In this document: in pieces, positions 1 through 46,449 of the stretch
Layout: each line of letters starts with the position of its first letter
Position numbering within the stretch: position 1 is the stretch's first letter
Source of the DNA: an uncultured Lachnospiraceae bacterium
Lineage (GTDB): Bacteria > Bacillota > Clostridia > Lachnospirales > Lachnospiraceae
Reading direction: 5' to 3'
Length of the DNA: 46,449 nucleotides
NCBI GenBank assembly: GCA_946544235.1
Contig: CAMNMC010000090.1
Span: 1 to 46,449 of the forward strand
Made by a program: the position numbers and the translations under genes
Notes under the pieces: generated by a model
What the model was told of the DNA's origin: nothing
What the model saw: the letters and a program-made list of their open reading frames with translations, nothing else
Databases searched by the model: none

Positions 1-215
1 GAGAATGAAGAAGTGCAGCGGAAAAACTTGGTCTGCAGTTTAAACTGATGATAAACGAACAGCAATTGATCTGATATATTTTCTTCGCAGTGGCTGCGGC
101 TCCTGCTTTTTAGTTGCGGACATTACATGAATTTTACAAGAGATTGATAATGGATTTGATGTTCAATTGCTACCATTCTTTTGAACGATAAGTAACAGAA
201 GAATGGAGAGCATGT
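1..215. other. Left edge, no assignable gene
   Basis: Frame 1 stays open from the window edge to a TGA at 46-48 and could be the last 15 codons of an upstream gene, but the tail is too short to recognise. The rest is AT-rich leader for the following transporter, with a GGAGAG ribosome site just before its ATG. No clear promoter or terminator was seen. Confidence 0.3.
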
Positions 216-1961
216 ATGGACATTTTTAGTATACTCAATCTGATAGGAGGTTTAAGCCTGTTCATGTTTGGAATGTCACTGATGGGGCAGGCGTTGGAAC
301 GACGTGCAGGCAACAAGCTGAAGATGTTGTTGGGTAAACTTACGACGAACAGAATCACAGGACTTACGACAGGACTTGGTGTAACTGCTGTGATACAGAG
401 TTCGTCAGCTACTACCGTCATGGTCGTTGGTTTTGTCAATTCCGGATTAATGACTTTACGCCAGGCTATAAATGTAATTATGGGAGCAAATGTCGGAACA
501 ACGGTAACGGCATGGATCCTGAGCCTTTCAGGAATTAGCAGCGATAACGTTTTTGTGAAGCTTTTGAAGCCTTCGTCTTTTACCCCGATCCTTGCTCTGT
601 TTGGAATCATTTTGTATATGTTTACAAAAGAGTCTAAGAAGAGGGATACGGGAATGATTCTTTTGGGCTTTGCCACATTGATGTTTGGAATGGAAGCTAT
701 GTCGGGTGCTGTAACCGGACTGCGGGATTTACCGGAGTTCCGGAACTTGTTTATGACATTTACAAATCCGGTACTCGGAGTATTAGCCGGAGCAGTTCTG
801 ACGGCTATCATACAGTCCAGTTCTGCTTCTGTTGGTATATTGCAGGCACTTTCATCAACCGGAGCGGTGACTTATGGCTCGGTAATTCCGATTATCATGG
901 GACAGAATATCGGAACCTGTATTACAGCAATCATTTCTGCTGTAGGAGCTAACAAAAATGCAAAGCGTGCAGCTTTGGTACATCTGAGTTTCAATGTGAT
1001 AGGAACAGTTGTCTGGTTATCAGTATTCTGTATAGTGAAGGCTGTGGCAGTTCCGGCTATCCTTGGAGAATCAGCAAGCCTGATGGGAATAGCTGTATGT
1101 CATTCGGTTTTTAATATTCTGTGCACGCTGTTGATGCTTCCGCTTGCAGGTATGCTTGAAAAAATGGTAATAAAGATGCTCCCCGATAATGAGGTGATTG
1201 AACAGGCAGAGGAATTGGATTCTCGCCTGTTGGGAAGTCCTTCTTTGGCGATTGAAAGATGTGGACAGGTGTTGGATACTATGGCCATATCATCTATTAA
1301 GGCAATGAAGGCGGGAATAAAGATCGTATCTGAATATGATGAGGATAGTGCACTATATATCAGGGAGGCAGAAGAAGAAACAGATCATTTGGAAGATATA
1401 CTTGGAACATATCTTGTAAAACTGACTTCTACTCAACTCGGAGAAAATGAAAGTGTAAAAGCAACTGAATATATGAAATTGATCGGAGATTATGAGAGGA
1501 TAGCAGATCATGCAGTAAATCTTCTTCAATCGGCCGAGGAATTAAAACAGAAGGAAATCAAATTCTCTGATCAGGCAAAGAAGGAATACGATATGATAAC
1601 TGATGCAGTATTGGAGATACTTAATCTGTCTTATGAAGCATTTAAAGATGGAAATCTGAAATCTGCAAAGAAAACAGAATCATTGGAACATATAGTAGAT
1701 GAGATGAAGGAGCGACTTCGTACACGTCATATATTACGCCTTCAAAGAGGTGAGTGTTCGGTTGATGCCGGATTTGTGTGGGCAGATCTGCTTACTAATC
1801 TGGAAAGAGTTGCTGATCATTGTTCCAATATTTCAGGTTGTGTTCTTGATACCATGGGACATACAATGAATATTCATCAAAATCAGCGGTTGATTCGAAC
1901 TGATGGGGAAGAATATGAGCAGGAAATTAAGGAGTTAAGAGTTAAATATAATATAGATTAG
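216..1961 (+). CDS. Na+/phosphate cotransporter with PhoU domain (NptA/YjbB-like)
   Basis: A 581-residue inner-membrane symporter expected to take up or export inorganic phosphate with sodium. The N-terminal half is hydrophobic and carries the two inverted-repeat signatures of the Na/Pi-cotransporter family, each with a QSSSA motif (near residues 61 and 200). From about residue 345 to the end it is helical and polar, with PhoU-like E...YERIADHA and LERVADHCSN motifs, as in bacterial members with a fused PhoU tail. The start follows a GGAGAG site. A polyphosphate kinase lies 3.3 kb downstream, so both may act in phosphate storage, although they are not in one operon. Family assignment is firm; transport direction is not known. 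Confidence 0.93.
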   Translation: MDIFSILNLIGGLSLFMFGMSLMGQALERRAGNKLKMLLGKLTTNRITGLTTGLGVTAVIQSSSATTVMVVGFVNSGLMTLRQAINVIMGANVGTTVTAWILSLSGISSDNVFVKLLKPSSFTPILALFGIILYMFTKESKKRDTGMILLGFATLMFGMEAMSGAVTGLRDLPEFRNLFMTFTNPVLGVLAGAVLTAIIQSSSASVGILQALSSTGAVTYGSVIPIIMGQNIGTCITAIISAVGANKNAKRAALVHLSFNVIGTVVWLSVFCIVKAVAVPAILGESASLMGIAVCHSVFNILCTLLMLPLAGMLEKMVIKMLPDNEVIEQAEELDSRLLGSPSLAIERCGQVLDTMAISSIKAMKAGIKIVSEYDEDSALYIREAEEETDHLEDILGTYLVKLTSTQLGENESVKATEYMKLIGDYERIADHAVNLLQSAEELKQKEIKFSDQAKKEYDMITDAVLEILNLSYEAFKDGNLKSAKKTESLEHIVDEMKERLRTRHILRLQRGECSVDAGFVWADLLTNLERVADHCSNISGCVLDTMGHTMNIHQNQRLIRTDGEEYEQEIKELRVKYNID

Positions 1962-1964
1962 TTG

Positions 1965-2521
1965 TTTGTATTTATTGGGATCAGCTTCAAAAGGGGAAAG
2001 ATGAGAATGGTAAATATGTTTACTACATCGAGAAAACTAAGACAGAAAGTGGAAAAAGGTCATTGCCAATGAACCCCCGAAGTGGAAGAATGTTTCAGAA
2101 CTATTATCAAAAATAGAAAACCACCTAAAATTGAACCTTCTGTGGATGAAAAATCGGGTTTTTTATACTTTGATAAGAATGGAAATATCGCACATGCACT
2201 TCATTGGCAGCATTACTTCAAACATATTTTGGAAAAGTATAATTCCATTTATAAAGTAGAGCTTCCGACCATTACACCGCACGTTTGCAGGCACATATAT
2301 TGCACTAAAATGGCAAAAAAAGAGTATCTCCCAAGGCATTACAGTATCTGATGGGACACGCTGAAATCGGCGTAACTCTTGATGTTTACACGACTTTGAC
2401 AGATATAGATGTCGAAGAAGAACTGAGAGAAATAGAAGCCAGAGATGTGGGTGTAGAAACAGGTGATGATTATAAGTCCGATATCATAAAATTTGACGAT
2501 AGGAGACAAAAAGTTGACTAA
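1965..2521 (+). pseudogene. Decayed tyrosine recombinase (Tn916-type integrase), C-terminal part
   Basis: The C-terminal catalytic domain of a phage/ICE-type tyrosine integrase is readable only by joining three frames. The first part (about 1965-2073) ends with YYIEKTKTESGKR. An extra C in the CCCCC run near 2073-2077 shifts to the second part, which holds the HVCRH (HxxR) motif. A missing G near 2322 shifts to the third part, with LMGH and the VYT tyrosine motif, ending at the TAA at 2519-2521. The N-terminal DNA-binding and core-binding domains are absent, because the remnant begins directly after the phosphate transporter stop. This is debris of an integrative element. Two separate one-base lesions make a single sequencing error an unlikely explanation. 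Confidence 0.85.
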
Positions 2522-2573
2522 TATAAACAATAGTACTACACAGATTTTAATATCAGATAAAGGGGAAAAAACT

Positions 2574-2602
2574 GGGGTTCAAAACTTGAAGTTTTGAACC
2601 CC
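2574..2602. repeat. Perfect 13-bp inverted repeat behind the integrase remnant
   Basis: GGGGTTCAAAACT and its exact complement are separated by TGA. There is no long T run, so it is a weak terminator candidate. It may be an end or regulatory palindrome of the lost integrative element. Confidence 0.6.
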
Positions 2603-2658
2603 ATTCTATACCTTTTGGGTACCAAAATATTCCTTTTTATGCTAAAATATGCCACGAT

Positions 2659-2690
2659 AGGGTTTTGAAAACCCTTGAAAACACAAGGAA
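2659..2690. repeat. Short palindromes, possible old attachment site
   Basis: AGGGTTTT-G-AAAACCCT (2659-2675) is directly followed by a second small dyad, CCTTG...CAAGG. The position, just downstream of an integrase 3' end and at the 5' end of a housekeeping gene, is typical of attachment sites. No second copy of the site is visible in the window, so the role is inference only. Confidence 0.25.
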
Positions 2691-2706
2691 AATGAGGAAA
2701 ACAAAG

Positions 2707-3207
2707 GTGATAAAAGTACTGTTCGTCTGCCACGGCAATATATGCCGGTCGCCGATGGCTGAGTTTGTATTTAAGGATATGGTTGCTGCTGCCGGGCTGG
2801 CGAATGAATTTCATATAGAATCAAGGGCGACGCATACGGATGAGATATGGGGAGACCGCGGAAATCCGGTGTACCCTCCGACAAGAAAAAAACTGGCGGA
2901 GGCAGGAATATCGTGTGCGGGAAAAACGGCGCAGCTTCTTGTCAAATCGGATTATATGGAATATGATTATATAATAGGCATGGACAGTGAAAATATGAGA
3001 TGGATGCCAAGAATTCTCGGAGGAGATCCGGAGGGGAAGATTTCGCTTCTGATGGATTATACGGATAGACCGGGAAATGTGGCTGATCCGTGGTATACAA
3101 GGGATTTTGACGCGACCTACAGAGATGTCACAGAGGGGTGCGAAGGATTTCTGAATTATCTCAAAATGTCCGGTAAATTATATAATAAAGAGAGTAAACG
3201 GTTTTGA
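2707..3207 (+). CDS. Low-molecular-weight protein-tyrosine phosphatase
   Basis: A cytoplasmic phosphatase of the LMW-PTP family, removing phosphate from tyrosine or possibly arginine residues. The P-loop CxGNxCRSP appears as CHGNICRSP with the nucleophile Cys near residue 8, and the general-acid loop DPWY is present (Asp near 127). I chose the GTG at 2707 because GAGGA lies 8 nt upstream and the product then begins VIKVLF, as family members do. An ATG at 2692 and a TTG at 2665 are in frame but badly spaced from any ribosome site. The stop overlaps the TTG start of the next gene by 4 nt, which suggests translational coupling to the ABC-F protein. No partner kinase is nearby. Confidence 0.92.
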   Translation: MIKVLFVCHGNICRSPMAEFVFKDMVAAAGLANEFHIESRATHTDEIWGDRGNPVYPPTRKKLAEAGISCAGKTAQLLVKSDYMEYDYIIGMDSENMRWMPRILGGDPEGKISLLMDYTDRPGNVADPWYTRDFDATYRDVTEGCEGFLNYLKMSGKLYNKESKRF

Positions 3208-5117
3208 ATATTTTAAATCTTGAAAATATATCAAAAACATATATGTCAAAGCCGGTGCTGGATAATGTCAGTATCGGAATAGACAGTGCAGATAAAATCG
3301 GTGTAGTAGGCGCAAACGGAACCGGAAAGTCTACGCTTCTGGCAATTGCCGCAGGAAGGGTGGAGGCAGATTCCGGGAAGGTTATAATGGGAAATGATAT
3401 ACGTATATCGTACCTTCCGCAGAATCCTGAGTTTGACCTAAATAAAAATCTTCTGGAGAATATCACGGATGCTATTTATTCGGGCGGTGATCACTGGGAT
3501 AAAATGGGAGAGATCAAGGCGAATCTGGCTAAAATGGGAATAAATGATCCTGAGTGTATGCCCGGAATTCTGTCGGGAGGACAGAAGAAGCGGGCGGCTC
3601 TGGTGTCGGCAATCATGACACCGGCGGATCTTCTGATATTGGATGAGCCAACAAATCATTTGGATTCCGAGATGATAGAGTGGCTGGAGGAATTTCTTCA
3701 GCATTATAGGGGAGCTGTGCTTATGGTCACTCATGACAGATATTTTCTGGATGAAGTGACGGATCAGATCATTGAGATTGATAAGGGGAATGCTTATCGA
3801 TATACTGCAAATTATTCGGGGTATCTGGAGCTTAAGCAGCAGCGACTGGATTTTGAAAAGGCTGCGGAGAGGAAGGCGGCGACACTTTTCAGAAAGGACC
3901 TTGCCTGGATCAGGAGAGGTGCAAGAGCGAGATCCACAAAGCAGAAGGCACACATCAAGCGCTTTGAAGAGCTTCGTGACAGAGAAAGACCTGAAGATGA
4001 GAGGAATGTAGAACTGAACTCTCTTCCACAGAGGATGGGAAATAAGACCATCATTTTAGATAACATCAGTAAGGGCTATGGGGACAGAATTCTCTTCAGA
4101 AATTTTTCGCATACCTTCAATAAGCTTGATCGTATAGGAATAATCGGCCCAAATGGATGCGGAAAATCAACTATGCTTAAATGTCTGGTGGGAGAGATCG
4201 TTCCTGACAGCGGAAAGATAGAGATTGGTCAGACCATTAAGATCGGATATTTCAGCCAGGAAAACGAGGCGCTTTACAGGGCGGCAAAGGACTTTTCCGG
4301 AGAGGGGTATTCCGGACTGGACAGCAATCGCATAAAAAAGATTGAGAGCATGAGGGTTATAGATTATATCAGGGAGACGGCGGAATATGTCCGGACAAAT
4401 GAGGGGCTGACCTCTGCTTCTGTGATGTGCGAACGTTTTCTTTTTGATGCGGCTATGCAATATGCTCCTATAGAGAAGCTTTCGGGTGGTGAGAAAAGAA
4501 GACTGTACCTTCTTAAGGTACTTATGGAAGCACCAAATGTAATTATCCTTGACGAGCCGACAAATGATCTGGATATTCAGACTCTTCGCATACTTGAGGA
4601 TTATCTTGACAGCTTTGCAGGAATTGTGATCACTGTTTCTCATGACAGATATTTCCTGGACAGAGTCGTAACGAGGATATTTGCATTTACGGAGGATGGA
4701 ACGCTGTTTCAAAGCGAAGGCGGTTATTCGGATTATCTTATTCACAGGCAGAAGGTGGAGGGGACTGTAAGCGGCGAAGGACGGGCTGAAGACAGGCAGG
4801 CGGATGCTTTAAGTTCGAAAAAGGATAAGGAAGATCCGGAAAATGGCAGAAAGTCCAAAAACAGTTACAAACAACCGCGAGAAAAAACAAAGCTTTCCTA
4901 CAAAGAACAGAAAGAATATGATAATATAGAAAATGAGATTGAAGCTCTCGAAGAAAAAAGTGAAGAACTGTCGGAGATGATGGTTAAGGCCGCAACGGAC
5001 TATCCGCATTTGATGGAGCTTACCAGGGAGAAGGAAACGGTCGATGCACAGATAGAAGCGAAGATGGAGCGGTTTATAGAACTTCAGGAGATGGTGGATA
5101 AATTTAACAGTAAATGA
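3204..5117 (+). CDS. ABC-F family ATPase, Uup-like
   Basis: A 637-residue cytoplasmic ABC-F protein with two ATP-binding cassettes and no membrane segments. Cassette 1 has GANGTGKST (36-44), LSGGQ and LILDEPTNHLD. Cassette 2 has GPNGCGKST (about 315-323), LSGGE and IILDEPTNDLD. The interdomain linker is basic (WIRRGARARSTKQK). A charged stretch then leads to a C-terminal coiled coil of about 70 residues, as in Uup. These proteins act at the ribosome or on branched DNA; Uup-like members are linked to ribosome assembly and precise excision of transposons. All key ATPase residues are intact, unlike the second ABC-F gene at 26.3 kb. It starts with TTG inside the stop of the phosphatase gene. Confidence 0.93.
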   Translation: MNILNLENISKTYMSKPVLDNVSIGIDSADKIGVVGANGTGKSTLLAIAAGRVEADSGKVIMGNDIRISYLPQNPEFDLNKNLLENITDAIYSGGDHWDKMGEIKANLAKMGINDPECMPGILSGGQKKRAALVSAIMTPADLLILDEPTNHLDSEMIEWLEEFLQHYRGAVLMVTHDRYFLDEVTDQIIEIDKGNAYRYTANYSGYLELKQQRLDFEKAAERKAATLFRKDLAWIRRGARARSTKQKAHIKRFEELRDRERPEDERNVELNSLPQRMGNKTIILDNISKGYGDRILFRNFSHTFNKLDRIGIIGPNGCGKSTMLKCLVGEIVPDSGKIEIGQTIKIGYFSQENEALYRAAKDFSGEGYSGLDSNRIKKIESMRVIDYIRETAEYVRTNEGLTSASVMCERFLFDAAMQYAPIEKLSGGEKRRLYLLKVLMEAPNVIILDEPTNDLDIQTLRILEDYLDSFAGIVITVSHDRYFLDRVVTRIFAFTEDGTLFQSEGGYSDYLIHRQKVEGTVSGEGRAEDRQADALSSKKDKEDPENGRKSKNSYKQPREKTKLSYKEQKEYDNIENEIEALEEKSEELSEMMVKAATDYPHLMELTREKETVDAQIEAKMERFIELQEMVDKFNSK

Positions 5118-5244
5118 CGGATCGGGGGAGAAGTCATTATATTGTGATAACAATGGCAAATGCAATGGATGCGTTTGTGATTTGAAATTGTTGGGGATTG
5201 GTAACTCGGAGTTGTTGTTACAGAAGAAAGATGGGAGGTAGCAT

Positions 5245-6720
5245 ATGTTAAAGGAATGGGTTAAGGAAGAGAGGCCTGATGATCAGGAACTCACTGAGAG
5301 ACTTGAGAAAGCAAGACAGGCTCTTGCAGTAAGGCAGATACAGATCAAAGAGAAGAACCTTCCGGTTCTTGTGGTTATTGACGGATGGGGCGCAGCTGGA
5401 AAGGGCAGCGTGCTCGGACGTATTATCAAGAATCTCGATCCGAGATTCTTCAATGTCGAAACACTGAAAAGTCCTACCGAGGAGGATCTGAGGAAGCCGT
5501 TCCTTTACAGGTATTTTGTAAAAATACCGAAAGCCGGCAAGATTTCTTTCTTCGACGGAAGCTGGATGAGTGATGTAACCATGGCAAAGCTCATGGATGA
5601 AGTAAGCGATAAGCAGTACAAGGAATACCTCACCAGCATCAAGCGCTTTGAGAGGCAGCTGAATGATAACGGTTACCTCGTTGTGAAGTTCTTCTTCCAC
5701 ATCGACGAGAAGACTCAGAAGAAGCGTATCAAGGACCTTGAGAGTAACGACACGACCAAGTGGCGTGTTTCCGACAAGGATAAATGGCAGAACAAGCACT
5801 ATGACAAGTGCATGGACGTTTATGATGAATATATCGATGCAACCAATCAGTTTGTTGCACCATGGTATTTTATAGATTCTTCGAGCAAGAAGTGGGCAGA
5901 GCTTCAGATGTCTGAGATTCTTATTTCCAGCATCGATACAGCCCTTGAAAATGCAGAGATGCATCAGAAGGCTCCGCTTCTTCAGAATACATTTCCTCTT
6001 AAGAAGATACCTCATCTTGCAGATATACCGCTTGATAAGACTATGACAGAGGAAGAATACAGAACTGAGCTGGATAAGCTTCAGAAGAGGCTCGGTGAGC
6101 TTCACAATGCGCTTTATCATAAGAAGATTCCTGTGATCATCGCTTATGAAGGCTGGGATGCAGCCGGTAAGGGCGGAAATATCAAGCGTATTGCAGCTGC
6201 ACTCGATCCTAGAGGTTACGAGGTGCATCCGATCGCGAGTCCGGAGCCTGCCGAGAAGGCAAGGCATTATCTGTGGAGATTCTGGAACAGACTGCCGAAG
6301 GACGGACATATAGCTATATTTGACAGAACCTGGTACGGCAGAGTCATGGTTGAGAGGCTTGAGGGCTTCTGTTCTGAGAATGACTGGCAGCGTGCCTATA
6401 ATGAGATAAATGAATTCGAGAAGGAGCTTGCCGACTGGGGAGCAGTAATCGTTAAGTTCTGGGTTCAGATTGACAAGGACACCCAGCTTGCGAGATTTAC
6501 CGAGAGGCAGAATACTCCTGAGAAGCAGTGGAAGATAACTGATGAGGACTGGCGTAACAGGGAAAAGTGGGACCTCTATGAGGTCGCCATCGATGAGATG
6601 CTTCAGAAGACCAATACGACCTATGCTCCTTGGCATGTTCTGGAATCAAACGATAAGAAATACGCTCGAATCAAGGCACTTAAGACGGTTATCAAGGCTA
6701 TCGAGAAGAAGCTTGACTGA
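5245..6720 (+). CDS. Polyphosphate kinase 2, tandem-domain (polyphosphate:AMP phosphotransferase type)
   Basis: A 491-residue cytoplasmic enzyme of two fused PPK2 domains. It is expected to transfer phosphate from polyphosphate to a nucleotide, AMP in the characterised two-domain class II enzymes. Domain 1 has a Walker A, GWGAAGKGS (47-55). Domain 2 has GWDAAGKGG (about 303-311), followed by the lid-type sequence with FDRTWYGR near residue 360. In domain 1 the matching stretch reads FDGSWMSD, so the conserved DRSWY-type motif is lost there, as is usual when only the C-terminal domain is catalytic. A GGGAGG site precedes the ATG. The 127-nt gap before it holds no clear promoter. Confidence 0.92.
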   Translation: MLKEWVKEERPDDQELTERLEKARQALAVRQIQIKEKNLPVLVVIDGWGAAGKGSVLGRIIKNLDPRFFNVETLKSPTEEDLRKPFLYRYFVKIPKAGKISFFDGSWMSDVTMAKLMDEVSDKQYKEYLTSIKRFERQLNDNGYLVVKFFFHIDEKTQKKRIKDLESNDTTKWRVSDKDKWQNKHYDKCMDVYDEYIDATNQFVAPWYFIDSSSKKWAELQMSEILISSIDTALENAEMHQKAPLLQNTFPLKKIPHLADIPLDKTMTEEEYRTELDKLQKRLGELHNALYHKKIPVIIAYEGWDAAGKGGNIKRIAAALDPRGYEVHPIASPEPAEKARHYLWRFWNRLPKDGHIAIFDRTWYGRVMVERLEGFCSENDWQRAYNEINEFEKELADWGAVIVKFWVQIDKDTQLARFTERQNTPEKQWKITDEDWRNREKWDLYEVAIDEMLQKTNTTYAPWHVLESNDKKYARIKALKTVIKAIEKKLD

Positions 6721-6740
6721 TATTTGCCACAAAAATCCTT

Positions 6741-6769
6741 TTGACCAGTGTCTCATAAGTTGGTATAAT
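6741..6769 (+). promoter_or_regulatory. Sigma-A promoter for the HAD phosphatase gene
   Basis: TTGACC, a 17-nt spacer and a perfect TATAAT lie 39 nt upstream of the next ATG, which has its own AAGGAG site. This is the best consensus promoter in the window. It shows that the HAD gene is transcribed separately from the polyphosphate kinase. Confidence 0.85.
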
Positions 6770-6807
6770 TACGGACTGGAATATTTGTATGTATTATAAG
6801 GAGTCAT

Positions 6808-7608
6808 ATGATCAAACTTATCGCAAGTGACATCGACGGAACCCTTGTGCCAGACGGAACGGACAAGATAGATCCGGAAATGTTTAATATCATAAAGGAA
6901 CTGAAGGAAAAAGGCATACGCTTTGCAGGCGCCAGCGGAAGGCAGTTTGTCAGTATGAGAAAGCTTTTCGCACCGGTGAAGGATGATATTTTCTACATCA
7001 CGGATAACGGTAGCATTCTTCGTGACAGTAACAAGGTTTATTCGATGAATGTGATCGAAAGAGATGTTCTCTTCGAACTGATCGCGGATGTGAAGAAGCT
7101 GGATAACTGCGATATCATGCTCTGCGGACTTGATACTGCATATTGCGAGGATAAGAGTGAGATGTTCCTCTGGATGAGGGACTCCTACAAATATAATATA
7201 AAGGTTCTCGGTGATTTTGAAACTCATCTTGATGATGACATCGTAAAGCTTTCGATATATAAGAAGGATACGGTCGAAGAGGAGGTTATGGAATGGTTCT
7301 ATCCGAAATGGAAGGACAGGTTTATCATAGCTTCTGCAGGAACCATGTGGATGGATATCGTAAATCCGGGGGCCGACAAGGGCAGTGCTCTCAAGATACT
7401 CATGAAGGAGCTGGGACTCCGCAAGGAAGAGGTTATGGCCTTCGGCGATAACATCAATGATCTCGGACTTCTTGATGCGGCAGGAGAGAGTTATGCCATA
7501 GGAAGCGCAAGGCGGGAAGTTAAGGATGCTGCAAAGCACATCGCCCCACCGCTGTCCGTTTACGGAGAGACTATTGCGCTGAGAGATTTTCTGAATGAAT
7601 TAAAATAA
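6808..7608 (+). CDS. Cof-type HAD-IIB phosphatase
   Basis: A 266-residue cytoplasmic haloacid-dehalogenase-superfamily hydrolase, class IIB (Cof/YidA-like), which dephosphorylates sugar phosphates or related small phosphoesters. The nucleophile motif DIDGT is at residues 8-12. The IIB cap follows, and the metal-binding motif GDNINDLGLL lies near residues 212-221, with the conserved Lys in ADKGSAL before it. It has its own consensus promoter. The substrate cannot be told from sequence. A hairpin element separates it from icd. Confidence 0.92.
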   Translation: MIKLIASDIDGTLVPDGTDKIDPEMFNIIKELKEKGIRFAGASGRQFVSMRKLFAPVKDDIFYITDNGSILRDSNKVYSMNVIERDVLFELIADVKKLDNCDIMLCGLDTAYCEDKSEMFLWMRDSYKYNIKVLGDFETHLDDDIVKLSIYKKDTVEEEVMEWFYPKWKDRFIIASAGTMWMDIVNPGADKGSALKILMKELGLRKEEVMAFGDNINDLGLLDAAGESYAIGSARREVKDAAKHIAPPLSVYGETIALRDFLNELK

Positions 7609-7613
7609 TATGT

Positions 7614-7665
7614 TCCAATATCCTCAGAGGATGTATTTTACAACGGACGAGGAGGAATATTTGGA
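7614..7665 (+). repeat. Hairpin element, tentative divergent copy
   Basis: The arms TCCAATATCCTC (7614-7625) and 7652-7665 pair with two bulges around a 26-nt loop containing GAGGATGTATTTTACAACGG. This resembles the conserved loop core of the clear copies at 23.95, 28.1 and 40.7 kb. It lies in the leader of icd. Membership is plausible but not certain. Confidence 0.4.
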
Positions 7666-7698
7666 CAATAAAGTTAAACGTGTGGAGGAATATACACA

Positions 7699-8904
7699 AT
7701 GAGCAAAATTGAAATGAAAACACCGCTTGTAGAGATGGACGGAGACGAGATGACCAGAATACTCTGGAAGTACATAAAGGACGAGCTTCTTCTTCCTTTT
7801 ATCGATCTTAAGACAGAGTATTACGATCTCGGACTTGAGCACAGAAACGAGACAGATGACAAGGTTACATTTGACTCAGCTTATGCTACTCAGAAATACG
7901 GTGTAGCCGTTAAGTGCGCAACTATCACACCAAATGCAGCACGTGTTGAGGAATACAACCTTAAGGAAATGTGGAAGAGTCCTAACGGAACTATCAGAGC
8001 CATCCTTGACGGAACTGTTTTCAGAGCTCCTATCATCGTAAAAGGTATCGAGCCTTGCGTAAAGAACTGGAAGGCTCCGATCACTATCGCAAGACATGCT
8101 TATGGTGACGTTTACAAGGCTTCAGAGATGAAGATTCCGGGACCTGGAAAGGTTGAGCTTGTTTATACAGCAGAGGACGGATCTACAGAGTCTGTTCTGG
8201 TTCATGAGTTTAAAAGTGCCGGTATCGTTCAGGGTATGCACAATCTTGAGCCATCTATCGAGAGCTTTGCAAGAAGCTGCTTCAATTATGCTCTTGATAC
8301 AAAGCAGACACTTTGGTTTGCTACAAAGGATACTATTTCCAAGAAATACGATCACACCTTCAAGGACATCTTCCAGGATATCTATGATGCAGAGTACAAG
8401 GAGAAGTTCGAGGCTGCAGGTATCGAGTATTTCTACACACTTATAGATGACGCGGTTGCAAGAGTTATGAAGTCTAAGGGTGGCTTCATCTGGGCTTGCA
8501 AAAACTACGACGGCGATGTAATGAGCGATATGCTTTCATCAGCCTTCGGTTCACTTGCAATGATGACCTCCGTACTTGTTTCACCAAGCGGAGTTTATGA
8601 ATATGAAGCTGCTCACGGAACAGTTCAGAGACATTATTATAAGCATCTCGCTGGAGAGGAGACATCAACCAATCCTGTTGCAACGATCTTCGCATGGACA
8701 GGCGCTCTTCGTAAGAGGGGCGAGCTCGACGAAACACCTGAGCTTTCTGCATTTGCTGATAAGCTTGAGAAGGCTACCATCGACACCATCGAAGGCGGTC
8801 AGATGACGAAGGACCTTGCGCTCATCACTGAGCTTAAGGATGTTACGGTTCTTAATACAGAGAACTTCATCAAGGCTATTCGTGCAACACTTGAGGCAAT
8901 GTAA
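7699..8904 (+). CDS. icd: NADP-dependent isocitrate dehydrogenase, eukaryotic-type
   Basis: A 401-residue cytoplasmic enzyme converting isocitrate to 2-oxoglutarate with CO2 release and NADPH. The N-terminus ([13 protein letters not shown]) and the block [13 protein letters not shown] are typical of the dimeric type II, eukaryote-like IDH family rather than the E. coli type. Substrate-binding blocks such as [16 protein letters not shown] and the metal-binding DD pair (LIDDAVARV) are present. A GGAGG site precedes the ATG. The J-domain/TPR gene starts 8 nt after its stop and citrate synthase follows, so these genes probably supply 2-oxoglutarate for glutamate. No aconitase is encoded in the window. 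Confidence 0.95.
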
Positions 8905-8911
8905 GAATTAA

Positions 8912-11900
8912 GTGAATATCTGGGAGACTCTCGGTATCGCCGAAACAGCGGACCGGGAAGAGATCAAAAATGCATATAGAGCAAAGCTTATGGTGACCAA
9001 TCCCGAGGATGATCCGGAGGGGTTCAAGGTGCTCAGAGCTGCATATGAAGAGGCGGTGAAAGCGGCCTCTTCTTTTGGTGTGTCCAAAGGAAGGAAAGGT
9101 GCAGGTGGCTCGGCTGAAAACGAGGATGAGGAAGGTTATGAGACGCCGGACGAGGATGATACGGACGCTGAATTATCCGAGGAACGTTTTCTTGATCCGC
9201 AGACCGGAAGTGATTTCAAAAAATGTATCGCGAAAATATACGGTGATTTTTACAAACGTATCGATCCGGCAGAGTGGAACAGACTGGTAGAGACGGACTT
9301 TGCAACAAGTCTTGATACCTCTGAGGAGGCTATGAACATCGTCCTTTCGTTCTTCATGGGGCACATCTATCTGCCGCAGCACATCTTCAGGATACTTGTC
9401 GATGCTTTCGGTATCGAGATAAGAAGGAAGGAGCTTTCCCAGAGGTTCCCGAAGGACTATATTGACTATTTTATAAATAATGCTATCTATCCGGATGTGC
9501 TTGATTACAGGTATTTCTCTGGTCCGGAGGATGCGGATTATGATGGATATATATCAAGATTTGCCGATCTTGATCAGGCAATAAAGACCGGAAATACAGA
9601 TATTCAGGATGAACTGATCGAAGAGCTTGCCGGCTCCGAGATCAAGAATCCGGCGCTGTCCATAGCTGTCTGCAGAAATCTCGTGCAGAAGAAGAGATAT
9701 GATGAGGCGCTTGACAGGATAAAAGGACTTGATGAAGAGTATCCGGATCATAGAGATATAATCCTGTACATGGGCGATGTTTATATGGCTATGAACCGCT
9801 TCGGTGAGGCGGGAGAAAGCTTTGACAGACTGCTTATGCTTGAACCGGAGAATCTTGCCGCAAGGATAAGAAAGTCAGAGCTTAATATCAGGGAAGAGAA
9901 GTTCGAGGATGCCAAGGATGATCTGATGAATCTGGCCCATGACAGACCTTATGATAATTATATCAGAGGCCTGATACAGAAGTGCAACAGTCTCATTATA
10001 GAGACGAATCTGAAAAAAATAGAAGAGCTTAATAATACATCGGAATCTGATAAAGAGAAAACAATCCACCGCCTCAAGATTGATACCTCATGGGCGTATT
10101 ATCAGTCATTTGCGCCGAAGGATGCAGTTACTCTTCTTGAGAGCATGGAGCCTTTCCCTGATGAAGTAATCGAATATAATAATCTTCTCGGAAGATCCTA
10201 CCTCCTGGTGGATGAAAATATAAAGGCAAGAAAATGCTTCCTTATCTGGATGGACAGATTGGAAAGTGGATCTGAAAAGGATGAGAAGCAGCTCAGAAGA
10301 AAACCTTATGTAAACTATCTCCTGGGGTCGACTTACTATAATGAGAAGGATTACCAGACCGCAGAGGGATACATAGACAATGCTCTTCGCACGGAGCATG
10401 AGGAGATCATCGTTTCCTATGAAATGAAGTGTGAGATACTCTACGAGACCGGAAGGTACAGTGAATGCCTTACGGAGTGTGAGAAGGTACTGGCCAGGGA
10501 AGAAAACTATGTTGCCCAGTTATATATCGCGAAAACCCTGTTCAGGCTGGGTAATTACCAGATGGCACTGGATGAGGTGGCGAAGGTGAAGGGTATCTTT
10601 CCTTATTCGGTGGTATCATATAAGCTGGAAATGGATATATTTCTGACAGTTGATCAGTATGACGATGTTCTGAGAGTAGTGGAAAGCTACAGGAAGATCA
10701 AGGCTGACAGCTCCTGCTGCAGCATGATGGAGAGCGAGGTCTACATGAACCGTGACAAGGATTACGAGAAGGCTCTCGGAATCCTGAGTAAGATCGATCC
10801 GGAGGATGGTGACTGCGACATTGAGGATCTGGGAGAGTATTTCTTCGTACTTGCAAGGTGCTTCGAGGAGGTTGGGCAGCTGGATAAGGCTGAGGAGAGC
10901 TTTAGGAAGGTACTTAAGATCAACGGAAATGATACCGAGTCGCATCGTGCACTGGGACGCGTCGCAAGGAAGAGACTGAAGTTTAATGATGCTATAGATG
11001 AATACACAAAACAGATTGAGCTGTCGCCGAAGGATACCGATTATATCTTCCGTGCTATAACATACAAGATACTCGGAAGGTACAGCGAGGCGGAGAAGGA
11101 TTACGAAACCGTCATGCAGTACACCGAGCCTGCACCGTATATTTACACGCTTGCGGCTGAGAATCAGCTGATGCTGAATAAATATAAGGAGGCTGTGGAG
11201 CTCTTTATAAAAGGACGTGACGGGGCCGAAAATGACATGGATAAGCTTCGTGCGTGGAAGGGACTTGCATTTGCATATGGTCTGAACGAGGAGTATGACA
11301 GGGCTTTTCATGAATATGAGGAGCTGGTAAAGGACAGAGGCTACATCGCGGATATCGTATTTCCTTACGAAGAACTGCTTTCGGCGAGAGGAAGATTTGA
11401 AGAGGCAGAGGCACTGATCAGGAAGCTTCTGTACGGAAGTCAGAAGGTCGACGAGAAGGTGTATACGAGACTCTGCAGGATGAAATGCAGATCCGGTGAT
11501 ATCAAGGGCGCCGAGGCGATATATAAGAGGGCCGGAGATGAAGGGATAAAGCTGAGAGCACTTGCATTTTATCTGGGACACGCTTATCTTAATATAAAAG
11601 ACTATGTTAAGGCAGAAAAATATTTCCTGAAGGGTATGGAGGACTCCGAGTACACAGCTTACAGTGAGCTTGCCGAAGCTTCCGCAGGCCAGTTCGGAGG
11701 AAAGACACGTTTTAAAAGATACAAAGACCTTTTTGAAAAATTCAGGGATATAAATGAGAAGAATACGGAGACTCTGGTAGATGCCGCGCGTATAGCCAGA
11801 GTTGAGAAGAATTATACAGAAGCGGAGGAGCTGCTGCTTGAGGCACTGAGACAGCCGAGATGCAAGCACTGTACCCAGTCCTGCTGCGGAGAGGCCTACA

Positions 11901-12031
11901 GAGAGCTTGTGAAGGTTTATCTGGGAATGAAGCAGAAGGACAAGGCGAGGGAAGCTCTGAAGCAGGCAAGGAGATATATGTTCTATGATTTCTGGCTCGA
12001 GGAGATGGCTAAGGAGCTGGGAGTTAACTGA
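8912..12031 (+). CDS. J-domain-like / TPR repeat protein
   Basis: A 1039-residue cytoplasmic protein. Residues 1-50 look like a DnaJ J-domain (WETLGI...IKNAYRAKL...GFKVLRAAYEEA), but the HPD tripeptide that stimulates DnaK is replaced by NPE, so Hsp70 activation is doubtful. An acidic linker follows. Residues from about 240 to the end are tetratricopeptide-like helical pairs. Near the C-terminus a cysteine cluster (C984, C987, C991, C992; CKHCTQSCC) could bind metal. The GTG start lies only 8 nt after icd with no good ribosome site, so coupled translation is likely. Placement between icd and citrate synthase suggests a scaffold or regulator for those enzymes, but that is inference. Related proteins in Lachnospiraceae are uncharacterised to my knowledge. 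Confidence 0.85.
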   Translation: MNIWETLGIAETADREEIKNAYRAKLMVTNPEDDPEGFKVLRAAYEEAVKAASSFGVSKGRKGAGGSAENEDEEGYETPDEDDTDAELSEERFLDPQTGSDFKKCIAKIYGDFYKRIDPAEWNRLVETDFATSLDTSEEAMNIVLSFFMGHIYLPQHIFRILVDAFGIEIRRKELSQRFPKDYIDYFINNAIYPDVLDYRYFSGPEDADYDGYISRFADLDQAIKTGNTDIQDELIEELAGSEIKNPALSIAVCRNLVQKKRYDEALDRIKGLDEEYPDHRDIILYMGDVYMAMNRFGEAGESFDRLLMLEPENLAARIRKSELNIREEKFEDAKDDLMNLAHDRPYDNYIRGLIQKCNSLIIETNLKKIEELNNTSESDKEKTIHRLKIDTSWAYYQSFAPKDAVTLLESMEPFPDEVIEYNNLLGRSYLLVDENIKARKCFLIWMDRLESGSEKDEKQLRRKPYVNYLLGSTYYNEKDYQTAEGYIDNALRTEHEEIIVSYEMKCEILYETGRYSECLTECEKVLAREENYVAQLYIAKTLFRLGNYQMALDEVAKVKGIFPYSVVSYKLEMDIFLTVDQYDDVLRVVESYRKIKADSSCCSMMESEVYMNRDKDYEKALGILSKIDPEDGDCDIEDLGEYFFVLARCFEEVGQLDKAEESFRKVLKINGNDTESHRALGRVARKRLKFNDAIDEYTKQIELSPKDTDYIFRAITYKILGRYSEAEKDYETVMQYTEPAPYIYTLAAENQLMLNKYKEAVELFIKGRDGAENDMDKLRAWKGLAFAYGLNEEYDRAFHEYEELVKDRGYIADIVFPYEELLSARGRFEEAEALIRKLLYGSQKVDEKVYTRLCRMKCRSGDIKGAEAIYKRAGDEGIKLRALAFYLGHAYLNIKDYVKAEKYFLKGMEDSEYTAYSELAEASAGQFGGKTRFKRYKDLFEKFRDINEKNTETLVDAARIARVEKNYTEAEELLLEALRQPRCKHCTQSCCGEAYRELVKVYLGMKQKDKAREALKQARRYMFYDFWLEEMAKELGVN

Positions 12032-12041
12032 TAAAGAGGTA

Positions 12042-12082
12042 GGATCGACCCTGACATGGGACATAGTCAGAGACAACGATCC
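12042..12082 (+). promoter_or_regulatory. Nested hairpin in the citrate synthase leader
   Basis: GGATCG pairs with CGATCC and, inside it, CTGAC pairs with GTCAG. The structure ends about 30 nt before the citrate synthase start and has no T run. It may tune expression or mRNA ends within the icd operon. Confidence 0.4.
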
Positions 12083-12111
12083 GTTGATTGGATAAAACAG
12101 GAGGATAAGAT

Positions 12112-13479
12112 ATGTCATATTTAAGTCCGGGAGAGGCTGCAAGAGAGATACACAGACTGGCAAAGCTGTGTACGGAAAATAATAAGATAGATCCTGAGCT
12201 CTACGATGTTTATCACGTAAAGAAGGGACTCAGAGAAGCAAATGGTAAGGGCGTTCTGACCGGACTTACCGAGATTTCCACAATTCATGGTTCGAGGGAG
12301 ATCGATGGTAAGATTGTGCCGATAGAGGGCGAACTGTATTATCGCGGAATCGATATCAATAAGCTTGTGGACGGCTTCACTAGTGAAAATCGTTTCGGTT
12401 TTGAAGAAACGATATACCTTCTCATCTTCGGCAAGCTTCCGAACGAGGAGGAGCTCGATGAGTTTAATCATCTGCTCGCATATAACAGAAACCTTCCGGA
12501 GGAATTTGTTCCGGATGTAATACTGAAGTCACCGAATAAGGACATCATGAATGCCATGGCGCGCAGTATCCTGACACTCAATTCCTATGATAATCATTCG
12601 GATGACCTTTCGATTCCGAACGTGCTGCGTCAGAGCATCTGGCTCATTGCGACGCTCCCTATGATAGGCGCATATTCATACCTTGCCTACAGGCACTATA
12701 TAATAGGCAGAGGTCTCTATATCCATAATCCGAAGCCGGAGTTTTCAACGGCAGAAAATCTTCTCAGGATCATGCGCCAGAACAAGAGCTTTACGCCTCT
12801 TGAGGCTAAAATACTTGATATCGCACTTGTGCTTCATGCTGAGCACGGCGGCGGAAACAATTCGACCTTTACAACGCATGTTGTTACTTCTTCTGGAACT
12901 GATACATATTCTTCGGTTGCTGCTTCGCTCTGCTCTCTCAAGGGACCTAAGCACGGCGGCGCAAATATCAAGGTTAAGATGATGTTTGATGAGATCAAGA
13001 AGAACGTAAAGGACTGGACAAATGAAGATGAGATAACGGAATATCTTCTGAAGATACTAAGAAGAGAGGCTTTCGATAAATCGGGCCTTATCTACGGTAT
13101 CGGTCATGCTGTTTATACCAAGTCGGATCCGAGAGCCGAGATACTCAGAAAATACACTGCCCAGCTCGCGGAGGAGAAGGACCGAATGGAAGAGTTCGAG
13201 CTTTACGAGAAGGTTGCGCGTATTGCACCGGAACTCATGAAGGAAGAGAGAAAGATGTACAAGCCTGTCTGTGCAAATATAGATTTCTACAGTGGCTTTG
13301 TTTATAATATGCTTGGTATTCCGGATGAGTTCATTACACCGCTCTTCGCCATAGGAAGAGTACCGGGCTGGAGTGCTCACAGAATAGAAGAGCTTATCTG
13401 TACCAATAAGATAATCAGACCGGCTTATATGTCTGTTGCAAATGAGTCGGAGTATGTATCACTTTCTGACAGAAGCTGA
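12112..13479 (+). CDS. Citrate synthase
   Basis: A 455-residue cytoplasmic enzyme condensing acetyl-CoA and oxaloacetate to citrate. The catalytic set is visible: LHAEHGGG (H242/H245), GIGHAVY (H332) and the Asp of NIDFYSG (D391). The GPKHGGAN loop is present too. An N-terminal extension of about 60 residues before ISTIHG resembles clostridial long-form citrate synthases. AGGAGG precedes the ATG. It is the last gene of the icd group. No aconitase is nearby. A 2-methylcitrate synthase activity cannot be excluded from sequence. Confidence 0.94.
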   Translation: MSYLSPGEAAREIHRLAKLCTENNKIDPELYDVYHVKKGLREANGKGVLTGLTEISTIHGSREIDGKIVPIEGELYYRGIDINKLVDGFTSENRFGFEETIYLLIFGKLPNEEELDEFNHLLAYNRNLPEEFVPDVILKSPNKDIMNAMARSILTLNSYDNHSDDLSIPNVLRQSIWLIATLPMIGAYSYLAYRHYIIGRGLYIHNPKPEFSTAENLLRIMRQNKSFTPLEAKILDIALVLHAEHGGGNNSTFTTHVVTSSGTDTYSSVAASLCSLKGPKHGGANIKVKMMFDEIKKNVKDWTNEDEITEYLLKILRREAFDKSGLIYGIGHAVYTKSDPRAEILRKYTAQLAEEKDRMEEFELYEKVARIAPELMKEERKMYKPVCANIDFYSGFVYNMLGIPDEFITPLFAIGRVPGWSAHRIEELICTNKIIRPAYMSVANESEYVSLSDRS

Positions 13480-13553
13480 TAAATAAAATTTTTAAAAAAG
13501 TTACCCATAAATAGTAAAACATGTTTCGTATATATAGGTAAGGAGGTGGCCGG

Positions 13554-14150
13554 GTGTCGGAAGAACAATTTAATACTCTTATGAAGCAGCTGGCTGCCGG
13601 AAACACAGAGGCACTCAGAGAGATCTACGAAGCTTACATGAAGCTTATCTACTCTGTATGTCTGAATGTTCTCCACCAGAAGGAGGCCGCGGAGGATGTT
13701 TCCTCGGACTTTTTCATAAGGCTTATGAAGTCTGCTGCAACATTTGATGGTAGAGGACACCATAAAACGTGGATGGTAACCATCGCAAAAAATATGTGCA
13801 TTGATTACCTGCGTAAGAATTCACATGAAATAGTTTCCTTTGATGCACCTGTCGGAGCCGGTTCTTCGCAGGCAGGCGGACATTCCTCAGACAGTACTCA
13901 GGGCGATGCCGGAGCAAGCTTTGGGGAAAGGATAGCTGATAAGGAAAATGTAGAAGAAAAAGCGCTGAACAGCTTTACGATCGAAACAGCGCTGAAGCTT
14001 CTCTCTGACAAGGAAAAAGAAATAATCGACCTGAAGCTTTCGGGCGGAATGACTTTTAAAGAGATCTCAGAGTACCTGCAGATTCCGCAGGGAACGGTTT
14101 CATGGCACTATAATGAAGCAATTAAAAAGATGAGGCGGTATTTAAAATGA
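13554..14150 (+). CDS. RNA polymerase sigma factor, ECF-like sigma-70
   Basis: A 198-residue alternative sigma factor. Region 2 is at about residues 10-85 (ALREIYEAYMKLIY ... FIRLMKSAATFDGRGHHKTWMVTIAKNMCIDYLR). Region 4 is at about 145-198, with a helix-turn-helix FKEISEYLQIPQGTVSWHYNEAIKKMR. A Gly/Ser-rich linker joins them and region 3 is absent. The GTG start has a perfect AAGGAGGTGG site. The next gene, overlapping by 4 nt (ATGA), encodes a one-pass membrane protein expected to be its anti-sigma. The signal it senses is unknown. The two serpins and the large protein downstream are candidate targets. Confidence 0.92.
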   Translation: MSEEQFNTLMKQLAAGNTEALREIYEAYMKLIYSVCLNVLHQKEAAEDVSSDFFIRLMKSAATFDGRGHHKTWMVTIAKNMCIDYLRKNSHEIVSFDAPVGAGSSQAGGHSSDSTQGDAGASFGERIADKENVEEKALNSFTIETALKLLSDKEKEIIDLKLSGGMTFKEISEYLQIPQGTVSWHYNEAIKKMRRYLK

Positions 14151-15097
14151 AGAATGAGATGAAGGACGGAAAACTGAATATTTACGAAAATCCAGTGAAC
14201 ATACCGGATCCTTCTATGCAGGTGACGGATAGTTCACCGATCGATACTTCATATGAGCCTACAGAGGATGAAATCAGAGCTGTAGAGGAAATGTATCTCG
14301 CAACTCTGGATGCAGAGGTTCCGGATATCTGGAGCAGGATAGAGGCCGGAGTGAATGCTGAAAAGTCTGCAGTATGGTCAGGACAGAACAGCAGTGTGCC
14401 GGGCGTTGATGAGGATAAAGACAACAGTTCGGATACGAAGGTGATCAGTCTTGCCGACAGAAAGAGAAAGAAGAAAACCTGGTTTGCAGTGATCGGAGCA
14501 GCAGCGGCAATTCTGATAGTTATGGTTCCTGTGGCTATGTTTGGAGGAACAAGAAACAGTAAGAAGAGTACTAAAAATGCTTCATCGGAGCGTAAAAAGG
14601 TGAGTTTTACCGTGAAGGATGCCGAATCGGATATGATCGCCGGAGGTATGCTGGATAATAATTCGGATGATTATCCTGTTACCATGAACATGTACGGCGG
14701 CGAGGATGGCGACAATGATTACAGGAAAGATGAACTTCACGGGGAGGTCGAAGCCTGTGATACTGAGGCGGCTACGGAAGATACAGATGTTCGCAACACC
14801 GAGAAAAATAAGGATGGTGACACTCTGAACGTTACTGAGGCGGTGTCAGAAGCTCATAGACCGGAATATCAGATAAACAGTGAAGGTTATATTTATATAT
14901 CTGATGGTAAGGTGATCTTTGAAACTCTGATGGATGCAAAATACGAGATAGTCAACAGTGAGATCTTCAGCAAGGAAGAGATGTCGACTATAAAGGGTGG
15001 AGGCAGACTCTGCATAACTCTGAAAGGCGATTTTGTTGATGGTGATGAGAAAACCCGAAGCATTATTATTTCCGAATACAGTGAATATTCGGAGTAG
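14147..15097 (+). CDS. Probable membrane-bound anti-sigma factor
   Basis: A 316-residue protein whose ATG overlaps the sigma stop. Residues 1-105 are polar and cytoplasmic by prediction (DIWSRIEAGVN, then a KRKKK anchor). One membrane segment lies at about 108-128 (WFAVIGAAAAILIVMVPVAMF). The remaining roughly 190 residues would be outside the cell. No HxxxCxxC zinc anti-sigma motif is seen, so the assignment rests on topology and on coupling to the sigma gene. The extracytoplasmic part is acidic and unrecognised, and would be the sensor. A serpin lipoprotein gene follows 145 nt later, and proteolysis of the anti-sigma outside the membrane would be a natural link, though this is speculation. 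Confidence 0.72.
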   Translation: MKNEMKDGKLNIYENPVNIPDPSMQVTDSSPIDTSYEPTEDEIRAVEEMYLATLDAEVPDIWSRIEAGVNAEKSAVWSGQNSSVPGVDEDKDNSSDTKVISLADRKRKKKTWFAVIGAAAAILIVMVPVAMFGGTRNSKKSTKNASSERKKVSFTVKDAESDMIAGGMLDNNSDDYPVTMNMYGGEDGDNDYRKDELHGEVEACDTEAATEDTDVRNTEKNKDGDTLNVTEAVSEAHRPEYQINSEGYIYISDGKVIFETLMDAKYEIVNSEIFSKEEMSTIKGGGRLCITLKGDFVDGDEKTRSIIISEYSEYSE

Positions 15098-15123
15098 AAG
15101 ACTGTAATGACCGGATGGCAGTG

Positions 15124-15165
15124 ACAGCAGGATGAGAAGGATTTGATCCATGATCAGCCTGCTGT
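15124..15165 (+). promoter_or_regulatory. Hairpin in the serpin 1 leader
   Basis: ACAGCAGG pairs with CCTGCTGT around an inner GATCcatGATC dyad. A second small dyad (CAGAC...GTCTG) follows. With no T run, it looks like a leader structure or mRNA processing point rather than a terminator. Confidence 0.4.
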
Positions 15166-15242
15166 TATAGCATCAGACTCAGGATGCGTCTGAATGGATA
15201 GGATAATCAGATGCTGAATGAGGTTAAAGGAGGAAAAAGTAT

Positions 15243-16613
15243 ATGAAATATGATTTTACTAAAAAAAGAGGTTTGAAGAGGGTTTCCATTCTGATGGCGT
15301 TTATGATCCTCTGCCTCGCAGGCTGCGGTAAGGGAAGCAGCAAGAAGGAGGAGGGAAGCACCGGCAGCGGTATAAACCTCTCATATCAGGAAAATGGTGA
15401 TGTTCTCACGGCAAAGCAGGGGCAGTCCGTAAAGCTGGGTAACGATCTTAAAAAGAATGATATTCCTGCTTCGACAGAGAAGGAGGAAGAAGCCTTTAAG
15501 AAAGCTACGGCAAATCTTGCGTTTAAGCTGATGAAGGCACTCAGTGCCAAGGAAGGCGGAAAGAATATAATGATCTCTCCGGATTCCATAATAACAGCTC
15601 TTGCAATGACACAGAATGGTGCAAAGGGAGCGACGCTTGAAGAAATGCTTGGTATTCTCGGTGCAGGAATGACTCTGGAGGAGTACAATAAGGCTCTTTC
15701 CGGATATAACAATATGCTTTCTTCACTAAGCGGAGTGAAGTTTGTGGCAGCAAATTCCATCTGGATAAGAAATACACCACAGCTCCAGATCAACAAGGAT
15801 TTCATCCAGACAAATATTGACTATTATGATGCAAATGTATTTCTTGCAGACTTTGATGATAAGACTGTAAATGATATAAATACCTGGGTTAATGACAATA
15901 CACAGGGGATGATCGAGAAGCTTTTTGACACGATCGATGATGATCATATGATGTATCTGATAAATGCACTTTCCTTCGAGGCTCAGTGGGCTGAGCAGTA
16001 CGATGAGTATCAGGTTGCAGAAGACTGCACCTTCACAAACAGCGAAGGCGAGGAGCAGAAGGTTACTATGCTTTGTGAGACCATGAAGGGTCTGATAAAG
16101 CTTAACGGCGGTCTCGGATTTTCCAAGAGTTATGAAGGAGAACAGTATTCCTTCGTAGCCCTCCTGCCACCTGAAGGTATGAGTGTTGATGAGTATCTTG
16201 CAGGAATAACCGGTGAGGATTTCCTTGCAGCATGGAGTGATAAGGATTTTGATCCCGATCTCATCACAAGACTTCCTGAATTCAAATACGATTATGACAC
16301 GAGCCTTAAAGATGTTCTTAAAGAGCTCGGAATGGCCGGAGCTTTTGAAAAGGATGCTGATTTCTCCGGAATGTGCGATCCGAACCTTATGAATCTCTGG
16401 ATAGGTGATGTTATCCACAAGACACATATCGAGCTTGACAGAAATGGTACCAAGGCTGCAGCTGTAACAGCAGTTATCATGTGCGGTGAAGCTATGGCAA
16501 TGGAAGAGCCTGAGAAGATTTATATCACTCTCGACAGACCTTTCGTTTATGCTATCGTAGATAATACGACCGGACTTCCTGTTTTCCTCGGAAGCGTAAA
16601 TAGTATAGAATAA
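15243..16613 (+). CDS. Serpin lipoprotein 1 (serine protease inhibitor family)
   Basis: A 456-residue serpin anchored to the outer face of the membrane. The signal peptide ends in a lipobox CLAGC (Cys near residue 28), followed by a Ser/Gly/Lys linker. The serpin core starts near residue 80 (NLAFKLMKAL ... NIMISPDSIITALAMTQNGAKG). The hinge of the reactive loop is GTKAAAVT, and the loop continues as AVIMCGEAMAMEEPEK before the conserved LDRPFVYAI. By spacing from the hinge, P1 would be Glu in CGEAM, but the loop is longer than in alpha-1-antitrypsin, so P1 is uncertain. The small-residue hinge indicates an inhibitory serpin. It is preceded by AAAGGAGG and is paralogous to serpin 2. Confidence 0.95.
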   Translation: MKYDFTKKRGLKRVSILMAFMILCLAGCGKGSSKKEEGSTGSGINLSYQENGDVLTAKQGQSVKLGNDLKKNDIPASTEKEEEAFKKATANLAFKLMKALSAKEGGKNIMISPDSIITALAMTQNGAKGATLEEMLGILGAGMTLEEYNKALSGYNNMLSSLSGVKFVAANSIWIRNTPQLQINKDFIQTNIDYYDANVFLADFDDKTVNDINTWVNDNTQGMIEKLFDTIDDDHMMYLINALSFEAQWAEQYDEYQVAEDCTFTNSEGEEQKVTMLCETMKGLIKLNGGLGFSKSYEGEQYSFVALLPPEGMSVDEYLAGITGEDFLAAWSDKDFDPDLITRLPEFKYDYDTSLKDVLKELGMAGAFEKDADFSGMCDPNLMNLWIGDVIHKTHIELDRNGTKAAAVTAVIMCGEAMAMEEPEKIYITLDRPFVYAIVDNTTGLPVFLGSVNSIE

Positions 16614-16656
16614 TATATAAATAATTTCATGGTCTGAAGATCATGATCCCTGCAAA

Positions 16657-16706
16657 AAAACACGCCTCAAAGATGTATTTTTGTCGACATTTTTGAGGCG
16701 TGTTTT
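16657..16706. terminator. Bidirectional terminator between serpin 1 and the large protein
   Basis: AAAACACGCCTCAAA pairs perfectly with 16692-16706 around a 20-nt loop, with A and T runs at the outer ends, so it can stop both convergent genes. The loop reads GATGTATTTTTGTC and faintly resembles the conserved core of the intergenic hairpin family, so it may be a divergent member. Confidence 0.85.
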
Positions 16707-16717
16707 CCTATGTAGTA

Positions 16718-19700
16718 TTATTTCTTACCCATTCCTTTTCCTTCCCGGGCTTTCTTTTTAGCTTCCTTTTCGGCCTGCTTCAGCTGCTTAAACTTTTGTT
16801 CTCTGCTTGCCATCTTCACTTGTCGGGCCATTGTATCAAAGCCTGCCTTTGCTTCCTTATCGGCGGCTTTTTCAGCTGCAAGATCTTCTGACCTTTTCAT
16901 ATTTGCGGTGAAGCTTCTCAGTCTGCCTAAGGCGCCGTCGCCGGAAAGCTCTATTGCAAACTTTTCAGGCGTCATATTCTGGTCTCTGATATAAGCTGTT
17001 ATCAGAGCTTTGAATTCCATACTCTTCAGAACCTCCTTCTTGAAGGCTTCGTTACCCATCTCCTTGAAGGTTTTGTAGCCCGGAGAAGACTTGGCAACAA
17101 CTATCTTGGCTACAAGAATATCGGCTGCGAGAGAATGAAGCTCCTTTATTTCATCCTTGGATCTTGGCATCGCGGTCATCTCGGTGAGTTTTGTTACTGC
17201 ATCGAGCTTCTTGTTGATGGCTACTGAGTTGCGGAGCTCGTCAATATCCTTGAACTTAAGATCGGTGGTCGCTTTGATTCTGTCGAGCAGATTATCCTTC
17301 TCGAATTCTGCAAAGTCGAAGACCTTTCTGGCACCGCTCAGTCTTGCTTTTCCGCCTCTTGAAGAAGCGCCCTTACGTTTTTCCTGATAGATCTTGGAAT
17401 AGCGCTGCACGGCATCAAGCTTGCTGAGGTACTTCTCGGAATAACTGAGTATTTCCTCTTTTGTTACGCCCGTATTCGGGTTATCCTTCAGAAAATCCTG
17501 CATATCCTCTACAGCTTCTCTGAGGTTCTTATGCTCGGCGTTCTCGCTGCCGAACCAGAGGTCGGTTCTTCTTGTGTTCAGATCACAGAGAATGGATTCA
17601 ACCTTTCTTTCGGGACCACACTTAATAGGCTTGTATGCCGCAGGCTCCTTACCGGTTACAACAGCAATAGTTCTGTCCATGGTCTGATTCTCGGTCTGAA
17701 GGAAGTAGCTGGCGGTGCTTATTGGGTATTTACCATCCATCTTCAGACCTCCGTTTGCGATTCCTTCTCTGACGGTATCTGACATCTTGCGCATAAACTC
17801 ATTTCGCTGTTTTTCGGATGTGAGAGGAGTATTTGCTATTTCGTTATAAAGGGTTTTAATTTTGAAAAATGTATTTTTTCTCTCTTCGGTGTCAAAAGTT
17901 GGAGGGTCAATTTTTTTAAGTTTATCAAGAGTTGTTGCCGGTATATATTTGGCGTCTCTTTCCAGTTCGGTCATCAGCATATGGAAGGCTGTCAGAGTAG
18001 GAAGATCCTCAAGTGACCATCCGTTTTCAAGACCGGCTTTATAAGCTTCCACACCGCTTGACATAGCTCTGCTGCCTCTTGGAGCAAGAGGATGGATATG
18101 GAAGATATCCTCCATCATGAATTTGTCGGTACGCATTGCATCGTTGAATTCCTTACTTTCGGCGGTGACACACACTTTACTGTATAAAGCGCCCAAAAGA
18201 ACGGTCTGGTCATAGATCTTCTGGCGGTAGAATTCCTCACGCTTTGGTGAGAGCGTGCCGCCTGCTTTCTTCTTCTCTTCAAAATAATCAACAAAGGTGT
18301 CCGATAATTTACCATGCTCAATGGCAACATCAACTATAGGGAATTTTGCTCCCCATTTTATGAGATTATTTCTGAAGTGATCATTTTCAAGCGTAGGGTC
18401 GATGAGACCTCGAAAGGACATTGCTGCGCCTAAAAACGGAGATTTGTAATCCATATAAGACTCACTGTAGCCTTTGGCGGCCCTGCGAACTTTCTCGGTA
18501 GAATTGTAATGGAAGAATTCCTTCATCTTCTGACCAATCTCATCATCCGGGATATCCTCTGCGATGAATCTGTCCATCGTATCAGCCATTTTATTTACCT
18601 GATTCTTATATCTTTCAAGGGCTTCAGGATCGCGGACTATATCAATATAAGTTTCAATTCCCATATGTATATATGCTGTATGCTTAAACTTATGACGCAT
18701 TTCGAAGGCTTCATCGGCAAGATTAGGAATCTCATCATCCGGTCCGTATTCTACAGCACCATCTCTATCCATAACAGCTTTGGTTTCGGGAGCGTTATTA
18801 AACTTCTCTGACAGAGAATCATTTAATGCGGTAATAATATATGTATGATTTGCTGATAAATCGGAATACATGGTTGAGTGCAGTTCTGATTCAAGCTGAT
18901 GGTTTTTACCAATCTCTGAGCGGTAGACCTTTCTGCCCTTAGCTTCATCAAGAAGCCACGTAAGCGAGTGAGGTCCGTTTATGTTAAGATCGCCTGTGAA
19001 AGTCCTTGCCTTATAGGAAGTGTCAAGGGCGATATAATCTTTCAGAGATTCCTCTATTCCGGTGATGAGTTCCATTCTCTCCTCAGGTGAAGAGATGTTT
19101 TTCTTTAAAATATTATTATACGGCTTCTTCATCTTGCTCTGCAGACGCTTGGCAGCCTTCTGTTCCTCTGCGGTAAAACCCTGATTTGAGTTTTCGGCCA
19201 TGTCTGCCAGCTTGAGCTGAATAAGATGAAGTTCATCGAGGAAATTTATATCGGCAGCCGACCAGCCGCGTCCCATAGCGTCAATGTTGCGGTTTATCTT
19301 GTCCAGAGTCATCTTGCCATAGCGACTGCCCTGCCAATCGCCTTCAAACTGCGCAGGATTATTACACATCTTATTTGCAGCAATATCCGGATCATTCTTG
19401 CTGTAGGACATGATGGTCTCGAAGTATTCCTTCTGCTTTATGAGATGTGTCAGGTAGGCAGAGTTGTAGTCTGCGGCATCCGCACTTTCCAGAGTGCCGT
19501 TCTTTCTTTTCTCCGCATATGGGAGATATTCGTTAATAAAGAAGTTCTGTTTATCTTCGATCTGATCAAGAAATACATGTTTATCCATGAATTTCTGATA
19601 ACGAGCCGGATCAGACTCGTAAACAGGATTATCATTTTCGTTGATTTCGGCAGCAAAGTTCGAATCCGGCATATCCATCATGGAGCATTTCAGAGCCTTG

Positions 19701-20188
19701 TAGTACTCAGGAAAGCCGGAAATCTTATCCAGGTGTGTGGGATCGTCGAGAAGTTCGGAATTCTTCTTTATGACGTTGATCAAACGATACTGTACCGAAT
19801 TCGGATCGGTATATGCCGCAGAGATACGATTCATGAAATCATTGTATTTCTCACGAAATGCGTTTATACCGTTCTTGACCTCGGGGTCATCGGTGATAAA
19901 TATGTGACTATCCCTTCCTTCGTCGTTAGGAAGGTAGAGACGCGTCTTCTTTTTGAAGCCCATTTCGGCTTCTATAGACATCATTTCGATACTGAGATCT
20001 TCGATTTCCTTGGAAAAGTCCGGGAATACATCCGAAACAGACATCAGTCCCTTGATTGATGTTGTGTAGAACTGAACAGGCGGAGTATCATTAGTATTTA
20101 CTCTCTGTACAGGCTTATAGTTTTGGATAAAATCAGTGACGTATTCGCCTCTGTCATAAAACTTGTCATCTTCATATACTTCTTTCAT
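16718..20188 (-). CDS. Large protein of unknown function (1156 residues)
   Basis: I do not recognise this protein. The start at 20188 has GGAGGT well placed upstream; the open frame runs further upstream but into a hairpin cluster. It has no signal peptide or membrane segment, is strongly charged and looks mostly helical. Two short similar segments, GWSAADINFLDELH (about 308-321) and GWSLEDLPTLTAFH (about 723-736), suggest an internal duplication. The C-terminus is a lysine-rich, coiled-coil-like tail of about 50 residues ending KGMGKK. It lies between two serpin genes and converges on serpin 1, with a shared terminator. It could be a cytoplasmic scaffold or an exported effector without a classic signal; nothing in the sequence decides this. 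Confidence 0.85.
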   Translation of the reverse strand: MKEVYEDDKFYDRGEYVTDFIQNYKPVQRVNTNDTPPVQFYTTSIKGLMSVSDVFPDFSKEIEDLSIEMMSIEAEMGFKKKTRLYLPNDEGRDSHIFITDDPEVKNGINAFREKYNDFMNRISAAYTDPNSVQYRLINVIKKNSELLDDPTHLDKISGFPEYYKALKCSMMDMPDSNFAAEINENDNPVYESDPARYQKFMDKHVFLDQIEDKQNFFINEYLPYAEKRKNGTLESADAADYNSAYLTHLIKQKEYFETIMSYSKNDPDIAANKMCNNPAQFEGDWQGSRYGKMTLDKINRNIDAMGRGWSAADINFLDELHLIQLKLADMAENSNQGFTAEEQKAAKRLQSKMKKPYNNILKKNISSPEERMELITGIEESLKDYIALDTSYKARTFTGDLNINGPHSLTWLLDEAKGRKVYRSEIGKNHQLESELHSTMYSDLSANHTYIITALNDSLSEKFNNAPETKAVMDRDGAVEYGPDDEIPNLADEAFEMRHKFKHTAYIHMGIETYIDIVRDPEALERYKNQVNKMADTMDRFIAEDIPDDEIGQKMKEFFHYNSTEKVRRAAKGYSESYMDYKSPFLGAAMSFRGLIDPTLENDHFRNNLIKWGAKFPIVDVAIEHGKLSDTFVDYFEEKKKAGGTLSPKREEFYRQKIYDQTVLLGALYSKVCVTAESKEFNDAMRTDKFMMEDIFHIHPLAPRGSRAMSSGVEAYKAGLENGWSLEDLPTLTAFHMLMTELERDAKYIPATTLDKLKKIDPPTFDTEERKNTFFKIKTLYNEIANTPLTSEKQRNEFMRKMSDTVREGIANGGLKMDGKYPISTASYFLQTENQTMDRTIAVVTGKEPAAYKPIKCGPERKVESILCDLNTRRTDLWFGSENAEHKNLREAVEDMQDFLKDNPNTGVTKEEILSYSEKYLSKLDAVQRYSKIYQEKRKGASSRGGKARLSGARKVFDFAEFEKDNLLDRIKATTDLKFKDIDELRNSVAINKKLDAVTKLTEMTAMPRSKDEIKELHSLAADILVAKIVVAKSSPGYKTFKEMGNEAFKKEVLKSMEFKALITAYIRDQNMTPEKFAIELSGDGALGRLRSFTANMKRSEDLAAEKAADKEAKAGFDTMARQVKMASREQKFKQLKQAEKEAKKKAREGKGMGKK

Positions 20189-20311
20189 GGAATACCTCCG
20201 TGTTATTAAATATTTCATCTGCACCCGATATATGGGCACAATACACCCATTTCTATCTATTATGAAGTTAGTGTAGCATGTGGTAGGTAACAAATCCGCA
20301 ACAAAGCAAAG

Positions 20312-20490
20312 TAACAAGCCATGCACTCACAAAATATGAGGTGCTGCTGGGGATGCTTGCATACACAGCAGTATCTCGTGTTTTGTGAGTATATAGCGCC
20401 TACGGCGCTGGTTCTTGAGACGCGCAGCGGATCAAGAACACATGGCTTGTTATTACGCGAAGTGAATCAAGAACAGAGCATGGCTTGTTA
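20312..20490 (+). repeat. Complex hairpin cluster with alternative outer stems
   Basis: A 25-bp imperfect stem (20325-20349 with 20366-20390) has four non-Watson-Crick positions, all G-U wobbles on the + strand. Next comes AGCGCC-TAC-GGCGCT (20395-20409). TAACAAGCCATG (20312-20323) can pair exactly with either 20441-20452 or 20479-20490. GTTCTTGA (20411-20418) can pair with either 20432-20439 or 20467-20474. The downstream half is thus a near-duplicate unit offering mutually exclusive folds. It lies upstream of serpin 2 and ends about 97 nt before its start. Confidence 0.75.
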
Positions 20491-20587
20491 TTGAAAAAAA
20501 TAAAAAATCTCCACCATAAATATCTCCCCTCGCTTCGTATATTAACTAAGAGCGGTCAAAATAATCTTTTTTATGGAGGAAAAGAAT

Positions 20588-22060
20588 ATGATAAATAAAG
20601 AATACAGAAACTTAAGCAGAAAGGGACTTAAGAAGCGCATCGCAGCGCTTGCCATGGCGGGTGTCATGATGCTTACAGCATGTGGAAAGAGCGGTGGAAG
20701 CGGTGAGGGAGGAGCCTCTCAGGGCACAGCAATCGGACAGGGTGTGACAACAACTCTTCCGGGAACCGGTGAAAATCCGGGTCAGGGCGATGAACCTGGA
20801 GCCGGCCAGGGTGGCAATATTTCCACGGAAGTAAAAAAGGAAGGTAACGGTATCGGCGCACCTCAGGGAGTTACAACCAATCTTTCTGCTTCAATTACAA
20901 GGGGAGAGGTCACAAACAGCACGGAAAGTGAAGAGGAGGCGTTCATCAATGCCACGGCGAACCTTTCCTTTGCGCTTATGAAATATCTCACCCAGAACGG
21001 CGACGGTTCAAATGTTATGATCTCGCCTGAGTCAGTCATTACAGCTCTTGCCATGACGGAGAATGGCGCAAAGGGTGAAACTCTTAATGAGATGCTTGAG
21101 GTTCTTGGCGGCGGAATGACGCTTGATCAGTATCAGAAGGCGGTTGCCGGCTTTAACGGAAAGCTTACAAGCACGGAACCTGCATGTCTTAGTATGGCAA
21201 ACTCAATCTGGATGAGAAATTCGGAGGAGATGAAGATCAGTGAAAGCTTCCTTCAGACCAATGTGGATTATCACAATTCTGAATTTTTCCTTGCGGATTT
21301 TGATAATAATACCCTTAATGATGTGAATTCATGGGTAAATGAGAAGACCAACGGAATGATCCCGAAGACTCTTGATCAGCTTAGTCCGGATACCATGATG
21401 CTCCTTATCAATGCGGCTGCATTTGAGGCAAAGTGGATGGATGAGTATGAAGAGACTCAGGTGCATGAGGGAAGAACCTTTACCAATGCGAAGGGTGAGG
21501 AAGAAACAGTCACAATGCTTAACAGCACGGAGTATGGACTTATTGAACTTAATGGCGGTCAGGGCTTTGTGAAGAAATACGAAGGCGGTCAGTATGCATA
21601 TGTTGCGATCCTTCCGGGAGAAGGCGTGAGTGCTGACGAATACCTTGCAGGCCTTAAGGGCGAGGATTTCATCAAGGCTTATCAGAATAGAAGTTTTGAG
21701 AAGAATATCATTGTAAATATGCCTGAGTTTAAGTCTGATTATGACATCAGCCTGATTGATGCCTTTAATTCACTTGGAATGACGACGGCATTATCGGATG
21801 CGGCACAGTTTGGCGGAATGCTTGAGTCGGGAGAAGATATCCTTAAGATAGGGGATATCATCCACAAGACTCATATCGAGGTTGACAGGAACGGAACCAA
21901 AGCGGCAGCGGTTACTGTTGTTGAGATGGAAAAGTGCTCAGCTGAGATGGAACCTGCATCACCTGTATTTATCACCCTTGACAGACCTTTCGTATATGCT
22001 ATAGTGGAGACCGATACAGGACTTCCTGTATTCCTCGGAACAGTAAATACAGTTAAATAA
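20588..22060 (+). CDS. Serpin lipoprotein 2 (serine protease inhibitor family)
   Basis: A 490-residue membrane-anchored serpin, paralogous to serpin 1. I take the ATG at 20588, because the earlier ATG at 20573 is part of the ATGGAGG ribosome site itself. The lipobox is LTAC (Cys near 32). A Gly/Thr/Pro-rich linker of about 75 residues would hold the inhibitor away from the membrane. The core begins near residue 120 (ANLSFALMKYL ... MISPESVITALAMTENGAKG). The reactive-loop hinge GTKAAAVT is identical to serpin 1, but the bait region is VVEMEKCSAEMEPAS, so target proteases should differ. It ends with LDRPFVYAI and VFLGTV. Confidence 0.95.
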   Translation: MINKEYRNLSRKGLKKRIAALAMAGVMMLTACGKSGGSGEGGASQGTAIGQGVTTTLPGTGENPGQGDEPGAGQGGNISTEVKKEGNGIGAPQGVTTNLSASITRGEVTNSTESEEEAFINATANLSFALMKYLTQNGDGSNVMISPESVITALAMTENGAKGETLNEMLEVLGGGMTLDQYQKAVAGFNGKLTSTEPACLSMANSIWMRNSEEMKISESFLQTNVDYHNSEFFLADFDNNTLNDVNSWVNEKTNGMIPKTLDQLSPDTMMLLINAAAFEAKWMDEYEETQVHEGRTFTNAKGEEETVTMLNSTEYGLIELNGGQGFVKKYEGGQYAYVAILPGEGVSADEYLAGLKGEDFIKAYQNRSFEKNIIVNMPEFKSDYDISLIDAFNSLGMTTALSDAAQFGGMLESGEDILKIGDIIHKTHIEVDRNGTKAAAVTVVEMEKCSAEMEPASPVFITLDRPFVYAIVETDTGLPVFLGTVNTVK

Positions 22061-22097
22061 AAACGCTTTACGATAATAAAGCAATTTGATATAATCT

Positions 22098-22134
22098 AAA
22101 GATGACTATTATATTTTTTATGATAGTCATCTTT
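22098..22134 (+). terminator. Terminator after serpin 2
   Basis: AAAGATGACTAT pairs exactly with ATAGTCATCTTT around a T-rich loop, followed by AATTTT. It separates serpin 2 from the amylase gene. Confidence 0.7.
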
Positions 22135-22174
22135 AATTTTGATATGGGAATATTTAATAGAGGAGGCTTTTGAT

Positions 22175-23632
22175 ATGGGTGATAACGGACTTATGATGCA
22201 GTATTTTGAGTGGAATCTTCCGGATGACGGAACTCTCTGGAAAAATCTTGCGGCTGAAGCTGCAAAGCTAAAGACTGCCGGTGTTACGGCTGTGTGGCTT
22301 CCACCTGCATACAAGGGAGCTGAGGGCTCTGCAGATACAGGCTACAGTGTTTATGATCTCTACGACCTTGGTGAGTTCAAGCAGAAGGGCTCTGTTCGTA
22401 CAAAATACGGAACTAAGAAGGAATATCTGGAAGCTATCAAGGCTCTTCACGATAAGGATATAAATGTTTATGCGGATATCGTTCTTAACCATAAGATGGG
22501 CGCAGATGAGGTTGAAGAGGTTGAGGCTGCTGAGTTTAACAACCTGAACCGTTATCAGATGATCGGTGACACTCGTACCATCGGCGCATGGACCAAGTTC
22601 ACATTCCCGGGAAGAAAGGGTAAATACTCAAAGTTCACCTGGAACTGGAAGCATTTTGACGGAATCGACTGGGATCAGGATGAACTGAAGAAAGCCCTCT
22701 TCAAGTTTGCCGGTAAGGAATGGAACGAGGGCGTGGATGCAAGTATAAATGGTAACTATGATTACCTTATGGGCGCTGATATTGATTTTAACAACCGTGA
22801 GGTTTACGAGGAACTTCTTGCATGGGGCAAATGGTATATTGAGACTACGGGTGTGGACGGCCTCAGGCTTGATGCGGTAAAGCATATCCCTGCAGCCTTC
22901 TATCGTGACTGGCTCTTCAGTCTCCGCGAGGAGCTGGGCAAGGAACTCTTCACAGTGGGAGAATATTGGCATTGGAACAGAAATCTCCTGGAAAAGTACC
23001 TTGAGGATATCAAGACTCCGGCATCTCTCTTCGATGTACCGCTTCATTTCAGCCTTCACAACTGTTCAAAGGCTCACGGCGACTATGATCTGAGAAGGAT
23101 CTTTGATGGTTCTCTCGTTCAGAGCAGTCCGCTTTCTGCGGTTACCTTTGTTGATAATCATGATTCACAGCCGGGTGGCGCTCTTGAATCGTGGGTTGAG
23201 GATTGGTTCAAGCCTATGGCTTATGCGATCATCCTCCTCAGAGCTCAGGGCTATCCATGTGTATTTTACGGCGATTATAAGGGCATACCTCATGACAAGG
23301 TTAAGTCTAAGAAGACTATGCTGGATAAACTTATGAAGCTTCGTAAGACCAAGGCATACGGTCCTCAGCATGACTATATTGATGATCCTAACTGCATCGG
23401 CTGGACCCGAGAGGGTGATGATGAGCATAAGGATTCCGGACTTGCCGTAGTTATCTCTGACGGAACGGGCGGAACCAAGCATATGTACATCGGAAGAAAG
23501 TTCGCAGGTGCGCATTTCTCAGATATAATGGGTAATGCAAAATACAATATTAAGATAGATGATGAAGGCTTCGGCGACTTCTATGTAAACAGAGATGCCG
23601 TTGCCGTATGGGTAAGAAAAGAGCCGAAATAA
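22175..23632 (+). CDS. Cytoplasmic alpha-amylase (GH13)
   Basis: A 485-residue glycoside hydrolase of family GH13, hydrolysing alpha-1,4 links in maltodextrin or glycogen inside the cell. There is no signal peptide: the product begins MGDNGLMMQYFEW, as in the intracellular AmyS/AmyA-like subfamily GH13_5. Conserved region I is DIVLNHK. The nucleophile Asp233 is in GLRLDAVKH, the acid/base Glu263 in VGEYW and the third carboxylate Asp327 in FVDNHDS. The start at 22175 follows GAGGAGG; the open frame upstream is leader. The stop overlaps the next ATG (TAATG), so the TrpR-like gene is translationally coupled. Confidence 0.95.
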   Translation: MGDNGLMMQYFEWNLPDDGTLWKNLAAEAAKLKTAGVTAVWLPPAYKGAEGSADTGYSVYDLYDLGEFKQKGSVRTKYGTKKEYLEAIKALHDKDINVYADIVLNHKMGADEVEEVEAAEFNNLNRYQMIGDTRTIGAWTKFTFPGRKGKYSKFTWNWKHFDGIDWDQDELKKALFKFAGKEWNEGVDASINGNYDYLMGADIDFNNREVYEELLAWGKWYIETTGVDGLRLDAVKHIPAAFYRDWLFSLREELGKELFTVGEYWHWNRNLLEKYLEDIKTPASLFDVPLHFSLHNCSKAHGDYDLRRIFDGSLVQSSPLSAVTFVDNHDSQPGGALESWVEDWFKPMAYAIILLRAQGYPCVFYGDYKGIPHDKVKSKKTMLDKLMKLRKTKAYGPQHDYIDDPNCIGWTREGDDEHKDSGLAVVISDGTGGTKHMYIGRKFAGAHFSDIMGNAKYNIKIDDEGFGDFYVNRDAVAVWVRKEPK

Positions 23633-23925
23633 TGGGAAAAACGATAAGAACAAAGCCTGTGGATGAGCTCTTCGATGCGATAATGTCTCTCGAGAGTAAG
23701 GAAGAATTTTACCAGTTCTTCGAGGATATCTGCACGACCAATGAGGTGATCTCTATCGCACAGCGTCTTGAGGTCGCAAGGATGCTTCATGAAAACAGGA
23801 CTTATATCGAGATAGCTAAAGAAACAGGTGCTTCCACTGCCACCATAAGCAGAGTCAATCGTTCACTGAATTATGGAAACGGAAGCTATGAATATATTTT
23901 TGACCGACTGGACAAGGATATATAA
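23632..23925 (+). CDS. YerC/YecD family TrpR-related regulator
   Basis: A 97-residue DNA-binding protein of the YerC/YecD group in the Trp repressor superfamily. The core reads FYQFFEDICTTNEVISIAQRLEVARML, followed by a helix-turn-helix KETGASTATISRVNRSL and the closing motif NYGNGSYEY. The start overlaps the amylase stop as TAATG. An upstream in-frame ATG (23608) inside the amylase gene has no ribosome site. Members are found widely in Firmicutes, and their targets are mostly unknown. Coupling to amylase hints at carbon control, but this is inference. A hairpin element lies 21 nt beyond its stop. Confidence 0.9.
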   Translation: MGKTIRTKPVDELFDAIMSLESKEEFYQFFEDICTTNEVISIAQRLEVARMLHENRTYIEIAKETGASTATISRVNRSLNYGNGSYEYIFDRLDKDI

Positions 23926-23946
23926 CAATAATGCAATGACTCAATG

Positions 23947-24009
23947 ACCATCAGAATATGCCCGTGAGGGCGTATTTCACCTTCAACCGAACGGGTATAT
24001 TCTGATGGT
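23947..24009 (+). repeat. Hairpin element with conserved loop core (clear copy)
   Basis: A 19-bp stem (23947-23965 with 23991-24009) has one G-U wobble on the + strand and encloses a 25-nt loop. The loop begins with GAGGGCGTATTTCACCTTC directly against the 5' arm and ends AACCGA. There is no T run, so it is not a classic terminator. It matches the loops at 28.1 kb and 40.7 kb while the stem sequences differ. Confidence 0.8.
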
Positions 24010-24038
24010 TTGGATGTTAGATTAAGGAGAAAAAATAT

Positions 24039-25322
24039 ATGGACTCTGACGCCATAGTGAAGCTGATCGTCCTTGCAGTGCTTCTTATACTTTCGGGAGT
24101 ATTTTCCTCAGCGGAAACTGCTCTTACGACAGTCAGCATCAGCAGGATAAAGGCACTTGCGGACGAGGGTAGTAAAAGGGCGGCTAAAGTCCTGCAGCTC
24201 AGGGAGTCATCTTCCAAGCTGCTGACTACGATCTTAATTGGAAATAACATAGTGAATCTTTCGGCCTCGGCGCTTGCAACAACGTTCTGCACCGAGGTTT
24301 TCGGAAGTATTTATATTGGAATAGCAACGGGTATACTGACTCTGGTCGTTCTCATCTTCGGTGAGATCACTCCCAAGACGCTTGCGACACTTTACAGCAC
24401 GAGACTTTCTCTCGTCTTCGCGTATCCGGTTGCATTTCTTATGCTCATTTTTACACCGATCATATGGATACTTAACGGGATTACAAAGGTTATATTTAAG
24501 ATCCTTCGTATTGATCCCGACAGAAAGGAGCATATGACCGAGGGTGAGCTCAGAAATCTTGTTGATGCCAGCCATGAGGATGGCGTTATAGAGAAGGATG
24601 AGCGCGAGATGATCACAAATGTGGTTGATTTCGGTGAGGTTGTCTCGAAGGACATCATGGTTCCGAGAGCCGATATGATATGTATCGACTGTGAGGCGGG
24701 ATATGATGAACTGATCGAGCTGTTTCGCAACGAGAATTATACACGTATTCCGGTTTACAGGAAGACGAGGGATCATATTATTGGTATCCTTCATATGAAG
24801 GATGTGCTTCTGATGACTGATGAGGAGAGGAAAAACCTGTCCATCGAGAAGGTCATGAGGAAGCCTGTATTTGTTTATGAATACCAGCATACGGCGAAAA
24901 TCTTTGCCGGTATGAAGACTTCTTCGGCAACCATGTGCATAGTTATTGATGAATACGGTCTGACGGCCGGGCTTATCACGATGGAGGATCTGCTTGAGGA
25001 AATAGTCGGCGATCTGCGTGATGAATACGATACGGCTGAGGATGATCTTATAAGAAGTCTGGGAGATGACCGCTACGATATTGATGCGGCGGTTAAAATA
25101 GATGATGTAAATGATGCGATAGGCACGGAAATAAAGTCGGAGGACTATGATTCCATCGGCGGATACGTTATAGAGCTGCTGGACAGGATCCCGAAGGAGG
25201 GTGATGAGGTTTCCGACGGGAAGGTGCAGATCAGAGTTACCGGTGCCGAGAAGAACAGAGCCGTAAGAGTTGAACTGCTTGTTCTGCCGAAGCCGGATAC
25301 AGAGGGCGAGGAGAGCGAGTAA
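24039..25322 (+). CDS. CNNM/CorC-type membrane protein with CBS domains (HlyC/CorC family)
   Basis: A 427-residue membrane protein. The DUF21/CNNM transmembrane domain (about 1-190) opens with LILSGVFSSAETALTTVS. It is followed by a CBS pair (about 205-335; RADMICID, YTRIPVYRKTRDHIIGILHMKDVL and VIDEYGLTAGLITMEDLLEEIVGDLRDEYD). A C-terminal CorC_HlyC domain (about 345-425) ends the protein. The family is linked to magnesium or cobalt efflux, and the older hemolysin name is historical. AAGGAG precedes the ATG. There is no visible operon partner. Confidence 0.93.
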   Translation: MDSDAIVKLIVLAVLLILSGVFSSAETALTTVSISRIKALADEGSKRAAKVLQLRESSSKLLTTILIGNNIVNLSASALATTFCTEVFGSIYIGIATGILTLVVLIFGEITPKTLATLYSTRLSLVFAYPVAFLMLIFTPIIWILNGITKVIFKILRIDPDRKEHMTEGELRNLVDASHEDGVIEKDEREMITNVVDFGEVVSKDIMVPRADMICIDCEAGYDELIELFRNENYTRIPVYRKTRDHIIGILHMKDVLLMTDEERKNLSIEKVMRKPVFVYEYQHTAKIFAGMKTSSATMCIVIDEYGLTAGLITMEDLLEEIVGDLRDEYDTAEDDLIRSLGDDRYDIDAAVKIDDVNDAIGTEIKSEDYDSIGGYVIELLDRIPKEGDEVSDGKVQIRVTGAEKNRAVRVELLVLPKPDTEGEESE

Positions 25323-25411
25323 GCGGACGACAGCGTTCGAACAGGAATGAATGGCAGATTAATAGTCCCCGGTGATTTGATAAATGGCGACTGTTTGTCG
25401 GGAGATAGAAA

Positions 25412-26293
25412 ATGGAAGACAGACTGAGTGAATTAAAAAAAGAAATAAGAGAGCTGATAAGGCTGAATTTTGTCCTTCCGGAGGATATTCCCGAGATTGA
25501 GCTCTACATGGATCAGGTGACGAAATTCCTGGATACGCATCTGCAAAAGAATTCGCGCGGCGACAGCGGTGAGGATAAGACGCTTACCAAGACCATGATC
25601 AATAATTACATTAAGAACAAGCTTCTGCCTCCTCCTGATAAGAAGAAATATACCAAAGAGCATATCATCATGCTCATTTCCATATATTATCTGAAAAACT
25701 TTATATCGATAAGTGATATTCAGAAAATGCTCGGACCTATGATCGATACATATTTTGATAAGACAGACGAGAAGGGCAGAGGACTGCCGGAAATATATGA
25801 AGAGATATTTGAACTCGGAAAAAGACAGTATTTTAACATAGAAAACAGTATACTCAGAGCTCAGGAGATCACAGACCTGAAGATGGCTGATGAAGATGAG
25901 TATCTGAATAAGCTTGTATTTATTTATATGTTGGCGTATGATATCTACGGCAAGAAGCGGCTTATGGAACAGCTGATCGATGAGATTGATGAGGCTGAGA
26001 CCAGAAAGAGAGAGGCTGCCGAGATGAAGGAAAAGGCTGCGGCAGAGAAGGCAAAGAAGAAAGCTGCTGCAAAGAAGGCGGGCAGCAAGGCCGGGGCTGA
26101 TAAGAAGGCTGCGGCTGATAAGAAGGCTGTTGCTGTGAAGAAGGCAGGCAACAAGAATGCGGATTCAAAGAAGACTGAAGGCAGGACAGCTAAAAAGGTT
26201 TCTGCCGGGAAAAATGCCGCTGACGCTTCCAGATTGAAGAAGGCTGTGGATAAACGGGCGGCAAAGAAAGCTGCGGATAAGACCGGAGAATAA
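25412..26293 (+). CDS. DUF1836 protein with Lys/Ala-rich basic tail
   Basis: A 293-residue cytoplasmic protein. Residues about 1-185 match the DUF1836 family: an N-terminal helix, then TLTKTMINNYIKNKLLPPPDKKKYTKEHI, which resembles a MerR-like winged helix, then a helical domain. From about residue 195 the sequence changes to an unusual tail of nearly 100 residues of Lys and Ala (KKAAAKKAGSKAGADKKAAA-type repeats), resembling eukaryotic histone H1 tails. Such tails bind DNA or RNA without sequence preference. A tail of this length is not a normal part of DUF1836 as I know it. Function is unknown; DNA binding is a reasonable inference. Confidence 0.85.
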   Translation: MEDRLSELKKEIRELIRLNFVLPEDIPEIELYMDQVTKFLDTHLQKNSRGDSGEDKTLTKTMINNYIKNKLLPPPDKKKYTKEHIIMLISIYYLKNFISISDIQKMLGPMIDTYFDKTDEKGRGLPEIYEEIFELGKRQYFNIENSILRAQEITDLKMADEDEYLNKLVFIYMLAYDIYGKKRLMEQLIDEIDEAETRKREAAEMKEKAAAEKAKKKAAAKKAGSKAGADKKAAADKKAVAVKKAGNKNADSKKTEGRTAKKVSAGKNAADASRLKKAVDKRAAKKAADKTGE

Positions 26294-26344
26294 ATGATTC
26301 TCCTGATAAGCGGAAAATAATATTTTAGAAAAGGAATATATAAG

Positions 26345-28003
26345 ATGATAAGCGCAAACAATGTTTCACTGAGATTTGGAAAGAAAGCACTTTTTGAAGA
26401 GGTTAACATCAAGTTCACACCGGGCAACTGCTACGGTCTGATCGGTGCGAACGGAGCAGGTAAGTCAACCTTCCTCAGGATCCTTTCGGGTGATCTTGAG
26501 CCGACCAGCGGTGATGTTACTATGGATCCGGGCGAGAGAATGTCGGTTCTGCAGCAGGATCACTTCAAATATGATGCATATAATGTTCTTGATACCGTTA
26601 TTATGGGTAACAAGAGGCTTTACGATATCATGCAGGAGAAGGATGCCATCTATGCCAAGGAGGATTTCACGGAGGAAGATGGTATCAAGGCTTCAGAGCT
26701 CGAGGCAGAGTTTGCAGAGCTTGACGGCTGGAATGCACAGGCTGATGCGGAGACTCTCCTTAACGGACTCGGCGTTGAATCTGAGTTCCACTACAGTCCG
26801 ATGAGTGAGCTTGACGGTAATCTTAAAGTCAAGGTTCTTCTTGCACAGGCTCTTTTCGGTAATCCTGATGTTCTTCTGATGGACGAGCCTACCAACCACC
26901 TTGATCTCGATGCTATTGCATGGCTCGAGGAGTTCCTCATCAATTTTGAAAATACCGTTATCGTTGTAAGCCACGACAGATATTTCCTGAATAAGGTTTG
27001 TACACATACGGCCGATCTTGATTACGGCAAGATCCAGCTCTATGCCGGAAACTATGATTTCTGGTATGAGTCAAGTCAGCTTATGATCCGCCAGATGAAG
27101 GAAGCTAACAAGAAGAAGGAAGAGAAGATCAAGGAGCTGAAGGAATTCATCGCCCGTTTCTCTGCAAATGCAAGTAAATCAAAGCAGGCTACCTCTCGTA
27201 AGAAGGCTCTCGAGAAGATCGAGCTTGATGAGATCAAGCCTTCAAGCAGAAAATATCCTTACATCGATTTCAGACCGAACCGCGAGATCGGTAACGAAGT
27301 TCTTACTGTTAAAAATATCAGCAAGACCGTTGACGGCGTGAAGCTTCTGGACAACATTTCCTTCACAGTCGGAAGAGAAGATAAGATCGCTTTCGTAGGA
27401 CCGAATACTCTTGCAACAACAATGCTCTTCAAGATACTTGCCGGCGAAGAGGAGCCGGATGAGGGTGAATACAAGTGGGGCGTAACAACCTCACAGGGAT
27501 ATTTCCCTAAGGATAATACCAAGGAGTTTGATAACGACCTCATCATGGTTGACTGGCTCACACAGTATTCGGAGGAGAAGGATGCTACCTATGTAAGGGG
27601 CTTTCTCGGTAGAATGCTCTTCCCTGGTGATGCCGGAACCAAGAAGGTTAAGGTTCTTTCCGGAGGTGAGAAGGTGAGGTGCCTTCTGTCCAAGATCATG
27701 ATCATGGGTTCTAACTGCCTCATCCTTGATGAGCCTACAAACCACCTTGACATGGAGTCGATCACTTCACTCAATAATGCTCTTATCAAGTTCCCGGGCG
27801 TTGTGCTTTTTGCCTGCCAGGATCACCAGTTTATCCAGACTACGGCAAACCGTATCATGGAGCTTACTGCTACCGGACTTATCGATAAGCAGACAACCTA
27901 CGACGAGTACCTCGACAGCGATGAGCTTGCAAGAAAGAGATTCGTTATGAATATGGATATGAGTATTGCAGACGATAAGGCGGCGGCAGAAGAAGACGAG
28001 TAA
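26345..28003 (+). CDS. ABC-F family ATPase (YkpA/YbiT-like), one degenerate ATP site
   Basis: A 552-residue soluble tandem-cassette protein of the ABC-F family, expected to act on ribosomes. Cassette 1 has an intact Walker A, GANGAGKST (34-42), and LLMDEPTNHLD, but its signature is LDGNLKV (about 156) instead of LSGGQ. Cassette 2 has the signature LSGGEKV (about 438) and LILDEPTNHLD, but its Walker A reads GPNTLATTM (about 352-360) without the lysine, and its H-loop is CQD with Gln492 in place of His. The damaged parts belong to the same composite ATP site, so one site should be active and the other dead. Partial degeneracy is known in this subfamily; the full extent here is notable. Confidence 0.92.
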   Translation: MISANNVSLRFGKKALFEEVNIKFTPGNCYGLIGANGAGKSTFLRILSGDLEPTSGDVTMDPGERMSVLQQDHFKYDAYNVLDTVIMGNKRLYDIMQEKDAIYAKEDFTEEDGIKASELEAEFAELDGWNAQADAETLLNGLGVESEFHYSPMSELDGNLKVKVLLAQALFGNPDVLLMDEPTNHLDLDAIAWLEEFLINFENTVIVVSHDRYFLNKVCTHTADLDYGKIQLYAGNYDFWYESSQLMIRQMKEANKKKEEKIKELKEFIARFSANASKSKQATSRKKALEKIELDEIKPSSRKYPYIDFRPNREIGNEVLTVKNISKTVDGVKLLDNISFTVGREDKIAFVGPNTLATTMLFKILAGEEEPDEGEYKWGVTTSQGYFPKDNTKEFDNDLIMVDWLTQYSEEKDATYVRGFLGRMLFPGDAGTKKVKVLSGGEKVRCLLSKIMIMGSNCLILDEPTNHLDMESITSLNNALIKFPGVVLFACQDHQFIQTTANRIMELTATGLIDKQTTYDEYLDSDELARKRFVMNMDMSIADDKAAAEEDE

Positions 28004-28075
28004 TATATAGATGATTTAAGTGCAAATTTAACATGAAATATTATCTCCGGCAGACTGTTTGTTTGATATAAAAAA

Positions 28076-28270
28076 ATAGCCGGCTGGCATATGTGTCCCT
28101 GAAGGCGTATTTTATCTACAACCAGGTAGTTATCTGCGTAGCAGATTGCTATCATGAGCGTAGCGAATGATGCGGCATGCGTAGCATGCCCATACATCAT
28201 GAAATGATGTATGCATGATTTTGAATACAAAATCATGGCACATGAAGGGATACATATGTCAGCCGGCTAT
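28076..28270 (+). repeat. Hairpin element with conserved core plus a five-hairpin insert
   Basis: The outer 25-bp stem (28076-28100 with 28246-28270) has two G-U wobbles on the + strand. The core GAAGGCGTATTTTATCTAC directly follows the 5' arm, then AACCAG. The loop is then enlarged by five successive small hairpins at 28132-28146, 28151-28171, 28174-28190, 28191-28213 and 28214-28237. The first three have GC-GTA-GC tops; the last two have perfect 10-bp stems. A T-rich run after the stem and an A-rich run before it would allow termination in both directions. Confidence 0.85.
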
Positions 28271-28313
28271 TAATTTTTTCTGATATAGTTTCAAATGTTT
28301 ATTAATGGAATCG

Positions 28314-29144
28314 TTATCTAAAAATGTATTCAAGCAGCTTCTCTGCGCGATCCTTGTTACGATCCTTGCCACCCGGGAAGCAGATATAGACATCCTCGTA
28401 GCCGAGGTTGAGCTTCTTGGCAAACTCGGTTCCGGAAATATTTACGGCAAGAGGCTTTGAACGATCGCCGACAGCCATCAGAATCTCTGTCGTCTTGGCG
28501 TTGATCGCAGCTTTGGCATTTTCAGGATCAGCGTAGTCAGAAGAGTAGTAGATCCTTCCTTTATATTTATCAAGAACCTCCTGATCAAAATAATCATCCA
28601 TAAAGAAGAGGATACATGCATAGTTGCAGTATTCAAGTCCCTGCAGATTGGTGATGATCACATCATAGTAGTTATCCTTGACCAGCATGGCAAGCGAAAT
28701 TGCGTTGCTGTTGCCTGAAGTGTTGGAGAGCTCGTATTCAAGAGTTACATTATAATATGCATCGGCCAGAAGCCGGCGGCCCTTATTCAGTTTGGTATCC
28801 TTGACAAACTGTTCAAATGGTTTGTCTGAAACGGCGAGTGGATCGTCTGCATTCAGAACTGCGGCTGCAAGGCTTACAGGTCGTGAATTCTTATATATAG
28901 CGATTGCCAGGGAACCAAAGACCAGAACGGCGGCAACACCAAATAAGAAATACCATTTATAATAGTAAATGATGTATTTGATCTTCTCTTTACGGGACAT
29001 CTCGGCCATACGGGCTTTCATCAAGCTCCTTTTTTTGGCCCGTCGTTCCTTTCCAGACATGAGCGCCATGGCAAGTCTGTCTTCTGAATCGGCTTCCTCC
29101 TTTTCCTTTGGTTTTTCTTCGAATTCCTTAAGCATCTCTCTCAT
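28314..29144 (-). CDS. Single-pass membrane protein, function unknown
   Basis: I do not recognise a named family. The 276-residue protein has a charged cytoplasmic N-terminus of about 55 residues (EKPKEKEEADSEDR, then KKRSLMKARMAEMSRKEK). One membrane segment follows at about 60-84 (YYKWYFLFGVAAVLVFGSLAIAI). The rest would be an extracytoplasmic domain of about 190 residues. It is transcribed away from the sugar-binding protein gene, with which it shares a 378-nt intergenic region. Similar one-pass proteins occur beside sugar ABC transporters in Lachnospiraceae, so a role in envelope sensing or transport is possible but unproven. GAGGA lies about 10 nt before the start. Confidence 0.75.
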   Translation of the reverse strand: MREMLKEFEEKPKEKEEADSEDRLAMALMSGKERRAKKRSLMKARMAEMSRKEKIKYIIYYYKWYFLFGVAAVLVFGSLAIAIYKNSRPVSLAAAVLNADDPLAVSDKPFEQFVKDTKLNKGRRLLADAYYNVTLEYELSNTSGNSNAISLAMLVKDNYYDVIITNLQGLEYCNYACILFFMDDYFDQEVLDKYKGRIYYSSDYADPENAKAAINAKTTEILMAVGDRSKPLAVNISGTEFAKKLNLGYEDVYICFPGGKDRNKDRAEKLLEYIFR

Positions 29145-29339
29145 TTTTTGTATATCCTCACTAACAGTATATGTAATATTTATTACATAATTTAAACATT
29201 ATTTACAAATTAAAGCAAGAGGGTTCACAAAATATTTAAAAATGCACAAAGAAATCGTCATTTTATTGTATTAATTGAAGGTTTTTGCGTTGTATATGGT
29301 AAAACTGACCAAAAAAAATGAGAATTTCAAAAAAAACAC

Positions 29340-29368
29340 TTGCTAATTTGTTTATTATGTCCTATAAT
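29340..29368 (+). promoter_or_regulatory. Sigma-A promoter for the sugar ABC transporter
   Basis: TTGCTA, a 17-nt spacer and a perfect TATAAT. It reads toward the solute-binding protein gene. Confidence 0.8.
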
Positions 29369-29430
29369 CAACCTTGCATTGAATGTTCAACGTAACTGTC
29401 ATTTGAATAACATATTATTCATTTGGCGTT

Positions 29431-29447
29431 AACAGCCTCGGGCTGTT
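29431..29447 (+). promoter_or_regulatory. GC-rich dyad in the transporter leader
   Basis: AACAGCC-TCG-GGCTGTT forms a 7-bp stem about 60 nt downstream of the expected transcription start. It could be an operator for a sugar-responsive repressor or an mRNA-stabilising hairpin; the sequence does not decide. Confidence 0.4.
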
Positions 29448-29522
29448 GATTATAAATCGTTTAAGATGCGAAAGGATGATCGGTTACAAAACAGAACACA
29501 CATAATAAAGGAGGTTTTTCTT

Positions 29523-30992
29523 GTGAAAAAGATTAAGAAAACACTTGCTCTTTCTCTCGCACTTGCTATGGGCCTTTCTCTTGCAGCCTGCGGTAAGGAT
29601 GACGATAAGGAAGACAAAAAGACAACAGAAGCAACAACAAAGGCAACAGAGGCTGACACAAAGGCCACAGAAGCTCCTACAGACACAGAAGCTCCTACAG
29701 ACACAGAAGCTCCAGCTGAGAACTCAATCACATCTATGGATGGAAAGTTCACAGTAAGCATGGATGGCTGGGAGAAGATCTACGCATACTCATGGGATGA
29801 TGACTTCCAGAAGGTTCTTACAGTTCTTGAGAATCAGTTCCCAGAACTTAAGGATTATATCGAGTATGTAAACCTCGGTGTATCTGGTACTGGTGATGAG
29901 TACAAGACAGGTATCGACACAGCTCTTACAAGCGGTGACAAGTATCCTTCACTCATTCCTGCAGATAACGACGTTGCTAAGTATTGGTTAGAGGATGCTT
30001 CTAAGACAGCTTCTCTTGCTTCTGTCGGAATTACTGATGATATGTATGCTGATGGCTACAACTTCTCTAAGGGTTATGCTACATACAACGGAGAGCTCAG
30101 AGCTGCTACATGGCAGGGATGTCCTGGTGTATTCACATACAGAAGAGACATTGCTCAGGAAGTATTTGGCGTTTCAGAGCCAGCTGATGTTCAGGCACTC
30201 CTTAAGGATTGGGATGCATTCTTCGCAGCAGCTGATAAGCTTAAGGAAGCTGGTAAGTTCATCGTTTCTGGTCCAGACGATATCAAGTATGCAGTTTGGG
30301 ATAGCCAGAAGCAGCCATGGGTAACAATCGCTGATGATGGATCAGAGAAGCTTACTCTTGATGATGCAGTTACAAATTATCTTGAGCTCGCTAAGAGGCT
30401 CTATGATGGAGATTATACAAAGAAGACTTCAGCTTGGGGTTCTGACTGGTATGCAAACATGTCTGGTGACGTTCTTGGTTACTTCGGTACAACATGGTTC
30501 ATGGGACAGATCGAAGGAAACTGTGGCGATACATTTGGTAACTGGGCAGCTTGTACAGGTCCTTCTCCATATCACTGGGGTGGTACATACGTAATGGTTG
30601 GTAAGGATACTCCAAACCCTGACCTTTGCGGATTCATCATTTATGAGCTTTGCTGTGATGCTGATCTTATGTACAAGATCACAACAGAGAAGGGTGACTT
30701 CGTTAACAATAGAGTAGCTAACGCTAAGCTCGTTGAGGATGGCGTTGCTCCTATGTTCGATGACGGAAAGTCAATGGTTGATATGCTTGGCGGACAGAAC
30801 CCAATTCAGGCATGGGCTGACGCAGCAGAAGGTATCGACCTTAGCAACACAACATACGCTGACTCTACAATCAAGGGTTACATCGATGCTGCTTCTACAG
30901 CTTACAACACAGGTGAGGCTGCAACAGTTGATGATGCAATCGCTATGATCAAGAAGGATGCTGAGACAAACCTTGGTCTTATCGTAGAGTAA
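29523..30992 (+). CDS. Sugar ABC transporter solute-binding lipoprotein
   Basis: A 489-residue extracellular binding protein anchored by a lipobox LAAC (Cys near 23). A low-complexity Thr/Glu/Ala/Pro linker (EATTKATEADTKATEAPTDTEAP-type repeats) spans about residues 33-62. The remainder is a family 1 (MalE/MsmE-like) solute-binding fold, with WQGCPGVFTYRRDIA and the Trp-rich GSDWYANMSGDVLGYFGTTWFMGQ as likely ligand-binding segments. I chose the GTG at 29523 because AAGGAGG sits 8 nt upstream; the earlier in-frame ATG adds an unlikely leader. The ligand is probably an oligosaccharide. A strong intrinsic terminator follows, so binding protein should be made in excess over the permeases. Confidence 0.93.
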   Translation: MKKIKKTLALSLALAMGLSLAACGKDDDKEDKKTTEATTKATEADTKATEAPTDTEAPTDTEAPAENSITSMDGKFTVSMDGWEKIYAYSWDDDFQKVLTVLENQFPELKDYIEYVNLGVSGTGDEYKTGIDTALTSGDKYPSLIPADNDVAKYWLEDASKTASLASVGITDDMYADGYNFSKGYATYNGELRAATWQGCPGVFTYRRDIAQEVFGVSEPADVQALLKDWDAFFAAADKLKEAGKFIVSGPDDIKYAVWDSQKQPWVTIADDGSEKLTLDDAVTNYLELAKRLYDGDYTKKTSAWGSDWYANMSGDVLGYFGTTWFMGQIEGNCGDTFGNWAACTGPSPYHWGGTYVMVGKDTPNPDLCGFIIYELCCDADLMYKITTEKGDFVNNRVANAKLVEDGVAPMFDDGKSMVDMLGGQNPIQAWADAAEGIDLSNTTYADSTIKGYIDAASTAYNTGEAATVDDAIAMIKKDAETNLGLIVE

Positions 30993-31036
30993 TTTAAATT
31001 AGATTTTGATCTTTTAATTAAAGATTAAGACTATCT

Positions 31037-31074
31037 GCGCATCGGTATAGTCAACTATATCGATGCGCTTTTTT
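31037..31074 (+). terminator. Intrinsic terminator or attenuator between binding protein and permeases
   Basis: GCGCATCGGTATAG pairs with CTATATCGATGCGC around a TCAA loop and is followed by six T. Read-through would set the lower permease level, as is common for such operons. Confidence 0.9.
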
Positions 31075-31114
31075 AAAGAAAAAAAGCGTCTAGATTAGTT
31101 GCGGGGGTGATGAT

Positions 31115-32059
31115 TTGAAAAAGAGAAAAACAGTTGAATACGGTAAGTATGGTCTTCTTTTTCTGATCCCATTCTTCCTTGTATTTTTAGTTTTTCAGTT
31201 TTATCCACTCATGTACACTATTTTTGAGTCCTTCGAGTATACATTCAAGAATGGTCGTAATATGAAAACAACCAGAGGACTTGGTTCATATACAAACTAC
31301 GTTTTTGGTAAGGCCGGCGGTAATGAGATATGGAAAGGTATCTACGTAACGGTTATCATGTGGGTTATGAACTTCATTCCTCAGGTTCTTCTTGCATTAT
31401 TGCTCGCTGCTTGGTTTAGTGATGTTAACCTTAAGATTAAGGGTGCAGGCGCATACAAGGTAATCATGTATATGCCTAATATCATTACAGCAGCTACTAT
31501 AGCAGTTCTTTTCTATAACCTCTTCAATACTACGGGTGCCATGACCAAGATATTTGAAGCCATGGGTATAGCCAAGGGTTCAATTATCGATAAAGGATGG
31601 AGTTCACTGTTCATCATAGCATTTATCCAGTTCTGGATGTGGTATGGTAATACAATGATCGTCCTTTGTGCAGGTATTCTCGGTATTAATCCTTCGCTCT
31701 ATGAAGCAGCGATGGTTGACGGGGCTACAGGCAAGCAGCAGTTCTTCAGAATCACACTTCCACTTCTTAAGCCGATCTTACAGTTCACACTTGTAACATC
31801 AGCTATCGGTGGTCTCCAGATGTTCGATATTCCTCAGCTTTTCAACGAAGGAAAGCCGGTTCTTGCATTTGGTAAGAGTGATACAATCTACTCTACAAGA
31901 ACAGTTGTTATGCTTATCAAAAATTACGTAAATAACGGTCCTACACAGAACATGGGTAGAGCCGCAGCATATTCGGTTGTGCTTTTCGTAATTACACTTT
32001 GTATATCACTTGTATTCTATAAACTGACTTCTGAGAAGAAGCCTAAAGACGGAAGGTAG
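31115..32059 (+). CDS. Sugar ABC transporter permease 1 (MalF/UgpA-like)
   Basis: A 314-residue inner-membrane permease of the binding-protein-dependent type, with about six membrane segments. The cytoplasmic EAA loop reads EAAMVDGATGKQQFFRITLPLLKP (about 205-228) and contacts the ATPase. The start is a TTG preceded by GGGGGTGA; GTG and ATG codons nearby are out of frame. It pairs with the next permease. No ATP-binding subunit is encoded here, so a shared MsmK-type ATPase elsewhere is expected, as is usual for carbohydrate uptake family 1 transporters in Gram-positives. Confidence 0.93.
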   Translation: MKKRKTVEYGKYGLLFLIPFFLVFLVFQFYPLMYTIFESFEYTFKNGRNMKTTRGLGSYTNYVFGKAGGNEIWKGIYVTVIMWVMNFIPQVLLALLLAAWFSDVNLKIKGAGAYKVIMYMPNIITAATIAVLFYNLFNTTGAMTKIFEAMGIAKGSIIDKGWSSLFIIAFIQFWMWYGNTMIVLCAGILGINPSLYEAAMVDGATGKQQFFRITLPLLKPILQFTLVTSAIGGLQMFDIPQLFNEGKPVLAFGKSDTIYSTRTVVMLIKNYVNNGPTQNMGRAAAYSVVLFVITLCISLVFYKLTSEKKPKDGR

Positions 32060-32069
32060 GTGAAATAAA

Positions 32070-32933
32070 GTGGATAAGAGTTACGCAAAGCAGATCACAC
32101 ATAAGAAGATTATCAGACATATAGTATGTATCATACTTGCTTTGATATCAATTTTCCCTTTTTATGTGCTTATAATTAATGCGACACATACGTCAGGTGA
32201 GATTCAGAGCGGTATCAAGATGCTTCCTGGAAGCAATTTTGCAACAAACTACAAAAACCTTATTAGTGATACCAGTAAGACCAGTGGAGTTACTCTCTGG
32301 AAAGCTCTTGCAAACTCACTCATAGTAACAGTACCTGCGACAATACTCCAGATTTATTTTGGAACACTTACCGCATATGCTGTTACAGTATATGAATTCA
32401 AACTTAAGAAATTCGCTTGGGGATTCATTTATGGTATCATGATGATCCCTACACAGATTTCTATAGTTGGACTTATCAAGGTTTGTAACCTTACACATCT
32501 GTATGGTACATTCTGGCCACTCATTCTCCCGGCAGCAGCTGCTCCGACAACTGTTTACTTCATGAAACAGTACATGGAGACCGGCTTCTCAGTAGAGATA
32601 GTTGAGGCAGCCCGAATCGATGGTTCGAGCGAGTTCCGTACCTTTAACCAGATTTGTTTACCACTTGTTAAGCCTGCTATGGCAACACAGGCCATCTTTG
32701 GTTTCGTTGCTTCATGGAACAATCTGTATACACCTTCGATCATACTTGCTACAGAGAGACAGAAGATGACAATGCCTATGTACGTTTCATCTCTGAGATC
32801 TAACGATAAGTCAAGAGACTTTGGTGTTATCTACCTGGGACTTCTCATTACGGTAATACCTATTCTCGTAGCTTATTTCTTCCTCTCTAAATACATTATC
32901 GCAGGTGTTGCACTCGGTGGTGTAAAGGAATAA
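32070..32933 (+). CDS. Sugar ABC transporter permease 2 (MalG/UgpE-like)
   Basis: A 287-residue inner-membrane permease with about six membrane helices. The EAA loop reads EAARIDGSSEFRTFNQICLPLVKPA (about 190-214). It starts with GTG 10 nt after permease 1, with GGTGA upstream, so the two are co-translated in one operon. The C-terminus KYIIAGVALGGVKE is typical of MalG-type subunits. Together with the binding protein it should import an oligosaccharide. The cytoplasmic amylase 9 kb upstream hints at maltodextrin, but that is only association. Confidence 0.93.
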   Translation: MDKSYAKQITHKKIIRHIVCIILALISIFPFYVLIINATHTSGEIQSGIKMLPGSNFATNYKNLISDTSKTSGVTLWKALANSLIVTVPATILQIYFGTLTAYAVTVYEFKLKKFAWGFIYGIMMIPTQISIVGLIKVCNLTHLYGTFWPLILPAAAAPTTVYFMKQYMETGFSVEIVEAARIDGSSEFRTFNQICLPLVKPAMATQAIFGFVASWNNLYTPSIILATERQKMTMPMYVSSLRSNDKSRDFGVIYLGLLITVIPILVAYFFLSKYIIAGVALGGVKE

Positions 32934-32960
32934 TAGAATTCATAACGTTTACATAAATTG

Positions 32961-33065
32961 CGCGGAGGATTTTTCCTCCGCGTAATTGTGTTTATGGGTG
33001 TTTGTCTATGAACAATAACACAGCGTCCGCAGGGAGGAGTTTAGGTCCGGCGGATGCTGTTTTTT
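32961..33065 (+). terminator. Two successive hairpins ending the transporter operon
   Basis: CGCGGAGGA (32961-32969) pairs with 32974-32982 but has no T run. The second hairpin, ACAGCGTCCGC (33020-33030) with GCGGATGCTGT (33050-33060), is followed by a T run and is the likely terminator. Confidence 0.75.
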
Positions 33066-33143
33066 GTGCTTACGATCCGTGTTGTTGGTTTTTGTGATAT
33101 TTTTGTGATAATTTCAAATAATGGTTTATTTTTTAAGAATATT

Positions 33144-33152
33144 TGTTATAAT
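33144..33152 (+). promoter_or_regulatory. Extended -10 promoter for the DUF624 gene
   Basis: TGTTATAAT is a TGn-extended -10 element in an AT-rich stretch, 41 nt before the GTG start. The -35 region is poor. The same nonamer occurs before the gene at 45830. Confidence 0.6.
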
Positions 33153-33193
33153 GGGTAATGGTTTGTTAAAATACGAGATTTTGGAGAAAAAAC

Positions 33194-34336
33194 GTGTCTG
33201 AAAAGAAGAAGTCCAATAAGAATAAAACGAACGATTCTGATAAAAAAAATATTAAGCAGGTTATAGAAGAATCAGCTGCTGTAGAATCAGCTGCCGATAC
33301 TGCGAAAATGTCAGTATCTGGAATACATGATGACATGAAAAAGACTGAAGCATCAGTTGATGCTATTGATAATTCAGTATCAGATCAGGCTCCTGCTGAG
33401 GAGAGTGATTTTGTCTATACTACTCAGATGAAGCAGTATGAGGAGATGATCAAGAGAGAGAATGCTACTCATGAGAAGAAGGATCCTATCCTCAGACGTT
33501 TCATGACGGCATTCGGTAATGTATTTGCCCTGAATGTCTGTTTTGTTATTTCCTGCCTCGGCGTGGTTACGATCGGCGCGGCGCTGACTGCGCTTTTCTC
33601 GATGTGTATCAGACTTCAGGAGAATAACTCGGATGCATTGATCGTAAAAGAGTATTTCACTGAATTTAAGAAGAATTTTAAGAAGGCTACTCTGGAATGG
33701 CTTATTATCATTGGTGTTCTTGGGGTAATGTGTGGCGAGTATCTTCTTATTGTTACATGGCCGGGAATGCTTGCAACCTTCTATACAATAGTTCTTGTAG
33801 CTGAGCTGGTTGTACTCGCACTTGTAATGGCTTTCCTGTTCCCGCTTACTGCAAAGTATGATAATACGATCGTCAATACCTTTAAGAATTCACTTCTTCT
33901 TTCATTGGGTAATCTGTGGGATTTTGCCAAGATTTTTCTTATCTGGTTTGTTCCTATTTATTATACCATTACGAATCCGGTAGTATTCTTTACAATATGG
34001 TATCTCTATCTTGTGATTGCCTTTGGTACAATGGCATATCTCAGCACGATGACTATCAGAAACGTATTTAAGAAGATAAAGGTAACTCAGGAAGAGGAGC
34101 AGAAGAAGCATGAGGATCAGATCTATGCTTCGACTCACAGAGACGGTGTCGCTGCAAGAGCAAATGCCCTTTCAAAATACACAGGAAATAAGTCAAAGCC
34201 TGTTGATAACAAAACATACAGCAGTCAAAAAAACAGTACAAAGAATAATTCCAGTAAGAATAATTCCAGTAAGAATAATTACGGTAAGAATAATTCCGGT
34301 AAGAATAATTCTGGCAAGAACGGCTCCGGTAAATAA
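33194..34336 (+). CDS. DUF624 (YesL family) membrane protein with repetitive tail
   Basis: A 380-residue membrane protein. The N-terminal 90 residues are polar and charged. The DUF624/YesL-type domain follows (about 95-285), with several hydrophobic segments, starting RRFMTAFGNVFALNVCFVISCLGVVTIGAALTAL. YesL-like genes commonly sit beside sugar ABC permeases, as here, and their function is unknown. The C-terminus ends in roughly seven pentapeptide repeats of the type KNNSS/KNNSG, encoded by a 15-nt direct repeat at about 34237-34335, so length variation by slippage is likely. The GTG start follows TTGGAG. It has its own extended -10 promoter. Confidence 0.88.
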   Translation: MSEKKKSNKNKTNDSDKKNIKQVIEESAAVESAADTAKMSVSGIHDDMKKTEASVDAIDNSVSDQAPAEESDFVYTTQMKQYEEMIKRENATHEKKDPILRRFMTAFGNVFALNVCFVISCLGVVTIGAALTALFSMCIRLQENNSDALIVKEYFTEFKKNFKKATLEWLIIIGVLGVMCGEYLLIVTWPGMLATFYTIVLVAELVVLALVMAFLFPLTAKYDNTIVNTFKNSLLLSLGNLWDFAKIFLIWFVPIYYTITNPVVFFTIWYLYLVIAFGTMAYLSTMTIRNVFKKIKVTQEEEQKKHEDQIYASTHRDGVAARANALSKYTGNKSKPVDNKTYSSQKNSTKNNSSKNNSSKNNYGKNNSGKNNSGKNGSGK

Positions 34337-34489
34337 TAAAGCTATAAATGTGTTTATACTAACATTAAAAAGCGCACAAGAAACAGCATAAGAAAACAGT
34401 ACAAGATAAAAAGTACAATATACCGGTAATGGTGTTATATGGCCGGTTTATCATAAAAATATTTATCACATAGATCACGGAGGCAGATC

Positions 34490-35611
34490 ATGAGTTCTAA
34501 AATAAGAAGACATGCGGCTATACTTTTGATATTTGCGGTAATACTGTCATCGCTTACAGCCTGCAGTGTCGGCAAGAAGAAGGACAAGGAAGACAATAAA
34601 AAGGAAAGCGGCGTATTGTTTACACCGGAAGAAGTCAAATCGACAGAGGTTATGAAGCTCGGCGATGAGACTATCTATATGGATACAGCGCTCATCTACC
34701 TTATAATGTCATACAGACAGTATACGGTAACTGAGGATAACCTGGATGCTCTTCCTGATATTTGTAAGCCTCAGGCACTTTCAAGCCTTCGCGAGACTTA
34801 TTCTATTTATAAGGCTGCGATGGATTCCGGGCTTACACCTAGTGAGGAGGATGAAAAGCAGGCAAAGAATTATGCCGATATTTTCATTCAGGCGTGCTCG
34901 GATATACTTAAAAAATGTGGTATTTCCAACGATAAAGTCTATGAAGAATACAGAAAACAGATGGTAGTTGAAAAGTTCAAGAATGACGAAAAAAATCGTC
35001 TCGGACAGGAACTGACCAAGAAGTATGAGGAGCAGTACGGCAAAACCAGATTCTTCAAGGTTTATGCGGTTATTTTCCCGACCGTTCAGGTTGGCAGTGA
35101 TGGTATGCCTGTTTCAAATTCCGACGGAACCTATGCAACCGTAACAGATGCCGAGAAAAAGTCAGCATATGAAAATGCAGTCAAAGCCCGTGAGGAAATC
35201 ATCGGCGGCGCTGATTGTAAAGAGGTTATTGAAAAATATAACGTGGATGCATATTCAAGCGAAACAACCTCGTATGAAGGATATAGTTCATCAAATGGCG
35301 GCAAGGACACTCTTGAGAAGCTGAAAACAGGAGAAGCAACAGAGATCTCAGAGAATAAGCTTGGTTACCTCTTCTATGTAATGTTAAATGATAACGATAC
35401 CGATACACGCGATTATTATATTGAGTATCTCGCAAGTGTGGATGTTGATACTGAATATACAGAGCTTGAGGATAAGTGGAAGAAAACAATCGCAGTTGAT
35501 GAGCAGGGCGATATGATCGGAACTGCATGGAATGATATTGACGGCAAGGCTTTCGGAAAACTTCTGATCGGTCATGGTGTCGTAGGAAATGAAGGGGATA
35601 CAACACAGTAA
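34490..35611 (+). CDS. Lipoprotein, PrsA/SurA-like foldase candidate
   Basis: A 373-residue lipoprotein with the lipobox LTAC (Cys near 25) and a short charged linker. The region at about 45-175 is helical and resembles the SurA/PrsA N-terminal chaperone module. The segment at about 185-315 (FFKVYAVIFPTVQ ... AREEIIGGADCKEVIEKYN ... LGYLFYVMLND) has the layout of a parvulin-type peptidyl-prolyl isomerase, though I do not see all catalytic residues. It would help fold exported proteins at the membrane surface. GGAGG precedes the ATG. The 153-nt gap before it contains a small ACCGG...CCGGT dyad and no clear promoter. Confidence 0.65.
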   Translation: MSSKIRRHAAILLIFAVILSSLTACSVGKKKDKEDNKKESGVLFTPEEVKSTEVMKLGDETIYMDTALIYLIMSYRQYTVTEDNLDALPDICKPQALSSLRETYSIYKAAMDSGLTPSEEDEKQAKNYADIFIQACSDILKKCGISNDKVYEEYRKQMVVEKFKNDEKNRLGQELTKKYEEQYGKTRFFKVYAVIFPTVQVGSDGMPVSNSDGTYATVTDAEKKSAYENAVKAREEIIGGADCKEVIEKYNVDAYSSETTSYEGYSSSNGGKDTLEKLKTGEATEISENKLGYLFYVMLNDNDTDTRDYYIEYLASVDVDTEYTELEDKWKKTIAVDEQGDMIGTAWNDIDGKAFGKLLIGHGVVGNEGDTTQ

Positions 35612-35627
35612 TAATTAGTTTGGATGA

Positions 35628-35671
35628 ATAAGAAGGAAGAATGTTTGAACGTTCTTCCTTCTTATTTTTTT
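35628..35671 (+). terminator. Strong intrinsic terminator after the foldase-like gene
   Basis: A perfect 14-bp stem (35628-35641 with 35652-35665; AAGGAAGAA core) is followed by a long T run. The next 150 nt is T-rich low-complexity sequence with no gene. Confidence 0.92.
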
Positions 35672-35823
35672 ATAATAGAAAATGTAGTTCTTTTATTGTT
35701 ATTATTACTATTAATAATATTCTTATTACTGTTTCTTTTTTTATTGTTTATTGTTTTTTTCTTCTTATTATGCTTGTTATTATTTAAGTCCGCTCCTGAG
35801 CCTTTTTGTAAGGATTAATATTC

Positions 35824-35852
35824 TTTACACCCGGTTGGGAGAATAGTAAAAT
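35824..35852 (+). promoter_or_regulatory. Promoter for the sortase-substrate gene
   Basis: TTTACA, a 17-nt spacer and TAAAAT lie 41 nt before an ATG with a GGAGAGGG site. An intact promoter and ribosome site argue that the gene below is or recently was expressed. Confidence 0.7.
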
Positions 35853-35892
35853 CGTGATAGTATCTTATAGATAAAAATTCGGAGAGGGATCT

Positions 35893-36289
35893 ATGAAGAC
35901 AGGGGAAGGTTTTAGATTAAAAAGAAGACGTCTGATGGCTGCATTTGTGGCTTTTTTGATGTGCTTCACGATTCTTGTTGGTACAGGAGACGGGGGGAAT
36001 TATGTACAGGGGGCAGGCGATTCAATCAACGATGGTTATACATCAAGAAGAACCGACGACAGAGGCGTCAGAAGAGCCGACGACAGAGGCGTCAGAAGAG
36101 CCAACGACAGAAGCGACAGAAGAGCTGACAACAGTGGAGCCGGAGAAACCAACAATTGTTCAGCATGAAGCTGTAAATGACAAGCCGCAGACAGGGGATG
36201 ATTCGCCTATCATTCCGGCGGTCATACTTATGATAATATCATCTATAGGGCTTCTCATTGTCGGAAAGAAGAAAAAACATAACAACTAG
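35893..36289 (+). pseudogene. Frameshifted sortase-anchored surface protein
   Basis: The signal peptide (MKTGEGFRLKRRRLMAAFVAFLMCFTILVG) is in one frame, and the rest of a wall-anchored protein is in the next. The second frame holds PTTEASEE repeats, then the sorting signal DKPQTGDDS, a hydrophobic segment and the basic end GKKKKHNN. Removing one G from the six-G run at 35992-35997 or the five-G run at 36009-36013 would restore a protein of about 131 residues. As written, translation runs into Arg/Asp-rich nonsense and stops at 36168. It could be phase-variable, decayed or a sequencing error in a homopolymer. The protein would be a short, stalk-like surface peptide. Confidence 0.85.
36047..36142 (+). 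repeat. 24-bp tandem repeat in the surface-protein gene
   Basis: Four head-to-tail 24-nt units start at 36047, 36071, 36095 and 36119. The first two differ by one base and the last two are more diverged. They encode EEPTTEAS in the restored frame. Unit loss or gain keeps the frame. Confidence 0.9.
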
Positions 36290-36303
36290 TTGATAGGCTG
36301 ATT

Positions 36304-36335
36304 AGGGCATAGAGACAATCTCTGTGCCCTTTTTG
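36304..36335 (+). terminator. Terminator after the surface-protein gene
   Basis: AGGGCATAGAGA pairs with TCTCTGTGCCCT around a CAA loop, followed by a T run. About 190 nt of AT-rich leader then precede dgt, with no firm promoter call. Confidence 0.85.
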
Positions 36336-36524
36336 TGATATGTTTGCAAACTCAAATCTGCTGTATTTAATAATTCTGAAAAAAGATGAAATTAAAAAAA
36401 GGTTTTTGAATAGTTATATAGAAAAATAAATTGCGGGCTTTCCGACACCGGGTGGATTACGCAAAAAATATAAGTCTGTGCATTGAACCTGAGATAGTAT
36501 TTACAAGCTTCGGGGGAAGACGAT

Positions 36525-37532
36525 ATGACCATCAGAGAGGAAATTGAGAAAAAAGAACATGAGATACTCAGTCCATATGCTTCATTCAGTGATGAATCGA
36601 GGGGGCGCGACAGAGAGGAAAAACAATGTGATCTGAGGACTGTCTATCAGAGAGACAGGGACAGGATCATTCATTCTAAAGCGTTCAGGCGTCTTAAACA
36701 TAAGACGCAGGTATTTCTCTCTCCGTATGGCGACCACTACAGAACGAGACTGACTCACACTCTTGAGGTTTCGCAGATTGCGCGTACAATAGCAAGGTGC
36801 CTTAAGCTTAACGAGGATCTGACCGAAGCGATAGCGCTTGGCCATGATCTGGGACATACACCTTTTGGACATGCGGGCGAGAGGGCTCTTACGACCGCGC
36901 TCGGAAGACCGTTCAGACATAATGAGCAGGGCGTCAGAGTTGTTGAAAAGCTTGAGAAGGACGGCCGGGGGCTGAACCTGACCTGGGAGGTCAGAGATGG
37001 TATCCTCAATCATAAAACCAGTCTGACACCGGCAACTCTTGAAGGGAAAATAGTAAGAGTTTCGGATAAGATAGCTTATATCAGTCACGATATAGATGAT
37101 GGTATCCGGGCGGGGATCCTGTTTGAAAAAAGCATACCCGGAAAGCTGACGGATGTTCTGGGGCATAATACCAGAGACAGAATAGACAATCTCATACATG
37201 ATGTTATCGGAACCTCTATGGGTAAACCTGATATTCTCATGTCAGAGGAATATAGAGATGCTCTCTTTGATCTAAGGAGTTTCATGTTCGAAAAGCTCTA
37301 TACAAGCAAGGCTGCAAAGGGCGAAGAGATCAAGGCCGAGAGGATAGTTGCAAGGCTCTTTGAGCACTATAATGCACATCCTGAAGAAATGAGTCTTGAA
37401 TATTTAAAGATGATAGATCAGGGAGAAAAAAAAGAAACGGTTGTATGTGATTATATAGCCGGAATGACAGATAATTATGCAGTTATGAAATATAAAGATA
37501 TTTATATACCGCGTTCATGGACCATGGTATGA
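36525..37532 (+). CDS. dgt: Deoxyguanosinetriphosphate triphosphohydrolase-like (dGTPase)
   Basis: A 335-residue HD-domain phosphohydrolase that splits dGTP or other dNTPs into the nucleoside and triphosphate. Metal-binding HD residues appear as RLTHTLEVSQIAR and GHDLGHTPFGHAGE, with SDKIAYISHDIDDG further on. The N-terminal FRRLKHKTQVF block is typical of the family. It is the first gene of the Firmicutes block dgt-dnaG-rpoD, so it is probably co-transcribed with the replication primase and the main sigma factor. The ATG follows a GGGGGAAG site. Confidence 0.95.
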   Translation: MTIREEIEKKEHEILSPYASFSDESRGRDREEKQCDLRTVYQRDRDRIIHSKAFRRLKHKTQVFLSPYGDHYRTRLTHTLEVSQIARTIARCLKLNEDLTEAIALGHDLGHTPFGHAGERALTTALGRPFRHNEQGVRVVEKLEKDGRGLNLTWEVRDGILNHKTSLTPATLEGKIVRVSDKIAYISHDIDDGIRAGILFEKSIPGKLTDVLGHNTRDRIDNLIHDVIGTSMGKPDILMSEEYRDALFDLRSFMFEKLYTSKAAKGEEIKAERIVARLFEHYNAHPEEMSLEYLKMIDQGEKKETVVCDYIAGMTDNYAVMKYKDIYIPRSWTMV

Positions 37533-37577
37533 TCTGGTGAAGTGATTATTTGTACGCGGACATAAAAGGCAGGGGCA

Positions 37578-39377
37578 ATGTACTATTCAGATGAAATAGT
37601 TGAGGAAATAAGAGAAAAAAACGATATAGTTGACGTGATCGGCAGTATTATCGGACTCAAGCGTACCGGTAATTCGTATATGTGCTGCTGTCCCTTCCAC
37701 AATGAGAAGACACCATCCTTTCATGTAAGCAGAGCCAAGCAGATATATCACTGCTTTGGCTGCGGGGCCGGCGGAAATGTTATCACATTCCTTATGCAGT
37801 ATGAAAACTATACATTCCAGGAGGCACTGAAATATCTGGCTGACAGATCGGGAGTGATCCTTCCGGAGGTTGAACTCACTCCTTCACAGAAGAAGCAGGA
37901 GAGCAGGAAGGAAATACTGCGCGAGATCAACCGCAGTGCGGCAGCGTATTTTCATTATCTGCTGACCAAAACCGACAGAGGCCGTCTGGGATACGATTAT
38001 TATAAAGAAAAAAGGCGGCTCACGGATGAAACTATAGCATCCTTCGGGCTTGGATTTGCGGACGTTTACAGCGATGATCTGTATAAATATTTAAAAAGTA
38101 AAGGCTATTCAGATGACATGCTTCGTGACAGCGGTCTGGTGAATTTTACGGAAAAATACGGCGCTCAGGACGTTTTCTGGAACAGAGTAATGGTTCCGAT
38201 AACTGATATCGGCGGCAAGGTAATAGCCTTTGGAGGAAGAGTCCTTGGAGACGGACTTCCGAAATACGTAAATACAAAGGAAACAGAAATATTTAATAAG
38301 AGGCGCAATCTCTTTGCAATGCATATTGCAAGGCGCAGCCGGCGGCGGGGAATAATACTCTGCGAGGGTTATATGGATGTTATCGCGATGCATCAGGCCG
38401 GCTTTGATAATGCGGTTGCTTCACTCGGAACCGCATTTACCGAGGAACAGGCGCTTCTTATCAAGAGATACAGCACAGAGGTTTATCTGGCCTACGACAG
38501 CGACAGTGCCGGAAGAGCGGCGACCAGAAAGGCTATCGAGATTCTCCGGAATGCTGATATGCAGCAGAGAGTCATAGATATGCGGCCGCACAAGGATCCG
38601 GATGAGTTCATCAAGAATCTTGGTGCTGAAGAGTTTGAAAATCGTATAAAAGATGCAAAGCCGGGACTTATTTTCGAGATTGATGATGATGCCGGCAAAT
38701 ATAACCAGAGCGATCCGGAAGAGCGAACTACATTTATAAACAGTATCGCGAGACTGCTTAAGACTATAGAGGATCCGGTCCGGCGGAACAGCTATCTGGA
38801 AAGCATCTGCAACAAATATGCTATCGACAAGGTCTCGCTTAAGGCGCAGATTGAAAGAACGGTAATTACACCTGGGCATTCATCACAGCGTGCACCTGAG
38901 GGCATGAAAATATATGCCGAATCGCCTTCGGCTGAGACACCGGTAAACAGAAAAAATGATAAGACTGAAGATATAGTCGCAGCGCATCAGAGGCTGCTTC
39001 TGACGTGGATGGTCAATGATCCTGAGCTTTTTGAGAGGCTGGAAGGAACCATCACCGAGGAAGATTTTACGGACGAAGAGATAAAACCTGTTGCGGTGAA
39101 GCTCTTTGAACAATACAGAGAAAAAAGAAGCGTCAGTCCTGCAGCATTGATAGATCAGTATGATGATCTGGAAAAACAGCAGAAGGTAGCGGCAATGATC
39201 TCGACGGAGCTTGCCGGGCAGCTTGATGATGATGAAAAGAAGAAGGCACTGAGAGATATAGTGATCAAGGTGAAGCAGAACAGTCTTGATCATGCATTTA
39301 AGAACAGTAATAATGATCCTTCGAAGCTCATGGAGCTTATCAAAATGAAACAAAGTCTTAATCGACTGGAGGTATAA
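37578..39377 (+). CDS. dnaG: DNA primase
   Basis: A 599-residue primase that makes RNA primers for replication. The N-terminal CHC2-type zinc finger is [15 protein letters not shown] ... [10 protein letters not shown] (about 36-65). The catalytic core and TOPRIM domain (about 255-340) carry [16 protein letters not shown] and [13 protein letters not shown], with the acidic metal-binding residues. The C-terminal region (about 460-599) corresponds to the DnaB-interacting helical domain. It lies 45 nt after dgt and 2 nt before rpoD. Nothing is missing. Confidence 0.97.
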
Positions 39378-39379
39378 AA

Positions 39380-40699
39380 ATGGCAACAAGAAAGAAGAAA
39401 ACAGCAGAACCTGAGTTTTTAGGAAGCGCAGAGCTTGAAGCTGCTGCTGACAAATTACTTGCTGAGGCTGACAAGAAGGAAGCAAAAAAGGAAGAAGTAA
39501 AGCCGGAATATAAAGATGGCGAAGCTTTTGATGATTCCGAAGAGCTTGATGGCAAGCCGAAAATGACTGAAGAGGACGAAAAACTCTTCAATGATACACT
39601 TGAGAAGCTCCTTGTCATGGCTAAGAGCAAGAAGAGTGTTATCGAAGACACAGAGATCATTGATGCATTTAAGGATAAGCAGGAATTCCTTACAGATGAT
39701 AATATGATCAGAGTTATTGATTTCTTTGAACGTAATAAGGTCGATGTCCTTACTATAACCGAGGATGATGACGATGTTGAGCCGGACGATCTTATGTTTG
39801 AGCTTGATGATGAAGAAGAAATAGATATGGAGCAGATCGATCTCTCAGTTCCTGAGGGTGTCAGTATCGAGGATCCTGTACGTATGTACCTCAAGGATAT
39901 CGGTAAGGTACCTCTTCTTACAGCTGAAGAGGAGATCGAGCTTGCCAAGAAGATGGAAGACGGCGGCGAAGAGGGCGAGGAGGCTAAGAAGAAGCTTGCT
40001 GAAGCCAACCTCAGACTTGTTGTCAGCATCGCCAAGAGATATGTGGGCAGAGGTATGCTTTTCCTTGACCTTATTCAGGAAGGAAACCTCGGCCTGATCA
40101 AGGCGGTTGAGAAATTCGATTATACCAAGGGATATAAATTCAGTACATATGCAACCTGGTGGATCAGACAGGCTATCACAAGAGCTATCGCCGATCAGGC
40201 AAGAACCATCAGAATACCTGTGCATATGGTTGAGACGATCAACAAACTTATCAGAGTTTCAAGACAGTTACTCCAGGAGCTTGGTCGTGAACCGACCCCG
40301 GATGAGATAGCAGAGGAAATGAATCTGCCTGTAGACAGAGTAAGAGAGATCCTTAAGATATCTCAGGAGCCTGTTTCTCTCGAGACACCTATCGGTGAAG
40401 AGGAAGACAGCCACCTTGGAGACTTTATTCAGGATGAAAATGTACCTGTTCCTGCGGAAGCAGCTGCATTTACCCTTCTTAAGGAGCAGCTTGTTGAGGT
40501 ACTCGGAACACTTACCGAAAGAGAACAGAAGGTTCTTCGTCTCCGTTTCGGTCTTGACGACGGAAGAGCAAGAACTCTTGAAGAGGTAGGAAGAGAATTC
40601 AGCGTTACAAGAGAGCGTATCAGGCAGATTGAGGCTAAGGCTCTCAGAAAGCTGAGACATCCAAGCCGCAGTCGTAAGCTGAAAGAGTTCCTTGAGTAG
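39380..40699 (+). CDS. rpoD: Primary sigma factor of RNA polymerase
   Basis: A 439-residue housekeeping sigma-70. An acidic N-terminal part (about 1-150) stands in for region 1.1. Regions follow in order: 1.2 ([18 protein letters not shown]), 2 ([37 protein letters not shown]), 3 ([13 protein letters not shown]) and 4 ([17 protein letters not shown], then the helix-turn-helix [25 protein letters not shown]). The ribosome site GGAGG lies inside the end of dnaG. It should recognise the TTGACA/TATAAT-type promoters seen in this window. About 65 residues between region 1.2 and the start are lineage-specific. Confidence 0.97.
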
Positions 40700-40721
40700 T
40701 CGCATACAGTATTGAATAGCT

Positions 40722-40784
40722 CGCGCTTAGATATACCTCCTCAACCGTAGGTGAAATACACCTTCGGAGGTATACCTAAGCGCG
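40722..40784 (-). repeat. Hairpin element with conserved loop core, minus orientation (clear copy)
   Basis: Read on the minus strand, a 19-bp stem with one G-U wobble encloses a 25-nt loop. The loop starts with GAAGGTGTATTTCACCTAC (40765 down to 40747) directly at the 5' arm and ends GGTTGA. It lies between rpoD and trmK and is antisense to that transcript. The loop length equals that of the 23.95-kb copy. Confidence 0.8.
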
Positions 40785-40837
40785 AATCGTTAAAACCGTA
40801 GTTATGTGAGAAATGCTTGGTACTCGGAGGGTTTGAC

Positions 40838-41656
40838 TTGGAGAGTAGTGTAACAGGACGAATGTCCAAAAGAATGCTGGCGGTGGCTGATATGGTATCG
40901 CACAGCAGACAGCAGGATAATAAAACGTACAGAGTTGCGGACATCGGCTGTGATCATGCCTTTGTAAGTATTTATCTGATGCAGCACGGTATTGCGGATA
41001 AAGTGATCGCAATGGATGTAAATCCGGGACCGCTTGAGGCTGCCCGTAAGAATATCGACAGGTATCTGGGAACGACAGAAGGTGCAGAAATCGACATCAG
41101 ACTGTCGGATGGTTTTGCCGGATTGAAGAAGGGCGAGACAGATGCTGCAGTCGTAGCGGGAATGGGCGGAAAGCTTGTGATATCCATCATTGAGGGCGCG
41201 GATGTATTTGTACCGGGATATAAGCTGATACTTTCGCCTCAGTCCGATGTGCCGGAGGTAAGACTGTATCTACTTGAACATGGTTTCAAACTCATGGATG
41301 AGGATATGATCTGTGAGGATGGAAAATATTATAATATTATCTGTGCGGAGTATGTTGGCACTTCACAGCTGTCAGATGATGTTGACGAAGATGATATTAT
41401 TCATCAAGAAGACCGTGAGAGCAATGAACAGCCGGAAAACATTAAAGGTGAGAAGCTGATCCTTATACAATATGGAGAAAACCTCATCAATAAGAAGAAC
41501 CCTGTATTTAGAGAGTACCTGGAAAAAAGAAAAAAGTCACTCGGCACGATCTATGACAATCTCTCACAGCCGTGCAGTCCGCTGGTGGTTACAAGGCGGG
41601 AAGAGATCAAGAGGGAACTGGGCGAGATTGAGTTTGTCCTCGAAAAAATGAACTAG
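40838..41656 (+). CDS. trmK: tRNA (adenine(22)-N1)-methyltransferase
   Basis: A 272-residue SAM-dependent methyltransferase of the TrmK/YqfN family, modifying A22 of tRNA. The SAM-binding motif is VADIGCDHAFVSIYL, followed by IAMDVNPGPLEAARKN. The family motif AGMGGKLVISII and the stretch LSPQSDVPEVRLYL are clear. I chose the TTG at 40838, which has GGAGGG six bases upstream; a TTG at 40817 lies before that site. A low-complexity acidic insert (about residues 180-210) separates the domain from a C-terminal helical part. It follows rpoD, as in many Firmicutes. Confidence 0.93.
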   Translation: MESSVTGRMSKRMLAVADMVSHSRQQDNKTYRVADIGCDHAFVSIYLMQHGIADKVIAMDVNPGPLEAARKNIDRYLGTTEGAEIDIRLSDGFAGLKKGETDAAVVAGMGGKLVISIIEGADVFVPGYKLILSPQSDVPEVRLYLLEHGFKLMDEDMICEDGKYYNIICAEYVGTSQLSDDVDEDDIIHQEDRESNEQPENIKGEKLILIQYGENLINKKNPVFREYLEKRKKSLGTIYDNLSQPCSPLVVTRREEIKRELGEIEFVLEKMN

Positions 41657-41727
41657 GAGAAATGATGGAGTTGGAGCGTCTGTGAGGTTAAATAGAGGCT
41701 TTCGCTTTTAAAAATGACACATATATA

Positions 41728-42453
41728 TTAACAATTTGGTTTGATTATTGATATTAGGTTATTATGATATTTGCGCCCGACGGGTATTAATTCTTTATAT
41801 CCGGATAAGTGTACCGTACTATTTGAAATATCAAAGCCTGTATAATACCTCATGTTGATGATGTAGGATTTATGGCATCTGAGAAAGTGATCGGGAAGCA
41901 GTGCTTCCATAGATTTTATACTATAGGATTTTGTTAACTGTATTCCGTTTTCTGTATGGAGTATCAGTTCATGACCTATTGATTCTATGTAAGCTATTTT
42001 TTCGGTTTCTATGCGAATGCGTATTCCGTTTATGCCTTGGATATCCAGCTTTTGAGGACCTGATGAAGGGAAACGGAGCATTTTGATTACAGCTTCTTTA
42101 ACTGAATTATCATCATATGGTTTTTTGATATATTCATAACAATGTGTTGTAGTTAGTGCTTCCTCTAATCTGTCAGATACTCCCGTGATATATAGTATTG
42201 GCGTGAATTCATATTCAGGACGAAGTCTGATATATCTTGCAAAATCAAGGCCATCTTTGGAATCCGGATTATCACCTAAATCAATATCAAGAATAAAGAA
42301 TATAAATGAATCGTGCATTTTGATAGAATTGAAAGCTTCTCTGTAGTTTTTGCAGCATAAGACATTAAGGTCGGATGAAGTATTTATTACGAGTTTTTCA
42401 AGCTTTGCCAGCTGGGCTGTATCGTCTTCAAGTATCAGAATATTCTTTTCCAT
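41728..42453 (-). CDS. LytTR response regulator (AgrA-like)
   Basis: A 241-residue DNA-binding regulator. The receiver domain (about 1-125) has the acidic pocket ED-D at 9-11, the phosphoacceptor Asp56 in FILDIDL and the conserved Lys in YIKKPYDD. The LytTR DNA-binding domain (about 140-240) contains IAYIESIGHELILHT and FLRCHKSYIINM. GAGG precedes the ATG. It lies directly after the kinase gene (1 nt between stop and start), so they form one operon. Direct repeats upstream of the divergent agrB-like gene are candidate binding sites. Confidence 0.93.
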   Translation of the reverse strand: MEKNILILEDDTAQLAKLEKLVINTSSDLNVLCCKNYREAFNSIKMHDSFIFFILDIDLGDNPDSKDGLDFARYIRLRPEYEFTPILYITGVSDRLEEALTTTHCYEYIKKPYDDNSVKEAVIKMLRFPSSGPQKLDIQGINGIRIRIETEKIAYIESIGHELILHTENGIQLTKSYSIKSMEALLPDHFLRCHKSYIINMRYYTGFDISNSTVHLSGYKELIPVGRKYHNNLISIIKPNC

Positions 42454-42454
42454 A

Positions 42455-43756
42455 TTATACCTCGATATGAAATACTATAAATGTTTCACTCTTGTCATCA
42501 CTATACTGGTTGTAAACCTCGAAAGTTCCTTTATAGGCGTTTAATATTTTTCTGAGATTATATAGTCCATAACCTCTTCTGATGTTTTTTCCATCTGGGG
42601 AGGTTTCTTTTGTTGAATACCCTTGTTTAAATAAATTAATATGAATGTCACGCGTGAGTTCAAAACCTTTATTCTTTGTTTGGATAATTGCTTTTCCGTC
42701 AAGACTGTTAATCGATAGTTCACATTTATCACCGGATTCTATGGCTTCAAACATATTTGTGATCATTATGCTGAGAATATCCACAAGAACAGGTTCCGGA
42801 GTATTAGTTTCGATTTGATAACTTTTTATGTTTAGATTTAGAGTCTTGTTGTTTCTGGCAAATTCTTTGTATTCATAGAACAAAAAAGATGCGATCAAAC
42901 GATTTTTTATGTGCAGAATCTCGATGATTTCATTGTCGTCCTTAACATAATTTGTATAGGCTTCGAGCGCTGAAGACAGGGATTCATAATCTTTATTAAG
43001 AACAGGTAAAGCACTGATAGTTGCAATCCGGTTATCGTATTCATGCTGCTTTGAACGTATTTCGCTTATGAGTTCATCAAGTATCTCGGATTCCTGTTTT
43101 ATTGCTTTGAGTTCGGTATCCTTTTTTTGGATTGTCATTTCTTCAAATATGATTATATAGTTTATTAGCAGCAGTATGATCATACAAGTCAGATATATTG
43201 TAAAACTCTCTTTAAAGCTTTTGGTGTTAGTCTTATAAATAAAATCAACAAAAGTAATAAATATAAATATATTGGCAAGAAGTATTTTTAATGAGGTTTT
43301 TCCTTTGATGATGATACTGAAAAGCTGTTTTAGTGGAAGAAGTTTTAGCAATAACGAGAGTAACAGTATAGTGAGAAAATTACCAAGGAGTCCGATTCTG
43401 TAATCAGTGAAGTCGGAAATAAACAATCTGAATACAATAACGATCAAATATTGGAGAATGATCGTGATAAAATAAGATAATACATATATTGAAAGAACCA
43501 CTGATAATCTGGCACGGGTTAGTAAGAAAATAACGCCCGTGCTTATTATTATTTGTATGATACGTACTATAAAATAATTATTAATACCGATCTCGATAAA
43601 GCTGTTTATAAAAGAAGTAAGGATGGTTGAGCAAAATAATAAAAAAAACAGATTATGTTTATTCTTATGTTTTATTCCGTATAATCCGTTTATAACAATT
43701 ACATCTTGTATTCTTTCCTCAAAATAATTGACAAACAGAATAAAGAAGTACAGCAT
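42455..43756 (-). CDS. GHKL sensor histidine kinase (AgrC-like)
   Basis: A 433-residue kinase with about six membrane segments in the first 210 residues, which would receive a peptide signal. A cytoplasmic dimerisation helix follows, with the phospho-acceptor His in SKQHEYDNRI. A GHKL ATPase domain ends the protein (N box in IMITNMFEAIE, G box in RRGYGLYNLRKIL). I chose the ATG at 43756, which has GGGAGG eight bases upstream; the longer open frame starts inside the intergenic region. It pairs with the LytTR regulator. The cognate autoinducer is not encoded next to it. Confidence 0.9.
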   Translation of the reverse strand: MLYFFILFVNYFEERIQDVIVINGLYGIKHKNKHNLFFLLFCSTILTSFINSFIEIGINNYFIVRIIQIIISTGVIFLLTRARLSVVLSIYVLSYFITIILQYLIVIVFRLFISDFTDYRIGLLGNFLTILLLSLLLKLLPLKQLFSIIIKGKTSLKILLANIFIFITFVDFIYKTNTKSFKESFTIYLTCMIILLLINYIIIFEEMTIQKKDTELKAIKQESEILDELISEIRSKQHEYDNRIATISALPVLNKDYESLSSALEAYTNYVKDDNEIIEILHIKNRLIASFLFYEYKEFARNNKTLNLNIKSYQIETNTPEPVLVDILSIMITNMFEAIESGDKCELSINSLDGKAIIQTKNKGFELTRDIHINLFKQGYSTKETSPDGKNIRRGYGLYNLRKILNAYKGTFEVYNQYSDDKSETFIVFHIEV

Positions 43757-43840
43757 TTGGCTTTGCCTCCCAACATCATAATATAACAGATTATATATCA
43801 TATTCCGGGGTGTTATCAATATGAAACGAAGTGCTGTTAT

Positions 43841-43877
43841 TGCTGTTTATGCAGGCAGAGTGTAGTTTGTGCAGGAC
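43841..43877 (+). promoter_or_regulatory. Direct repeats with 20-bp period, candidate LytTR operator
   Basis: TGCTGTTTATGCAGGCA (43841) and TGTAGTTTGTGCAGGAC (43861) share 12 of 17 bases, and a third partial TGCTGTTAT starts at 43832. They end just upstream of the -35 box of the agrB-like promoter. LytTR regulators bind tandem 9-bp repeats about 21 bp apart, so spacing and position fit. Confidence 0.5.
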
Positions 43878-43880
43878 ATA

Positions 43881-43909
43881 TTGAATAACTTTATTTTGGT
43901 TGATACTAT
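43881..43909 (+). promoter_or_regulatory. Promoter of the agrB-like gene
   Basis: TTGAAT, a 17-nt spacer and TACTAT. The -10 ends only 6 nt before the ATG at 43916, so the transcript would be leaderless unless translation starts further inside. No ribosome site precedes that ATG. Confidence 0.55.
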
Positions 43910-43915
43910 TGAAAT

Positions 43916-44470
43916 ATGGACGAGAGGATTAAAGGATTCTATCTGAAAATCAGCAATAAAATCACCTGCAAGATGGCCATGCGTGTATCAATGACGGAAG
44001 ACGATATAATCATTTTTACGTATCATCTTAGATGTATATTATGTGAGTCTTTAAGATTTTTCATCATGATGATTATTTCCGCCATAGCTGGCAGGTTGGG
44101 AGATTTTATATTCGCATATATTGCAATGAGAATAATAAGATCAACGACTGGAGGATTACATCACAAAAGCTATTTAATGTGTTCACTTCATTCATATTTG
44201 TTTTTTTTGACTATTATTGTTGTTGATTCATATGTTGAATTGAGTGACATGATTTTTATATTTCCGTTATCAATAGCATGTATATTGGTGTTTGGACCGG
44301 CACCATCGAAAGAAAGGGGGAGTTATGGTAAAAAATCCAGGAGACGCTTAAAAATTATTGGTGCATTTTCTGTGATATGTTGCTGGATTTTAACAATGAT
44401 CATGCCGGCGTATGCCAATATTATAACTTATACCTTCGACATTATCATCATACATGGGGTCTACGCTTAG
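43916..44470 (+). CDS. AgrB-like accessory gene regulator protease, C-terminus probably truncated
   Basis: A 184-residue membrane endopeptidase of the AgrB family, which trims and exports cyclic autoinducer peptides. The catalytic motif is intact: R75, GG79-80, His82 and Cys89, with the seven-residue His-Cys spacing of S. aureus AgrB. Several hydrophobic segments follow. After PAYANIITYTF the last membrane helix changes to DIIIIHGVYA and stops, where the DNA enters a C39-like peptidase fragment, so the end looks like a deletion junction. No AgrD peptide gene was found on either side. It may be non-functional or may serve a precursor encoded elsewhere. The kinase and regulator genes run divergently. 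Confidence 0.82.
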   Translation: MDERIKGFYLKISNKITCKMAMRVSMTEDDIIIFTYHLRCILCESLRFFIMMIISAIAGRLGDFIFAYIAMRIIRSTTGGLHHKSYLMCSLHSYLFFLTIIVVDSYVELSDMIFIFPLSIACILVFGPAPSKERGSYGKKSRRRLKIIGAFSVICCWILTMIMPAYANIITYTFDIIIIHGVYA

Positions 44471-44732
44471 TTCGGCTGTAAATGACTGGTCACCCTCAGT
44501 GAGTAAGATGGTGACAGAGATAAATGCTGATCGACCATTTTTATTGGGGTTTGCTGCGGGAAGTACTATTTTTTCATATAGCACTACGGTTGGACATATG
44601 ACAATGTGTGTAGGTTATACGACGGCTGGAACAATCAGTTACTCGATTGTTGTAGATGGACATTCAACGAATACGGTGACGAAAATGTGGACAAGCTATA
44701 ATGATTTTATGTGCAAGGTTTATATGAATTAA
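44427..44732 (+). pseudogene. C39/papain-like peptidase C-terminal fragment
   Basis: An open frame begins after a stop at 44424 and overlaps the end of the agrB-like gene. It encodes INADRPFLLGFAAG ... VGHMTMCVGYTT ... VVDGHS, the pattern of the C-terminal half of C39-like or streptopain-like cysteine peptidases, with the catalytic His in GHM. The N-terminal half with the Cys is missing. The ATG at 44454 has no ribosome site. This is probably a remnant created by the same deletion that trimmed AgrB. The family assignment is from motif pattern only. Confidence 0.6.
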
Positions 44733-44758
44733 AAACATTGCTGAGAGGTTAGTTGATA

Positions 44759-45175
44759 ATGCGAAAAGTTATATTGATCTTGATATCTGTAATATTTATG
44801 TTATCAGGATGTTCGAGGGCAAAAAACGACATGGAAAAGAATACTGGTGAAACACCTACGGGATATGATGGCCCGATACATTCGGAGTACATTTTTGTCA
44901 AAGGACAGTTATATATATGTGCATACACTGTTATACACACAGATAATATTCAGGAAGAAATAGTGAAACTGGGTGAGGTTATCAAACAGGATGAATATCA
45001 TTTTCCTGATGAAGAGTATGAGGCAACGCATGTTCCGGTTGGAACACCGATATATCAGATTGGAGATAATATTTATGTGTCATATGATGGTGAGTATTAT
45101 CAACAATACCATGCGGCTACAGAAAATGGAATGCCGGTCGAAGAATTAAACTCGGATAATAAGATAACGACTTAA
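44759..45175 (+). CDS. Small lipoprotein, first domain of an interrupted two-domain protein
   Basis: A 138-residue lipoprotein with signal MRKVILILISVIFMLSGC (lipobox LSGC). The mature part is one domain of about 110 residues starting TGETPTGYDGP, with GQLYICAYTVI, EIVKLGEV and HVPVGTPIYQIGDNIYV. The family is not recognised. A TAA at 45173 stops translation, and the very next codons in the same frame begin a second copy of the domain, so the ancestral product was probably longer. The ATG at 44759 has GAGAGG 10 nt upstream; a TTG at 44753 is an alternative start. Confidence 0.75.
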   Translation: MRKVILILISVIFMLSGCSRAKNDMEKNTGETPTGYDGPIHSEYIFVKGQLYICAYTVIHTDNIQEEIVKLGEVIKQDEYHFPDEEYEATHVPVGTPIYQIGDNIYVSYDGEYYQQYHAATENGMPVEELNSDNKITT

Positions 45176-45496
45176 CAGACTGATACCGGAGAGACACCAA
45201 CAGGTTATCCGAATGGGACGCTACAGGAAGAGTATCTCTTTGTGAATGGAAAATTGTATGTTTGTGCATACGAAGCTGTTAAAGAAGGCAGGCTTAATGG
45301 AGAAATTGTTAAGCTAGGCGAAGTGACAAAGGAAGATGACAGGAATTATCCTGATGAGGAATTTGAAGCCGCTCATGTGCCGGTAGGAACAGCTGTATAT
45401 AGTGTCGGGGATAAAATATACACCTACGGTGGACCGGATTACGCTGGGCAGGTGTATTATCGCCTTTTCAGGGAATGTACGAATATAGAGGAATAA
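45176..45496 (+). pseudogene. Second lipoprotein domain cut off by an in-frame stop
   Basis: Directly after the TAA the same frame continues QTDTGETPTGYPNG, KLYVCAYEAV, EIVKLGEV and HVPVGTAVYSVGDKIY to a TAA at 45494. It parallels the first domain with a period of about 113 codons. It has no signal peptide and no ribosome site; a GTG at 45242 is the only internal start candidate. It is expressed only if the stop is read through or is an error. Confidence 0.75.
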
Positions 45497-45574
45497 TACG
45501 GAATCACAAATGAATATGAATAGTCGGTAATCTGACATTGTAACCATATGATTTTTTTAAACATACACTAAAAC

Positions 45575-45620
45575 ACTGCATGATCTGTGAAATGACAGAC
45601 ACGGATCATGCAGTTTTTTT
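45575..45620 (+). terminator. Intrinsic terminator after the lipoprotein region
   Basis: ACTGCATGATCTGTG pairs with 45600-45614 with one G-U wobble on the + strand and is followed by seven T. Confidence 0.92.
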
Positions 45621-45721
45621 GTGTAGATAATGAGCCAAGTGGCTGCATGCAGTATCAGTATAAAGAACATAAAGGATTTATCAATTGTTAAGAATTATAA
45701 AAGACAAATGTATTTATATTG

Positions 45722-45730
45722 TGTTATAAT
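45722..45730 (+). promoter_or_regulatory. Extended -10 promoter for the nucleoside kinase gene
   Basis: TGTTATAAT, identical to the element before the DUF624 gene. The -35 region is weak. The leader to the ATG is about 95 nt. Confidence 0.6.
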
Positions 45731-45829
45731 TGATAATGCAGTATCAGGTGTATGAGTATCAATGCTAACATCTTATATTGGCAAGGGTTATGAATAGCAA
45801 TAGTATTTCTGGATTGAGGAAGGAGTACG

Positions 45830-46449
45830 ATGGAGAAGGTAAATATCAGATATATTGCAGGCGATAAAACAGGTCAGGTGAGTGTTGATCAATTGACGGA
45901 ACTATCATTTCTGGCTGAACTTGTTGTGCCTGAAAAAAAGAAGGACTTTATAGCGGCGACTGTTGACGGAAAGCTTCGCGAGATGAATTTCTTCCTGGAG
46001 AATAACTCTGATGTGGAATTCATTGGAATAGATACGACTATAGGCTTTGATATCTATAAGAGGGGGCTCACTCTTCTTATGATGAAGGCGTTTGATGATG
46101 CTCTGCAGGGCAGACCGGATTATAATATTGATGTAATGTATTCGCTGGGCAAGGGTTATTTCTGCCGTATCAGCGACAATATAAGGCTCACTGATGAGCT
46201 GATAAATGATGTTAAAAACAGGATGAAGGAGCTTGTCGAGGATGACCTTCCGATCGATAAGAGATCCTTCAGTTCGGATGAGGCGAGAATGAAATTTGCG
46301 TCTATGGGTCTTAAGGACAAGGTTAAGCTCCTTAATTTCAGACGTGTTTCAAGGATCAATCTCTATAATCTCGCCGGATATTATGATTATTTTTATGGTT
46401 ACATGCCGTCTTCAACGGGTTATCTCAAGGCTTTTGATCTGGTGAGATA
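45830..46449 (+). CDS. Nucleoside kinase with TGS-like N-terminus (partial, runs off the window)
   Basis: The first 206 codons of a gene cut by the right edge. The product begins MEKVNIRYIAGDKTGQ and continues through a ThrRS-like TGS/second-additional-domain region (GIDTTIGFDIYKRGLTLLMMKAF) to FYGYMPSSTGYLKAFDLV. This is the known architecture of clostridial uridine-kinase-like nucleoside kinases of roughly 550 residues, with a tRNA-synthetase-type N-terminal region before the kinase domain. The P-loop kinase part lies outside the window. AAGGAG sits just before the ATG, with an extended -10 promoter upstream. Confidence 0.85.
   Translation, partial: MEKVNIRYIAGDKTGQVSVDQLTELSFLAELVVPEKKKDFIAATVDGKLREMNFFLENNSDVEFIGIDTTIGFDIYKRGLTLLMMKAFDDALQGRPDYNIDVMYSLGKGYFCRISDNIRLTDELINDVKNRMKELVEDDLPIDKRSFSSDEARMKFASMGLKDKVKLLNFRRVSRINLYNLAGYYDYFYGYMPSSTGYLKAFDLVR

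Follow-up and report, generated by a model that had tools for sequence, protein, structure and literature searches.

Among small interspersed repeats, NEMIS are long inverted repeats close to genes and work at the transcript level, as hairpins that steer RNA cleavage, and NEMIS and ERIC elements alike have conserved terminal repeats. The family described here has a stem of about 23 bp. PMC3049150 mentions an effect of ERIC in the transcript and describes BOX, RUP and SPRITE of S. pneumoniae as small interspersed repeats with predicted RNA folds, cotranscription and an excess between convergent genes, BOX being modular, with a boxB that may be missing or repeated. For REP and REPIN elements, two papers report compensatory stem changes (PMC3116915) and, in E. 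coli REPs, a conserved AA-GC mismatch needed by the RAYT protein, TnpA_REP (PMC8266576). Template switching has been put forward as a way in which RNA hairpin stems are created and maintained and loops are inverted, with rRNA as the object of study (PMC8794818), and a second paper proposes that it homogenises arms and can turn spacers around (PMC8604942).

The window, the whole 46,449-nt stretch of DNA analysed here, holds copies of a hairpin family that comes closest in its workings to the small interspersed structured repeats (REPIN, BOX, NEMIS), fails the REP/RAYT features tested and matches no Rfam family. Like REP/REPIN with RAYT, it consists of high-copy intergenic hairpins with strand-specific features, clusters and tandems. 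Unlike REPINs, which have conserved ends and a variable middle, it shows the reverse layout of a fixed tip on a free base, and its arms, unlike those of REP/REPIN, pair along their whole length. It resembles BOX, RUP and SPRITE as a small interspersed repeat and, in a comparison made without alignment, differs from them in sequences and fold; in contrast to these, its outer stem is free in sequence but constrained in pairing, and its inner module is a separate repeat found across the genus. It also recalls hairpins maintained by template switching, with paired changes in both arms and loop inversion, except that many separate 23-bp copies share one tip, unlike the rRNA cases. The carriers are a few rumen bacteria of one Lachnospiraceae genus, in which the elements lie between genes, and a sequenced isolate, Lachnospiraceae bacterium C6A11, makes the family testable. 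Tentatively, and somewhat short of an even chance, we read it as a formerly mobile interspersed structured repeat whose intergenic copies are kept as single-stranded hairpins, most likely in RNA, that act on the transcript.

Copies in the window

Three copies lie in the window (Table 1), at the places and with the wobbles that an earlier sequence-only reading had given for them, and the core pattern matches exactly three times, against 0.16 expected by chance. Both loops of the short copies are 25 nt and all four non-Watson-Crick stem positions are G-U on the core strand, as that reading had noted; the copy at 28.1 kb proved to be a different, long form, with 145 nt within its stem. Predicted RNA folds of the core strands gave z-scores of -8.4, -9.0 and -10.8 for the copies at 23947, 40721 and 28075, and the opposite strand folded more weakly in all three (-37.9 vs -31.2, -41.5 vs -36.2 and -102.9 vs -90.6 kcal/mol). 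Scores in the table refer to two covariance models, R1 from 24 short copies and R2 from the inner domain of the long form, and gene contexts were assigned by a simple longest-ORF rule.

Table 1. Positions of the hairpin copies in the window, their parts and the genes next to them
Feature	Position	Strand	Details
Short copy 1	23947-24009	+	sense orientation; 70.9 bits with R1
5′ arm	23947-23965	+	19 bp with 3′ arm, one G-U
Tip	23966-23990	+	GAGGGCGTATTTCACCTTCAACCGA
3′ arm	23991-24009	+	
Trp-repressor-family gene	23608-23925		neighbour of short copy 1
CNNM/CorC-family gene	24039-25322		neighbour of short copy 1
Short copy 2	40721-40785	-	antisense; 74.9 bits with R1
5′ arm	40785-40766	-	20 bp with 3′ arm, one G-U
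Tip	40765-40741	-	
3′ arm	40740-40721	-	
Sigma-70 gene	39380-40699	+	neighbour of short copy 2
trmK-like gene	40817-41656	+	neighbour of short copy 2
Long copy	28075-28271	+	157.6 bits with R2
P1 (outer arms)	28075-28100/28246-28271	+	26 bp, two G-U; encloses 145-nt inner domain
P2 (tip hairpin)	28101-28123	+	core shared with short copies
P3	28126-28152	+	12-bp hairpin, GNA triloop
P4	28153-28169	+	small hairpin
P5	28171-28240	+	28171-28173 with 28238-28240; encloses P6, P7, P8
P6	28174-28190	+	inside P5
P7	28191-28213	+	inside P5
P8	28214-28237	+	inside P5
Gene with two ABC domains	26345-28003	+	neighbour of long copy
ORF without Pfam match	28314-29144	-	neighbour of long copy
Possible decayed fourth copy	7602-7676	+	tip-like AGAGGATGTATTTTACAACGGACGA
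ORF	7699-8904		directly downstream of possible fourth copy

A further hairpin at 7602-7676 is perhaps a decayed fourth copy of the short form; it scored 23.3 bits with R1 (E 0.0014), and ordinary hairpins of the window reach 23.2. A tRNA-like element was rejected, as ARAGORN detected no tRNA fold in the window. Around the long copy we found no promoter-like sites (2.0 expected), and only its inner hairpin P7 fits the terminator pattern. Rfam 15 gave no match above the gathering threshold in the window, and at lax thresholds seven loci with copies or modules had only sub-threshold matches to eukaryotic families, so the comparison with Rfam that had been proposed for this hairpin returned nothing similar.

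Short form

A short copy is a hairpin of about 23 bp with a tip of about 25 nt, GARGGCGTATTYnnnCTACAACYGA. For 24 aligned short copies, RNAalifold placed two 2x2 internal loops beyond a 23-bp stem, first GA/GA and then GC/AA, with 2 bp between them, and ended the fold with 3 bp (GUA/UAC) around a loop of 7 nt. The description of the tip as a conserved 25-nt loop holds for the loop flanks; the middle varies from copy to copy, the loop is itself structured by the GUA/UAC mini-hairpin and the two internal loops, and the long form stands apart. Two-sided changes occurred in 24 of the 28 pairs of this alignment, with 93.9% of cells paired (69.6% shuffled, at most 50.4% in slid controls) and a covariation score of 0.715 (0.227 shuffled, at most 0.18 slid).

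The ten tip-proximal pairs tend towards ATATGCCCCT. Further out, the pairs are nearly free, their arms carrying a weak consensus near GATTCAYGTRCACA, and an edge lies at about 23 bp. Where a MITE would have conserved terminal inverted repeats that match an IS, the terminal pairs have only a weak GGATTC-like consensus. Mean best identity between outer arms was 9.90 of 14 in the window's own genome (column-shuffled mean 9.38, maximum 10.03) and 9.53 of 14 in a second carrier, G005 (mean 9.20, maximum 9.94); by this measure the outer arms of different copies are hardly more alike than shuffles, as in star-like divergence. No T-run or promoter-like motif next to the element is conserved, although single copies such as L012 have a T-run after the stem, and an intrinsic terminator was rejected for the lack of a conserved T-run 3′ of the arm.

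Long form and nested module

The long-form alignment comprises 16 copies with about 145 nt inside the stem, 14 from the window's own genome (G000, window copy included) and two from G005. The inner domain folds into P2, P3, P4 and P5, with P6, P7 and P8 lying inside P5; the alignment has 50 pairs, of which 19 show two-sided change, with 99.5% of cells paired; further pair types numbered 29 against 30.4 in shuffled alignments, which is not above the control. P5 pairs as UGC/GCA in the window copy and is jointly changed to CAC/GUG in five of the 16. Behind P2, helices P3 to P8 make up a nested module of about 120 nt, and in an alignment of ten modules from eight species with one C6A11 long form, covariation is seen at 43 of 50 pairs, and 96.1% of cells are paired. 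Alignment A6 was fitted to its model. The covarying stems around a conserved loop that had been suspected from the three window copies are thus borne out strongly in the short form, the long form and the module.

In eight species whose matches were read (L263-L270), the module occurs without a recognisable tip core, and for this reason the long form is most simply taken as a nest of two repeats. At L267 (1394-1653), the only one of these loci tested, the module stands alone as a 2.2-copy tandem of 117 bp with 99% matches. Long and short forms occupy a common locus in L008/L165 and in L062/L213. GNA triloops, which are unusually stable in DNA, close P3 in 16, P6 in 14, P4 in 12 and P7 in 10 of the 16 long copies. 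One extended version of our reading joins these parts into a two-module interspersed RNA, in which the genus-wide module of about 120 nt and a housing hairpin, rich in four species, would form a stable RNA bound by a dedicated putative protein, under near pure pairing constraint and with continuing exchange of tips; we regard this fuller version as unlikely.

Among side observations, a long copy in G000 (L232, C35:14540-15540) has an inner part of 310 nt, and its module match starts about 160 nt behind the start of the tip, so another insert between them seems likely. Genome G006 has 22 module matches, several of them adjacent.

Distribution and copy number

The genome from which the window comes (2.87 Mb, 82% complete, 119 contigs) contains 37 core matches, against one for a reversed control; 32 have an arm pair, a few of these short or shared with a neighbouring copy, and five have none. 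A covariance-model scan of the genome and its relatives, which the sequence-only reading had proposed, recovered further copies that keep the core, and neither of the outcomes named there as refuting it came about. In G000, R1 gave 87 matches at E<=0.1, seven of them the second strand of another, so that some 80 places remain; the weakest of these may be ordinary hairpins of the kind that reach about 23 bits. Across the genus, counting matches down to weak scores, R1 found seven of 61 genomes (63, 45, 14, 8, 2, 1 and 1 matches), four of them rich, and the last two carriers, G054 and G025, have a related tip with other inner letters. R2 found 35 of the 61, so that the module adds a strongly covarying multi-hairpin element to the genus. 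In a sample of 299 genomes of the family, R1 matched two, both of the same genus, and R2 likewise matched only that genus; neither hairpin nor module was found in the 297 genomes of other genera, where weak copies may be missed since few candidates were scored per genome (16 and 10).

By pattern, named carriers are Lachnospiraceae bacterium C6A11, Eubacterium sp. RGIG2622 (goat omasum) and uncultured Eubacterium RUG671. Among 40 stretches of genome contigs with the short DNA pattern, 21 matched R1, all from these three records, and 19 did not; none of five viral contigs with the pattern matched. Phage or plasmid origin was rejected, the long copy having no match in the phage or plasmid collection. 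A retro-element with its own reverse transcriptase was rejected as well, with no PF00078 match in carriers G005, G015 and G033 and a single one in G000. No title naming the family appeared in the literature searched, which consisted of open PMC articles. A related tip motif, GTGAGTATT..GACTCAY, occurs in three of the 61 genomes with one match each, and the match in G052 (L253) has no evident arms.

Pairing, wobble and strand bias

For a comparison at fixed geometry we took 100 copies with 20 pairs each, read on the tip strand, and counted 1740 Watson-Crick, 144 G-U, 22 A-C and 94 other cells. Pairing persisted as arms diverged: copies with 0-3, 4-5, 6-7 and 8-11 of 11 outer positions changed kept 10.7, 10.5, 9.7 and 9.7 of 11 pairs. 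The G-U share was above the 0.57 expected from base composition in sense copies (83 G-U to 11 A-C, p 4e-11), in convergent ones (24:2, p 1e-4) and in antisense ones (26:8, p 0.02), the ratio being somewhat inflated by a stem finder that scored G-U above A-C; the four divergent copies (7:1) were not significant. The 32 copies found by tip pattern, whose stem ends were set by a score that likewise favours G-U, had 29 G-U, 2 A-C and 4 others. Sense and antisense copies did not differ significantly in G-U share or in unpaired cells (p 0.16 for each). The pairing kept despite divergence, together with the G-U excess, speaks against neutral decay. More specifically, C-to-T decay of the 3′ arm, offered by the sequence-only reading as another cause of the wobbles, is not enough, since G-U occurs on both sides (102 5′G-3′T and 42 5′T-3′G) and A-C, expected from equal decay of the other strand, is rare; the 5′G-3′T wobbles lie mostly in two columns of the 24-copy alignment, 11-67 and 21-57.

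These data support a single strand of the tip's polarity that probably folds and is kept folded. As to whether it folds as RNA or as single-stranded DNA, pairing and wobble are less clear, because G-T is also the milder mismatch in DNA; we infer RNA from the sense bias and the multi-branch module. In G000 and G005 together, 49 copies were sense and 19 antisense (p 0.0004), and 13 convergent and 3 divergent (p 0.02). A strand-specific mobile hairpin of single-stranded DNA in the manner of REP/REPIN, with a transposase reading tip mismatches on one strand and present copies still movable, is possible if on the improbable side: the strand asymmetry extends to antisense copies, GNA triloops are common in the module, the GC/AA 2x2 loop of the tip recalls the AA-GC mismatch of E. 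coli REPs, and copy numbers are patchy across the genus, but the Y1 transposase (PF01797) gave no match in three of the four richest genomes (G000, G033 and G005, the last listed as 100% complete and the most complete of the four), with one fragment in the fourth (G015). Moreover, PF01797 occurs in 36 of the 61 genomes, 32 of which have no R1 match, and copies at sites shared between G000 and G005 are still paired. Membership of the REP/REPIN-RAYT group was rejected on the missing Y1 (RAYT) gene and on palindromic ends that are not conserved.

Of the 100 copies, 54 are sense between genes of the same direction, which, with the conserved tip and covarying stem, is what a cis-regulatory RNA of many genes (a riboswitch or protein-operated leader with the tip as sensor) would show. 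We nevertheless consider it very unlikely, as 24 copies are antisense to both neighbours and 15 convergent, no T-run follows the stem, and the genes flanking L153 are kept in 60 of 61 genomes but, among the five relatives in which both gaps were read, have the element only in G000, in one of the two. A purely cis-acting mRNA role also does not predict the tip-strand G-U excess in the 24 antisense copies.

On the interpretation that we prefer, a structured repeat kept folded in RNA, copies would have spread in the past as DNA inserts that brought their own arms and then stayed in intergenic gaps, where they would mostly be co-transcribed with neighbouring genes and fold in the transcript. Selection would keep the pairing of the arms, whatever their sequence, and the sequence of the tip; the probable reason is that the tip, set on a helix of fixed length, is recognised by a protein or nuclease. 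What the element likely affects is how RNA near the insertion is processed or how stable it is, in line with proposals for ERIC or BOX; at a minimum, the insert would be kept folded and thereby do no harm. Some of the paired changes may come from template switching, with one arm copied from the other. The initial suggestion of an RNA motif or a hairpin mobile element is well supported, in that both halves seem to apply, though as an overall interpretation it is supported only in part.

Shared sites, movement and exchange

Signs of movement are seen in copy numbers that differ widely between species, in clusters and tandems, and in one fairly clean empty site, L148/L138, where an element stands in G005 and, in G015, a short gap that contains neither of the arms; no obvious direct repeat, such as the target-site duplication of a MITE, was seen there by eye. 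Two further G015 gaps without the element, also read by eye, contain neither arm and are less clean since their surroundings differ too, and absence in G015 may reflect loss. The gaps bear on the proposal that outer arms are target-derived, with insertion duplicating adjacent host DNA as an inverted repeat. Outer arms do differ between copies that share similar tips and modules, and own-flank k-mer matches ran at about twice the control (0.090 against 0.043 per kb, and 0.46 against 0.21 within 80 nt), an excess perhaps due to neighbouring copies in the flanks, which were included in the count; yet none of the three gaps contains an arm and the outer arms share the weak consensus described above, and we hold this origin to be most improbable.

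At eight loci whose two flanks are orthologous, G000 and G005 both carry an element, where about 0.7 such loci would be expected (p 4e-7), or 2.1 if 5% of gaps were open to insertion (p 0.001), taking 42 G000 loci and, roughly, 45 elements in 2700 gaps. Copies at orthologous sites do not count as independent observations. Seven of the eight have the same orientation and one the opposite, which by itself is only weakly informative (p 0.04 when tested against one half and 0.10 against the sense bias). In those seven, the arms are rewritten yet paired, with an outer-arm likeness of 0.38 against 0.35 for random pairs (p 0.35). The close pair G005/G015 has identical copies (L139/L068, L157/L084 and one copy of L148/L138), nearly identical ones (L141/L074, L149/L135 and L160/L081, the last with one C-G pair turned to T-A) and rewritten but paired ones (L145/L078 and L152/L136).

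Could such stems arise with no function at all, through template switching between the inverted arms that copies one arm onto the other and can also flip the tip? The literature cited above proposes just such homogenisation and inversion, and two pairs lie at the same locus in opposite orientation (L071/L072 and L234/L150), but the process predicts Watson-Crick arms and no strand preference, against the observed predominance of G-U over A-C, and two of the three changed pairs in L160/L081 are single steps into or out of wobble. It also leaves the nearly fixed tip and the compensated multi-branch module unexplained, and we judge it rather unlikely. The family is a rare natural experiment on this point: its dozens of paralogous 23-bp stems carry a common tip, some of them occupy sites that species share, and their compensatory changes may have come either one step at a time via G-U or together through template switching.

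Loop types are common to many copies within a genome (TTTTATC 17, TTCTTGC 15 and TTTCACC 10 in G000; TTTTGC 13, TTTTGT 6 and TTTTATC 3 in G005) and different at all eight shared loci, a pattern that simple vertical descent fails to explain and that points to probable exchange between copies or lineage-specific amplification.

Several arrangements were noted besides. At L071 1501-1579 and L072 1501-1579, two other species have a related hairpin at the same intergenic locus in opposite orientations, 94% alike over 47 nt at the tip and with unrelated outer arms. L002 (G000 C14:11684-11924) consists of three tandem copies, the middle one sharing its 5′ arm with the third and its 3′ arm with the first; its own arms are unpaired in their outer part, making it a recombination chimera. 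Three tandem copies about 95 nt apart at L241 (G000 C105:18481-18739) have nearly the same arms. Finally, several G005 copies, among them L152, L160 and L213, have GTCCGTTA-like letters after the element and ACA-like letters before it, and GTACGTTA is already present in the empty site of L148/L138, a possible target preference.
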